Program-made: the position numbers and the translations under genes
The notes under the pieces: model-generated
Told to the model about the DNA's origin: nothing
The model's input: the letters and a program-made list of their open reading frames with translations, nothing else
The model's database searches: none
Shown here: positions 1 to 43,263 of the stretch, piece by piece
How positions within the stretch are numbered: the stretch's first letter is position 1
Layout: each line of letters starts with the position of its first letter
DNA from: Alphaproteobacteria bacterium
GTDB lineage: Bacteria; Pseudomonadota; Alphaproteobacteria; CAAGCB01; CAG-977
DNA: 43,263 nucleotides
NCBI GenBank assembly: GCA_017480385.1
Contig: JAFVAT010000035.1
Span: 1 to 43,263, forward strand
Direction: 5' to 3'

Positions 1-280
1 ATAAGGTAACAAAAACGTAATATTAAATCCGAAAAAGGAAATGTTTTTTCAATTTAACGCGCTTCCTTTTTTTGAAAGAACTGTTTTCAATAGGATTGTT
101 CGGCTTTTTTCATTTTGTATCAATTGAATAGAAAGAAAAAATAAAGCCGTCGGCCTGTTTCCCTTGCACGGGAATGTTTTGTTAGAACGTAATATAAAAA
201 TCTGTCAGGCCGTTTTGCTTAAATCGTTTCCCTGTGCATGGCGGCAGGTTTTTTCCAATTATGCAGAAAAAAAGAATGCA
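1..280. other. intergenic, no supported gene
   Basis: No convincing gene lies here. An AT-rich imperfect stem pairs 32-40 with 63-71 and ends in a T-run, so it could terminate a plus-strand gene left of the window. A small stem (TTCCC/GGGAA) lies near 158-175. A 65-codon open frame at 164-361 runs through the add terminator and into the add 3' end, has no family features, and is treated as spurious. Confidence 0.4.
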
Positions 281-313
281 AAAAAATCCCCGCCGGTTTT
301 AAGGGCGGGGAAA
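281..313 (-). terminator. intrinsic terminator of add
   Basis: TCCCCGCC (287-294) pairs perfectly with GGCGGGGA (304-311) around a 9-base loop. Read on the minus strand, the stem is followed by six T (plus-strand A at 281-286). It lies about 20 bases past the add stop, so it most likely ends that transcript. Confidence 0.85.
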
Positions 314-331
314 GTTGGGGGAAATTTATTT

Positions 332-1603
332 TCAGCGAGAAACGGATTTCCTGTTCAATAAAGCCATTTTGGTGGCTTTCATAGCGCTTATGGCTTTAGC
401 GCGGCGCTGCTGAATTTCCAGCTTTTTTGCAACTTTTTCGCTTTCCGCTGCGCGTGTTTCCAAACGCTGTTTCAGAATGGGATTTTTGGCGTTGGACGCT
501 AAATCCTTTAACTCCTGACGATCCTCTGCGGTCATTTGCTTGTATACGTTTTCCTTGACCTGTTTGCGCGTTTTCACATCGGCAAACGAGTTTTCTATGG
601 CACATAACGTAATGTCCAGCATTTCCGCTTTGGTAAAGTTGAATTTTTCAGCGCTGATGCGATGTTCTTTTCCCGTTTGCGTCCCAAAAATGCCCGCGTC
701 GTCAGGGTTTAAAGAAATCCGAATGCCCGCATCATACAGGACGCGCGCCGGGTGATTGTCTAAATCGCCCTTTAAATCCGTGACCAGAATGCGGTTGGAA
801 GTCGGGCAGACTTCAACCATAATATTCTTTTCCGCCAAATCTTTCATGACGGCAGGGTCTTGAGGCGCAGAAACGCCGTGGCCGATACGGGAAGCGCCCA
901 GCCGTATGGCGTCCTTAATGCTTTCCGGCCCGCGGATTTCGCCGGCATGAAGAGCTAATTTTAATCCGGCGGCCTTTGCTATTCCCAAAGCATCGGCAAA
1001 ATCATCAAATTCTCCGGCGCGTTCATTGCCGGCAATGCCAAAGCCCGTTACCAGCGGGTGAGGGTTGTCCCGAATAAATTCAGCGACTTGTTTAACATTT
1101 TCAGCCCCCATGTTCCGGACGCCCGTTGCGATAAAGCGGGTTTCCAATCCTGTTTCCTCTTTGACTTCCTGGGCGGCTTTGGAAATGGCCTCCATCATAG
1201 CGCGGTAACGCGGGGCGGACAATTCGCTTTTGCCTGTTTTTTCATTCACTTCCATTGCCATATGTGCCGGCGATAAAATTAATTCAGCATAAACGCCGCC
1301 TTCCGCCGCATTTTTGCTCAGGTAATCCTTGGTGACATCATAATAATCCTGCGGTGTGCGCATCATGTCCGCAACGCTGTCATATGTATTGATAAAAGCG
1401 CCGAAATCGCTTTCATCATACGCATAACGTCCGTTCGGAAAATCGTTTTTGTCGTATTGTCCCTCCGCCATGACAAAATCGTCAGGCAGTTTTACATGGT
1501 GGCGCTGTGCCAATTTAGCCGCCATTTCAGGCGTAACCGTGCCTTCAATGTGTTCATGCAGTGTCACCTTGGGCAAGGCCGCTGTATTTACTTTGCTTGT
1601 CAT
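332..1603 (-). CDS. add: adenosine deaminase family protein
   Basis: Probably hydrolyses adenosine (or adenine) to inosine (or hypoxanthine) plus ammonia in purine salvage in the cytoplasm. The metal-dependent amidohydrolase motifs are all visible: H16-x-H18 near the N-terminus, HAGE at 219-222, GHG at 241-243, CPTSN at 266-270 and a SLNPDD stretch at 297-302 carrying the metal-binding aspartate. At 423 residues it is longer than typical bacterial Add (about 330-350). The excess is a charged, Lys/Arg-rich C-terminal tail from roughly residue 350. The start is supported by a GGAAGGTG ribosome site a few bases upstream. It stands alone, with its own promoter and terminator. Whether the substrate is adenosine or adenine cannot be decided by eye. 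Confidence 0.88.
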   Translation of the reverse strand: MTSKVNTAALPKVTLHEHIEGTVTPEMAAKLAQRHHVKLPDDFVMAEGQYDKNDFPNGRYAYDESDFGAFINTYDSVADMMRTPQDYYDVTKDYLSKNAAEGGVYAELILSPAHMAMEVNEKTGKSELSAPRYRAMMEAISKAAQEVKEETGLETRFIATGVRNMGAENVKQVAEFIRDNPHPLVTGFGIAGNERAGEFDDFADALGIAKAAGLKLALHAGEIRGPESIKDAIRLGASRIGHGVSAPQDPAVMKDLAEKNIMVEVCPTSNRILVTDLKGDLDNHPARVLYDAGIRISLNPDDAGIFGTQTGKEHRISAEKFNFTKAEMLDITLCAIENSFADVKTRKQVKENVYKQMTAEDRQELKDLASNAKNPILKQRLETRAAESEKVAKKLEIQQRRAKAISAMKATKMALLNRKSVSR

Positions 1604-1670
1604 AATTCACCTTCCGGGGCTTTCCGGCCCTCTCCTTATAATTTCTTGCACTTTTTCATCTTAATTCGTC

Positions 1671-1708
1671 AGAATAACAGACATAAAATGGCTTGTCAAC
1701 AAATTTGT
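1671..1708 (-). promoter_or_regulatory. sigma-70-like promoter of add with possible operator
   Basis: On the minus strand, TTGACA (1694-1699) and TATTCT (1671-1676) are separated by 17 bases, placing a start near 1664. Just upstream, touching the -35 box, is the perfect palindrome ACAAATTTGT (1699-1708), followed by a repeated TAGACAAAT word. A repressor site at this position is plausible but inferred. Confidence 0.55.
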
Positions 1709-1810
1709 CTAATTTGTCTACGAAAATTTTATTAACAATTTGTTTGGAAATACTTTTTTAAAAGTGCCGATAGAAATCTTTTCTGAAAAAGAAGAGGCGC
1801 AAAGTCTTGC

Positions 1811-1839
1811 TTGCTCTTTAAAGCGACTGCCTGTAATAT
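1811..1839 (+). promoter_or_regulatory. weak sigma-70-like promoter candidate for lipoprotein-hom-recJ
   Basis: TTGCTC (1811-1816) and TAATAT (1834-1839) have a 17-base spacer and lie about 35-40 bases before the first start codon of the downstream unit. The box matches are modest, so this is a candidate only. Confidence 0.3.
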
Positions 1840-1875
1840 CAAGTAAAGTTAATTTATATTTTAGGGTAAACGGGA

Positions 1876-3150
1876 ATGGTGTTTTTTTCAATAGCGGGGC
1901 GGACTGTAAAGGCGATGCGGACAGCATTGGCGGTTCTTATTTTGGGAATCGGGGCCTGTTCTTCTATAGATGATTCGGGATTTTACGGATATGAAGATGA
2001 CTTTGTCATTCCCGAACCTGACATGGTTCCCGTTATGCCCGGTGATAATCCGGGGCGGACTGTGGACGAAATGCTGGAATTGAAGCCGGCGCCGGTCACG
2101 GTGAAAAAAGCGGCTTATTCGTCAAACGGCAAAGCGCGGCAGGTTTATGAACAGCCGGGACGTTTCGGATCAAAGGAAAAAATTTCTTTGCGTAAAGGAT
2201 TGAATGCTCCTGACAACGGCATTGTTTACGGACCGCAAAAACGCAGGCAGGCGGAAGAAATTCGCTCTTTAGAAGTCAAAAAACAGGAAAAAGACGAATT
2301 GCAGGCTCTGTCCGAAGAGGAAATGCTGGCTCAAATCATTGCGCCGAAGACGTCCGATGTTTTTATGATCGAGGTCGTGCCCGCGCAGTCCGCCGCAAAT
2401 CAAAACGAGCCTGATCGTTTGCTGCCGCTGACGGGAAGTCGGGATAAAATCGATTCGAATTCGGCCAAAGGCATGGATCAGAAATCTTTTGCACCTCAAA
2501 TGACAGCGGCGCAGGAAAAAGATGCAGACTTTATTCCTTTTGAAACCGTCGGTCGAACCGGGACAAAAGCAATTGTGCTGCCTTTGACTGAATCGGCAGC
2601 GGCGCCTGTTGTTCAAACGGCAGAAAAAGAGGCGGCAGAGGACGTCGGGGAAAAGTCTTTGCCGGATATTTCCGAACAAAAAGAATTTGCGGCTGCGGAA
2701 ACGGAAAAGTCGGGAAAAGAACCGCTTTCGGCGGCTCCGGTTAAAACGGAAAACAAGTTCGTCCTGCCGATTGTTCCGGAAACGGCGGAAGTTCAGGCAA
2801 AAGAGGTTAATAAGGAACCGCTTTCGATTGCTCCTGTTAAGGCAGAAAACAAGTTTGTTCTGCCGATTGTTCCGGAAACGGCTGCTGCGCCGTCAGAAGA
2901 AAAAATGATCGTGCCACTGTTGACGCAGGCGGCGGAAATAAAACAAGAAGAAACAATTTCTTTGATTCCTCCGGTGGCTTTAAAAGCGCCCGAAATTAAG
3001 CAGGATGATGCGGCTCCAGTTTTGCTCAAGCCGCCTGCGGCACGGGAAAGGCTTGTTTTAACGCCGCCGCGGCAGGAGGAACGGATTATTCTTAAACAGC
3101 CGGGACAGTGGGAAGATGCTCCCTCCGTTGAAATTTTTTTAGATGAATAG
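1876..3150 (+). CDS. putative lipoprotein, Pro/Glu/Lys-rich, function unknown
   Basis: Not a recognised family. The N-terminus carries a hydrophobic stretch ending in IGAC, a good lipobox, so the protein is probably exported and lipid-anchored. The start at 1876 gives 424 residues. An internal ATG at 1915 puts the lipobox cysteine at residue 15 and gives a more conventional signal peptide, but its ribosome site (AAAGG) sits only 2 bases away. The mature part is low-complexity, rich in Pro, Glu, Lys and Ala, with a duplicated 24-residue unit around residues 281-336. No catalytic motif was seen. Its 3' end lies just ahead of hom, suggesting co-transcription. A periplasm-spanning or envelope structural role is speculation. 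Confidence 0.6.
   Translation: MVFFSIAGRTVKAMRTALAVLILGIGACSSIDDSGFYGYEDDFVIPEPDMVPVMPGDNPGRTVDEMLELKPAPVTVKKAAYSSNGKARQVYEQPGRFGSKEKISLRKGLNAPDNGIVYGPQKRRQAEEIRSLEVKKQEKDELQALSEEEMLAQIIAPKTSDVFMIEVVPAQSAANQNEPDRLLPLTGSRDKIDSNSAKGMDQKSFAPQMTAAQEKDADFIPFETVGRTGTKAIVLPLTESAAAPVVQTAEKEAAEDVGEKSLPDISEQKEFAAAETEKSGKEPLSAAPVKTENKFVLPIVPETAEVQAKEVNKEPLSIAPVKAENKFVLPIVPETAAAPSEEKMIVPLLTQAAEIKQEETISLIPPVALKAPEIKQDDAAPVLLKPPAARERLVLTPPRQEERIILKQPGQWEDAPSVEIFLDE
2716..2883 (+). repeat. in-frame 24-codon tandem duplication
   Basis: Two 72-base units (2716-2787 and 2812-2883) encode nearly the same segment, KEPLSxAPVKxENKF followed by VLPIVPETA, separated by 24 bases. Several third-position differences show the duplication is not brand new. 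Confidence 0.85.
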
Positions 3151-3157
3151 GTGTACA

Positions 3158-4453
3158 ATGTCAGAAGCTTTGAATGTAGCGTTGGCCGGATTGGGGACTG
3201 TCGGCGGCGGAGTGGCTAAAATGCTGCTGGAACAAAAAGAAATTTTGCTGAAACGCTGCGGCAGGCCGATTAAATTGGTAGCAGCGGCGGATCTGAATAA
3301 AGCGCGCTTTGATGAGCTGGGACTGCCGGATTCTGTTTCGCGTTTTCGCAATGCGCGGGAAATGGCCGAAAAAACAGATGCCGATGTTATTATAGAGCTG
3401 ATCGGCGGAGCGGACGGGATCGCATATGATATTTGTTTGACGGCTTTGAACAGGGGCAAAGGATTTATTACTGCGAACAAAGCGATGATTGCGCATCATG
3501 GCAATGAATTGGCGCGCCTGTCCGAAGAAAAAGGCGTCTTTTTTGGTTATGAAGCGGCGGTTGCCGGAGGCATTCCGATTATTAAATCTTTGCGGGAAGG
3601 ACTGATCGGCAACAAGATTTCGGAAATTTACGGCATTCTGAACGGAACATGCAATTATATTCTGACCGTCATGCGCGAAACGGGAAAACCGTTTGACGTT
3701 GTTTTGGCCGAGGCTCAAAAGCTTGGTTATGCCGAAGCAAATCCGAGCTTTGATATCGACGGGATTGATACGGCGCATAAAACATGTATTTTGGGGGCGC
3801 TGGCGTTCGGGCTGCCGATTGATTTAAAAACAATGTCAATTGAAGGAATTCGGTTTATTTCCGACGCAGATATTTCTTTTGCCGAAGAATTGGGCTTTAG
3901 AATCAAACTGCTGGGCGTTGGGCGTCGTTATGAAAACGGCGTTTCTTTAAATGTTTATCCGTGCATGATTCCGCAGACGGCGGAAATCGCGCATGTGGAC
4001 GGCGTATTCAATGCCGTGATTACGGAGGGCGATTTTGTCGGTCATTCGATGTTTGTCGGACGCGGGGCAGGCGAAAGACCGACGGCTTCTGCTGTCGTCG
4101 CCGATATTGCTGATGCGGCAATGCATCGCGGCGGGCCGATGTTAATGGTGGCGAACAAAGAAGTCGAACCGGTGCGGATTGTTTCTTTGGCGGAACGCGA
4201 GGGCGAATACTATGTTCGTTTTGAAGTGCGGGACCGTCCAGGCGTTGTGGCGGATATTTCGCGCATTTTGGGCGATGAAAATGTTTCGATCGCTTCCATG
4301 CTGCAGCGTTCGCAGACTGTCGGCGGTGTGGTGCCGTTGATTATGACTTTCCATAAATCGAAAGAACGTTCGGTTATGACCGCACTGAATAAAATTGAGC
4401 AGTTGGACAGTGTTGTCAATAAACCGTGCATGCTTCGGATAGAACGGCTTTAA
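3158..4453 (+). CDS. hom: homoserine dehydrogenase
   Basis: Reduces aspartate 4-semialdehyde to L-homoserine with NAD(P)H, the branch step towards threonine and methionine. The N-terminal Rossmann motif GLGTVGGG is at about residues 12-19. The central catalytic region includes NGTCNYILT and the ITANKAMIAHHG segment. A C-terminal ACT-type regulatory domain (REGEYYVRFEVRDRPGVVADIS) covers roughly the last 80 residues. Total length is 431, usual for ACT-containing enzymes. An in-frame ATG exists at 3143, but the 3158 ATG has an AGG 6 bases upstream and fits the family N-terminus. It starts 7 bases after the lipoprotein stop and is followed by recJ after 2 bases. asd, the preceding pathway step, is at 25073 in this window. 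Confidence 0.95.
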   Translation: MSEALNVALAGLGTVGGGVAKMLLEQKEILLKRCGRPIKLVAAADLNKARFDELGLPDSVSRFRNAREMAEKTDADVIIELIGGADGIAYDICLTALNRGKGFITANKAMIAHHGNELARLSEEKGVFFGYEAAVAGGIPIIKSLREGLIGNKISEIYGILNGTCNYILTVMRETGKPFDVVLAEAQKLGYAEANPSFDIDGIDTAHKTCILGALAFGLPIDLKTMSIEGIRFISDADISFAEELGFRIKLLGVGRRYENGVSLNVYPCMIPQTAEIAHVDGVFNAVITEGDFVGHSMFVGRGAGERPTASAVVADIADAAMHRGGPMLMVANKEVEPVRIVSLAEREGEYYVRFEVRDRPGVVADISRILGDENVSIASMLQRSQTVGGVVPLIMTFHKSKERSVMTALNKIEQLDSVVNKPCMLRIERL

Positions 4454-4455
4454 CA

Positions 4456-6231
4456 ATGGAAAAACGGGCGGTTTTAGGCGTCGAGAGCTCTCTTACGTCT
4501 CAGTTTTGGGCAGGTCAGGAAGCAAAAGCGGATACCGTGGCTGAAATTGTGCGCACAGCCGGCGTACCGGAAACGGTGGCTCAGCTGTTGGCCGTGCGTC
4601 ATGTTCGTCCTGAAAATACTTCATTTTTTCTGCAGCCTTCTTTTCGGGACCATTTGCCCGATCCTTATATTCTACATGATATGGAAAAAGCGGCCAACCG
4701 GATAACGCAGGCGATTTTAAACAACGAAAAAATCGGCATTTTCGGAGACTATGACGTGGACGGCGCGACTTCCAGCGCGGTGATAAGCCAGTTTTTAAAG
4801 GGAGCCGGCGCCTCAATCGTCACGCGTATTCCCGAACGCGAAGAAGGATACGGCCCCAGTGAAGCCGCTATGCGTGAATTCATCGGAGCGGGCGTTTCTT
4901 TGGCGATAACGGTGGATTGCGGCACAACCGCTTTTGCTCCTTTGCATATTTTAACGCAGCAGGGGATTGATGTCATCGTGATTGATCATCATGAACCCGA
5001 TGTTCGTTTGCCTGAAGTGTGTGCCGTCGTTAATCCGAAGCGCTTTGATGAACCGGAAGATAATTTGTGTCGGCAAATGGCGGCGGTCGGCGTTGTTTTC
5101 ATGACGGTGATCGCGGTTAACCGGCTGCTGCGGGAAAAGGGGTTTTATCAAAACCGGTCAGAACCGAAACTGATGGATTTTTTGGATCTGGTCGCTTTGG
5201 GAACGGTGTGTGATGTTGTGGCTCTGCGCGGATTAAACCGGCTGTTTGTCAAATCGGGACTGTCCGTCATGGCGCAAAGAAAAAACAAGGGGCTGTGCGT
5301 GTTAAGCGATCTGGCCAACATCAGGGAAAAGCCGACGGCATATCATTTGGGATTTGTGATCGGTCCCCGATTAAATGCATGCGGACGGATCGGCAACGCC
5401 TCTTTAGGCATGAAGCTTTTATGCGCGGCGGACGAAAGCGAAGCGGCGGAGATCGCTTCCCGACTGGACGAGCTGAATACGGTGCGCCGCCAAATGTGCG
5501 AAGAGATTTATAAGCAGGCTATCGGTCAGATTGAAAGCGCCGGAGAACAGCCGCCGTTCGCGTTTGTGTCCGGTCAAGGGTGGCATGCCGGCGTTGTCGG
5601 AATTATTGCCGGCAGGTTAAAGGAACGCTATCATATGCCGGCTTTGGTTATGGCGCAGGAAGGTGACGATCTGCGCGGGTCGGGCCGGTCAGTGGAAGGA
5701 AAGGATTTAGGGGCGGCTGTTCTGGCGGCAAAAGAGCAGGGGCTTTTAACGGCGGGCGGCGGTCATGCCATGGCTGCGGGCTTTTCTTTAAAAGCGGAAA
5801 AAGCAGACGCGTTTAAAAACTTTTTGCAAGATTATTTTGAAACGCACTGTTCGGACGAACAGCCGGCGGCGGACTATATGATCGATGCCGTGATTGATAT
5901 CGGGGCCGTGAACGGTCGGCTGCTGCAAACATTGACGGCAATGGAGCCCTTTGGCGAAGGCAATCCGGAACCGCGTTTTGCCATACCGGAAGTGGCTGTT
6001 TCTTCCGTCAGAATAGTTGGAACTGGCCATGTTTCATGTTCTTTGGTCAGCCGCAACGGAAAAAATTATCTGCGGGCGATCGCTTTTCGGGCGGCAGATT
6101 CAGTCATCGGCACCTCTTTAATGAAACATCAGGGGGCTTTGTTTCATGCGGCGGGATATATCCGCCCCGACACTTTCCGCGGAGGGGATAATGTTCAGTT
6201 CGTTATCGAAGATTTAGCGCCTGCCGGATAG
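4456..6231 (+). CDS. recJ: single-stranded-DNA-specific exonuclease RecJ
   Basis: 5'-to-3' ssDNA exonuclease used in recombination and mismatch/base-excision repair. DHH-superfamily motifs are intact: DYDVDG at 98-103, DHH at 177-179, GTVCD at 249-253, then the RLNACGRIG stretch near 305-313 and the DHHA1 motif GGGHAMAAG at 434-442. The C-terminal part corresponds to the RecJ OB region (PFGEGNPEP). Length 591, close to the E. coli protein. The open frame extends back to 4426, but the ATG at 4456, 2 bases after the hom stop, fits the family start. No strong ribosome site is visible, so translational coupling to hom is likely. It converges on the 6233-7345 gene with a single base between the two stops. 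Confidence 0.94.
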   Translation: MEKRAVLGVESSLTSQFWAGQEAKADTVAEIVRTAGVPETVAQLLAVRHVRPENTSFFLQPSFRDHLPDPYILHDMEKAANRITQAILNNEKIGIFGDYDVDGATSSAVISQFLKGAGASIVTRIPEREEGYGPSEAAMREFIGAGVSLAITVDCGTTAFAPLHILTQQGIDVIVIDHHEPDVRLPEVCAVVNPKRFDEPEDNLCRQMAAVGVVFMTVIAVNRLLREKGFYQNRSEPKLMDFLDLVALGTVCDVVALRGLNRLFVKSGLSVMAQRKNKGLCVLSDLANIREKPTAYHLGFVIGPRLNACGRIGNASLGMKLLCAADESEAAEIASRLDELNTVRRQMCEEIYKQAIGQIESAGEQPPFAFVSGQGWHAGVVGIIAGRLKERYHMPALVMAQEGDDLRGSGRSVEGKDLGAAVLAAKEQGLLTAGGGHAMAAGFSLKAEKADAFKNFLQDYFETHCSDEQPAADYMIDAVIDIGAVNGRLLQTLTAMEPFGEGNPEPRFAIPEVAVSSVRIVGTGHVSCSLVSRNGKNYLRAIAFRAADSVIGTSLMKHQGALFHAAGYIRPDTFRGGDNVQFVIEDLAPAG

Positions 6232-6232
6232 C

Positions 6233-7345
6233 TCAATCAATCGGAATGATCTGTTCGTATGTTTTATGAGTGTCCGCCCCTTGTAAAACAATGCCGTCAA
6301 AGCCCAATTCCATAATGCTTTTGAAATAGACGCCCAAAATGCGTTTCCAAGCCGGATTCCAAAAATCGACAATCAGGCCGGAAGGGTCTGTTTTGGACTG
6401 AAACCGCAGCCAAACGGGATCGCTCTGTTTCCACCCCTTTTCCCAATAGGGGCGGGTGTCCTGCGCTTTGGCGATATCCAAGACTGCAAAAACAAGCCGT
6501 TTCGCGCCAACTTTTTTTGTTTGAAGCTCCTTCACATCTTCTTTTGTCAGAGGAACAGAGGATTTAAAAAACGGATCTATGATCAACAAATCGTAATTTG
6601 TGTCGCCTAATGATTTGACCAGCAGATCTTTGTCGGTAAACCTGCGTGTATCGGTTAAAATCAGCATGTTGCGCACTTTGCTGACAGAATCAATATTGGC
6701 AGGATTTTCCAAAAAGAGTTCATTTGTCTTTGGCAGCAAATCAAAGAGTGCCGTTTTATCCGTATCCGCATGAACGGGAATTTTTTGACGCGCCAGAGCC
6801 AGCTGCGCTTCTTTTTTTTCTTGTTCGGAACGGCAATGTTCTGCGCCGATCAGGGATAATCCGTATTCCCGAACAACTTTTTCAACGCCGGCGGAAAGCT
6901 TTCCCGTCGCGCCGGAACAGACCTGATTGGTCACCAGCAGACCATTGATGACGGAAATGTACCGGCGGATCGGCGAACCGGCGGCAATGGGGTGTTCGGG
7001 GGAAAAAAGCTTTAAGAGAAAGCGTTCGTCGTCGCTTTGGGCGCCGGCCATTTCAGCGCGGTGCAGATCGTCCAGATTGTTTTCCCATTCACCGCGGGTC
7101 AGCAAAGATTGTCCGCCGTCTAAAATAATTTGGAAATCCGGTTTGTTTTCGCGCGCAAACTGCCCCAGAGCCACAATAACGTCCCGCATCAGCTCGCGGT
7201 AATTCGGAATATAGGCCCCCTCTATTTTAAAGCGCTCTTCCAGCGGATCAAAATCTTCCGGCATTGAGCTTGTTTCCTGTGCTTTGACGGGAAAAGTCAG
7301 GGCTAAAATCAGACTCATGATGCAAAAATATGCTGTTTTGATCAT
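6233..7345 (-). CDS. secreted TM1410/GH114-like (endo alpha-1,4 polygalactosaminidase-like) protein
   Basis: A 370-residue protein with a clear signal peptide (hydrophobic to about residue 20, then VKAQE). The body resembles the TM1410/MJ1477 TIM-barrel family related to GH114 glycosidases. Supporting features are repeated strand-end segments such as QIILDGGQSLL near residue 75, DLLIIDPF in the middle, LVFAVLDIAKAQD, and the closing GLIVDFWNP...GFDGIVLQGADT region, the last typical of the family. The substrate is unknown; family members are proposed to cut galactosamine-containing polysaccharides. It is monocistronic, divergent from the ELM1-like gene and convergent with recJ, with no room for a dedicated terminator. 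The family call is moderately sure; enzymatic activity is not shown. Confidence 0.62.
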   Translation of the reverse strand: MIKTAYFCIMSLILALTFPVKAQETSSMPEDFDPLEERFKIEGAYIPNYRELMRDVIVALGQFARENKPDFQIILDGGQSLLTRGEWENNLDDLHRAEMAGAQSDDERFLLKLFSPEHPIAAGSPIRRYISVINGLLVTNQVCSGATGKLSAGVEKVVREYGLSLIGAEHCRSEQEKKEAQLALARQKIPVHADTDKTALFDLLPKTNELFLENPANIDSVSKVRNMLILTDTRRFTDKDLLVKSLGDTNYDLLIIDPFFKSSVPLTKEDVKELQTKKVGAKRLVFAVLDIAKAQDTRPYWEKGWKQSDPVWLRFQSKTDPSGLIVDFWNPAWKRILGVYFKSIMELGFDGIVLQGADTHKTYEQIIPID

Positions 7346-7434
7346 AAAAGAGTACTTTCTTAATGTTTTTTTGCATAAATTAAAGGTATTCTATTTTAAA
7401 TTCATTTGAATTTCATTAACAAAAGAAGGACACA

Positions 7435-8415
7435 GTGACTGATAAAACAATATGGGTGTTGGCTGATGATCGGGCCGGTAATACAGCGCAGGCCTTGGGA
7501 ACGGCGGAAATCTTCGGCGGCAGGACAGAGATTAAAACAGTGCGCTATACAAAAGCGGTCGTTTTGCCGAATGTATTGCGGGGCGCCTCTGCATTGGGCG
7601 TGACAGCACAAACAACGGCCGAACTGAAAGAACCTTTTCCCGATATTGCCATTGCCGCCGGTCGCCGTGCCGCTCCATTGTTGCGGTATATCAAGAAAAA
7701 ATCAGGCGGAAAAACGAAAATCGTTCAGATCATGTTTCCCGGTCGTTTCGGGTTATCCGATTTTGATTTGATCGTTTTGCCCAATCATGACGGCTGCAAG
7801 CTGGTGCGTCCGAATATTATGCGCGTAACAGGCGCTCCGCACCGGATCACGCCGGAACGTCTGGCCGTCGAAAAGGAAAAATGGGCCCCCGTTTTTGACT
7901 CTTTGCCTTCTCCTAAAATTGCTTTGATTATCGGCGGCGCAACGAAAGACAAACCGTTTACGCCCGAAATGGCTGCCGATTTCGCAGAACGTTCCAAGGC
8001 TTTGGCAAAAGCTTTGGGCGGCGGATCTTTTTTGGTAACGACTTCGCGCCGCACAGGGGCGGAACAGGAAAAAATTATCAAAGATTCCCTGCCGGAACCG
8101 AAATTCTTTTATGGCTGGGGAAACAAAGAAATTGAAAACCCCTACTTTGGTTTTTTAGCTTTGGCGGACTATATTGTCGTGACAGGCGATTCCGTTTCGA
8201 TGTGTTCGGAAGCGTGCGCGGCATCGGCGCCGGTTTATATTTACGCTCCGCCGGGGACTGTCGGTAAAAAACACGCTTTGTTGCATCAGGAACTCTATCG
8301 TGAAGGATATGCTGTTGAATTGACGGAAAATCCCGAACCGGTGAAACAAAGCGAACATAAACGTTTAAACGCGGCAAACGCCATTGCGGACCGCATGAAA
8401 AAGATAATCGGATAA
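7435..8415 (+). CDS. mitochondrial fission ELM1 family protein
   Basis: Belongs to the ELM1-like family found across Alphaproteobacteria and named after a plant mitochondrial fission factor. The bacterial role is not established. Visible hallmarks are the opening WVLADDRAGNTAQALG, the segment IAAGRRAAPLLRYIKK, IVLPNHDG near the middle, and the glycosyltransferase-like ending ADYIVVTGDSVSMCSEACA followed by PVYIYAPPG. The start is a GTG at 7435, preceded by a strong AGAAGG site 5 bases away. Length 326 is usual. It opens a tightly packed plus-strand unit whose next gene starts 4 bases after its stop. An inverted repeat (AAATTCA-TT-TGAATTT, 7398-7413) lies just upstream and could be a regulatory site. 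Confidence 0.85.
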   Translation: MTDKTIWVLADDRAGNTAQALGTAEIFGGRTEIKTVRYTKAVVLPNVLRGASALGVTAQTTAELKEPFPDIAIAAGRRAAPLLRYIKKKSGGKTKIVQIMFPGRFGLSDFDLIVLPNHDGCKLVRPNIMRVTGAPHRITPERLAVEKEKWAPVFDSLPSPKIALIIGGATKDKPFTPEMAADFAERSKALAKALGGGSFLVTTSRRTGAEQEKIIKDSLPEPKFFYGWGNKEIENPYFGFLALADYIVVTGDSVSMCSEACAASAPVYIYAPPGTVGKKHALLHQELYREGYAVELTENPEPVKQSEHKRLNAANAIADRMKKIIG

Positions 8416-8419
8416 AAGT

Positions 8420-9181
8420 ATGGTTTCATTTTGTGCAGATATTGATCGTTTGTTTACTGAACTGCCCTTTTTGGACCGCTGCAAAGCGGCAAGAGAAAGC
8501 GGGTTTTCTTCTGTCGAATTTACTATGCCGGAAAATATAGGTTTGGGCGAATTGGGAGACGCCGCGGCTTATAAAGGGCTGAAAGTTGCCGTGATTACGA
8601 TGCCGGCAGAACAATTGGCGCTGGCATTTGAAAAAAAATCAAAGCAGAAATTTCTGAATGCTTTGGACGATTTTATAGATAAGGCGGATTTTTTGGAATG
8701 CAAAAAACTTTTCATTCCCGCCCAAGAGTTACCGCCTGACACATTCGAGATACAGCGCGAGGCGTTTGCCTCTGCTCTTCATGCGGCTGCATCGCGAGTG
8801 CGTCAGGCCGGTATGAAAATTCTGTTAGGGTTCCGAAATCCGCAGGATATGCCCGAAGCTTATCCGGCTTCCACATTGGAGGTGCTGGAATTGTTGGACG
8901 AGTTAAACGATGACAGGGCTTTTGCGTATTTGTTTGACATATATCAGGCGCAGTCCTGCGAAGGCGGGCTGAGCAATACAATAGATTCTCTGATTTCTTT
9001 GATCGGCCATATCCGGATCGCCGGTGTGCCGACGGGCGAAGAACCGGATATGGGCGAAATTAATTACGATTATTTACTGTCTTTATTGGAAACGCAGGGA
9101 TATCAAGGGCATATAGGATGTTCTTATACGCCGCGGTTGACGACGGCGGAAGGGTTGAAGTGGATACAGAAATATGTATGA
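8420..9181 (+). CDS. hydroxypyruvate isomerase-like TIM-barrel protein with altered active site
   Basis: The fold signature of hydroxypyruvate isomerase (Hyi) is clear along the length: the opening SFCADIDRLFTELPFLDR, PQDMP at 141-145, FDIYQAQ at 172-178, HIRIAG at 197-202, GEINYDYL at 212-219 and TTAEGLKW at 241-248. However, residues the family needs are changed. The glutamate of the L-x-E-P-x-N motif is Gly137, the histidine after FDIY is Gln176, and the glutamate of the G-C-E-Y motif is Ser235. So isomerase activity is doubtful. It may be a pseudoenzyme or carry a different activity. Length 253 is typical. It overlaps hisN by 8 bases, implying co-expression. Confidence 0.75.
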   Translation: MVSFCADIDRLFTELPFLDRCKAARESGFSSVEFTMPENIGLGELGDAAAYKGLKVAVITMPAEQLALAFEKKSKQKFLNALDDFIDKADFLECKKLFIPAQELPPDTFEIQREAFASALHAAASRVRQAGMKILLGFRNPQDMPEAYPASTLEVLELLDELNDDRAFAYLFDIYQAQSCEGGLSNTIDSLISLIGHIRIAGVPTGEEPDMGEINYDYLLSLLETQGYQGHIGCSYTPRLTTAEGLKWIQKYV

Positions 9182-9953
9182 AATCGAAAGTGAATTTGCA
9201 TGTCGTATGGCCGATGCGGCAGGGCAGGAGATTTTAAAATATTTCCGCCAATCTCTGAATATTGAAGATAAAGCGGATACGTCTCCCGTAACGCAAGGCG
9301 ATAAAAACAGCGAGCGCGTGATGCGGGAAATGTTGAAAGAACGTTTCCCTGATCATGGTATTGTCGGAGAAGAATACGGCATGGAAAACGAAGATGCCGA
9401 ATTCGTTTGGGTGCTGGACCCGATTGACGGCACAAAATCTTTCATTTCTGGCCTTCCCTTGTTTGGAACGTTGATCGCGCTGCTGCATAAAGGACGTCCG
9501 GTTGTCGGCGTGATTAATCAACCGTATACTAAAGAACGCTGGTTAGGCATTTTGAACAAACCGACGACGCTGAACGGGAAAAAAATTCATACAAGATCCT
9601 GCGATGCGTTAAACAAGGCCGTCTTATTTTCTACGGCGGATAAATTAATGTTTGTTAAACCGGAAGAAAGGCGGGCGTTTAATGCGTTATGCTCCAAAAC
9701 CAAAATCGAACGGTTCAGTACGGACTGTTACGGTTACGGATTGTTGGCCGCGGGATTTGGAGATATTATTTGCGAAACGGATTTAAAGCTTTACGATTAT
9801 GCGGCATTAGTGCCGATTGTAACCGGCGCGGGCGGTATAATGACGGATTGGGAAGGAAACGATTTATTTGAATCGCCCAATTCTGAAGGGAAAGCGTTGG
9901 CCGTCGGAGACAAACGACTGCTGAAGGAAGTCGTCGAGGTGCTGCGGGCATGA
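9174..9953 (+). CDS. hisN: histidinol-phosphatase, inositol monophosphatase family
   Basis: Probably removes phosphate from L-histidinol phosphate, the penultimate step of histidine synthesis, as IMPase-type HisN does in many Alphaproteobacteria. Metal and catalytic motifs are complete: GEE at 65-67, DPIDGT at 82-87 and the C-terminal aspartate D208 in YDYAALVPIV, followed by GAGG. Length is 259. It overlaps the preceding gene by 8 bases and yejA by 4 (ATGA). Other IMPase members act on inositol phosphate, PAP or fructose bisphosphate. The KSFISGLP segment after the metal motif favours the HisN subgroup. Confidence 0.82.
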   Translation: MYEIESEFACRMADAAGQEILKYFRQSLNIEDKADTSPVTQGDKNSERVMREMLKERFPDHGIVGEEYGMENEDAEFVWVLDPIDGTKSFISGLPLFGTLIALLHKGRPVVGVINQPYTKERWLGILNKPTTLNGKKIHTRSCDALNKAVLFSTADKLMFVKPEERRAFNALCSKTKIERFSTDCYGYGLLAAGFGDIICETDLKLYDYAALVPIVTGAGGIMTDWEGNDLFESPNSEGKALAVGDKRLLKEVVEVLRA

Positions 9954-11830
9954 AAAAATGGGGGCTTTTACTGCTGTTGTTTTTTTCTTTTCCGGCGGTG
10001 GCGGAATATCAGGCAACACCGGCCAAAGGCGTTGCAATGCATGGCATGCCGCGGTATGGGTGGAATTTTAAAAATTTTGACTATGTCAATCCTGATGCGC
10101 CCAAAGGCGGAACGCTGAAAATGTCGGCATATGGCAGTTTTGACACGTTTAATCCCTATACGATCAAGGGAGTCTCCGCAGCCGGAACAGGTCTGTTGTT
10201 TGATACGTTAATGGTGGAGTCCGCTGACGAGCCGTTTTCTCAATACGGTTTGATTGCCGAAACAATAGAAATGCCGAAAGACCGGTCTTGGGTGGCTTTT
10301 AACATTAATAAAAAAGCGCATTTTTCGGACGGTACGCCGATTACGGCGCAGGACGTTGTTTTTTCCTTTAATCTGTTAAAAACAAAGGGTCTGCCGATGT
10401 TCCGTTATTATTACGGCAATGTAAAAGAAGTCATCGCAGACAAACCGATGCGCGTTTTGTTTACATTTAAAGAGGGCGATAACCGTGAACTGCCGCTGAT
10501 TTTGGGGCAAATGCCCATTTTATCCGAACGGTATTGGAAAGACAAAGATTTCACCGCCACGACATTGGACCGGATTGTCGGCAGCGGTCCCTATAAAATA
10601 GCTGATTTTGAAACGGGACGCTACGTTGTTTATGAACGCAATCCTGATTATTGGGCAAAGGACTTGCCGCCGGTCAAAGGCTTTTATAATTTTGATAAAA
10701 TCAGATATGATTACTATCGTGATGCGACTGTCGCCGTGGAAGGATTTAAATCCGCGGCTTTTGACATACGCATAGAAAATGAAGCCAAAAAATGGGTGTC
10801 GGCTTACAACGGCTTTTCCGAAAAGGACGGCTTGATCAAGAAAAGCTTTGATCATTCTCTGCCATCGGGTATGCAGGGGTTTGTTTTCAACACGCGCCGG
10901 CCGATTTTCGCCGATCGAAAAGTGCGGCAGGCTTTAGGCATGGTTTTTGATTTTGAATGGTCGAATAAAAACCTGTTTTACGGGCTTTATCAAAGAACGC
11001 AGAGCTACTTTGACAATTCGGAAATGGCTTCAAAGGGATTGCCGAAAGGGGAAGAACTGAAGCTGTTGGAGGGCTATAAAGATCAGCTGCCGCCCGAAGT
11101 GTTCAAAGAAAAATTTGTGTTGGAAAAAACAGCGGGAGACGGCAATATCCGCCCGCAGCTGGAAAAGGCCTTTGCTTTATTGGAACAAGCCGGCTGGACC
11201 ATTCAGGACGGCGTTTTGAAAAATGAACAAGGGGAGCCGTTCCGTTTCGAGATTCTGATTGATTCGGCCTCTTCCGCTGCATGGGAAAGAATCACGCTGC
11301 CTTATATCCGCAATTTAAAACGGCTGGGAATTGCGGCGTCCTTACGGGCCGTGGATACAACACAGTACAAGAACCGCGTCGATTCTTATGATTATGATAT
11401 GATCGTGCATGTCTGGGGGCAATCGACTTCTCCGGGCAATGAACAGCGTTATTTCTGGGGTTCCGCTTCGGCAGATATGCCGGGATCTCAGAATTATGCG
11501 GGAATTAAAAATCCGGCGGCGGACGAGCTGATTGAAAAAATCATAGAAGCACCCGATCGTAAAAAGCTGGTCGCTGCGGTTAAGGCTCTGGACCGTGTTT
11601 TGTTGTGGGAACATTACGTGGTGCCGCACTGGTATATTCCCTCCGTTCGTTTGGTTTACTGGGACAAATTCGGCATGCCGAACGTTCCTGTGATGAAAGG
11701 GGTTCAGCTGATGACATGGTGGGTTGATCCGCAGAAGGAAACGGCACTGCAGATCCTGCGCAGCGAGAAAAAAGAGCAGGCGGAGGCGGCCCGGAAAACA
11801 GTGTTGCAGCGGTTAAAGGAGTGGTTCTGA
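9950..11830 (+). CDS. yejA: YejA-like ABC transporter substrate-binding protein
   Basis: Family 5 extracellular solute-binding protein of the oligopeptide/microcin C type. It has a Sec signal peptide (residues 1-18, ending FPAVA before EYQ). YejA-type features include GMPRYGWNFKNFDYVNPDAPKGG, LMVESADEP, the WVAFNINKKAHFSDG substrate-lid region, and a C-terminal HVWGQSTSPGNEQR segment. Length 626 is typical of YejA and longer than DppA/OppA. In E. coli YejABEF imports peptide-linked microcin C and is implicated in tolerance to antimicrobial peptides. The start codon overlaps the hisN stop (ATGA), and the stop overlaps the yejB start. Confidence 0.9.
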   Translation: MKKWGLLLLLFFSFPAVAEYQATPAKGVAMHGMPRYGWNFKNFDYVNPDAPKGGTLKMSAYGSFDTFNPYTIKGVSAAGTGLLFDTLMVESADEPFSQYGLIAETIEMPKDRSWVAFNINKKAHFSDGTPITAQDVVFSFNLLKTKGLPMFRYYYGNVKEVIADKPMRVLFTFKEGDNRELPLILGQMPILSERYWKDKDFTATTLDRIVGSGPYKIADFETGRYVVYERNPDYWAKDLPPVKGFYNFDKIRYDYYRDATVAVEGFKSAAFDIRIENEAKKWVSAYNGFSEKDGLIKKSFDHSLPSGMQGFVFNTRRPIFADRKVRQALGMVFDFEWSNKNLFYGLYQRTQSYFDNSEMASKGLPKGEELKLLEGYKDQLPPEVFKEKFVLEKTAGDGNIRPQLEKAFALLEQAGWTIQDGVLKNEQGEPFRFEILIDSASSAAWERITLPYIRNLKRLGIAASLRAVDTTQYKNRVDSYDYDMIVHVWGQSTSPGNEQRYFWGSASADMPGSQNYAGIKNPAADELIEKIIEAPDRKKLVAAVKALDRVLLWEHYVVPHWYIPSVRLVYWDKFGMPNVPVMKGVQLMTWWVDPQKETALQILRSEKKEQAEAARKTVLQRLKEWF

Positions 11831-12939
11831 TGTTTCAGTATTTTTTGCGCCGTTTGGCGCTGATCCCTTTAACGTTATTCGGCATTATGGCTGTGAATTT
11901 TTTGTTTGTGCAGCTTGCACCGGGCGGTCCTGTTGAACAGATCATTGCAAAATTGCAGGACGGCGGGTCGGCAACAGCAAAAATCGGCGGAACAGGGGCC
12001 GGAGACGGCGGTATGACGGGACCGGCGCTGCATAAACAGGATTATGCCGTGGCGTCCAAATATCGCGGCGCGCAAGGATTGGATCCTGCATTAATCAAAG
12101 AATTGGAAGAACAGTTTGGCTTTGACAAGCCTTTGCATGAACGTTTTTTTTCCATGATGAAAAGCTATTTAAGTTTTGATTTCGGCAAAAGCTTTTACCG
12201 TGACACGCCCGTGACGGAGCTGATCCGCGAAAAAATGACGGTTTCCGTTTCCTTAGGCGTATGGACGACGCTGATTATTTATTTGGTTTCCATTCCGTTG
12301 GGGATTTTTAAAGCGGTTCGGGACGGGTCAAAGTGGGACGCGGTATCCAGCTGGGCGATTATTGTCGGGTATGCCGTGCCGGCGTTTTTGTTCGCAATGA
12401 TGCTGATTGTACTTTTCTGCGGCGGGCGGTACTTCAATTGGTTTCCGCTGCGCGGGTTGTTTTCCGAAGACTGGAATCAATTTTCCGCAGCGGAAAAAAT
12501 TAAAGATTACTTTTGGCACTTGGCCATGCCGGTCTGCGCTATGGTCGCGGGTGGATTCGCCGGATTGACAATGCTGACCAAAAATTCGTTTATGGAGGAA
12601 ATTTCTAAGCAGTACGTTTTGACGGCTAAAGCTAAAGGGCTGAGCAGCACGGCGATTTTATACGGTCATGTGTTCAGAAATGCAATGCTGATTGTACTGG
12701 CGGGTTTTCCGGCTGTTTTGGTCGGCATGCTGTTTACCGGATCGGTTTTGATCGAAGTGATTTTTTCTTTGGACGGATTGGGCCTGTTGGGGTTTGAAGC
12801 TGTTATGACGCGCGATTATCCCGTTATTTTCGGGACGCTTTATATTTTCGGATTAATCGGACTGGTGCTGAATTTAATCAGCGATATGACCTATCATCTG
12901 GTTGATCCGCGCATTGATTTCGGAGGCCGCCATGAATGA
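11830..12939 (+). CDS. yejB: YejB-like ABC transporter permease
   Basis: Inner-membrane permease of the peptide/microcin C importer, 369 residues. The first membrane segment is at about residues 9-28, followed by PGGPVEQII, a periplasmic glycine-rich insert (about 40-70) and a FGFDKPLHERF stretch. The rest holds five more hydrophobic segments and the binding-protein-dependent transport signature region around KQYVLTAKAKGLSS. An open frame extends back to a GTG at 11821, but the ATG at 11830 has AAAGGAG 7 bases upstream and overlaps the yejA stop by one base, so it is preferred. Confidence 0.92.
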   Translation: MFQYFLRRLALIPLTLFGIMAVNFLFVQLAPGGPVEQIIAKLQDGGSATAKIGGTGAGDGGMTGPALHKQDYAVASKYRGAQGLDPALIKELEEQFGFDKPLHERFFSMMKSYLSFDFGKSFYRDTPVTELIREKMTVSVSLGVWTTLIIYLVSIPLGIFKAVRDGSKWDAVSSWAIIVGYAVPAFLFAMMLIVLFCGGRYFNWFPLRGLFSEDWNQFSAAEKIKDYFWHLAMPVCAMVAGGFAGLTMLTKNSFMEEISKQYVLTAKAKGLSSTAILYGHVFRNAMLIVLAGFPAVLVGMLFTGSVLIEVIFSLDGLGLLGFEAVMTRDYPVIFGTLYIFGLIGLVLNLISDMTYHLVDPRIDFGGRHE

Positions 12940-13948
12940 ACGCATTAAGCAGCGCTGGCAAAAATTCAAGGCAAATAAAAGGGGCTTTTATGCTTTTATT
13001 GTTTTTTGTCTTGTTCTGGTTCTGACATCAATGGCCGATTTTATCGCGAACGATAAGCCGATCGTTGTGTATTATGACGGCAAATTGTATTTTCCGATTT
13101 TTGAAGAATATCCGGAAACTGTTTTTGGCGGCACATTCAAAACAACGGCGGATTACAAGGATCCGTATCTGCAAAAAAAGATCAATGAAAAGGGCTTTTT
13201 CATCATGCCTTTGATCGAATACAGTTATGATACGATCAACTACAATCTGCCGACGCCGGCACCAAGCGCTCCGACACGCGAAAACTGGCTGGGGACGGAC
13301 GATCTTGGCAGGGACGTTTTGGCGCGGCTGATTTACGGCATGCGCTGTTCTTTGCTGTTCGGGCTGCTCCTGACGGTTTTGTCTTCCGCGGTCGGCATTT
13401 TTGTCGGTGCTTTGCAGGGCTATTTCGGCGGCAGGCTGGATTTGTTTGCGCAGAGGTTTTTAGAAATTTGGGGCTCTTTGCCGCAGCTGTTTGTCCTGAT
13501 TATCGTATCCAGCCTGATTGTGCCGGGATTTTGGACACTGCTGTTTGTTTTGCTGCTGTTTTCATGGACGGCTCTGGTCCCCGTAGTGCGCGCCGAATTC
13601 CTGCGGGCCAGAAATTTTGATTACGTCCGCGCGGCTTATGCTTTGGGCGTGCCGCATCTGACGATTATTTTCAGACACGTTTTTCCCAATGCCATGGTGG
13701 CGACATTGACCTATCTGCCGTTTATTCTGTCCGGAGCGGTTGTATCTTTGACCGCTTTGGATTTTTTGGGCTTTGGCCTGCCGCCGGGATCGCCGTCTTT
13801 AGGGGATTTGGTCCGGCAGGGCAAAGAAAATCTGCAGGCGCCGTGGCTGGCCGCGTCTGCTTTTGTGTCTTTGGCTTTTTTGTTGACGGCATTGGTCTTT
13901 ATTGGCGAGGCCGTGCGTGACGCTTTTGATCCGAGGAAAAACAAATGA
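12932..13948 (+). CDS. yejE: YejE-like ABC transporter permease
   Basis: Second permease of the importer, 338 residues. One N-terminal membrane segment (about 18-36) is followed by a large periplasmic loop and five C-terminal segments. NWLGTDDLGRDVLARLIYG is the hallmark of DppC/OppC/YejE permeases, and FDYVRAAYALGVPHLTIIFRHVFPNA is the ATPase-contact loop. The ATG at 12932 follows CGGAGG by 5 bases and overlaps yejB by 8. The upstream in-frame ATG at 12902 lies inside yejB and is rejected. Confidence 0.92.
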   Translation: MNERIKQRWQKFKANKRGFYAFIVFCLVLVLTSMADFIANDKPIVVYYDGKLYFPIFEEYPETVFGGTFKTTADYKDPYLQKKINEKGFFIMPLIEYSYDTINYNLPTPAPSAPTRENWLGTDDLGRDVLARLIYGMRCSLLFGLLLTVLSSAVGIFVGALQGYFGGRLDLFAQRFLEIWGSLPQLFVLIIVSSLIVPGFWTLLFVLLLFSWTALVPVVRAEFLRARNFDYVRAAYALGVPHLTIIFRHVFPNAMVATLTYLPFILSGAVVSLTALDFLGFGLPPGSPSLGDLVRQGKENLQAPWLAASAFVSLAFLLTALVFIGEAVRDAFDPRKNK

Positions 13949-15528
13949 CTTTGCTGCGCGTTGAAAATCTGAGCGTCCGTTTTGGCCAAAGCGAGCCGGT
14001 TGTAAAAGGCGTTTCCTTCCGGATTGAAAAGGGAGAGGCCGTCGCTTTGGTCGGCGAAAGCGGGTCCGGCAAGTCCGTAACGGCGCTGTCCATTATGCAG
14101 CTGTTGGATTATCCGTATGCGTCTCACCCTGCGGGATCCATTCAATTCAACGAACGCGAGTTGGTTGGGGCAGACGAATATACGCTGCGTGATTTCCGAG
14201 GCAATCGTGCCGCCATGATTTTTCAGGAACCGATGACCTCTTTGAATCCGTTGCATACTATTTCCAAGCAGGTTTCTGAAGCTATGCTGCTGCATGCGAA
14301 TATTACGAAAACAGAGGCGGAAGAACGTGTTTTAGAGTTGCTGACAATGGTTGGTCTGCGTGATGCCAAGCGCCGTCTGAATGCTTTGCCGCATGAATTG
14401 TCCGGCGGAGAACGTCAGCGGGTCATGATCGCCATGGCGTTGGCCAATAATCCCGATCTGTTGATTGCGGACGAGCCGACAACGGCGTTAGATGTAACGG
14501 TGCAGGCGCAGATTTTGACTTTGTTGCAAAATTTGCAGAAAAAGCTGGGATTGGCGATTTTATTTATTTCGCATGATTTGGACGTGGTGGCCAAAATCGC
14601 TTCGCGCGTATGCGTTATGAAAGACGGAGAAATCGTCGAAGCGGGCTTGACGCAAGAGGTCATGCAAAATCCGCAGCACCCGTATACAAAAATGCTGTTG
14701 GCCTCGCGCCCGTCCGGTAGACCTGTGCCGCATGCCGCCGGCGCCAAGGAATTGATCAGCTGCAAAGACTTATCCGTTTCTTTCGCGCTGAAAAAAAATT
14801 TGTTCGGCAAAACGTTGGTCCGGCTCGATGCGGTTGACGGGGTGTCTTTGTCGGTCAAAGAGGGGCAGGCCGTCGGTTTGGTCGGCGAAAGCGGGTCCGG
14901 CAAATCGACTTTAGGATATTCTTTGTTGAAATTGCAGGCCAGTTCGGGACAAATCTTATTCAATGGCATGGATCTGACGGCTTTAAAAGGTGAAAAGCTG
15001 CGCCGGCTGAGAACACAGATGCAGATTGTGTTTCAGGACCCCTATTCTTCGCTCAGTCCGCGATTGACCGTAGAGCAAATTGTCGGCGAAGGCCTGCATG
15101 TCCACCGTCCTGAGCTTTCTGCGGGTGAAAAACGGGATCTGATCTGTCAGGCGCTGCAGGACGTCAGCTTGTCGGCAGATATTTTGAACCGCTGTCCGAA
15201 CGCTTTTTCCGGGGGACAGCGTCAAAGAATTGCCATTGCCCGCGCTTTGGTGCTGCGACCGCGTTTAGTCGTTTTGGACGAACCGACCAGCGCTTTGGAC
15301 GTATCCGTGCAGGCGCAGATTATAGAACTTTTGAAAAATCTGCAAAAACAATATAAAATGGCATACTTGTTTATCAGTCATGATATGCGGGTCATTAAAG
15401 CTCTGGCCGATTATATTTATGTGATGAAAGACGGAAAGATTGTTGAATCAGGGCAAAATCCGGATCTGTTTGAAAAACAGGAACAGCCCTATACGCAAAG
15501 ACTAATGACAGCGGCCTTTGATTTTTAA
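13945..15528 (+). CDS. yejF: YejF-like ABC transporter ATP-binding protein, two nucleotide-binding domains
   Basis: ATPase of the YejABEF importer, with two complete ABC domains fused in 527 residues. Domain 1 has Walker A GESGSGKS at 37-44, signature LSGGERQR at 152-159 and Walker B LLIADEP at 172-178. Domain 2 has GESGSGKS at 314-321, FSGGQRQR at 421-428 and LVVLDEP at 441-447. Both keep the switch histidine (FISHD). Each half ends with the oligopeptide-type tail (HPYTKMLL and QPYTQRLM). It overlaps yejE by 4 bases (ATGA). fliN follows 17 bases after the stop. Confidence 0.95.
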
Positions 15529-15545
15529 CGCATAAGGAAATGAAA

Positions 15546-15881
15546 ATGGCACAAGAGAAAGACGATCAAAAAAATACAGTTCTTCAAAATATGTTCGGCG
15601 AAGAAGCATTAATGGAAGTTAATGTGGATTTGTCCGTTGTTTTGGGACGTACGCTGCTGCGCGTATATCAGCTTTTGAAATTAGGGCGCGGCGCGGTCGT
15701 TGAACTGAACAGGCAGCTGAATGAACCGGTTGAAATTTTGGCCAATGAAATTCCTATCGCCAAAGGAGAGGTTATTGTAACCGACGAAGGCTATATTGGC
15801 GTTAAAATTACGGAACTGCTGGTATCTCAAAAAGATTCCGGCGGTTTGCTGGTCGGCAAAGTCGGCTCTTTCGGCAAGTAA
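15546..15881 (+). CDS. fliN: flagellar motor switch protein FliN
   Basis: C-ring component at the cytoplasmic base of the flagellum that works with FliM and FliG in rotation switching. The single SpoA/surface-presentation domain is evident: VNVDLSVVLGRTLL, LLKLGRGAVVELN, EPVEILANEIPIAKGEVIV, and GYIGVKITEL. Length is 111. An ATG at 15540 is only 1 base from the AAGGAA site, while 15546 has better spacing, so the later start is chosen. It directly follows yejF on the same strand, about 20 kb from fliM, and probably relies on the transporter transcript. It converges on the 15885 gene with 3 bases between stops. Confidence 0.92.
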   Translation: MAQEKDDQKNTVLQNMFGEEALMEVNVDLSVVLGRTLLRVYQLLKLGRGAVVELNRQLNEPVEILANEIPIAKGEVIVTDEGYIGVKITELLVSQKDSGGLLVGKVGSFGK

Positions 15882-15884
15882 AAA

Positions 15885-16301
15885 TTACGGCGCAAATGCC
15901 TCGCGCAGCCGGCGGCAAAGAATTTTAATCAAGCTTCTTTCTAATGACTTGTGTTCATTCATCAATTGATAAAGCGCTGGACCGCTGATTTTGAACATTG
16001 TCGTGTCTTCCAGCGCCGTAATCGTCATATCCGCTGTTTCAGCGTCTAAAGCCGCCAATTCGCCGAATGTTGTCAGAGCATTGAATTCCCTTATCGTTTG
16101 ACCTTTTCTGTGAGCTCGGACCTGACCCTGCAGAATGATATAAAGATCATTCCATGTCTCTCCTTCTTTGATGATATCCGTTCCGATCATGGCGGCGGTT
16201 TCTTCGCTGGCCGCAATCAAGTCCGATAAAACGGTTTCGGGAATACCGGCAAACAGCGGGATATTTTTTAAAATTAAGACCTTTTCAAGCATTAAACGCA
16301 T
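15885..16301 (-). CDS. stand-alone cyclic-nucleotide-binding-domain protein
   Basis: A 138-residue protein made of little more than one CRP-type cNMP-binding domain: LFAGIPETVLSDLI at the start, IIKEGETWNDLYIILQGQV in the roll, and FGELAALD at 79-86. The arginine that normally follows in the phosphate-binding cassette is absent (ETADMT at 88-93), so classical cAMP/cGMP binding is doubtful. There is no DNA-binding helix-turn-helix. It starts 12 bases after the 931-residue HEAT protein, with AAGGAG 8 bases ahead of the ATG. The two genes therefore look like a functional pair, and in related proteins from other bacteria the same domain is often fused to the transporter/HEAT protein. Confidence 0.78.
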   Translation of the reverse strand: MRLMLEKVLILKNIPLFAGIPETVLSDLIAASEETAAMIGTDIIKEGETWNDLYIILQGQVRAHRKGQTIREFNALTTFGELAALDAETADMTITALEDTTMFKISGPALYQLMNEHKSLERSLIKILCRRLREAFAP

Positions 16302-16313
16302 TTTTGATACTCC

Positions 16314-19109
16314 TTAAAAAACCATTTGTCCTGTACCGTCCATGACAAAACGTGCCATGCGGGCCACGTATGCAGAGGAATCTCCTAAATTGCCGGAAAT
16401 GATGCGGGTGACTTCTTCTCTGGGCAGAATTTTGCCTAAAGCCCAAACGGCTGTTTCGCGCACAATCGCATCGGGATCGGACAATAAACCGGTTAAAGCA
16501 TTTATGAAGGCCGTTTCTTTAATATTTCCCGCCGTATAAGCGGCACAGGCGCGCGTCCAGTCCATGAACTCTCCGACCGGAGTTTCCAGAATATCCTGAA
16601 TATGACCGTTCACGGGCAAAACAGGCGGATAAAAGTGCGGACGAAGCAGAGCCAGCTGCTGCTGAACTGTTTTGTTTTCAAATAAAGGCAAACACAACGT
16701 TCTTAATTCGCCGGACAGAATCTTGTCTACAATTTTAACTGTATTTTCATTTTCCGGTTGGGCGGGGTTGTACTTGCTTAAGAAAGAAATCAAAGCCGCA
16801 GAGGGCTGCAATAAGGACAATAAAAGTAAAATCCGCTCTTTGATATATTCAACCTCATTCAATAAGGCGGATTTTAAAATGTCCAAAGAGCCGGCCAACT
16901 CTTCATTTTTATTTTTGTTAAAAACATGAACCGCGGCCAAAATGCCGGTTGCCATTTCGATTTCGTCATATAAGCACAAGCGGACAATGTTGACCTTTTT
17001 GCCGACAGCCTTATAGCCGGAAAGAGCCAGCGCCTTAATGATATTGAATCTGATGCGCCGATCTTCGATCTGAATATGGCTGAATAAAAATTCTTCAGAA
17101 GCCGGTGAAGCAATTCTGGCCAATAATCGAGTCAATAAAATGCGGAACTGTACGGGACTGTCTTTGGACTGCAGTGCCTGGTTGATTTCACTGAATGCAG
17201 CTTCTTTAAACTGCAGCAGGACATTGCCGGCTTCTTCCCTCAGTTCGGGTGTCTGGAACGTTTTCATAATTGCCGGTAACAGCTGCGGATTGACCAATTT
17301 GCCGGCGGCTGTCAGGGCCGTTTTGCGGACTTCCGGATCAGAATCGTCCAACAAGCGTATCAACGGGTGATAAAAGGCCGCATTGCCGGCATTGCCCAAC
17401 ACAAGCGCTGCCAACAGACGATCATCTTGGTTTTCGGAAACGGAAAGAGCCGCAACACGTTCAATCGCAACAAAAACGCCCTCTCGTCCAACGGCCAGCA
17501 GACCGGTTAAGGCGCCTTCCCGAATCACAGGATCATTAATCAAATGGACGGCTTTTTCCCGCTCTTCCGCATTGCCCAGGCGGCACATAACGCGTATGGC
17601 TGTTTGGCGGACTTCGGCATTTTCGTCGGTATCGGCCAATTCTGATATATCTTTCAATGCCGATGAAAGGGCCAGCGTTTCAATTTTGGATAAAGCATAC
17701 AGCCGCACTTCTTCGTTTTTATGATGCAGCGCCCGCGTTAAATAGTGTAAAAATGACGGCGACATCGATTCTTCAATGACACGCAGAGCGTACAGAACGT
17801 TTTGAGGTTCATCGCTGTTCAGGTTTGCTTCCAAATGACGGTTGACCGCTTTTCCGGCCAGCAGCAGTTTTCCGCCGCGCCATAAATGTGTTTTCAGCAT
17901 ATTTAAGATTAAAGCCAGATATGACTGACGGACGGCTATAACGGTCAGCAGAACAATGATGACTAATCCGGCCATAAAGTACAGGAATTCAACCTCAGTC
18001 GTATTTTGTTCAATAATCAGCAAAAATAGTCCGCTTATCGCCAAAGCTACCGGTTCGACTGCGGATTTGCGGAACAACGTTGCCCTGAAGCCGGATCTTA
18101 ATGAAACGGCCAGAGGAATGGTTTGAAAGGCTGCCTCTTTTGTGCTGTCAGCCAAGATGAAAACGGCTTGGGCTGCTGCAATCAGGCTGAAAAGAGCAAA
18201 CCAGCCGCCTGCCGCCGCTGTCAGCAGGACAACGGGAAGCAAATACAGTCCGGCAAACAGGCTGAGGCGGGTTTTGGCAAAGATGTATAACGCAAGCAGA
18301 GTGACAACAGCCGTGCCTGCAAAAACGGAGCTGTATATATGGGATAAAATTTCTGTTTGCCCGACGGAAAATTCCGCAGCGGAAATCAGAAAATAATATT
18401 GAAAAATTCCTGTGGCGAAAAAAAGAATGCCGGACGAAATATAAAAAGAGGATGACAGATTTTTTTGCAGAGAATCATTTCCCTTTCTTTTAATTTTTTG
18501 CTTGTCAAAGGCAAAACGATACAGAACCGGCGCCGAACCATTATCAATCAATATTTTTAAAACGAATGCCGTGCCGGCGGATAAAACAGAAGCCCCTAAA
18601 ATCAGGTATATCGGTGACAAAGCGGCTGCATAAACCAATCCGGCAGAGCTCAGTACGCCAATGGCCTGTACGACCAGTATCACCGGCAAAAGCCGAGACC
18701 TTTCACCAAATATGCCGAAACGGAAAACAATCAGCCAAAAAGCGACCTCCGCCAAAATGCGGAACCCTTCTTTCCAAATCATCAATAAGGTGCTGATGAT
18801 TGAGGCCGGAGCGAAAAAGGACGCTGCAAAGATCAGTGCCGAAATGCCGGCAGCAATCAGAAGCAGCGAAACGGGAAATTCTTTAAAAGCGGAAACAACA
18901 GGCCAAAGAAACAGGATTAAAACAGCCGAAGCGATCAAAATTTGCGGAATATCCTGACCTAAATATTCGGTTAAAAACAGAATGCCGGCACCCGCGTCAA
19001 CCGCCATAACGGCGGTGGTCTTTAAAAACGCACATAGAATTAACAGCAACGCGGGGAAGAGTTCTTCCGCTGAAAAATAAATTCCTGTTCCTAATTTTTT
19101 TTCGCGCAT
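16314..19109 (-). CDS. nucleotide-transporter-like (Npt1/Npt2-type) membrane protein with HEAT-repeat domain
   Basis: A 931-residue two-part protein. Residues about 15-410 form some ten to twelve membrane segments resembling the ATP/ADP translocase (NTT, Npt1/Npt2) superfamily. Hallmarks are the WKEGFRILAEVAFWLIVFRFG region (112-132) and a DSTKEAAFQTIP motif at 321-332 followed by LRSGFRATLFRKSAVEP. Residues about 430-931 are a soluble alpha-solenoid of HEAT repeats, for example DPEVRKTALTAAGKL and DPDAIVRETAVWALGKIL. The substrate is unknown, and nucleotide exchange is only suggested by family. The ATG overlaps the ftsY stop by one base (TAATG), and a cNMP-binding-domain gene follows after 12 bases. 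Involvement in membrane sensing or signalling is inference. Confidence 0.68.
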   Translation of the reverse strand: MREKKLGTGIYFSAEELFPALLLILCAFLKTTAVMAVDAGAGILFLTEYLGQDIPQILIASAVLILFLWPVVSAFKEFPVSLLLIAAGISALIFAASFFAPASIISTLLMIWKEGFRILAEVAFWLIVFRFGIFGERSRLLPVILVVQAIGVLSSAGLVYAAALSPIYLILGASVLSAGTAFVLKILIDNGSAPVLYRFAFDKQKIKRKGNDSLQKNLSSSFYISSGILFFATGIFQYYFLISAAEFSVGQTEILSHIYSSVFAGTAVVTLLALYIFAKTRLSLFAGLYLLPVVLLTAAAGGWFALFSLIAAAQAVFILADSTKEAAFQTIPLAVSLRSGFRATLFRKSAVEPVALAISGLFLLIIEQNTTEVEFLYFMAGLVIIVLLTVIAVRQSYLALILNMLKTHLWRGGKLLLAGKAVNRHLEANLNSDEPQNVLYALRVIEESMSPSFLHYLTRALHHKNEEVRLYALSKIETLALSSALKDISELADTDENAEVRQTAIRVMCRLGNAEEREKAVHLINDPVIREGALTGLLAVGREGVFVAIERVAALSVSENQDDRLLAALVLGNAGNAAFYHPLIRLLDDSDPEVRKTALTAAGKLVNPQLLPAIMKTFQTPELREEAGNVLLQFKEAAFSEINQALQSKDSPVQFRILLTRLLARIASPASEEFLFSHIQIEDRRIRFNIIKALALSGYKAVGKKVNIVRLCLYDEIEMATGILAAVHVFNKNKNEELAGSLDILKSALLNEVEYIKERILLLLSLLQPSAALISFLSKYNPAQPENENTVKIVDKILSGELRTLCLPLFENKTVQQQLALLRPHFYPPVLPVNGHIQDILETPVGEFMDWTRACAAYTAGNIKETAFINALTGLLSDPDAIVRETAVWALGKILPREEVTRIISGNLGDSSAYVARMARFVMDGTGQMVF

Positions 19110-20041
19110 TATAACGCCTCCTTCACTGCCAATCCCATGAGAGATCGGGCATATTCCTGAGCCTTAAAAGGACGCAGATCATCAATCTGTTCCCCAACGC
19201 CGATTAAATGTACCGGCAGTTTGAATTCCTCCGCCAAAGCAACAATGACGCCGCCTTTGGCTGTGCCGTCCAGCTTTGTTAAAATCAGTCCCGTGACCGG
19301 AACCGTTTCCGAAAATATCTTTACCTGAGAATGGGCGTTCTGCCCGACGGTCGCATCTAAAACCTGCAGACAGGCATGCGGCGCGTCCGGTATTTGTTTT
19401 TTGATAATCCGAATGATCTTCTGCAGTTCGTCCATTAACTCCGAACGGTTCTGCAGCCGTCCGGCCGTGTCGATAAATAACACGTCATCGCCGTTTTGGC
19501 GGGCCTGCGTTATGGCATCGAAGACAAGCCCCGCCGCGTCTGCGCCGGTCGGTTTGGAAACAACAGGACACCCCGTGCGTTCTCCCCAGACTTTCAGCTG
19601 TTCAACGGCAGCTGCGCGGAACGTGTCCGCAGCGGCAAAGGTGACCTTCAAACCTTTATCTTTGAGTTGCTGCGCCATTTTGCCGATTGTTGTTGTTTTG
19701 CCTGCGCCGTTGACGCCCGCCATTAAAATGACAAAAGGTTTCTTTGTTGGATCTATTTTTAATTCCTGTGCGAAAGGTTCCAATTTTGCAGCGATTTTGT
19801 CCGCAAAAAAAGTACGAACTTCCTCAGCAGAAACTTCTTTGTCGAATTTTTCTTTTGCCAGTTCAGCCGTCAGGACGGCGGCTGTTTTGGCGCCCACATC
19901 CGCCATAATCAGCAGATCTTCAAGATCGGTCAGCGTGTCTTTGTCAAGCTTCCGTTTTGTCAGCAGGCTTTCGATTCCCGAAACCAGCGGTGCCGCGGTG
20001 CGCGACAACCCCTGTTTTATCCGTGCAAACAATCCCGCCAT
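19109..20041 (-). CDS. ftsY: signal recognition particle receptor FtsY
   Basis: Membrane-associated SRP-receptor GTPase that docks Ffh-ribosome complexes at the translocon. NG-domain motifs are complete: GVNGAGKTTT at 109-118, DTFRAAA at 139-145, DTAGR, and TKLDGTAKGG. The acidic A domain is very short, so the 310-residue protein is compact as in many Alphaproteobacteria. The open frame reaches back to 20179, but that extension lies inside mtaB and has no family character. The ATG at 20041, 4 bases after the mtaB stop, is chosen although its GGGAG site is about 14 bases away, pointing to coupling. Its partner ffh is encoded divergently 1.4 kb away. Confidence 0.94.
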   Translation of the reverse strand: MAGLFARIKQGLSRTAAPLVSGIESLLTKRKLDKDTLTDLEDLLIMADVGAKTAAVLTAELAKEKFDKEVSAEEVRTFFADKIAAKLEPFAQELKIDPTKKPFVILMAGVNGAGKTTTIGKMAQQLKDKGLKVTFAAADTFRAAAVEQLKVWGERTGCPVVSKPTGADAAGLVFDAITQARQNGDDVLFIDTAGRLQNRSELMDELQKIIRIIKKQIPDAPHACLQVLDATVGQNAHSQVKIFSETVPVTGLILTKLDGTAKGGVIVALAEEFKLPVHLIGVGEQIDDLRPFKAQEYARSLMGLAVKEAL

Positions 20042-20045
20042 AATT

Positions 20046-21254
20046 TTACAGAACGCTCCCTTTAAAGATGCCGTTTTCAATTCCCGCCAGACGGACGGAA
20101 ACAAAATCGCCGGGGGTGAAACCGTTTCCGACAAATACAGGCAGGTAATGTTCACACAATCCTTTCCCGTCGGCTTCATACAAAACCACAGCGGTTTGAC
20201 CTATTTTGCCCTGCATATAGTCAAAAAGCAAGTTTTCTCCGAGAGTTCTTAAAATCTTTGCGCGTTCTTTGCGCACAGGGGCGGGAATCTGCGGCATTTT
20301 CGCGGCAGGCGTTCCCGGACGGATCGAGTAAGGAAAAACGTGCAGATGCGTTATGCCGGCTTCTTTGACCAAATCGAGCGTGTTACTGAACATTTGATCC
20401 GTTTCCGTCGGAAAGCCCGTGATGAAATCCGCGCCGAAGACGATATCAGGCCGGACGGCGCGCAGCTTTTGACACAGTTCCAGAATATCCTCGCGCGTAT
20501 GTCGACGGGCCATGCGCTTTAAAATCATATTGTCGCCGGATTGGGCGGACAGGTGCACGTGCGGCTGCAAAATATACGATCTTTTGAACAAAGCAATCAG
20601 GTCGTCGTGAATACAGGCCGGATCAAGCGATCCTAAGCGCACTCTTTTTAAGCCGTCAATCTGCGTCAAAGACTCGACCAGTTTTGCAAAGTTGGGATAG
20701 TCGGTAATATCGACGCCGGTCAGAACGATTTCAGGATATCCTTGTTCGATCAGCTTTTCTGCATGCCGCAAGATCTTTTCGGCGGGCAGGTAGGAGCTTT
20801 TTCCTCTGGCCTGCGGAACGATGCAAAAGGTGCAGTGATTGTTGCAGCCTTGCTGAATCTGAATGAACGCGCGGCACCGTTCGTTGAAAAAGACAGGCTC
20901 CGGCAAATCGAAATCAACGGGAGAGTCGATGTCGGAAACCAGAATATCCGGCTGTTCGGGCGCAAAATTTTCCACTTTGAATTTTTCGCGGTTGCCCAGA
21001 ACGCGGCTGACTTCCGGCATTTGAGCATACAGCTCGGGGTGGACTTGCGCCGCGCAGCCCGTTACAACCACGAAAGCATCCGGATTTTCGCGCTTTAATT
21101 TGCGAATGGCTTGTCGGCACTGCCGTTCGGCTTCGCCCGTTACCGCGCAGGTGTTGACAATAATAATGTTGTCCGGCAGGTTTCCCAATTCCTGCATGGC
21201 GGAAGATTCGTAAGTGTTTAAACGGCAGCCGAAAGTGACGATTTGAGCGGGCAT
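20046..21254 (-). CDS. mtaB: tRNA t6A37 methylthiotransferase MtaB
   Basis: Radical-SAM enzyme that adds the 2-methylthio group to t6A at position 37 of tRNAs, giving ms2t6A. The N-terminal UPF0004 domain supplies cysteines C10, C36 and C67 for one iron-sulfur cluster. The radical-SAM triad is C137-x3-C141-x2-C144 in GCNNHCTFC. The segments HLSAQSGDNMILKRMARRHT and GADFITGFPTETDQMF are characteristic. The C-terminal part is a TRAM-like region. The 402-residue length and short N-terminus (TFGCRLN) favour MtaB over MiaB or RimO. It is the first gene of the minus-strand unit mtaB-ftsY-HEAT protein-cNMP protein. Confidence 0.92.
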   Translation of the reverse strand: MPAQIVTFGCRLNTYESSAMQELGNLPDNIIIVNTCAVTGEAERQCRQAIRKLKRENPDAFVVVTGCAAQVHPELYAQMPEVSRVLGNREKFKVENFAPEQPDILVSDIDSPVDFDLPEPVFFNERCRAFIQIQQGCNNHCTFCIVPQARGKSSYLPAEKILRHAEKLIEQGYPEIVLTGVDITDYPNFAKLVESLTQIDGLKRVRLGSLDPACIHDDLIALFKRSYILQPHVHLSAQSGDNMILKRMARRHTREDILELCQKLRAVRPDIVFGADFITGFPTETDQMFSNTLDLVKEAGITHLHVFPYSIRPGTPAAKMPQIPAPVRKERAKILRTLGENLLFDYMQGKIGQTAVVLYEADGKGLCEHYLPVFVGNGFTPGDFVSVRLAGIENGIFKGSVL

Positions 21255-21284
21255 CTTTTTTAATCTTGTTGTTGAAACGGGAAC

Positions 21285-21313
21285 AGAGTAGCAAAAAGAG
21301 TCCGTTAAATCAA
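21285..21313 (-). promoter_or_regulatory. sigma-70-like promoter for mtaB-ftsY unit
   Basis: On the minus strand TTGATT (21308-21313) and TACTCT (21285-21290) have a 17-base spacer, with TG one base before the -10 box (extended -10). The predicted start near 21278 gives a 24-base leader before the mtaB ATG at 21254. Confidence 0.5.
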
Positions 21314-21343
21314 AGCAAAGCTTCAGAAAGATAAAGATTCGGG

Positions 21344-21372
21344 TTGACTCTTGCAGTTCAGACGGGTATAAA
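21344..21372 (+). promoter_or_regulatory. strong sigma-70-like promoter upstream of ffh
   Basis: TTGACT (21344-21349) and TATAAA (21367-21372) are separated by exactly 17 bases, placing a start near 21379. This is one of the best-scoring promoters by eye in the window. It should drive ffh and possibly the ribosomal-protein genes beyond. Confidence 0.75.
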
Positions 21373-21410
21373 AAACCTGTTCAATAAAGGTTTTAACACC
21401 TTATGCCTCT

Positions 21411-21457
21411 GAGGAGGTCCGTCTGCCGGTGAAGGTACGCCCACAGACGCCTTTTTT
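21411..21457 (+). terminator. terminator-like hairpin in the ffh leader
   Basis: CGTCTG (21420-21425) pairs with CAGACG (21444-21449), with a further GGTG/CGCC inner stem (21428-21431 with 21438-21441). Six T follow at 21452-21457. It ends about 25 bases before the ffh ATG. A small CCTC/GAGG hairpin precedes it around 21406-21417. It could be an attenuator for ffh or the 3' end of a roughly 80-base small RNA. It lacks the GGAA-loop core of SRP RNA. Confidence 0.6.
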
Positions 21458-21481
21458 GTTTGCATAGGGGGAAGAGGGAAA

Positions 21482-22873
21482 ATGTTTGACACTCTGGCAG
21501 AAAAATTAAACGGCGTGTTTTCCAGACTGACACATCGGGGGGCTTTGTCCGAATCCGATGTGGACGAAGCGATGCGTGAAATCCGCATTGCTTTGCTGGA
21601 AGCGGACGTTGCCCTGCCGGTTGTCAAGGATTTCATTGCCCAAGTCCGCGAAAAGGCTGTCGGACAAGAAGTCATCAAGTCGGTAACGCCGTCTCAAATG
21701 GTCGTCAAAATTGTTCATGACGCTTTGGTTGAAATGCTGGGCGGTCAGAACGAATCGCTTGATCTGGCCGCTGTTCCTCCCGTGCCGGTGTTAATGGTCG
21801 GCCTGCAGGGGTCCGGTAAAACGACAACTTCTGCGAAATTGGCTCTGCGCCTGAAAAAAGAAAAGAAAAAAGTCCTTATGGCGTCTTTGGATATTTACCG
21901 TCCCGCGGCGCAGGAACAATTGGCGCAGTTGGGCTTTCAGACCGAAGTTGATACGCTGCCGGTTATTATCGGTGAAAAACCGAAGGCGATCGCTTCCCGC
22001 GCAATGACGGAAGCGCGCAGAGGCGGCTATGATGTCGTGATTTTGGATACGGCGGGGCGGCTGCATATCGATCTGGATATGATGGCGGAGGTCGCGGAAG
22101 TCCGTCAGCTGGTCCAGCCGAAGGAAACGATTTTGGTCGTTGACGCTTTGGCGGGGCAGGACGCCGTCAATATCGCGCGCGAATTCAACGAAAAAATCGG
22201 CATAACGGGGATTGTCCTGACCCGAATCGACGGTGATTCCCGCGGCGGCGCGGCATTGTCGATGCGCGCTGTGACCGGCTGTCCGATCAAATTCCTGGGC
22301 GCGGGCGAAAAAGTCGAAGCCTTGGAACCGTTCCACCCTGACCGTCTGGCGGGCCGTATTCTGGATATGGGCGATGTGGTGTCGCTGGTGGAAACGGCGG
22401 CTGAAAAATTGGACAAGGAAGAGGCCGAACGTGTCGCCAAGCGCATGATAGACGGTCGCTTTGATTTAAACGATATGCTGTCGCAGCTGCGGCAGATGCA
22501 GAAAATGGGCGATTTAAAAGGGCTGCTGGGTCTGCTGCCGGGAATCGGCAAATTCAAGGCTCAGCTGGAGGCGGCCAAAATTGACGATAAAGTTTTTAAA
22601 CGGCAGGAGGCGATCATTCTTTCCATGACGCCTAAGGAACGCCGTAATCCGGACATCATCAAGGCATCGCGTAAAAAGCGCATTGCCGAGGGGTGCGGTC
22701 AGTCCGTTCAGGACGTCAACAAATTGTTGAAACAGTATGAACAGATTGCCGATGTGATGAAGAAAATGAAAAAAATGGGAAAGCGGGGATTGTTCGGCGG
22801 TCTGCCCGGCGGTCTCGGCGGCGGTTTCGGCGGTATGGGGGGCTTCCCTCCGTTCGGCGGATTTCCGTCATAA
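21482..22873 (+). CDS. ffh: signal recognition particle protein Ffh
   Basis: GTPase subunit of the SRP, binding signal sequences and 4.5S RNA. NG-domain motifs: GLQGSGKTTT at 107-116, DTAGRLH, and TRIDGDSRGG. The methionine-rich M domain includes MLSQLRQMQKMGDLKGLLGLLPG and the RNA-binding RRNPDIIKASRKKRIAEG helix. The C-terminus is an unusual Gly/Phe/Pro-rich tail of about 25 residues, a pattern seen in some Alphaproteobacteria. Length is 463. A GAGGGA ribosome site precedes the ATG. It heads the conserved order ffh-rpsP-rimM-trmD-rplS. Confidence 0.96.
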   Translation: MFDTLAEKLNGVFSRLTHRGALSESDVDEAMREIRIALLEADVALPVVKDFIAQVREKAVGQEVIKSVTPSQMVVKIVHDALVEMLGGQNESLDLAAVPPVPVLMVGLQGSGKTTTSAKLALRLKKEKKKVLMASLDIYRPAAQEQLAQLGFQTEVDTLPVIIGEKPKAIASRAMTEARRGGYDVVILDTAGRLHIDLDMMAEVAEVRQLVQPKETILVVDALAGQDAVNIAREFNEKIGITGIVLTRIDGDSRGGAALSMRAVTGCPIKFLGAGEKVEALEPFHPDRLAGRILDMGDVVSLVETAAEKLDKEEAERVAKRMIDGRFDLNDMLSQLRQMQKMGDLKGLLGLLPGIGKFKAQLEAAKIDDKVFKRQEAIILSMTPKERRNPDIIKASRKKRIAEGCGQSVQDVNKLLKQYEQIADVMKKMKKMGKRGLFGGLPGGLGGGFGGMGGFPPFGGFPS

Positions 22874-22913
22874 TGCAGACATGATTTTTGATTTTTAAGT
22901 GAGGTAACAAAAA

Positions 22914-23291
22914 ATGTCAGTTCGTATCAGACTTGCCCGCGGCGGTTCGAAAGGCGCTCCTTTCCACAAGATCGTTGTGGCGGATCAGCGCGCGCCGCGT
23001 GACGGTCGTTTTATTGAACGCGTCGGTTATTATAATCCGCTGTTGCCGGCGGATCATGCCGAACGCGTTGTTGTCAAAGCGGAACGCATCAAATATTGGC
23101 TGAGCGTCGGTGCCCAGCCGACAGAACGCGTTGCCAAATTGTTGGCGAAGCAGGGATTGTGTGCGGCTCCCGTAATTAATGAACGCCCGCAGAAGTCGGC
23201 TCCGAAGGCAAAGGCTCAGGAACGCGCAAAGGCCAAGGCTGAAGCTGCCGCCGCTGCCGCTGAAGCAGCTGCTGCTCCTGCCGAAGTCTAA
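22914..23291 (+). CDS. rpsP: 30S ribosomal protein S16
   Basis: Small-subunit assembly protein. The family start [23 protein letters not shown] is intact, and [13 protein letters not shown] and [14 protein letters not shown] follow. The 125 residues include a C-terminal extension from about 85 on, very rich in Ala, Lys and Glu, which is common in Alphaproteobacteria. GTGAGGT lies ahead of the ATG. It begins 40 bases after ffh, with no terminator between. Confidence 0.97.
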
Positions 23292-23319
23292 TTTCCTTTT
23301 TGATTAAAGAAGACGAACG

Positions 23320-23856
23320 ATGACTGTTTCCGGCGAATGTGAAAATTTAGTTTGTGTCGGCGTGATCACCACGGCGCACGGCGTTCGCGGATTGGTCAAA
23401 GTGAAAAGCTTTACACAGAATGCGGCGGATTTTGCGGCTTTCGGGGCATTAAGCGATGCTTCGGCAAAGCGTTCGTTCAATGTTCAAATCGTAGGATCGA
23501 ACAAGGACTTGTTTCTGGTTCAAATCGACGGTGTGACGGATCGGAACGCGGCGGAAGCGCTGAGAGGAACGGAACTGTTTGTTGCCCGTTCTCAATTGCC
23601 CGAAACAGCGCAGGACGAATTCTACTATGCCGATTTAATCGGCATGACGGCTCGGACGCCGGACGGAAAAGTCCTGGGAACGGTTAAGGCGATGTATAAT
23701 TTCGGCGCAGGGGATATGTTGGAAATTAATGGAGTGGAAGATTTCATTTCGTTTTCAAAACAAAATATTCCCGATGTTGATTTGAAAAACCGCGTCATAA
23801 CGGTTTGCTTGCCGGAAAGTGTAGAAGCAAAACCTGAAGAACGACCGGAGTCGTAA
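23320..23856 (+). CDS. rimM: ribosome maturation factor RimM
   Basis: Assists 30S head assembly by binding S19. The N-terminal RimM domain opens with CVGVITTAHGVRGLVKVKSFT, and the PRC-barrel domain begins around residue 95 with EFYYADLIGM followed by GTVKAMYNFGAGDMLEI. Length 178 is normal. It sits between rpsP and trmD as in most bacteria, and trmD starts at the very next base. Confidence 0.95.
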   Translation: MTVSGECENLVCVGVITTAHGVRGLVKVKSFTQNAADFAAFGALSDASAKRSFNVQIVGSNKDLFLVQIDGVTDRNAAEALRGTELFVARSQLPETAQDEFYYADLIGMTARTPDGKVLGTVKAMYNFGAGDMLEINGVEDFISFSKQNIPDVDLKNRVITVCLPESVEAKPEERPES

Positions 23857-24573
23857 ATGTCTTTGTTTACGGCAAACGTGCTGACCGTTTTTCCTGAAAT
23901 GTTTCCCGGTTATTTGGGGTATTCATTGGCGGGGAAGGCACTCGAAGAAGGGATATGGACGCTGAACGTGACAAATATCCGCGCTTTTGCGGAGGACCGT
24001 CATAAAACAGTCGATGATACACCCTTTGGTGGCGGCGCCGGAATGGTTATGCGACCGGACGTGCTGGGAAGAGCCGTTGAAGCGGTTCATAAACCGGGAA
24101 CACGGTTGATCTATTTTTCGCCGCGCGGCATGAAAGTGACGCAAAAAATGGCGGAAGAATTGGCAAGTGAGGGAGAGGCGACTTTTCTTTGCGGTCGGTT
24201 TGAAGGAATAGATGAGCGTGTTTTGCAGGCTTATCCGTTTGAGGAAGTCAGCTTGGGTGACTTCGTTTTATCAGGCGGGGAACCGGCGGCTTTGGCGGTG
24301 TTGGACGCGGTCGTGCGACTGCTTCCCGGCGTTATGGGGTCAAGCGCTTCTTTAGATGAAGAAAGTTTCAGCCGCGGATTGTTGGAATATCCGCAATATA
24401 CGCGGCCTGCCGAATGGAACGGGCTTTGCGTGCCGGAGGTCTTGAACTCCGGACACCATGGGCGGATCGCCGAATGGCGCTTGGCTCAGGCCGAAGAATT
24501 AACGAAACTGCGGCGACCGGATTTGTGGAAAGCTTATCTGGAAACTGCAAAAAGCGAGAGGATAAAAAAATGA
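23857..24573 (+). CDS. trmD: tRNA (guanine37-N1)-methyltransferase TrmD
   Basis: Makes m1G37 in tRNAs with G at position 36, using SAM bound in a trefoil knot. Diagnostic segments: [48 protein letters not shown], and [19 protein letters not shown]. The C-terminal [11 protein letters not shown] and [12 protein letters not shown] segments follow. Length is 238. The stop overlaps the rplS start by 4 bases. Confidence 0.96.
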
Positions 24574-24938
24574 ATTTGATCAAGACGCTCGAAAAAGAGC
24601 AAATGGAAAAACTGGCGAAGAAAGCCGATTTTCCCGAATTTAAGGCCGGCGACACCCTGCGTGTCCACGCCAAAGTTGTTGAAGGTGACCGTGAACGTAT
24701 TCAGGTGTTTGAAGGCGTTTGCATTGCCCGCAAAAATGACGGTTTGAATTCCACATTCACCGTGCGCAAGATTTCTTTCGGTGAAGGCGTTGAACGTGTG
24801 TTCCCCGTCTATTCTCCGAATGTTGCGAAAGTGGAAGTTTCCCGCCGCGGTAAAGTCCGCCGCTCCAAGCTGTATTACCTCCGCAGTTTGCGCGGTAAGG
24901 CGGCGCGTATTGCCGAAGTCGCTGATACGGCGAAATAA
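24570..24938 (+). CDS. rplS: 50S ribosomal protein L19
   Basis: Large-subunit protein at the 30S/50S interface. The 122-residue sequence has [51 protein letters not shown], and the C-terminal [23 protein letters not shown] signature. The open frame extends upstream to 24414 inside trmD. The ATG at 24570, overlapping the trmD stop (ATGA), is the family start. Confidence 0.96.
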
Positions 24939-24961
24939 CTTCTTTCTGCCTCTGGCTTTTG

Positions 24962-25033
24962 GAGGGGAGGCGGTGTTTTCCGCTTCCCCTCGCTGAGAGG
25001 GGCGGATATTTCTCCGATGCCGAAATGTCGGCA
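24962..25033 (+). promoter_or_regulatory. rplS-asd leader with competing hairpins
   Basis: GAGGGGAGGCGG (24962-24973) can pair with CCGCTTCCCCTC (24980-24991), twelve pairs including one G-U. The 3' arm can instead pair through CCCCTC (24986-24991) with GAGGGG (24997-25002). A third stem TGCCGA/TCGGCA (25018-25023 with 25028-25033) follows. No clean T-run comes after the first stem, so it is not a standard terminator. It could be an mRNA-end or antitermination-type switch ahead of asd. Confidence 0.45.
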
Positions 25034-25072
25034 AGCGGGTCTTTATTGCTTTATTAATGGAGTTTTACACAC

Positions 25073-26095
25073 ATGGTTAAAGTTGCTGTCGTTGGCGCAA
25101 CGGGAAATGTCGGACGTGAAATGCTGCAGACTTTGGCGCAGAGAAATTTTCCGGCTGACGAGGTATTTGCGGTTGCTTCCGCCAGATCAGCGGGAAAAGA
25201 TGTATCTTTCGGCGAAGACAAAGTTTTAAAAGTGCACGATCTGGAAAAATTTGATTTTCACGGCATTGATATTGCTTTGATGTCTGCGGGAGCTTCCGTT
25301 TCGGAAAAGTATGCGCCGAAAATCGCGGCAGCCGGCTGTGTTGTGATTGATAATTCTTCTCAGTGGCGCACGGATCCCGATGTTCCGCTGGTAGTGCCGG
25401 AGGTCAACCCCGAAGCGATAGCGGACTATAAAAAGAAAAATATTATTGCCAATCCGAACTGCTCGACGATTCAAATGGTTGTGCCGCTGGCAGCATTGCA
25501 CAAAGCGTTTCATATCACGCGCGTTGTCGTTTCCACTTATCAGTCGGTTTCTGGCGCGGGCAAAGCGGCAATGGACGAACTGTTCGATCAGACAAAGGGG
25601 ATTTACTGGGGTGAAGAGCTCTCCAAGACACAGAATAAATTTCCTAAGCAGATCGCTTTCAACGTCATTCCCCACATAGATGTGTTTTTAGACGACGGCG
25701 CGACCAAGGAAGAATGGAAAATGACGGCGGAAACCAAAAAGATTTTGGATCCGAAAATCAAAGTTCACGCAAACTGCGCGCGCGTTCCCGTCTTCGTCAG
25801 CCACGCGGAATATGTGAATATTGAAACGGAAAAGGAAATTTCCGATAAGGAAGCAACCTTTATTTTGAAGAAAACCCCCGGCGTTACGGTTCTTGACACG
25901 CGTGAAGCGGGCGGCTATCCGACACAGGCGGAAGTTGCGGGCGAAGACGATGTGTTTGTGTCCCGTATTCGCTCCGATGCGACCGTTGACAACGGCTTAA
26001 GTTTCTGGTGCGTGGCGGACAACCTGCGCAAAGGCGCTGCCCTGAACGCCGTTCAGATCGCCGAAGTGTTGGTCAGAGATTATTTGAACAAGTAA
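25073..26095 (+). CDS. asd: aspartate-semialdehyde dehydrogenase
   Basis: Makes aspartate 4-semialdehyde from aspartyl phosphate, feeding lysine/diaminopimelate, threonine and methionine synthesis. The NADP-binding GATGNVGREML motif is at residues 8-18. The catalytic cysteine is C130 in NPNCSTIQM. RVPVFVSHAEYVN carries the active-site region near 235-247, and a C-terminal substrate-binding segment follows. Length 340 is usual. A TGGAG site lies about 12 bases before the ATG. It is followed by a strong terminator. hom in the same window encodes a downstream step. Confidence 0.96.
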   Translation: MVKVAVVGATGNVGREMLQTLAQRNFPADEVFAVASARSAGKDVSFGEDKVLKVHDLEKFDFHGIDIALMSAGASVSEKYAPKIAAAGCVVIDNSSQWRTDPDVPLVVPEVNPEAIADYKKKNIIANPNCSTIQMVVPLAALHKAFHITRVVVSTYQSVSGAGKAAMDELFDQTKGIYWGEELSKTQNKFPKQIAFNVIPHIDVFLDDGATKEEWKMTAETKKILDPKIKVHANCARVPVFVSHAEYVNIETEKEISDKEATFILKKTPGVTVLDTREAGGYPTQAEVAGEDDVFVSRIRSDATVDNGLSFWCVADNLRKGAALNAVQIAEVLVRDYLNK

Positions 26096-26110
26096 TTTAT
26101 ACCGATAATG

Positions 26111-26149
26111 AAAAAGCCTTGCGGAATATTTTTTCGGCAAGGCTTTTTT
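26111..26149 (+). terminator. intrinsic terminator of asd
   Basis: AAAAAGCCTTGC (26111-26122) pairs with GCAAGGCTTTTT from 26137, running into six T. It lies 15 bases after the asd stop. The symmetric A/T flanks could let it work in both directions. Confidence 0.92.
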
Positions 26150-26172
26150 GTTGTTATGAAGATGAAGCCGGA

Positions 26173-26262
26173 TGTCATTGCGAGGAGCGATAGAGATGCG
26201 GCAATTCAAAATAGTTTAGTGCTTTCTTTCCTATGGATTGCTTCTCTACGTTTGCAATGACG
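26173..26262. repeat. imperfect palindromic intergenic repeat (MITE/REP-like)
   Basis: The left end TGTCATTGCGAGGAGCG and the right end TTTGCAATGACG are inverted copies (GTCATTGC versus GCAATGAC). Inner partly complementary words GCAATTC and GGATTGC lie about 20 bases inside each end. The whole is about 90 bases between asd and the phosphatase gene. Elements with this TCATTGCGAG...GCAATGA layout are scattered in intergenic spaces of many bacterial genomes. No encoded protein. Confidence 0.65.
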
Positions 26263-26295
26263 ATAAAAGAAAGGCTCGATGACGTTTTTCAGAAC

Positions 26296-27024
26296 TTATT
26301 TTTTGCTTTTGAACTCTTTTTTCGCTTTTTGAAGTTGGCGGGCAAATTCATCGTTCGCGTGCAGTCTGGCGATCATTGTCGGCGTGATTATGCGTGCGGC
26401 ATCGACATCGCTCTGAAAATGAAAGCCGACAATCACGCGGCTGTTCCCGTATTCATATCCGCGCGTTAAAATCTCGTCCTGACGTTCCGGATTGATTTCG
26501 GCTAACACTAACGCGACTGCCCAGCCTTTTGTCGTATGTCCCGACGGATAAGAGGAGTTTGTTCTCAACTTTTCTTCGTCTTCGGGAACGGGCGTCGGTT
26601 CGTTGAACTGCATGAAGGGTCTGGCGCGCATAATGCGGCTTTTGGCTTTTTCGCTGCATTCGTGCGCCGTTTTCAGCACCCGATCCAAAAGAGCCCAAAT
26701 TTCAGGTGTGTTTTCTTCGGAAATGGTCATGCCGAACGGTTCGGAATAAATTTTGGCTAAATAGTCCTGCGTCAGAACGGCGTCTTCCGCAGCTTGTTTC
26801 CCGCGTTTCGTTTTGCGCATTTTCTTGCCCCATTCGTATCTGAGCTTGTCATTTCTGAAAGCCGGATCGGTTGGTTTCGGCGGCAAAGGCATGAATTTGG
26901 CGGCTGTCGGAATTTCTTCCGGCGTCAGATACGATCCAGCCGTTAAAGCTTCCTTTGTCTGTACGCAGGCAGCCGTACTGACACAAAGAGAAAGAGTAAA
27001 TAAAACAGTCAGAATTTTTTTCAT
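26296..27024 (-). CDS. class A acid phosphatase (PAP2 superfamily), exported
   Basis: Periplasmic non-specific phosphomonoesterase of the PhoN type. The three-part phosphatase signature is complete: K128-x6-R135-P136, PSGH at 160-163 and S195-R196-x5-H202-x3-D206. An N-terminal signal (residues 1-19) ends in TAAC, so it may be a lipoprotein, though the lipobox is imperfect. Class A features FRNDKLRYEWGKKMRKTKRGKQA precede the catalytic part. The open frame extends to 27237, but the ATG at 27024 starts the signal peptide and follows a GAGGGTG site. Length is 242. It is transcribed alone. The physiological substrate is unknown. Confidence 0.85.
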   Translation of the reverse strand: MKKILTVLFTLSLCVSTAACVQTKEALTAGSYLTPEEIPTAAKFMPLPPKPTDPAFRNDKLRYEWGKKMRKTKRGKQAAEDAVLTQDYLAKIYSEPFGMTISEENTPEIWALLDRVLKTAHECSEKAKSRIMRARPFMQFNEPTPVPEDEEKLRTNSSYPSGHTTKGWAVALVLAEINPERQDEILTRGYEYGNSRVIVGFHFQSDVDAARIITPTMIARLHANDEFARQLQKAKKEFKSKK

Positions 27025-27095
27025 AGCACCCTCGAAAAATAAAACAAAAGTATGAATGTATAATAAGAAAAAAGACGCAAAGTCAAGGGCGGCTG

Positions 27096-27494
27096 TTGTC
27101 AAAACCGCTGTTGAAACGTAAATTCCAGAGTCGTTTTTTATATTCGCGCTGCCAAATATTTGAATCGCGTTCGGTATACAAATACAAACCGTGTGATAAT
27201 TCTGCGACGAAACAGTCTCTGACACTTGAGGATACATTTACATTTTTTAACAGTGCGGCTTCGGGCGATACCGACCGTGTTTCCGATTCCGATACCATGC
27301 AGGTTGTTTTGCTGAACGGCGCCGGCTATACGGTGGATTCCGGAAAACGTCTGCCCCGCTGGGGAAGCGAGGTATCGGTACAGTCGGAAATCCGCGCAGG
27401 ACAAAAAACACCGGTTTCGGTTGAATATGCGGGAACGTTAAAAAAAGACTATCAAAGTCATGCCGGCATGCTGAAACAGCGGTCTGATTTTTAA
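27096..27494 (+). pseudogene. probable remnant of an autotransporter beta-barrel C-terminus
   Basis: A 132-codon frame without signal peptide. Its second half (from MQVVLLNGAGYTV to the end) looks like the last strands of an autotransporter barrel: VSVEYAGTLKKDYQSHAGML ending in a terminal phenylalanine, compatible with BAM recognition. The first half is irregular and there is no passenger domain, so a functional adhesin is unlikely. It could be the surviving 3' end of a deleted gene. Opposite-strand open frames over the same stretch have no family character. Assignment rests on pattern only. Confidence 0.35.
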
Positions 27495-27506
27495 GAATAA
27501 AAGGGA

Positions 27507-29453
27507 TTAGAGAGCGTCTTTTTTCTTTAATTCTTCTTTGATTAAACGAAGAGAAACCGGATTGCCGCCTTCTTCGGCATACATCAATACGGTTTTGCCG
27601 CTGTTGTCGGCAGCTGTGACATCGGCTCCCTGCTCAATCAGTTTCTGAACAATGATTTCGTCTTCTTTTTTGGCAGCATACATCAGTATGGTTTGTCCGT
27701 CAGCGTTTTTGTATTCCGTATCCGGCAGGTGGCAGTCGTGGAAAATGTAATACCCCAGTTTTCTATACTGATGTGTTTGCCAAAGGGAATGGATTTTGCC
27801 TTGCCGCTGTATTTCAGAATTGCAGTTCCGTGCGCCGTTTTCCCATAAAAAGGAGCGAATTTCTTTCTCCAGAGCCGTTTCCTTTTTATTTCGGATTTTT
27901 TTATCCAGGGTATCCAGCACTGTTGAACAGCATAACTGCCGGCATGGGGCTTTGACGGCATTGATATCGTCAGCCGGCACGCCGTTTTTTAATAGGGCGT
28001 TGACAAACAAATAATTGCCCGCTTTAGCCGCTTTGGCCATGGGTGTTTCCTGATATTCATCTTTTGCATTTAGATTAATGCCGGCCTTTTTTAACCGTTT
28101 CAAGGCGTTTTCAAAAGCGGGATAATTCGTTTCATTAATTGTTTTGGCATGTCGGACGACGGCGGCAAGCAATTGTTTCTTTCTGCTGATATGTTCCGAC
28201 GGAACGCCGAGAAGCAAAAACGTAACGGCAGAATCCCACTCCTGATTAAGAATCGCGGTGTCCAACAAAGTCTGCTTTTTTGAGTTCCGGCATTCAATTC
28301 CGTCTGTGACCGATGTCAGAGCAATTAACGCAGCGGCATTTTCAATTTGACTGTTTTGAGCGGCAAGGCACAGAGCCGTTCTGCCGAGGCTGTCCGTCCA
28401 AAGCGGGTTGGCTCCGTTTTTTATCAGCTGGTGAATGACCTGAGCGTCAGAAATGTTTGCCGCGGCATAGCTTAAGGGACGATTCTTGTCAGGCATGGCA
28501 AAATTCGGATCAATATCGCCTAAAACAGCTCTTTCCACAATGGCCGTATTGTCTTTTAAATCTTCTGCCAATTTTTGCCGTTTTATAACCAGAAGCTTTC
28601 CTATTTCGTTGGCCGCCGTATCGGGAGAAGGATTGTTTTTAATGATTTCGGTCAATGACTGCGGATCAATATTTGTCAGACGGACCAAAGCATTAACAGT
28701 TTCGCTCTTGTCTAGGGCCAGATCATTAAAATTTTTTAAAATAAATTGCTTTGTTTCTATGATCTTGGGCTCTATTCCCTTGTCTTTTCGGACCATTTCG
28801 ACAAAGTACTGATTTTTGCCATATTTAAAATAAGCGGCAGGCGTTATAAATGTAGAGGCGCCAAACGGAGTCCAAATGATAGGCCAGGCAATGGCGGATG
28901 TGTTATCAGACAATAAGGAAAAAATGTGTGAAAATGGGGAATCGGAATCCGGTTTGGATTCGTTTTTTTCTTTTTTTGTTGCCTTTTCCCATGTTTCGGT
29001 TTCGTCCCCTTCTTTTTGTTTGGGAAAAGAATCTGCAGAATAAGAGATATCCAAGATAAACCGGTTGTTTTCCCATGTGGGGGAAAGGAAACGATGTTTT
29101 TCGGACGCGGAAACATGAATGACGGCATCATAATAATCAGGCGCTCTGAGGTAATATTTTTCTTTGTTTTTGGGACAGGGCAATATAATCGGAGTGTGGC
29201 ACAAAAAGATGCCGTCTTTTGTGTAGACCTGCGCGGAAATATTGGCGGAAATAGAAAGAGTGCAGGTGTTGACGGTCGGTTCACTGTGCTTTCGTTTTAA
29301 TTCCGCCGTTAAAGTCTTTAATGTCGCCGGCGATCGCGGGGAAGGCATGTTTTCTTCTTGCAGTTTTTGCAGGTTAGGGCAAGAATAAGCGTCGGCATAT
29401 AAAACGGTCGGCCAAAAAAGGCACAATAAAAGGGGCAAAGATGTTTTTTTCAT
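27507..29453 (-). CDS. secreted ankyrin-repeat protein
   Basis: A 648-residue protein with a signal peptide (residues 1-20, cut near YADA). Residues about 25-240 are a cysteine-containing region of unknown fold, with a Lys/Glu-rich stretch at 145-170. Ankyrin-like repeats follow at about 325-385, 465-495 and 585-640, for example DGQTILMYAAKKEDEIIVQKL followed by IEQGADVTAADNSGKT. Ankyrin repeats mediate protein contacts, and exported versions occur in host-associated Alphaproteobacteria. No enzymatic motif was seen, so a host- or envelope-interaction role is speculation. Monocistronic, and divergent from the DUF5665 gene. Confidence 0.75.
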   Translation of the reverse strand: MKKTSLPLLLCLFWPTVLYADAYSCPNLQKLQEENMPSPRSPATLKTLTAELKRKHSEPTVNTCTLSISANISAQVYTKDGIFLCHTPIILPCPKNKEKYYLRAPDYYDAVIHVSASEKHRFLSPTWENNRFILDISYSADSFPKQKEGDETETWEKATKKEKNESKPDSDSPFSHIFSLLSDNTSAIAWPIIWTPFGASTFITPAAYFKYGKNQYFVEMVRKDKGIEPKIIETKQFILKNFNDLALDKSETVNALVRLTNIDPQSLTEIIKNNPSPDTAANEIGKLLVIKRQKLAEDLKDNTAIVERAVLGDIDPNFAMPDKNRPLSYAAANISDAQVIHQLIKNGANPLWTDSLGRTALCLAAQNSQIENAAALIALTSVTDGIECRNSKKQTLLDTAILNQEWDSAVTFLLLGVPSEHISRKKQLLAAVVRHAKTINETNYPAFENALKRLKKAGINLNAKDEYQETPMAKAAKAGNYLFVNALLKNGVPADDINAVKAPCRQLCCSTVLDTLDKKIRNKKETALEKEIRSFLWENGARNCNSEIQRQGKIHSLWQTHQYRKLGYYIFHDCHLPDTEYKNADGQTILMYAAKKEDEIIVQKLIEQGADVTAADNSGKTVLMYAEEGGNPVSLRLIKEELKKKDAL

Positions 29454-29520
29454 TTCATAAATTCAGGGCTTCGGCGTAATACTTGGGAATAAAGCATAAG
29501 TAATTTTAGGAAACAAAACA

Positions 29521-29916
29521 ATGTTTTTTTATAGAAACAATAATCAAAATCGCCTGAATAAAGAAAAACTTCAGGAACAAAATGAAAATAACGAAAATAC
29601 GCAGGCAACGGATTTTGATCCGCCGGCGGATTATTCCAAAGCGGCCTTTGAAAAAATAAAACAGCTGTGTGATCAATTTAATAAGGCGCAGCTGTTGGAA
29701 TATATTGAACTGGTCAACAGTCCGAAGAAATTATTCTGGCTGAATTTTTTGTCCGGTTTGGCCAAAGGGTTGGGATTGACGATCGGCACGGCGATCGTTT
29801 TAACGATTCTGTTTAAATTGACGCAGCATATTATCGCGCTGAATATCCCGTATATCACGGTCTGGGTTTCCGAATGGATCGGACAGGTAACGTCTTTGCT
29901 GCGCGCGGGAAAATAA
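29521..29916 (+). CDS. DUF5665 domain membrane protein
   Basis: A 131-residue protein of unknown function. The first 60 residues are polar and rich in Asn, Gln and Glu. Residues about 60-75 contain a QLLEYIELVNSPKKLFWLNF region, followed by the family-typical FLSGLAKGLGLTIGTAIVLTIL membrane helix and a second amphipathic stretch NIPYITVWVSEWIGQV. An AGGAA site lies about 10 bases before the ATG. A strong terminator follows, so it is a single-gene transcript. Confidence 0.72.
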   Translation: MFFYRNNNQNRLNKEKLQEQNENNENTQATDFDPPADYSKAAFEKIKQLCDQFNKAQLLEYIELVNSPKKLFWLNFLSGLAKGLGLTIGTAIVLTILFKLTQHIIALNIPYITVWVSEWIGQVTSLLRAGK

Positions 29917-29967
29917 ATTCCGGCTTTTTTCCGGACAAATGTGGAAAAGGTTTCGGACAGATATGGA

Positions 29968-29999
29968 AAAGCCCCTTTGCAGGGGCTTTCGCTTTTTTT
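29968..29999 (+). terminator. intrinsic terminator after DUF5665 gene
   Basis: AAAGCCCCT (29968-29976) pairs perfectly with AGGGGCTTT (29981-29989) around a TTGC loop, then seven T from 29993. Confidence 0.88.
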
Positions 30000-30118
30000 A
30001 AGATTACCATTTGATTTTAGCGGCTTTTTGCTGCGGATAATTTTATTAACGATCGCTGCCGCGCTGCCGCCAACCATCCCAAGCCCGCAGAACATTCAAA
30101 AGAAAGGGGAATCGAACG

Positions 30119-30181
30119 ATGACGGTTTATGGCTATATCAGAGTCGGCACGGATAAACAGACGACGGAAAACCAAAAGTGA
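30119..30181 (+). pseudogene. 5' stump of a serine recombinase (resolvase/invertase), catalytic Ser replaced
   Basis: Twenty codons reading MTVYGYIRVG followed by TDKQTTENQK match the start of serine recombinases (normally YIRVSTDKQT). An AAAGGGGA site sits about 9 bases upstream. The nucleophilic serine of the YxRVS motif is glycine, and a TGA ends the frame where the family would continue for over 160 residues. Nothing downstream restores the frame. It is a dead fragment marking an old mobile element. Confidence 0.75.
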
Positions 30182-30293
30182 CAAAACCACTTAATATTTT
30201 AGGTCTTATTATGTAGGGATTGTCTGTTTTTATGGCTTCGCTTGGAATCTTTATTTCAATATCATTTCTGTTGATTTTTTCTGTTCTTGTCAT
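30138..30293 (-). pseudogene. possible gene fragment opposite the recombinase stump
   Basis: A 51-codon frame beginning MTRTEKINRNDIEIKIP has protein-like composition for its first 35-40 residues, then runs antisense through the recombinase stump and stops. It suggests a second, unrelated fragment joined at about 30180. No family recognised. It could be chance. Confidence 0.2.
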
Positions 30294-30340
30294 TTTTTTT
30301 CATTTCGTCAGTTAAAGCTATACCACCACAAAACAAATCA

Positions 30341-30545
30341 GTCGCCGTGCTTTAAAGGCACAGGCGACCGGGAGTTAACAACTGCAACGAAACAGCATGA
30401 TGCTTTTGGCGTAATGCTTGAACATAGCATCATCTTCCGGTCATGAAACATGATCGGGAGAAGTTTTTTGATGTCGGTTTGCCTTAGACCGTTCGTTGAG
30501 AGGTTGTTAAGCCCCACTGTCGAAGCCGACAGCGGATTCAGAATA
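30341..30545 (+). ncRNA. structured RNA-like element, possible orphan HEARO/omega RNA
   Basis: Four stems nest in an ordered layout. Stem 1: GTCGCC (30341-30346) with GGCGAC (30363-30368), enclosing GTGC/GCAC (30347-30350 with 30358-30361). Long-range stem: TTAACAAC (30375-30382) with GTTGTTAA (30503-30510). Inside it are ATGATGCT (30397-30404) with AGCATCAT (30426-30433), and CTTCCGGTCATG (30434-30445) with CATGATCGGGAG (30449-30460). Last stem: CTGTCG (30517-30522) with CGACAG (30527-30532). The 5' hairpin with GCACAGGC is reminiscent of the RNA that accompanies IscB/IsrB (HEARO/omega RNA). No nuclease gene is adjacent. The minus-strand open frame over it is most likely a by-product. The family name is a hypothesis; the folding potential is direct. 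Confidence 0.4.
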
Positions 30546-30657
30546 GCATACAAAAAGATACAAATAAGTTTTTTGTCATCGTCAGAAAATGTGTAATCAG
30601 CAAAGAGTTAGAAAAAACTTATTGAAACGATAACAAATAAAATTAAATATAGGGATT

Positions 30658-30738
30658 TTATCCCTGCATTTTCCGTTTTTGCACCTCGATCAGTTCCGCG
30701 ATTTTTTCGCTGACGATATTAGCGGAAGCAACAGTGTT
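30658..30738 (-). pseudogene. C-terminal stump of an unknown protein
   Basis: Between two stops, 26 codons read NTVASANIVSEK then IAELIEVQKRKMQG, a strongly coding-like amphipathic helix ending at a TAA. There is no start codon or ribosome site. An AGGGAT-TTT-ATCCCT palindrome (30651-30665) covers the stop. Most likely the surviving 3' end of a deleted gene. Family not recognised. Confidence 0.35.
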
Positions 30739-30850
30739 TCAGGTCTTTTCTTTCCATTTAAAAAAATCTGTAAAATGTAAAAAAATAAAATAGCAATTAA
30801 TTCCGCCGCAGAAGATCAGATAAAATCTGTTTTATAAATTTGACATTTTT

Positions 30851-30899
30851 GCAAAAAAATAAAACAGGTGTCCGCTTGTCAGGCACGCGAACGCCTGTT
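30851..30899 (-). terminator. long hairpin terminator, minus strand
   Basis: AACAGGTGTCCGC (30863-30875) pairs with GCGAACGCCTGTT (30887-30899), twelve of thirteen positions. On the minus strand it is followed by TTTTATTTTTTT. It stands about 40 bases beyond the flaF terminator and may be a backup or belong to a lost gene. Confidence 0.6.
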
Positions 30900-30935
30900 A
30901 TGCCCAAAGGACTTTACACTCTGATTAACTGCGCA

Positions 30936-30966
30936 ATAAAAGGACCCCTTGACGGATCAAGGGGCC
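30936..30966 (-). terminator. intrinsic terminator after flaF-like gene
   Basis: CCCCTTGA (30945-30952) pairs perfectly with TCAAGGGG (30957-30964) around CGGA. On the minus strand a TCCTTTTATT tract follows. It ends the flagellar minus-strand transcription unit. Confidence 0.85.
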
Positions 30967-31003
30967 GGAGTTGTATTTTAAATTATACGGATTGAACGAA
31001 CAA

Positions 31004-31342
31004 TTAAGCCAAAGGCAGTTGATTTTCCAATAATCCTTCCGCAATCTGCAGGTTCATGTTTTCTAACGTGTCCAAAGTTTCCTCTGCCGCGTCGCAGCCG
31101 TCTTTCAATGTTTTGGCGACAACGAAATTCGCCAGCTTGATCAGGTTTTCCTTCGCTTTGGCGCTTAACGGGTGATCTTCGCGGGAAACTAATGTCTGAA
31201 TGGCCGTCCACAGCTGTAAATTTTCATCTAAAGCGATTGTCAATCCGGCTTTGTCTTGATTTTGGCGGGCCTGAGAAATATTCGTTGCCGAACGCAGCAA
31301 AGCCAGAGCGTCTTCCTGAGGCAGTGTTAATTCTTTTGTCAT
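31004..31342 (-). CDS. flaF: FlaF-like flagellar biosynthesis regulator
   Basis: A 112-residue helical protein matching the alphaproteobacterial FlaF pattern: ALDENLQLWTAIQTLV (N-x2-LW motif), a following HPLSAKAKENLIKLANFVV stretch, and the C-terminal LENMNLQIAEGL segment. FlaF in Caulobacter and relatives is needed for flagellin production or secretion. An AAGGAG site precedes the ATG. It lies 102 bases after flgH, so it may have its own promoter. The N-terminal 25 residues differ from classic FlaF, so the assignment is moderate. Confidence 0.6.
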   Translation of the reverse strand: MTKELTLPQEDALALLRSATNISQARQNQDKAGLTIALDENLQLWTAIQTLVSREDHPLSAKAKENLIKLANFVVAKTLKDGCDAAEETLDTLENMNLQIAEGLLENQLPLA

Positions 31343-31444
31343 TCAAGTATCTCCTTTCAGGTTGAGTGGTAAAAATAATGATAGCATGTTTTAAAGAAAG
31401 TTAAGGAAAAAAACGGGTTTTTCCCCTAAATCTTTTGGCGGGTT

Positions 31445-32209
31445 TTAGAATGGACTAATGATATCAAGCACTTGTCTGCCGATTCGCGGCTGCTGAACAT
31501 CGCTGATCGTTCCTTTACCGCCGTAAGCGACGCGCAGTTCCGCAATTTTTTCGGACTTGATCGTGTTCAGTGTCGAAATGTCTTCGCGGCGGATAATGCC
31601 TGTCATATGCAGCTGGCGCATTTCATAATTGACGCGGACTTCTTGTTTGCCGGAAATGACTAAATTCCCGTTTGGCAGAATTTGCGTGACAACCGCCGCC
31701 ATGGTGACATCGATTTTCTCGTTTCTGTCAATTGAACCGTCGCCGGTAATGTCCCGGCTGCTGGAAATATTGAACAGGTTCGATACGTCCACGCCGCTGG
31801 GCAGAATTTTCCCGGCATACTTTTCCAATCCGGCCAAAGCGCCGATGCTGACGCTGTCCTTATCGTCTCCGCGCTTTTGTTCGGACTTGTTTTCCAGCAG
31901 CGCCTTGTCGGAAATGACGACCTGAACGGTCAGAATATCCCCGACCTGAGCCGCGCGCTGGTCTTTGAAAAAGCCTTTGGAGCCGGGGCGCCACAGGGAG
32001 TTTGCGTTCACGTAAGGCGTCTGCGGTTCGGGCATCGGCATGTCGATCGGCGTGTATCCTTTTTCCTTTGTCGGGTTTTCGATTTTGGAAAATTCGGGTT
32101 CTTTGCCGACATCGGCCAAACGCCCAAAGTAGGCACAGCCTGCCGTGTTGAAAACAATCGCGGCGATTAAAGAGGTCTTCGCCATATATTTGAAAGTTGT
32201 TTTCTTCAT
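31445..32209 (-). CDS. flgH: flagellar L-ring lipoprotein FlgH
   Basis: Forms the outer-membrane L-ring bushing of the flagellum. The lipobox NTAGC places the lipidated cysteine at residue 25. The mature part contains SLWRPGSKGFFKDQRAAQVGDILTV, an ISD segment, DITGDGSIDRNEKIDVTMAAVV, NLVISGKQEVRVNYE and the ending GRQVLDIISPF, all typical. Length is 254. It starts 12 bases after flgA in the flgF-flgG-flgA-flgH unit. flgI (P-ring) is not in this window. Confidence 0.95.
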   Translation of the reverse strand: MKKTTFKYMAKTSLIAAIVFNTAGCAYFGRLADVGKEPEFSKIENPTKEKGYTPIDMPMPEPQTPYVNANSLWRPGSKGFFKDQRAAQVGDILTVQVVISDKALLENKSEQKRGDDKDSVSIGALAGLEKYAGKILPSGVDVSNLFNISSSRDITGDGSIDRNEKIDVTMAAVVTQILPNGNLVISGKQEVRVNYEMRQLHMTGIIRREDISTLNTIKSEKIAELRVAYGGKGTISDVQQPRIGRQVLDIISPF

Positions 32210-32221
32210 GATTTTCCTCCC

Positions 32222-33196
32222 TTACGGCTGTTTGCCGGGTGTGTAAATGGAAACTGTTTCGGGACCGGTGACCGTCCCTTGAACAACGGATTTGCTTTGA
32301 ACATTCATTACGCGCACGGTGTCGCCTAAACCGCCGTTTTCAAGCGCTTTGCCCTGCGCGCTGAGCATAATGCCGCCCTTGGTAAAGTTCAGCGTGATCA
32401 TTTTTCCTTTGGTGACCATGACCTGAGTGCGCACGTCATTTGCTAAAATCATCTGGCCGGAACGGATCGAACGTTTGACTTCTTTGCCGATCAGGTCTTC
32501 TTTTTTTACCGAGTCCGCCGCGCGGACCGTGGATTCCTGCGCGATGCGTTTCATTAAAACATTATCGGGCGTGATAATTCGACCGGCTTTCAGGTCCTGC
32601 GCCGCAACGGGGACAAAAACAAAGATTTTGACTTTGCCGGCGAATTGCAGCTCTTGTTTCTTTTCCGAATTGACGATCAGGTTCAGTTTCGCTTCAAACT
32701 GCTGTCGAGTCGGTGTATATTCCGCTGAGACGGGGGTCAGCTGCCAATCGGATTTAACCGGGACCAGAACGGGAAATATGCCTTTTTGAAAAGTCAATTC
32801 CGCATTTTCGGGCAGCCCCTGCGCCTTTAATTCTTTCAAAATGACCTGTGTCACCGCTTCTTTTGAAATTTCGGCGGCGGCCCGGCGGACCTTGACGGAA
32901 ACTTTTTCGTTCGCCGGTTCCCAGGCGATTTTATGTGTCTGAGCCAGCTTTTTCAGCCATTCGTATGTCAGAACGGCTTCTTTGCCTAAAGCCGGCGCGG
33001 GGGCTATGACTTTTTTATCTGCGCTGTCGTCCAGTCCCGAAAACAAATCGCCCAGCCGGATATAATCGTCCGTGACCGTCGCTTTTTCTTTTAAAACAAC
33101 GGGCAGAGCCTGCAAATCGAACAGCTCCGCGTCCTGCGCAAAGGCCGGCAGAACGGAAACGAAAGAGAACAGAAAAGTGATTAACAGGCTCTTCAT
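32222..33196 (-). CDS. flgA: flagellar P-ring assembly chaperone FlgA
   Basis: Periplasmic chaperone for P-ring (FlgI) assembly. It has a signal peptide (residues 1-20, ending PAFAQ). The C-terminal SAF-like domain shows DLKAGRIITPDNVLMK, GKEVKRSIRSGQMILANDV and GGIMLSAQGKALENGGLGDTVRVMN. The ending NVQSKSVVQGTVTGPETV is the FlgA hallmark. Length 324 exceeds the E. coli protein because of a longer N-terminal half, as in many Alphaproteobacteria. Confidence 0.93.
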   Translation of the reverse strand: MKSLLITFLFSFVSVLPAFAQDAELFDLQALPVVLKEKATVTDDYIRLGDLFSGLDDSADKKVIAPAPALGKEAVLTYEWLKKLAQTHKIAWEPANEKVSVKVRRAAAEISKEAVTQVILKELKAQGLPENAELTFQKGIFPVLVPVKSDWQLTPVSAEYTPTRQQFEAKLNLIVNSEKKQELQFAGKVKIFVFVPVAAQDLKAGRIITPDNVLMKRIAQESTVRAADSVKKEDLIGKEVKRSIRSGQMILANDVRTQVMVTKGKMITLNFTKGGIMLSAQGKALENGGLGDTVRVMNVQSKSVVQGTVTGPETVSIYTPGKQP

Positions 33197-33207
33197 CGCT
33201 TTAATCC

Positions 33208-33999
33208 TTACGATTTCAGCTGATTGATCGTGGACAGCATCTGATCTGCCGTCGTGATGACTTTCGAATTCATTTCATAAGCGCGCTGGGCGGAAACAAG
33301 TTCGGTGATTTCAGAAACGACGTTGACATTGGAGTTTTCCAAAAAGCCCTGCAAAATCGTCCCGAAGCCCAAAGCTCCCGGAACGTCCGTCGTCGGATCG
33401 CCGGAAGCCGCCGTTTCAATGAACAGGTTGTCTCCGATTGCTTCCAGTCCGGACTCGTTTAAGAAATTGGCGATTTCCAGCTGACCGACGTTGGTCAGTT
33501 CGGTTTCACCGTCTTCTTTGACCCAGACTTCGCCGGAGGGGTTAATTGTGATGCCGATCGCATTTTCAGGAATTGTGATGCCGGGCTGAACGGTATAGCC
33601 GTCGGAGGTGACCAAAATTCCTTCGGAACTGACTTGAAAAGCGCCGTCACGGGTGTAGCCCGTACCGCGGTCATTCGGCAGCTCGATCTGGAAATAGCCG
33701 TTGCCCTGAATAGCCAAATCAAGCGTGTTGTTCGTGTTCAAAACGGAGCCGTGTTCGGATACGCGGTAAACGGAAGCCGTTTTCACGCCGATTCCCAGCT
33801 GAATGCCGGACGGGACGATCGTGCCCGAATCTGATGAATTGGCGCCGACGCGGCGCATATCTTGATACAAAAGATCATGAAATTCAGCCCGCCGGCGCGA
33901 ATAAGCCGTCGTGTTCATGTTCGCGATGTTGTTGGAAATCACTTCCACATTTGTCTGCTGTGCCAACATTCCCGTTGCGCCGATATGTAGTGCTCTCAT
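33208..33999 (-). CDS. flgG: flagellar distal rod protein FlgG
   Basis: Forms the distal part of the rod crossing the periplasm. The N-terminal rod/hook helix MRALHIGATGMLAQQTNVEVISNNIANMNTTAY is at 1-33. The central DLAIQGNGYFQIELPNDRGTGYTRDGAFQV region and the C-terminal LENSNVNVVSEITELVSAQRAYEMNSKVI segment are classic. Length is 263. It starts 24 bases after flgF. Confidence 0.96.
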   Translation of the reverse strand: MRALHIGATGMLAQQTNVEVISNNIANMNTTAYSRRRAEFHDLLYQDMRRVGANSSDSGTIVPSGIQLGIGVKTASVYRVSEHGSVLNTNNTLDLAIQGNGYFQIELPNDRGTGYTRDGAFQVSSEGILVTSDGYTVQPGITIPENAIGITINPSGEVWVKEDGETELTNVGQLEIANFLNESGLEAIGDNLFIETAASGDPTTDVPGALGFGTILQGFLENSNVNVVSEITELVSAQRAYEMNSKVITTADQMLSTINQLKS

Positions 34000-34023
34000 G
34001 GTCGTTTCTCCTTAAAAAATCTC

Positions 34024-34764
34024 TTAACTGCCGGATCTGGCGTAAACTTGCAAAGCGTTCTGGCGGCGCGTGTGTTCCGAATCAATCATCATTTGAATGT
34101 TTTCGTAGGCACGCTGTAATTTAATCATGTTTGACATTTCGACAACCGCGTTGACGTTCGATTTTTCAATCATGCCCTGTTCGACATTCGGGCGAACGGC
34201 GGTCATCGGGTTGTTTTCCGTGTTTCTGTACAAACCGCCGTAGGTGGCGCGCAGCTTTTGCTGATCGGCAAATTCGACAGTCTGAAGCGTGGCCACAGGG
34301 CCGTTTTCCGTTAAAATCGTGCCGTCGCGCGTGACATCAAACCGTGTTTCCTCAGGCGCGATGAAAATTGGTCGATTGCGGTCATCTAAAACAGGATAGT
34401 TCGCGGCGGTGACCAGCATGCCTTCATCATTAATTTTCAGCTGGCCGTTGCGGGTGTAGCGAATTCCTTCGGGCGTTTCGACAACGAAATAGGACGGACC
34501 GTGAATTGCCAGATCAAACGGGTTACCCGTTGCGGAAAAAATGCCTTCTGAAAAATCGCGGACAATGCCGAAGTCATGCACGAAAGCCAGACGGTCATCA
34601 ATTAAATGCTCGTCGGTTTTGCTTTTGGACAGGTATTCGGTAAAGTGCGGCTGCACGCCTTTGTAACCAGTCGTGTTGACGTTGGCCAGATTGTTGGCCA
34701 CCATGTCCAGCTGATTCCATAGTCCGGTCTGTCTGGATAACGCGATATAAAGTGTATTTTCCAT
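34024..34764 (-). CDS. flgF: flagellar proximal rod protein FlgF
   Basis: Proximal rod protein. Its N-terminus (MENTLYIALSRQTGLWNQLDMVANNLANVNTTGYKG), FDLAIHGPSYFVVETPEGIRYTRNGQL region and C-terminal IEKSNVNAVVEMSNMIKLQRAYE segment are typical. Length is 246. It is the first gene of the minus-strand flagellar unit and lies just downstream of a sigma-54-type promoter. Confidence 0.94.
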   Translation of the reverse strand: MENTLYIALSRQTGLWNQLDMVANNLANVNTTGYKGVQPHFTEYLSKSKTDEHLIDDRLAFVHDFGIVRDFSEGIFSATGNPFDLAIHGPSYFVVETPEGIRYTRNGQLKINDEGMLVTAANYPVLDDRNRPIFIAPEETRFDVTRDGTILTENGPVATLQTVEFADQQKLRATYGGLYRNTENNPMTAVRPNVEQGMIEKSNVNAVVEMSNMIKLQRAYENIQMMIDSEHTRRQNALQVYARSGS

Positions 34765-34808
34765 TTTTCCCTCCCGTTACGGCGGATAATTTTTCTTGAA
34801 AATGGATA

Positions 34809-34824
34809 TGCATAAAGCGTGCCA
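34809..34824 (-). promoter_or_regulatory. sigma-54 promoter of flgF operon
   Basis: Read on the minus strand the site is TGGCACG-CTTT-ATGCA, against the consensus TGGCACG-N4-TTGCW: only one position differs, and the GG and GC doublets have the required 10-base gap. Transcription would begin near 34798, about 35 bases before the flgF ATG. This fits RpoN/FlbD-type control of rod genes in Alphaproteobacteria. Confidence 0.8.
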
Positions 34825-34881
34825 AATTTGTTTTTCTTGCGTCGTGAAGGAAGAAAATTTATTTTTGCTTATAACCTGTTA

Positions 34882-34911
34882 TTAACTAAGACGGCGTATA
34901 ACTCGTATTAT
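34882..34911 (+). promoter_or_regulatory. sigma-70-like promoter candidate for fliL operon
   Basis: TTAACT (34882-34887) and TATTAT (34906-34911) with an 18-base spacer give a start near 34918, only about 15 bases before the fliL ATG. It lies about 60 bases from the opposing sigma-54 site, so the two flagellar units appear to use different sigma factors. Confidence 0.4.
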
Positions 34912-34932
34912 ATGGAGTGAAAAGGAATAATA

Positions 34933-35463
34933 ATGGCTGAGGAAAACGAAGAACAACAGTCTGAAACGGAAAACGAACGGTTAATGCCGGCGGTTGCTCC
35001 GAAAAAGAAGATACTGCTTTTGCTGCTGCCGATTTTTTTGGTGGTAGGGACCGTTATCGGACTTTATTTTTCAGGCATAGCCGATTCTTTTTTGACAATA
35101 AAACACTCGGAAGAATCGGATACGCCCGTTCAGGAGGAAAAACAATCAAAGTCCGGGGCGATTTTCTTTGATGTGCCTGAAATTCTTGTCAATCTTTCAG
35201 TACGGGCAGGTCAAAAGCCAATCTATTTTAAAATCAGAGTGGCCTTGGAAATGAATTCTGCCGCCGATGCGGAGCAGGTTGAAAAAATGCTGCCGCGCAT
35301 AGTTGACAGTCTGCAGTTTTATCTGCGTGAAATGCGGCTGGAGGAAATTCAGGGCTCTGTCGGCACTTATCGGCTGAAAGAAGAAATCCACAGCCGGCTG
35401 AACCGCATTCTGGCTCCGATCAAAGTCAATGATGTGCTGTTCAAAGAGATTTTGATTCAATAA
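34933..35463 (+). CDS. fliL: flagellar basal body-associated protein FliL
   Basis: Single-pass inner-membrane protein that associates with stators at the basal body. A short acidic cytoplasmic N-terminus is followed by a membrane helix at about 26-47 and a periplasmic stomatin-like domain (FFDVPEILVNLSVRAGQKPIYFKI). The C-terminal NDVLFKEILIQ is the family ending. Length is 176. An AAAAGGAA site precedes the ATG. It opens the plus-strand flagellar unit, and fliM follows after 14 bases. Confidence 0.92.
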   Translation: MAEENEEQQSETENERLMPAVAPKKKILLLLLPIFLVVGTVIGLYFSGIADSFLTIKHSEESDTPVQEEKQSKSGAIFFDVPEILVNLSVRAGQKPIYFKIRVALEMNSAADAEQVEKMLPRIVDSLQFYLREMRLEEIQGSVGTYRLKEEIHSRLNRILAPIKVNDVLFKEILIQ

Positions 35464-35477
35464 GGGGATAAAATTGT

Positions 35478-36512
35478 ATGGCGCAAAATAATCCGGACGA
35501 TTCTGCTCAAATGGTTAATCCGTTGGGTTCTGATTTCAATCAGGAGGAAGATCAGAGCGTTTCCCAGATTTTGAATCAGGACGAAATTGACAGTCTGCTC
35601 AACAGCGGGGAGGCTTTGGACGGGCAAACGGGCGTTCGTGCTCTGCTGAACACGACAACCGTATCATATGAACGATTGCCGATGCTGGAAATCGTCTTTG
35701 ACCGGTTAGTTCGGTTAATGTCCACGACTTTGCGCAATTTTACCCAGTTCAATATTGAAATCACGCTGGAAGGCATAGATACAATGCGGTTCGGCGATTA
35801 TTTGGACGCCGTTGCTCAGCCGTCGATGATGTCGGTGTTTAAGGCGGAAGAGTGGGATAACTCCGGATTGATGACGATAGATTCGTCTTTGATTTATACG
35901 GTTGTTGATGTGCTGTTGGGCGGTCGGCGCGGAACGGCGGCCATGCGTTTGGACGGCAGGCCGTATACGGTGATCGAGCGTAACTTGATTGTTAAAATGG
36001 TTCATTTGATTTTGTCCGATTTGTCTGCGGCGTTTGATCCGCTGTCCCCTGTGACTTTCCGTTTTGACCGTTTGGAAACGAATCCGCGCTTTGCCATGAT
36101 TTCCAGACCGTCTAATGCGGCAGTTCTGGCTAAATTCAGGATTGATATGGAAGACCGCGGCGGTCGAATCGAACTGCTGCTGCCTTATGCGATGCTGGAA
36201 CCGGTGCGTGAATTGCTGCTGCAAGGGTTCATGGGCGAAAAGTTCGGGCGGGACAGCATTTGGGAAAACCACCTGGCCGAAGCGCTGTGGGTCAGTGAAG
36301 TTAATCTGCTGGCCGTTTTGGACCGTCATATGACTTCATTGAAGCAGGTTTTGCAGTGGAAAGTCGGCACAAAGCTGTTGTTGAATGCGAATCCGGATTC
36401 GGAGGTTGAAATGGTTTGCGGCGATATTCCCATGTTTTACGGGCATATGGGACGTAAGGGCGACCATATCGCCGTTCAGATTGAAGATAAAATAAAACGG
36501 CAGAAGGATTAA
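35478..36512 (+). CDS. fliM: flagellar motor switch protein FliM
   Basis: Middle-ring component of the C-ring that binds phosphorylated CheY. The N-terminal CheY-binding motif reads LNQDEIDSLLNSGE (about residues 32-45). The CheC-like middle domain contains MSTTLRNFTQFNIEITLE and SSLIYTVVDVLLGGRRG. The C-terminal SpoA domain starts near residue 262 (WVSEVNLLAVLDRHMTSL). Length is 344. Its partner FliN is encoded far away at 15546. Confidence 0.95.
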   Translation: MAQNNPDDSAQMVNPLGSDFNQEEDQSVSQILNQDEIDSLLNSGEALDGQTGVRALLNTTTVSYERLPMLEIVFDRLVRLMSTTLRNFTQFNIEITLEGIDTMRFGDYLDAVAQPSMMSVFKAEEWDNSGLMTIDSSLIYTVVDVLLGGRRGTAAMRLDGRPYTVIERNLIVKMVHLILSDLSAAFDPLSPVTFRFDRLETNPRFAMISRPSNAAVLAKFRIDMEDRGGRIELLLPYAMLEPVRELLLQGFMGEKFGRDSIWENHLAEALWVSEVNLLAVLDRHMTSLKQVLQWKVGTKLLLNANPDSEVEMVCGDIPMFYGHMGRKGDHIAVQIEDKIKRQKD

Positions 36513-36516
36513 GCTC

Positions 36517-37122
36517 ATGTCGATAGAACTTCTGATCAACGTTGTTGTGATCTGTCTTTTGGTGCCGACGATTGTTTTTGCCGTGATTTTGAACAAGCGT
36601 CTGGAGGTTTTGCGCAACAGTCGGGCGGATTTAGGGCGGCTGATCGAAGCGTTTAACGATGCGACGACACGGGCTGAATCGGGGATTCCCAAATTAAAGC
36701 AGGCGGCGGACAGCGCCGGCAGTTTGCTGCGGGATCAAATTCAGAAAGCGCAGACTTTGCGTGATGATATGGCTTTTATGATTGAACGGGCCGATGCGGC
36801 GGCGCAGCGGCTGGAAAAGGCGGTGAATACGGCGCCGCGACCGGCTTCTTCTTCGGCGGACAACGCGGTCTATCGCCAGCCGTCGGACAATATTCCCGCC
36901 GCGCCTGCGCCGAAATCCAAAAAAAGAAAAGTTTTGGTCGAAAATCCGGAGGATTTGATTTCTTCCGCCGTTTCGGCAGCTCAGGATATTTTGCGCGATG
37001 CGGAGGCCGTCCGCCCGTCCAAAGCGGATAAAAAGTTTGCCTCTCCTGTTGAAGAAGATTTTGGCTCAGATCGTTCGGAGGCGGAACGCGAGCTGCTTAA
37101 AGCACTGCAGTCTATGCGTTAG
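36517..37122 (+). CDS. DUF6468 flagellar-locus membrane protein
   Basis: A 201-residue protein with one N-terminal membrane helix (about 4-24) and a conserved segment LNKRLEVLRNSRADLGRLIEAFNDATTRAESGIPKLK (about 27-63), the DUF6468 hallmark. A long coiled-coil helix (65-105) and a Pro/Ser/Lys-rich tail follow. Function is unknown. It occurs consistently between fliM and MotE-type genes in Alphaproteobacteria, so a stator or basal-body role is likely. It starts 4 bases after fliM. Confidence 0.75.
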   Translation: MSIELLINVVVICLLVPTIVFAVILNKRLEVLRNSRADLGRLIEAFNDATTRAESGIPKLKQAADSAGSLLRDQIQKAQTLRDDMAFMIERADAAAQRLEKAVNTAPRPASSSADNAVYRQPSDNIPAAPAPKSKKRKVLVENPEDLISSAVSAAQDILRDAEAVRPSKADKKFASPVEEDFGSDRSEAERELLKALQSMR

Positions 37123-37134
37123 GAGCTGATAAAA

Positions 37135-37884
37135 ATGAAGCAGATCAAAGAAACCTCTTCGCTGCCCAGAGAAAAAAAGAAAAAATCTCGTTCGGCCCGG
37201 TTCAGGCTGCTGCCGTTAGTGATCTTTTTTTGCGTTTTAATGTTGTCCGTTCGTGTCGGCGTTGTTTGGCGCAATATTATTATGCCTAGCGTTTCTCAGG
37301 AACGCGAGCCGGCTTTGGCCGTGACGGCCGTTCAGGCTCAGGCGTCGTCGCCAGAATCGGAAAAGTTGACTGATTTTGCGAAAAAACCTCAGATGGGAAC
37401 GGATCCGTTTTCCGGTATAAAAGACGGCAGCGGGAAAAGTTTTTCTCAATCGGAATTGGAAATTTTGCAAAAGCTTGCTCAGCGTCGCGAGGAATTGGAT
37501 ATCCGTGAACGCAGCATAGAACAAAAGGCTGGCGTTCTCAAAGCCGCCGAGGCGCAAATGGACGTTAAGATCGCTAAACTCAAAGAGCTGGAAGCCTCTA
37601 TCAAAGACCTGATCGGCGTTTATGATGAAAAAGAAAAATCCAGACTGAACAATTTGGTCAAGATTTATTCTACAATGAAGCCTAAAGAGGCCGCGCGTTT
37701 GTTTAATGATATGGAAATGCCGCTATTGGTGCGCGTGTTTGAACAAATGAAGGAATCAAAGTCGGCGCCTATTTTAGCCTTAATGGACTTAAATAAGGCA
37801 AGCGCTTTGACTTCAGAACTGGCAAATAAAAAGAAGCTGCCGGGGTACGAGGCGGACTCGGAACAGGCTGATGTAAAAAAATAA
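37135..37884 (+). CDS. MotE-like flagellar protein with MgtE-N-type domain
   Basis: A 249-residue protein with a very basic N-terminus, a membrane helix at about 25-42, and a periplasmic linker. A coiled coil (about 108-165, with LAQRREELDIRERSIEQKA) follows, then a C-terminal domain KIYSTMKPKEAARLFNDMEMPLLVRVFEQM resembling the MgtE intracellular N domain of MotE. In rhizobia MotE is a periplasmic chaperone for the motility protein MotC; here the partner is unknown. Position after DUF6468 and before a cheY-like gene agrees. Confidence 0.75.
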   Translation: MKQIKETSSLPREKKKKSRSARFRLLPLVIFFCVLMLSVRVGVVWRNIIMPSVSQEREPALAVTAVQAQASSPESEKLTDFAKKPQMGTDPFSGIKDGSGKSFSQSELEILQKLAQRREELDIRERSIEQKAGVLKAAEAQMDVKIAKLKELEASIKDLIGVYDEKEKSRLNNLVKIYSTMKPKEAARLFNDMEMPLLVRVFEQMKESKSAPILALMDLNKASALTSELANKKKLPGYEADSEQADVKK

Positions 37885-37894
37885 AAACGGCTGA

Positions 37895-37917
37895 TTTGTT
37901 AAAAGATCTTTTACAAA
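37895..37917. repeat. palindrome upstream of cheY-like gene
   Basis: TTTGTTAAAAGATCTTTTACAAA minus one bulged T is self-complementary, with the perfect core AAAAGATCTTTT (37901-37912). It sits in the 81-base gap before the cheY-like ATG. There is no T-run after it, so an operator is at least as likely as a terminator. Confidence 0.4.
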
Positions 37918-37965
37918 CGGCAAATATCAATTAAGCTACCATTTTATATCTCATATGAGGGTAAA

Positions 37966-38352
37966 ATGTCTGTAAATAAAGAAATTTCTGTTTTAATAGT
38001 TGATGATTACCAGACCATGCGCGGCGTTATTCGCAATTTGCTGCGGCAGCTGGGGTTTCATCATACATTAGAGGCCGGAACAACAGATGAAGCGCTGACG
38101 ATTTTAAAAGAAAATGAATGTGGTTTGGTTGTTTTTGATTGGCTGACGGGACCTATGTCCGGCGCTGATTTTTTGCAGGCTGTTCGCGCAGATGAAAAAT
38201 GGAGCAAGCTTCCGTTTATCGTTATTTGTGCCGAAAGCAACCGGGAACTGACCGACGCTTTGAAACAGGCGGGCGTTTCCGACTTTATTGCCAAACCGTT
38301 TACGGAGGCAATGCTGAAAAAAAGAATGGTGGCATTGTTTGGTTCTTTTTAA
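37966..38352 (+). CDS. CheY-like response regulator with Cys at the switch Thr position
   Basis: A single receiver domain of 128 residues, probably acting on the flagellar switch. The acidic pair is D13-D14, the phospho-acceptor is D58 (VVFDWLTGPMSG), and the lysine is K110 in IAKPF. The position normally Thr/Ser (CheY T87) is C88 in VICAE, which should alter signalling after phosphorylation. The conserved proline two or three residues after the acceptor is also displaced. A GAGGG site precedes the ATG. Encoded in the fliL-fliM unit, so a motility role is likely. Confidence 0.82.
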   Translation: MSVNKEISVLIVDDYQTMRGVIRNLLRQLGFHHTLEAGTTDEALTILKENECGLVVFDWLTGPMSGADFLQAVRADEKWSKLPFIVICAESNRELTDALKQAGVSDFIAKPFTEAMLKKRMVALFGSF

Positions 38353-38373
38353 AGGATCGGGCGGGCGGAATAC

Positions 38374-41300
38374 ATGATCAGATTTAGGCAGATCGCAGTA
38401 TTTTTGTTGGTTTGGCTGGCTGTTGTGCCGGCTGTGGCCGCTGTGGCTGCTCCGCCCGGTTTGTCTGTTGTTCAGCGCGATAAGGAAATACAGCTGATCT
38501 TTTCATGGGAAAAACCGGTCGATTTTTCAGAGGAAAAGCGTGACGGACGGTACTTCTTGTCTTTTCCGGTACAAGTAACGGAACCGGTCGGGAATTTGGA
38601 TCAAATTCGCACTGCTTTGCCTGCTCAGTGGCGGCAAATGCGTTTGACAAAAGGGAATAAACTGACTTTTTCCGTTGTTTTGCCTAAAAACGGCAGGGCA
38701 CAGGCCCGAAAAGAAGGAAGCTTTGTTTTCGTTTCTTTATCAGAAGGAAAAGATAAGCGCGCTCCTAAAACGGCAAAAGACGATGCAAAACCAAAATCTG
38801 AAGAGAAAATGTCGGCTTCTTCTTCGCAAAATACCGAGGATCGGCCTGCTTTTGTTGCGGTCGCGCAGGAAATTATAGACGATCAGGAGGAGCTGACTGT
38901 TCCTCAGTTGCCGGTTCAGGTGGATTTATCTTTGCTTCCTTATAAAGAAGCACAGACCAGCATTTCTTTAACTTTGTCAGATCCGAAAATTTTTGACGCT
39001 AAATCATCAGAGACTTCCGTTTTAACGCTGTCTCAGGATACTGCCGGATACAGAGCCGCAACGCTTAGTTTCCCATGGTCCAGAATGACGGGAGTGGCGG
39101 CTTTCCGCCGTGACGGGTATCTCTGGATTGTTTTTGACCGTCAGGGGGATTTCGATTTTACGTTAGAGCGCGAATTATATAAGGATATTATTTATGAAAT
39201 GATCCAAATCCCTCATTCTCATGCAACAATCTACCGATTGGTGACGGCAAAGGGATATAATCCCAGCCTGCGTCGGGAAGGGTTGCTTTGGGTCGTGGAT
39301 TTAATGTACCAGCCGATGCGTTCGCGTCAGCCGATCGATTTGATTTTGCAGCGTAAAACGGCTTTTGGCGCGCGCATCTTCATTCCTTTGGACGAATCGC
39401 CGCAAGTTTTGCCTCTGATCGATCCGGAGGTCGGCGATTTGATGTATATTATTCCTGTTTTTGCCCGCGGAAAAGGGGTACCTCATGCCCGATCGTTTGT
39501 TGACGCGTCTTTTTTGCAGACGGCGCAGGGGATAGTGATCATACCGAATATTGAAGAGCTGAACGTTTATACTTCCACATCAGGAATTGAAGTGCGCGGT
39601 CCTAAAGGCGGCATGCGTTTTTCATCGGAAGATATTCTGTCCTTTTTAGCCAAAACAAAAATTGATACAGATCCGCTGTCTCAGATTCTGGACGCAGCCG
39701 CTTGGGGCGGAGGCGATCAGAGAAATTATATCAACACGCTGAAAACGCTTCAGGATAATGTTCTTCAGGCCAATCGGGAAAATAAAGATATTCAGCGGCT
39801 GATTTTGGCTAGATATTATTTCGCAAACGGTATGTATCCTGAAACATTGAGTGTTCTGCGCACAATTTCTGCCGATAACAAAAAATTAGCCGATCTGCCG
39901 GGGCTTATCGCTTTGCGCGGCGCGGCCAATTTCATGATGATGCGATATGATGAGGCAATTAAAGATTTGTCCGCCCCTTCTTTAAAAGACGATATGGCCT
40001 CAGAATATTGGCGCGCGGCGACTTTAGCGGCTTCTTCCCGTACTCCCGACGTTTATTTGCAGCCGATGAAAGACAATATGGCGATTTTGCAGGCTTATCC
40101 TCAGCCGATTAAAACACGGCTGGCCTTGGCCGGACTGCATGCCGCCGTTGCGGGAGGCGATGAGTTCTCTATTCAAAACTTTATGGAAGCCGCGAATAAT
40201 TCTGAAAATACTGCTGCCGAAAATGATGAGATTGCTTTTTACCATGCCCTGTGGCAGGAAACAACCGGCATGTATTCTTTGGCACGCGAGGAAATGACCC
40301 GCTTGGCCGAAGGAAAAGATTTGTATTTCCGGGCAATGGGCGGGTTGGAAAAAGTTCGCATGGACACGCGCGCGAAGGCTATTACGCCTCAGGAACGGAT
40401 AGAGGAACTGGAACGCTTGTCTTATGCCTGGCGCGGTGGAGAGTTCGAATATAACTTGATGACAATGCTTGTTGCCGCGTATCAGGATCAAAGGGATTTC
40501 GCGGAGGTCCTGCATATTTTAAAAGATATGCGCGCCCGTTTTAACGGCATGCCGGAAAGCAAAAATATCCAAAGCTTAATGGAGGATATTTTCCGGAAAC
40601 TTTATTTGAATGATGAAGAAAACCTTCTGTCTCCGGTGAAGGCCGTCGCTTTATACGAGGAATTTAAAGAATTAACTCCTCCGGGAGAAAAGGGCGCGCA
40701 AGTTATCCGGCGTTTGGCGGACCGCCTGGTTGCCATGGATTTGTTGGAGCGCGCGGCTGATTTGTTGGACGAACAGCTCAAACGGCCGATCGGCAACAAA
40801 GAACGCGGATTGGTGTCGACTCGTCTGGCTTTGGTCCGGCTGCTGAATAAAGAACCGGAACAAGCCTTAAAAGCTCTGTCGGTCAGTGAAGATAAACAGT
40901 TTTCGGAAAAACTGCAAAAACAGCGGCTCTACATTCGGGCAAAAGCTTTGGCCGATCTGAAAAAAACGGAGGAGGCCGCAGCTTTATTGGAAAATGATGA
41001 CTCTGAAAGCGCGAAAATGTTGCGCGCGGAAATATTCTGGCAGGCGCAGATGTGGGATAAGGCGGCAGATGCTTTAAAACTCCTGATTAAAAAGCCGCAG
41101 CCGAATGTGCCTCTGACGGCGCAAGAAGCTCAGCGCGTTTTAGATTGGGCGGCAGCCCTGCGTTTGGCCGGGCGTCCGAAAATCGTTATGCGTCTACGGG
41201 AAAACTTTATGCCGTATATGAAAGAAACACCCTTGTTTCAAGCATTTGATTTTATTACAAAAACGCCGCAGCAAGGCCTTATGGATTATCGTCAGGTGGC

Positions 41301-41394
41301 GCAGGAAGTGGAATCTGCCGAAAGTTTTCATACTTTTGCAAAAGAATATACCAATATGATTAAAACGCAGGGGCTGAGCGAAACGGTACGTTAG
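38374..41394 (+). CDS. large exported TPR/solenoid protein of the flagellar operon, function unknown
   Basis: A 1006-residue protein with a signal peptide (residues 1-26). Residues about 28-125 look like a beta-rich AMIN-type domain (GLSVVQRDKEIQLIFSW...). A Lys/Ser/Glu-rich linker (128-165) and a second beta-rich region with IPHSHATIYRLVTAKGYNP lead to a helical solenoid of TPR-like repeats from about 440 to 990. Periplasmic location is predicted. It follows the cheY-like gene by 21 bases and precedes a membrane protein by 8, so it belongs to the flagellar unit. A scaffold in motor or envelope assembly is inference. Confidence 0.62.
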   Translation: MIRFRQIAVFLLVWLAVVPAVAAVAAPPGLSVVQRDKEIQLIFSWEKPVDFSEEKRDGRYFLSFPVQVTEPVGNLDQIRTALPAQWRQMRLTKGNKLTFSVVLPKNGRAQARKEGSFVFVSLSEGKDKRAPKTAKDDAKPKSEEKMSASSSQNTEDRPAFVAVAQEIIDDQEELTVPQLPVQVDLSLLPYKEAQTSISLTLSDPKIFDAKSSETSVLTLSQDTAGYRAATLSFPWSRMTGVAAFRRDGYLWIVFDRQGDFDFTLERELYKDIIYEMIQIPHSHATIYRLVTAKGYNPSLRREGLLWVVDLMYQPMRSRQPIDLILQRKTAFGARIFIPLDESPQVLPLIDPEVGDLMYIIPVFARGKGVPHARSFVDASFLQTAQGIVIIPNIEELNVYTSTSGIEVRGPKGGMRFSSEDILSFLAKTKIDTDPLSQILDAAAWGGGDQRNYINTLKTLQDNVLQANRENKDIQRLILARYYFANGMYPETLSVLRTISADNKKLADLPGLIALRGAANFMMMRYDEAIKDLSAPSLKDDMASEYWRAATLAASSRTPDVYLQPMKDNMAILQAYPQPIKTRLALAGLHAAVAGGDEFSIQNFMEAANNSENTAAENDEIAFYHALWQETTGMYSLAREEMTRLAEGKDLYFRAMGGLEKVRMDTRAKAITPQERIEELERLSYAWRGGEFEYNLMTMLVAAYQDQRDFAEVLHILKDMRARFNGMPESKNIQSLMEDIFRKLYLNDEENLLSPVKAVALYEEFKELTPPGEKGAQVIRRLADRLVAMDLLERAADLLDEQLKRPIGNKERGLVSTRLALVRLLNKEPEQALKALSVSEDKQFSEKLQKQRLYIRAKALADLKKTEEAAALLENDDSESAKMLRAEIFWQAQMWDKAADALKLLIKKPQPNVPLTAQEAQRVLDWAAALRLAGRPKIVMRLRENFMPYMKETPLFQAFDFITKTPQQGLMDYRQVAQEVESAESFHTFAKEYTNMIKTQGLSETVR

Positions 41395-41402
41395 GAGGCA
41401 TG

Positions 41403-41930
41403 ATGTTTGAAGCTTTTCAGGACGGCATTCGGCGCGCGGCGGAAGCTATTCAGGAAAAATATGACGGCTTTACGGATTCTATGGATAAACTGAATAAAGA
41501 TATATTGGAAATCCGCGATCTGTTTGTCAGCATTAAAAATATAGTTTTTTCTATTTTTTCCTTTCTTGGGCAGGAAACGACGGTTCTGCTGTTCTGCACT
41601 TTGCTGTTTTTGTTTGTTGTCAATTTGATCCCTTTTTTATTCTTAAGCAAAAAAGTGCGTTATTTCATAGGAATGTGTTTTGGCATATATCTTTCTGTTT
41701 CTTTTGGATATACGGTCTGGAGCTTGGTTAAATATGTCCTGATTATGCTGCTTCCCATGTTTTTGGAATATTTATTGGTGCTGTTCTTTAAAACAACAGG
41801 CAAATCTTTATGGGCCGTTATAAAAAAAGGACTGTCAGCCGGAGGAAAAATTCTTCAAACGCTGTGGCGCAGATTGCTGAAAAAGATGAAAAAAGAGAAA
41901 GAAGACGAAAAACAGGTTCTCAAACAATAA
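41403..41930 (+). CDS. membrane protein of unknown function, flagellar operon end
   Basis: About 175 residues. A helical N-terminus (about 1-45, coiled-coil-like) is followed by three hydrophobic segments (about 48-65, 80-98 and 100-127) and a basic C-terminal tail rich in Lys and Glu. No family recognised. Two adjacent ATG codons (41400 and 41403) follow a TAGGAGG site, and the second has better spacing. It ends at a strong terminator, closing the fliL-to-here transcription unit. Confidence 0.6.
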   Translation: MFEAFQDGIRRAAEAIQEKYDGFTDSMDKLNKDILEIRDLFVSIKNIVFSIFSFLGQETTVLLFCTLLFLFVVNLIPFLFLSKKVRYFIGMCFGIYLSVSFGYTVWSLVKYVLIMLLPMFLEYLLVLFFKTTGKSLWAVIKKGLSAGGKILQTLWRRLLKKMKKEKEDEKQVLKQ

Positions 41931-41944
41931 AAAATCTATAAAAT

Positions 41945-41985
41945 AAACCCGATACCTGCGGCAATGCTTTAGGTATCGGGTTTTT
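41945..41985 (+). terminator. intrinsic terminator closing the fliL unit
   Basis: AAACCCGATACCT (41945-41957) pairs perfectly with AGGTATCGGGTTT (41971-41983) and runs into further T. It lies 14 bases after the stop. Confidence 0.93.
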
Positions 41986-42142
41986 AGAAGGCCTGTCTTC
42001 TTTTTCAGTTGAACAAAAAACACTTTTTGCTGGAGGGTTATTGTTCAGCCGAAATGAAAGAAAGTAACATAACAAATTCTTTTTAGAGGTTGTCGCAGCA
42101 ATCTTAAAAAAGGTACTTTATGTTATGTCCAGAAGAATAACT

Positions 42143-42181
42143 CCGAAATCGGAACTTTTCAAATAAAAAGTTCGTTTTCGG
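42143..42181. repeat. inverted repeat in the 305-base gap before the S24 regulator
   Basis: CCGAAATCGGAACTTTT (42143-42159) is almost fully complementary to AAAAGTTCGTTTTCGG (42166-42181), about fifteen pairs with one bulge and one mismatch. It lies about 55 bases before the start of the regulator gene and could be its own operator or an mRNA hairpin. Apart from this, 41986-42235 shows no gene. Confidence 0.5.
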
Positions 42182-42235
42182 AAATATTTTCTGCTTTTTG
42201 AAGAAAGACCGGCCTTTTTTCGGAGAGCGGAAAAT

Positions 42236-43108
42236 ATGGACAGCATGACTAAAAATGAGGCTTTTCATCAGCGTTTGGCGTTGTTGATCGGAACAGAAGA
42301 GCCTTTTCGCTGGGCTAAGCGTATGGGGATTCCCAGCGCAACCTTCGCCAGAATTTGGAACAATTATGATATTCCTAAGCATGAACATTTATGCCGTATA
42401 GCACAGCGATGCGGTGTTTCTTTGGATTGGCTGTTAATGGGTAGCGGCGAAAGGTCTCCTTCGGCAGAATCGTTCTTCTTTATGCCTCTGATTGGTTTGG
42501 CCAATTGCGGCATTGCTCAGGGCTGGTTCAACGAATCGGAATTATTGAACCGGATTTTGCTGCCCTCTTTTATGGCCGAAGAAAATGCCTTTGCCGTTTT
42601 ATGCCGCGGACATTCAATGGTTCCGGCAGGTATTGAAGACGGTTCTGTCTGCGTTATTTATCCGAATCGACCGGTTGAAGTTGGAAAGCCGGCGCTGATT
42701 CGTACCAAAACCTTTGTGAAAGGGCGGGAAATTTCTCTAGCTACAATAAAAGTATTTGATTCTGAAGATGAAAATTCCGTTTCTCTTTCAGGCTGGTTGG
42801 ATCCTGATGAAACGGGATATCAGAATTTGTTTACGGAAAAACGGCTGAAAAACTGTATTACATTAATGGCTCCGGTCGGAAATATCTTACCGGTTAAAAT
42901 GTCGGATTCGACGTTTAAAAATACGCCGGACATAGACAAAGGAATACTTGCGGAATGCTTGGACACACTTCATTCTTTATATGAGCATATCGACTCGCAA
43001 AAATTTTCGGAATCGATTCTGTTTTTGTATGAAAAAATTAGAGACAAAGGGCGTCCGGATATGGAAACGATTGCCGCTTTGGTTAAAATTATCAGCGCAA
43101 AAGATTGA
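42236..43108 (+). CDS. S24/LexA-family transcriptional regulator
   Basis: A 290-residue protein. A helix-turn-helix-like domain (residues about 8-70: WAKRMGIPSATFARIWNNYDIPKHEHLCRIAQ, then GVSLDWLLMGSGE) precedes an S24 peptidase-like fold (about 82-215). It keeps a serine in the GHSM motif (S127, followed by DGSVCVIYP) and a candidate catalytic lysine (K172 in LATIK). Autocleavage as in LexA or phage CI is therefore possible but unproven. The C-terminal 70 residues are a helical extension of unknown role. A GGAGAGCGG site precedes the ATG. It is single-gene and may be a prophage-type or stress regulator. Confidence 0.75.
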   Translation: MDSMTKNEAFHQRLALLIGTEEPFRWAKRMGIPSATFARIWNNYDIPKHEHLCRIAQRCGVSLDWLLMGSGERSPSAESFFFMPLIGLANCGIAQGWFNESELLNRILLPSFMAEENAFAVLCRGHSMVPAGIEDGSVCVIYPNRPVEVGKPALIRTKTFVKGREISLATIKVFDSEDENSVSLSGWLDPDETGYQNLFTEKRLKNCITLMAPVGNILPVKMSDSTFKNTPDIDKGILAECLDTLHSLYEHIDSQKFSESILFLYEKIRDKGRPDMETIAALVKIISAKD

Positions 43109-43135
43109 TTTTTTTAATTATCAGTGAAAAAGGTA

Positions 43136-43165
43136 TTGACAAGCAGGGAGGGGAGGTATTATAAG
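43136..43165 (+). promoter_or_regulatory. sigma-70-like promoter pointing out of the window
   Basis: A perfect -35 TTGACA (43136-43141) and TATAAG (43160-43165) with an 18-base, purine-rich spacer lie 28 bases after the regulator stop. The gene it would drive is beyond position 43263. Confidence 0.5.
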
Positions 43166-43263
43166 CTGATTTTGCGCCCTGAGGGAATTCTTAGGGGGAG
43201 GGGTTATTAGAGAGAGTTGATATAGGGAGAAGAGATATACAGGCAGCGGCTGTTTAGAGTGAT

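Follow-up and report, generated by a model that had tools for sequence, protein, structure and literature searches.

A probable C4-type antisense leader before accessory genes of Alphaproteobacteria, related to RNAs by which phages hold genes off

The window, by which we mean the whole 43,263-nucleotide stretch of contig JAFVAT010000035.1 (Alphaproteobacteria bacterium) that was analysed, carries a structured element at 30341-30545, flanked by gene remnants on the minus strand. Upstream of the element lies a 17-codon stub of a tyrosine integrase C-terminus (30682-30732, minus), which was detected by tblastn with the intact integrase of the relative G007 as query (76% over 17 aa, E = 0.002); in G007 the intact integrase stands ahead of the element, at the same place as the stub. 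Downstream, a gene start (MTRTEKINRNDIEIKIPSEAIKTDNPYIIRPKILSGFV, 30180-30293, minus, a 51-aa frame) belongs to a gene that is cut at about 30180, after about 38 codons. A search for relatives of this truncated gene gave nothing convincing; related genomes carry intact genes at its place. An earlier note on this DNA had called the element an orphan, a description that does not hold: wherever the flanks of relatives are long enough, a gene nearly always comes after it, and in the window that gene is the truncated one. With its downstream gene truncated and no more than the stub left of the integrase, the window copy probably represents what remains of an integrated element. On the opposite strand, a short frame at 30119-30182 (plus; MTVYGYIRVGTDKQTTENQK, then a stop), which we take to resemble the start of a serine recombinase, abuts the cut end of the truncated gene.

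Read 5' to 3' on the minus strand, the element consists of a variable hairpin, a target site (a1b1), a middle hairpin, box A', box B, hairpin 2, an antisense segment (a'b') and box C, followed by a terminator-like hairpin that begins inside box C, and then by an RBS and a start codon. In the window copy the first of these is a predicted 5' leader hairpin (CTGTCGGCTTCGACAG, 30516-30536), found in relatives at the same position with variable sequence. The target site a1b1 occupies 30489-30515 (a1, 30490-30498; b1, 30502-30515) and is the antisense of a'b', and the middle hairpin (CGGTCT..., 30475-30491) has a shortened loop. Box A' (CTCCCGATC, 30452-30460) is the alternative partner of box B (GACCGGAAG in the window, 30434-30442), the 5' arm of an outer stem whose partner is A' or C. 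Hairpin 2 (ATGATG...CATCAT, 30397-30433) contains the conserved core GTTATGTxCARGC...GCYAAAAGC, which in the window reads GCTATGT where the consensus has GTTATGT. The antisense segment (30374-30392) comprises the hairpin loop (30385-30392) and a linker (30374-30382). Box C (CTCCCGGTC, 30366-30374), which shows one mismatch to the window's box B in the alignment, is the 3' arm of the mature sRNA-like outer stem, and its last three bases are the first three of the stem of the terminator-like hairpin T (GTCGCC...GGCGAC, 30341-30368; T-rich tail, 30329-30340). A domain resembling sRNA-Xcc1 (RF02221) spans 30358-30442 (minus; 24.2 bits, gathering score 53), and a weak match to c4-a1b1 (RF03163) covers 30496-30546 (minus; 26.0 bits, gathering score 46.7, E = 0.00036). 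The whole window contains no Rfam family at gathering score; snoU54, trypanosomatid LSU and other weak matches near the element, all under that score, were treated as chance, and no tRNA or tmRNA was found.

The fold described in the earlier note, with 5' and 3' hairpins, a long-range closing stem and two internal hairpins, was borne out at 30341-30545. Its 5' hairpin corresponds to hairpin T and its 3' hairpin to the 5' leader hairpin, and the internal hairpin with a three-base loop proved to be boxes A' and B paired. The organised complementarity claimed there is real: the plus strand of 30320-30560 folded at -87.3 kcal/mol, against a mean of -57.6 kcal/mol over 200 dinucleotide shuffles (z = -7.45). 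The minus strand of the same interval folded at -76.8 kcal/mol (z = -4.44 against dinucleotide shuffles).

Strand was assigned by two independent signals. RNA tolerates G-U pairs, and in an alignment of 23 copies in the window-minus sense G-U cells outnumbered A-C cells in the consensus stems including B:C (56 versus 5), in the A':B stem (25 versus 7) and in the terminator stem (14 versus 4), which argues for the minus strand as the RNA strand. Moreover, the downstream gene start in relatives lies on the strand equivalent to the window's minus strand. Judged by these signals, the functional RNA strand is the minus strand. On that strand the roughly 16 bases before 30341, which had been proposed as a guide, are the T-rich tail of the terminator-like hairpin, and the six T that seemed to end a plus-strand transcript early cease to be a problem. 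A coding origin for the minus-strand frame at 30338-30553 was likewise not upheld, nearly every frame being broken by stops in the homologues. A conserved small ORF starting from GTTATG was also rejected: indels between copies break the frame, and it was not counted as coding, although IsrK orf45 shows that an ORF can be translated without its amino acids being conserved. On the plus strand, the A':B hairpin and the six T after it (30433-30469) score as a terminator, and many relatives retain the A-run after the middle hairpin, equivalent to this plus-strand T-run, so that the element may terminate opposing transcription as well.

The earlier note had likened the element to HEARO/omega RNA, which would be read from the plus strand and used in trans by an IscB/IsrB-like nuclease. 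A complex fold, an association with mobile elements and a likeness of motifs speak for this idea, and the element is indeed a real structured RNA that travels with mobile and accessory genes; the HEARO identity itself did not survive. The HEARO model (RF02033) had no match in the window at gathering score, around the element up to E = 10 or in the genome at E <= 1, and a profile search with PF01385 found no TnpB in the genome, which also disposes of a TnpB-linked RNA. Furthermore, the G-U bias and the gene orientation indicate the minus strand, and a conserved internal antisense pair is not known as a feature of omega RNA. What the element has in common with HEARO is a complex fold near mobile-element debris, and we give this reading practically no chance.

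The helices were examined for compensatory change. Of the 55 pairs that RNAalifold predicted from the first eight copies, 19 showed compensatory changes, and in the 23 copies every helix tested was supported, with none of 500 shuffles matching the observed percentage of paired cells or the covariation score; as these copies are mutually related, their covariation and permutation statistics are inflated, and 35 held-out loci are much more diverse. Shifting the partner by one to three columns sharply lowered both measures. Among the 23 copies, the B:C helix was 99.0% paired with 34 cells changed on both sides (0/500), A':B was 81% paired with 19 double-change cells (0/500), and a1b1:a'b' was 81% paired with 65 double-change cells and 12 pairs showing a double change (0/500 for both cells and score). 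The terminator stem was paired in 97% of cells (19 double changes), hairpin 2 in 100% (double changes at four of six pairs) and the middle hairpin in 91.9% (four of seven pairs). Boxes A', B and C form a covarying triple, which suggests that B pairs with each of the other two. Two mutually exclusive folds follow: a precursor fold made of a1b1:a'b' and A':B, and a mature sRNA fold made of B:C, the base of which overlaps the terminator stem. As read from the alignment, both are conserved by compensatory change, and the mature fold as a whole was 94.8% paired with 109 double-change cells in the 23 copies.

In equilibrium folding of full-length sequences the B:C stem was never predicted, and blocking a1b1 did not lower terminator formation. 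The switch is therefore not given by equilibrium folding alone, and a kinetic or processing step would be needed. A simple antiterminator, in which the sRNA occupies a1b1 and the resulting B:C stem weakens the terminator, was unsupported by equilibrium folding and stands as a kinetic possibility.

The antisense relation was assessed on the logic that an a'b' segment should fit its own target better than the targets of other loci. In the 23 alphaproteobacterial copies, pairing with the own a1b1 gave -31.3 kcal/mol versus -19.1 kcal/mol in permutations (0/20000). In the 35 held-out loci, later finds of the covariance model outside the set used to build it, pairing of a'b' with the upstream site gave -32.2 versus -23.4 kcal/mol (0/20000). 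The sequence after the terminator, where an RBS target would lie, gave no signal in the 23 copies of the window's clade (6532/20000), and windows farther upstream or downstream yielded no antisense signal of note. Part of the held-out loci also carry an RBS site, including copies from the window's own genus. The a'b' and a1b1 sequences diverge fast and are unlike among paralogues of one genome, yet they stay complementary, and in one genome with three paralogues each a'b' paired best with its own a1b1. This best fit to the own site suggests, at the level of predicted pairing, that copies are insulated from one another. Cross-talk is likely among six copies of a family-level group (L121, L123, L124, L128, L130 and L131), which have a common RBS sequence (GGATTGTTCRGARATG) complementary to a common b' (TTTCTGAACATCC). 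The elements of this group precede mostly lipoproteins and exported proteins.

The earlier note had also considered a solo element, and homologues proved to exist both in related genomes and in the window's own. Among 96 genomes searched at the DNA level, five related ones carried the element, two of them in two copies each. The core pattern was found in 27 stretches of genome contigs, almost all named Alphaproteobacteria or Hyphomicrobiales and one Novosphingobium; viral contigs had no match to it. Searched with a covariance model built from the 23 copies, 52 of 385 alphaproteobacterial genomes proved to carry the element, the richest with 11 copies; within the window's family 10 of 12 genomes had it. 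The window's own genome contains two further, more distant copies of RF02221 type (L083 2426-2510 and L084 3482-3568), both with a terminator after the sRNA and an RBS site, before probably exported proteins, one of them an outer-membrane barrel. They are apparent intermediates between classic RF02221 and the window form. The same genome has a match to STnc490 (RF01405) under gathering score (L084 246-354, minus; 49.6 bits, gathering score 56).

In relatives a gene, its start called by a simple Shine-Dalgarno rule, begins a short distance downstream of the element, usually with a Shine-Dalgarno sequence. Among 19 such alphaproteobacterial genes, three encode PD-(D/E)XK nucleases and three match the candidate defence family PDC-S26. 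Other products are a GIY-YIG-like protein, a DUF4268 protein and an HNH protein, the last two with PADLOC matches to the PDC-S11 and PtuB models, as well as outer-membrane barrels, lipoproteins, small acidic proteins and small proteins without assignment. Antirepressor families had no matches among the alphaproteobacterial downstream genes. By these annotations, the alphaproteobacterial elements precede candidate anti-phage nucleases and surface proteins. A hairpin with a T-run was present after the sRNA in 21 of the 23 copies and before it in one. A sigma-70 promoter was visible at suggestive spacing in some copies; overall the signal was not significant (2/23 at p <= 0.1), and none was found in the window copy.

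That different genes stand behind similar elements, that integrases lie nearby in G007 and G001, and that RF02221 is known from integron cassettes (PMC12444791) could point to a function at the DNA level, as a recombination site or the end of a mobile cassette folded as a single strand like attC. A DNA element would have no need of the strong bias of G-U over A-C, which favours RNA. The fixed position and orientation before start codons and the conserved terminator-like hairpin also count against it, and six genomes contained no integron integrase over the curated cut-off. We consider a DNA-level element very unlikely, and an integron attC was rejected.

The closest known family is sRNA-Xcc1. 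Seven first homologues of the element scored 30.6-40.6 bits with RF02221 over its full length (positions 1-87), on the strand equivalent to the window's minus strand and, like the window copy, under the gathering score. The topology is the same, with an outer stem, two hairpins and an antisense loop plus linker, and so are the conserved core, the a1b1 upstream and the gene just downstream on the same strand. REINTERPRETING sRNA-Xcc1 (RF02221) had matches in 62 of 398 Pseudomonadota genomes, and similar sequences occur in phages; in the annotated phages Aaphi23, Pmp3 and Acinetobacter phage 4316 an RF02221-type RNA lies directly before an ant or KilA-N gene. Across 31 loci, the RF02221 loop and linker are antisense to the upstream site (-27.95 versus -21.10 kcal/mol, 0/20000) and also to the RBS of the next gene (-19.25 versus -13.54 kcal/mol, 0/20000). 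As far as predicted pairing goes, this gives the family a full C4 layout, with a1b1 upstream and a2b2 over the RBS of its own gene. Domains among 33 downstream proteins were Bro-N (7), Phage_pRha (3), P22_AR_N (2), KilA-N (2), AntA (1) and SymE (2), in agreement with PHROGs. Location upstream of symE in Xanthomonas integrons (PMC12444791) fits the scheme of a C4-like leader. Two TwoAYGGAY RNA matches just over gathering score lie near one sRNA-Xcc1 copy (L063 2372-2494 and 2791-2857).

The element differs from sRNA-Xcc1 in several respects. The genes behind sRNA-Xcc1 are often antirepressors or SymE, whereas those behind the element encode nucleases, surface proteins and small proteins. The window's clade has no a2b2 over the RBS, although some other alphaproteobacterial copies have an RBS site. 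The element's terminator follows the sRNA, whereas among the RF02221 loci and P1 a terminator-like signal preceded the sRNA at 26 of 37 and followed it at three, in a scan by simple criteria in which the stretch upstream of the sRNA was larger than that downstream; two of the three RF02221 loci with a terminator after the sRNA are the further pair of copies described above for the window's own genome. In Rfam output RF02221 has no clan, and C4, c4-a1b1 and c4-2 belong to CL00128; among the open PMC papers searched, sRNA-Xcc1 and C4 come together in no more than a joint listing in one table.

sRNA-Xcc1 has been described as a trans-acting sRNA (PMC2996969), a precedent for taking the element as a free-standing sRNA gene with distant mRNA targets, placed before genes incidentally. 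The antisense segment is complementary specifically to the upstream site of its own locus, in RF02221 also to the RBS there, and a gene starts at short distance, which makes a free-standing gene highly improbable. The Xanthomonas RNA accumulates as a discrete 88-nt species (PMC2996969), and this bears on another alternative, a purely cis-acting attenuator or riboswitch-like leader in which folds and terminator answer a protein or metabolite and no trans sRNA takes part. A terminator after a folded domain, exclusive folds and a clade without RBS target would all suit such a leader. Fast divergence of a'b' and a1b1 with complementarity kept is unlike a ligand pocket, however, and the extra complementary RBS site of RF02221 relatives argues for antisense action; the discrete RNA likewise speaks against a purely cis-acting leader. 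We judge the attenuator rather unlikely.

With the C4 RNA of P1 and P7 (RF01695) the element shares the order of a1b1 followed by an antisense RNA, as in the P1 immI region used as yardstick (promoter, a1, b1, c4, a2, b2, icd), and in both the antisense segments lie in the second-hairpin loop and in the linker before the 3' arm of the outer stem. Weak matches to c4-a1b1 (RF03163) occurred in three copies of the element. RF01695 itself had no match in the window or its homologues, with P1 as positive control at 68.8 bits. In P1 the terminator-like signal lies between a1b1 and c4, whereas in the element it follows the sRNA. The window's clade also lacks a2b2 and icd/ant, and since it has no RBS target the translation block of C4 cannot be the mechanism there.

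A further likeness is to IsrK/orf45-STnc1160 of Gifsy-1 and to seqA-CI-seqC of P4, with which the element has in common a long-range pairing of a 5' segment and two exclusive structures. In Gifsy-1 IsrK, long-range pairing of the 5' segment with sequence farther downstream produces the inactive structure A, and the alternative structure B is active; these exclusive structures have been studied experimentally, the locus also supplies a short trans-acting RNA, and the authors compare the system to P4 (PMC4825925). The exclusive long-range structures of the IsrK type (RF01394) are present in the element, where both folds covary. In IsrK and P4 a single short RNA acts on the long transcript of its own locus (PMC4825925), an action that in the element we only infer. 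The IsrK terminator precedes the downstream complementary part, and its short RNA is the 5' segment; a terminator so placed was found in one of the 23 copies. In the element the terminator comes after the antisense domain, and a short RNA ending there would hold both strands of the pair. In P1, an Rfam isrK match under gathering score (L086 731-812; 35.1 bits, gathering score 50) covers a1b1 and the next terminator-like hairpin, which links IsrK and the P1 immI leader.

Taken together, the comparisons establish a layout of a1b1, an sRNA domain with a predicted antisense a'b', a terminator-like hairpin and, in intact relatives, a gene. Quite probably, the element is a gene's 5' leader, read on the minus strand and carrying a C4-type antisense RNA within it. 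It is an alphaproteobacterial form related to the RNAs by which phages hold genes off. In such a leader most transcripts would end at terminator T, and processing would free an sRNA extending from B to C. Acting in trans, this sRNA would base-pair with the a1b1 of newly made transcripts of its own locus, and the pairing would set which fold forms and thus read-through into the gene. Transcription, processing, trans action and the sign of control are all inferred, with IsrK as the precedent for the class of mechanism (PMC4825925). On balance, repression of a costly gene with a specificity private to each locus is the likely default, favoured by the precedents of P1 C4 and P4 CI; activation is conceivable instead, since the trans RNA of Gifsy-1 IsrK can activate.

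Beyond the single element, we are inclined to place sRNA-Xcc1 and its alphaproteobacterial relatives, C4, P4 CI and IsrK in one superfamily of self-antisense leaders that extends beyond phage immunity. The alphaproteobacterial form would be derived, with the terminator behind the antisense RNA, and would serve as a largely private switch for each accessory gene, up to 11 per genome. Many genome annotations list sRNA-Xcc1 as a virulence-linked sRNA that acts in trans and has no known target; it now has a testable local one, namely its own leader and the RBS of its own gene, as in phage C4. The alphaproteobacterial form constitutes a widespread leader that Rfam misses at its cut-off. That C4-like antisense leaders are standard silencers of costly, horizontally acquired genes becomes a testable proposition, and the family may offer a naturally occurring collection of RNA regulators that differ in specificity.
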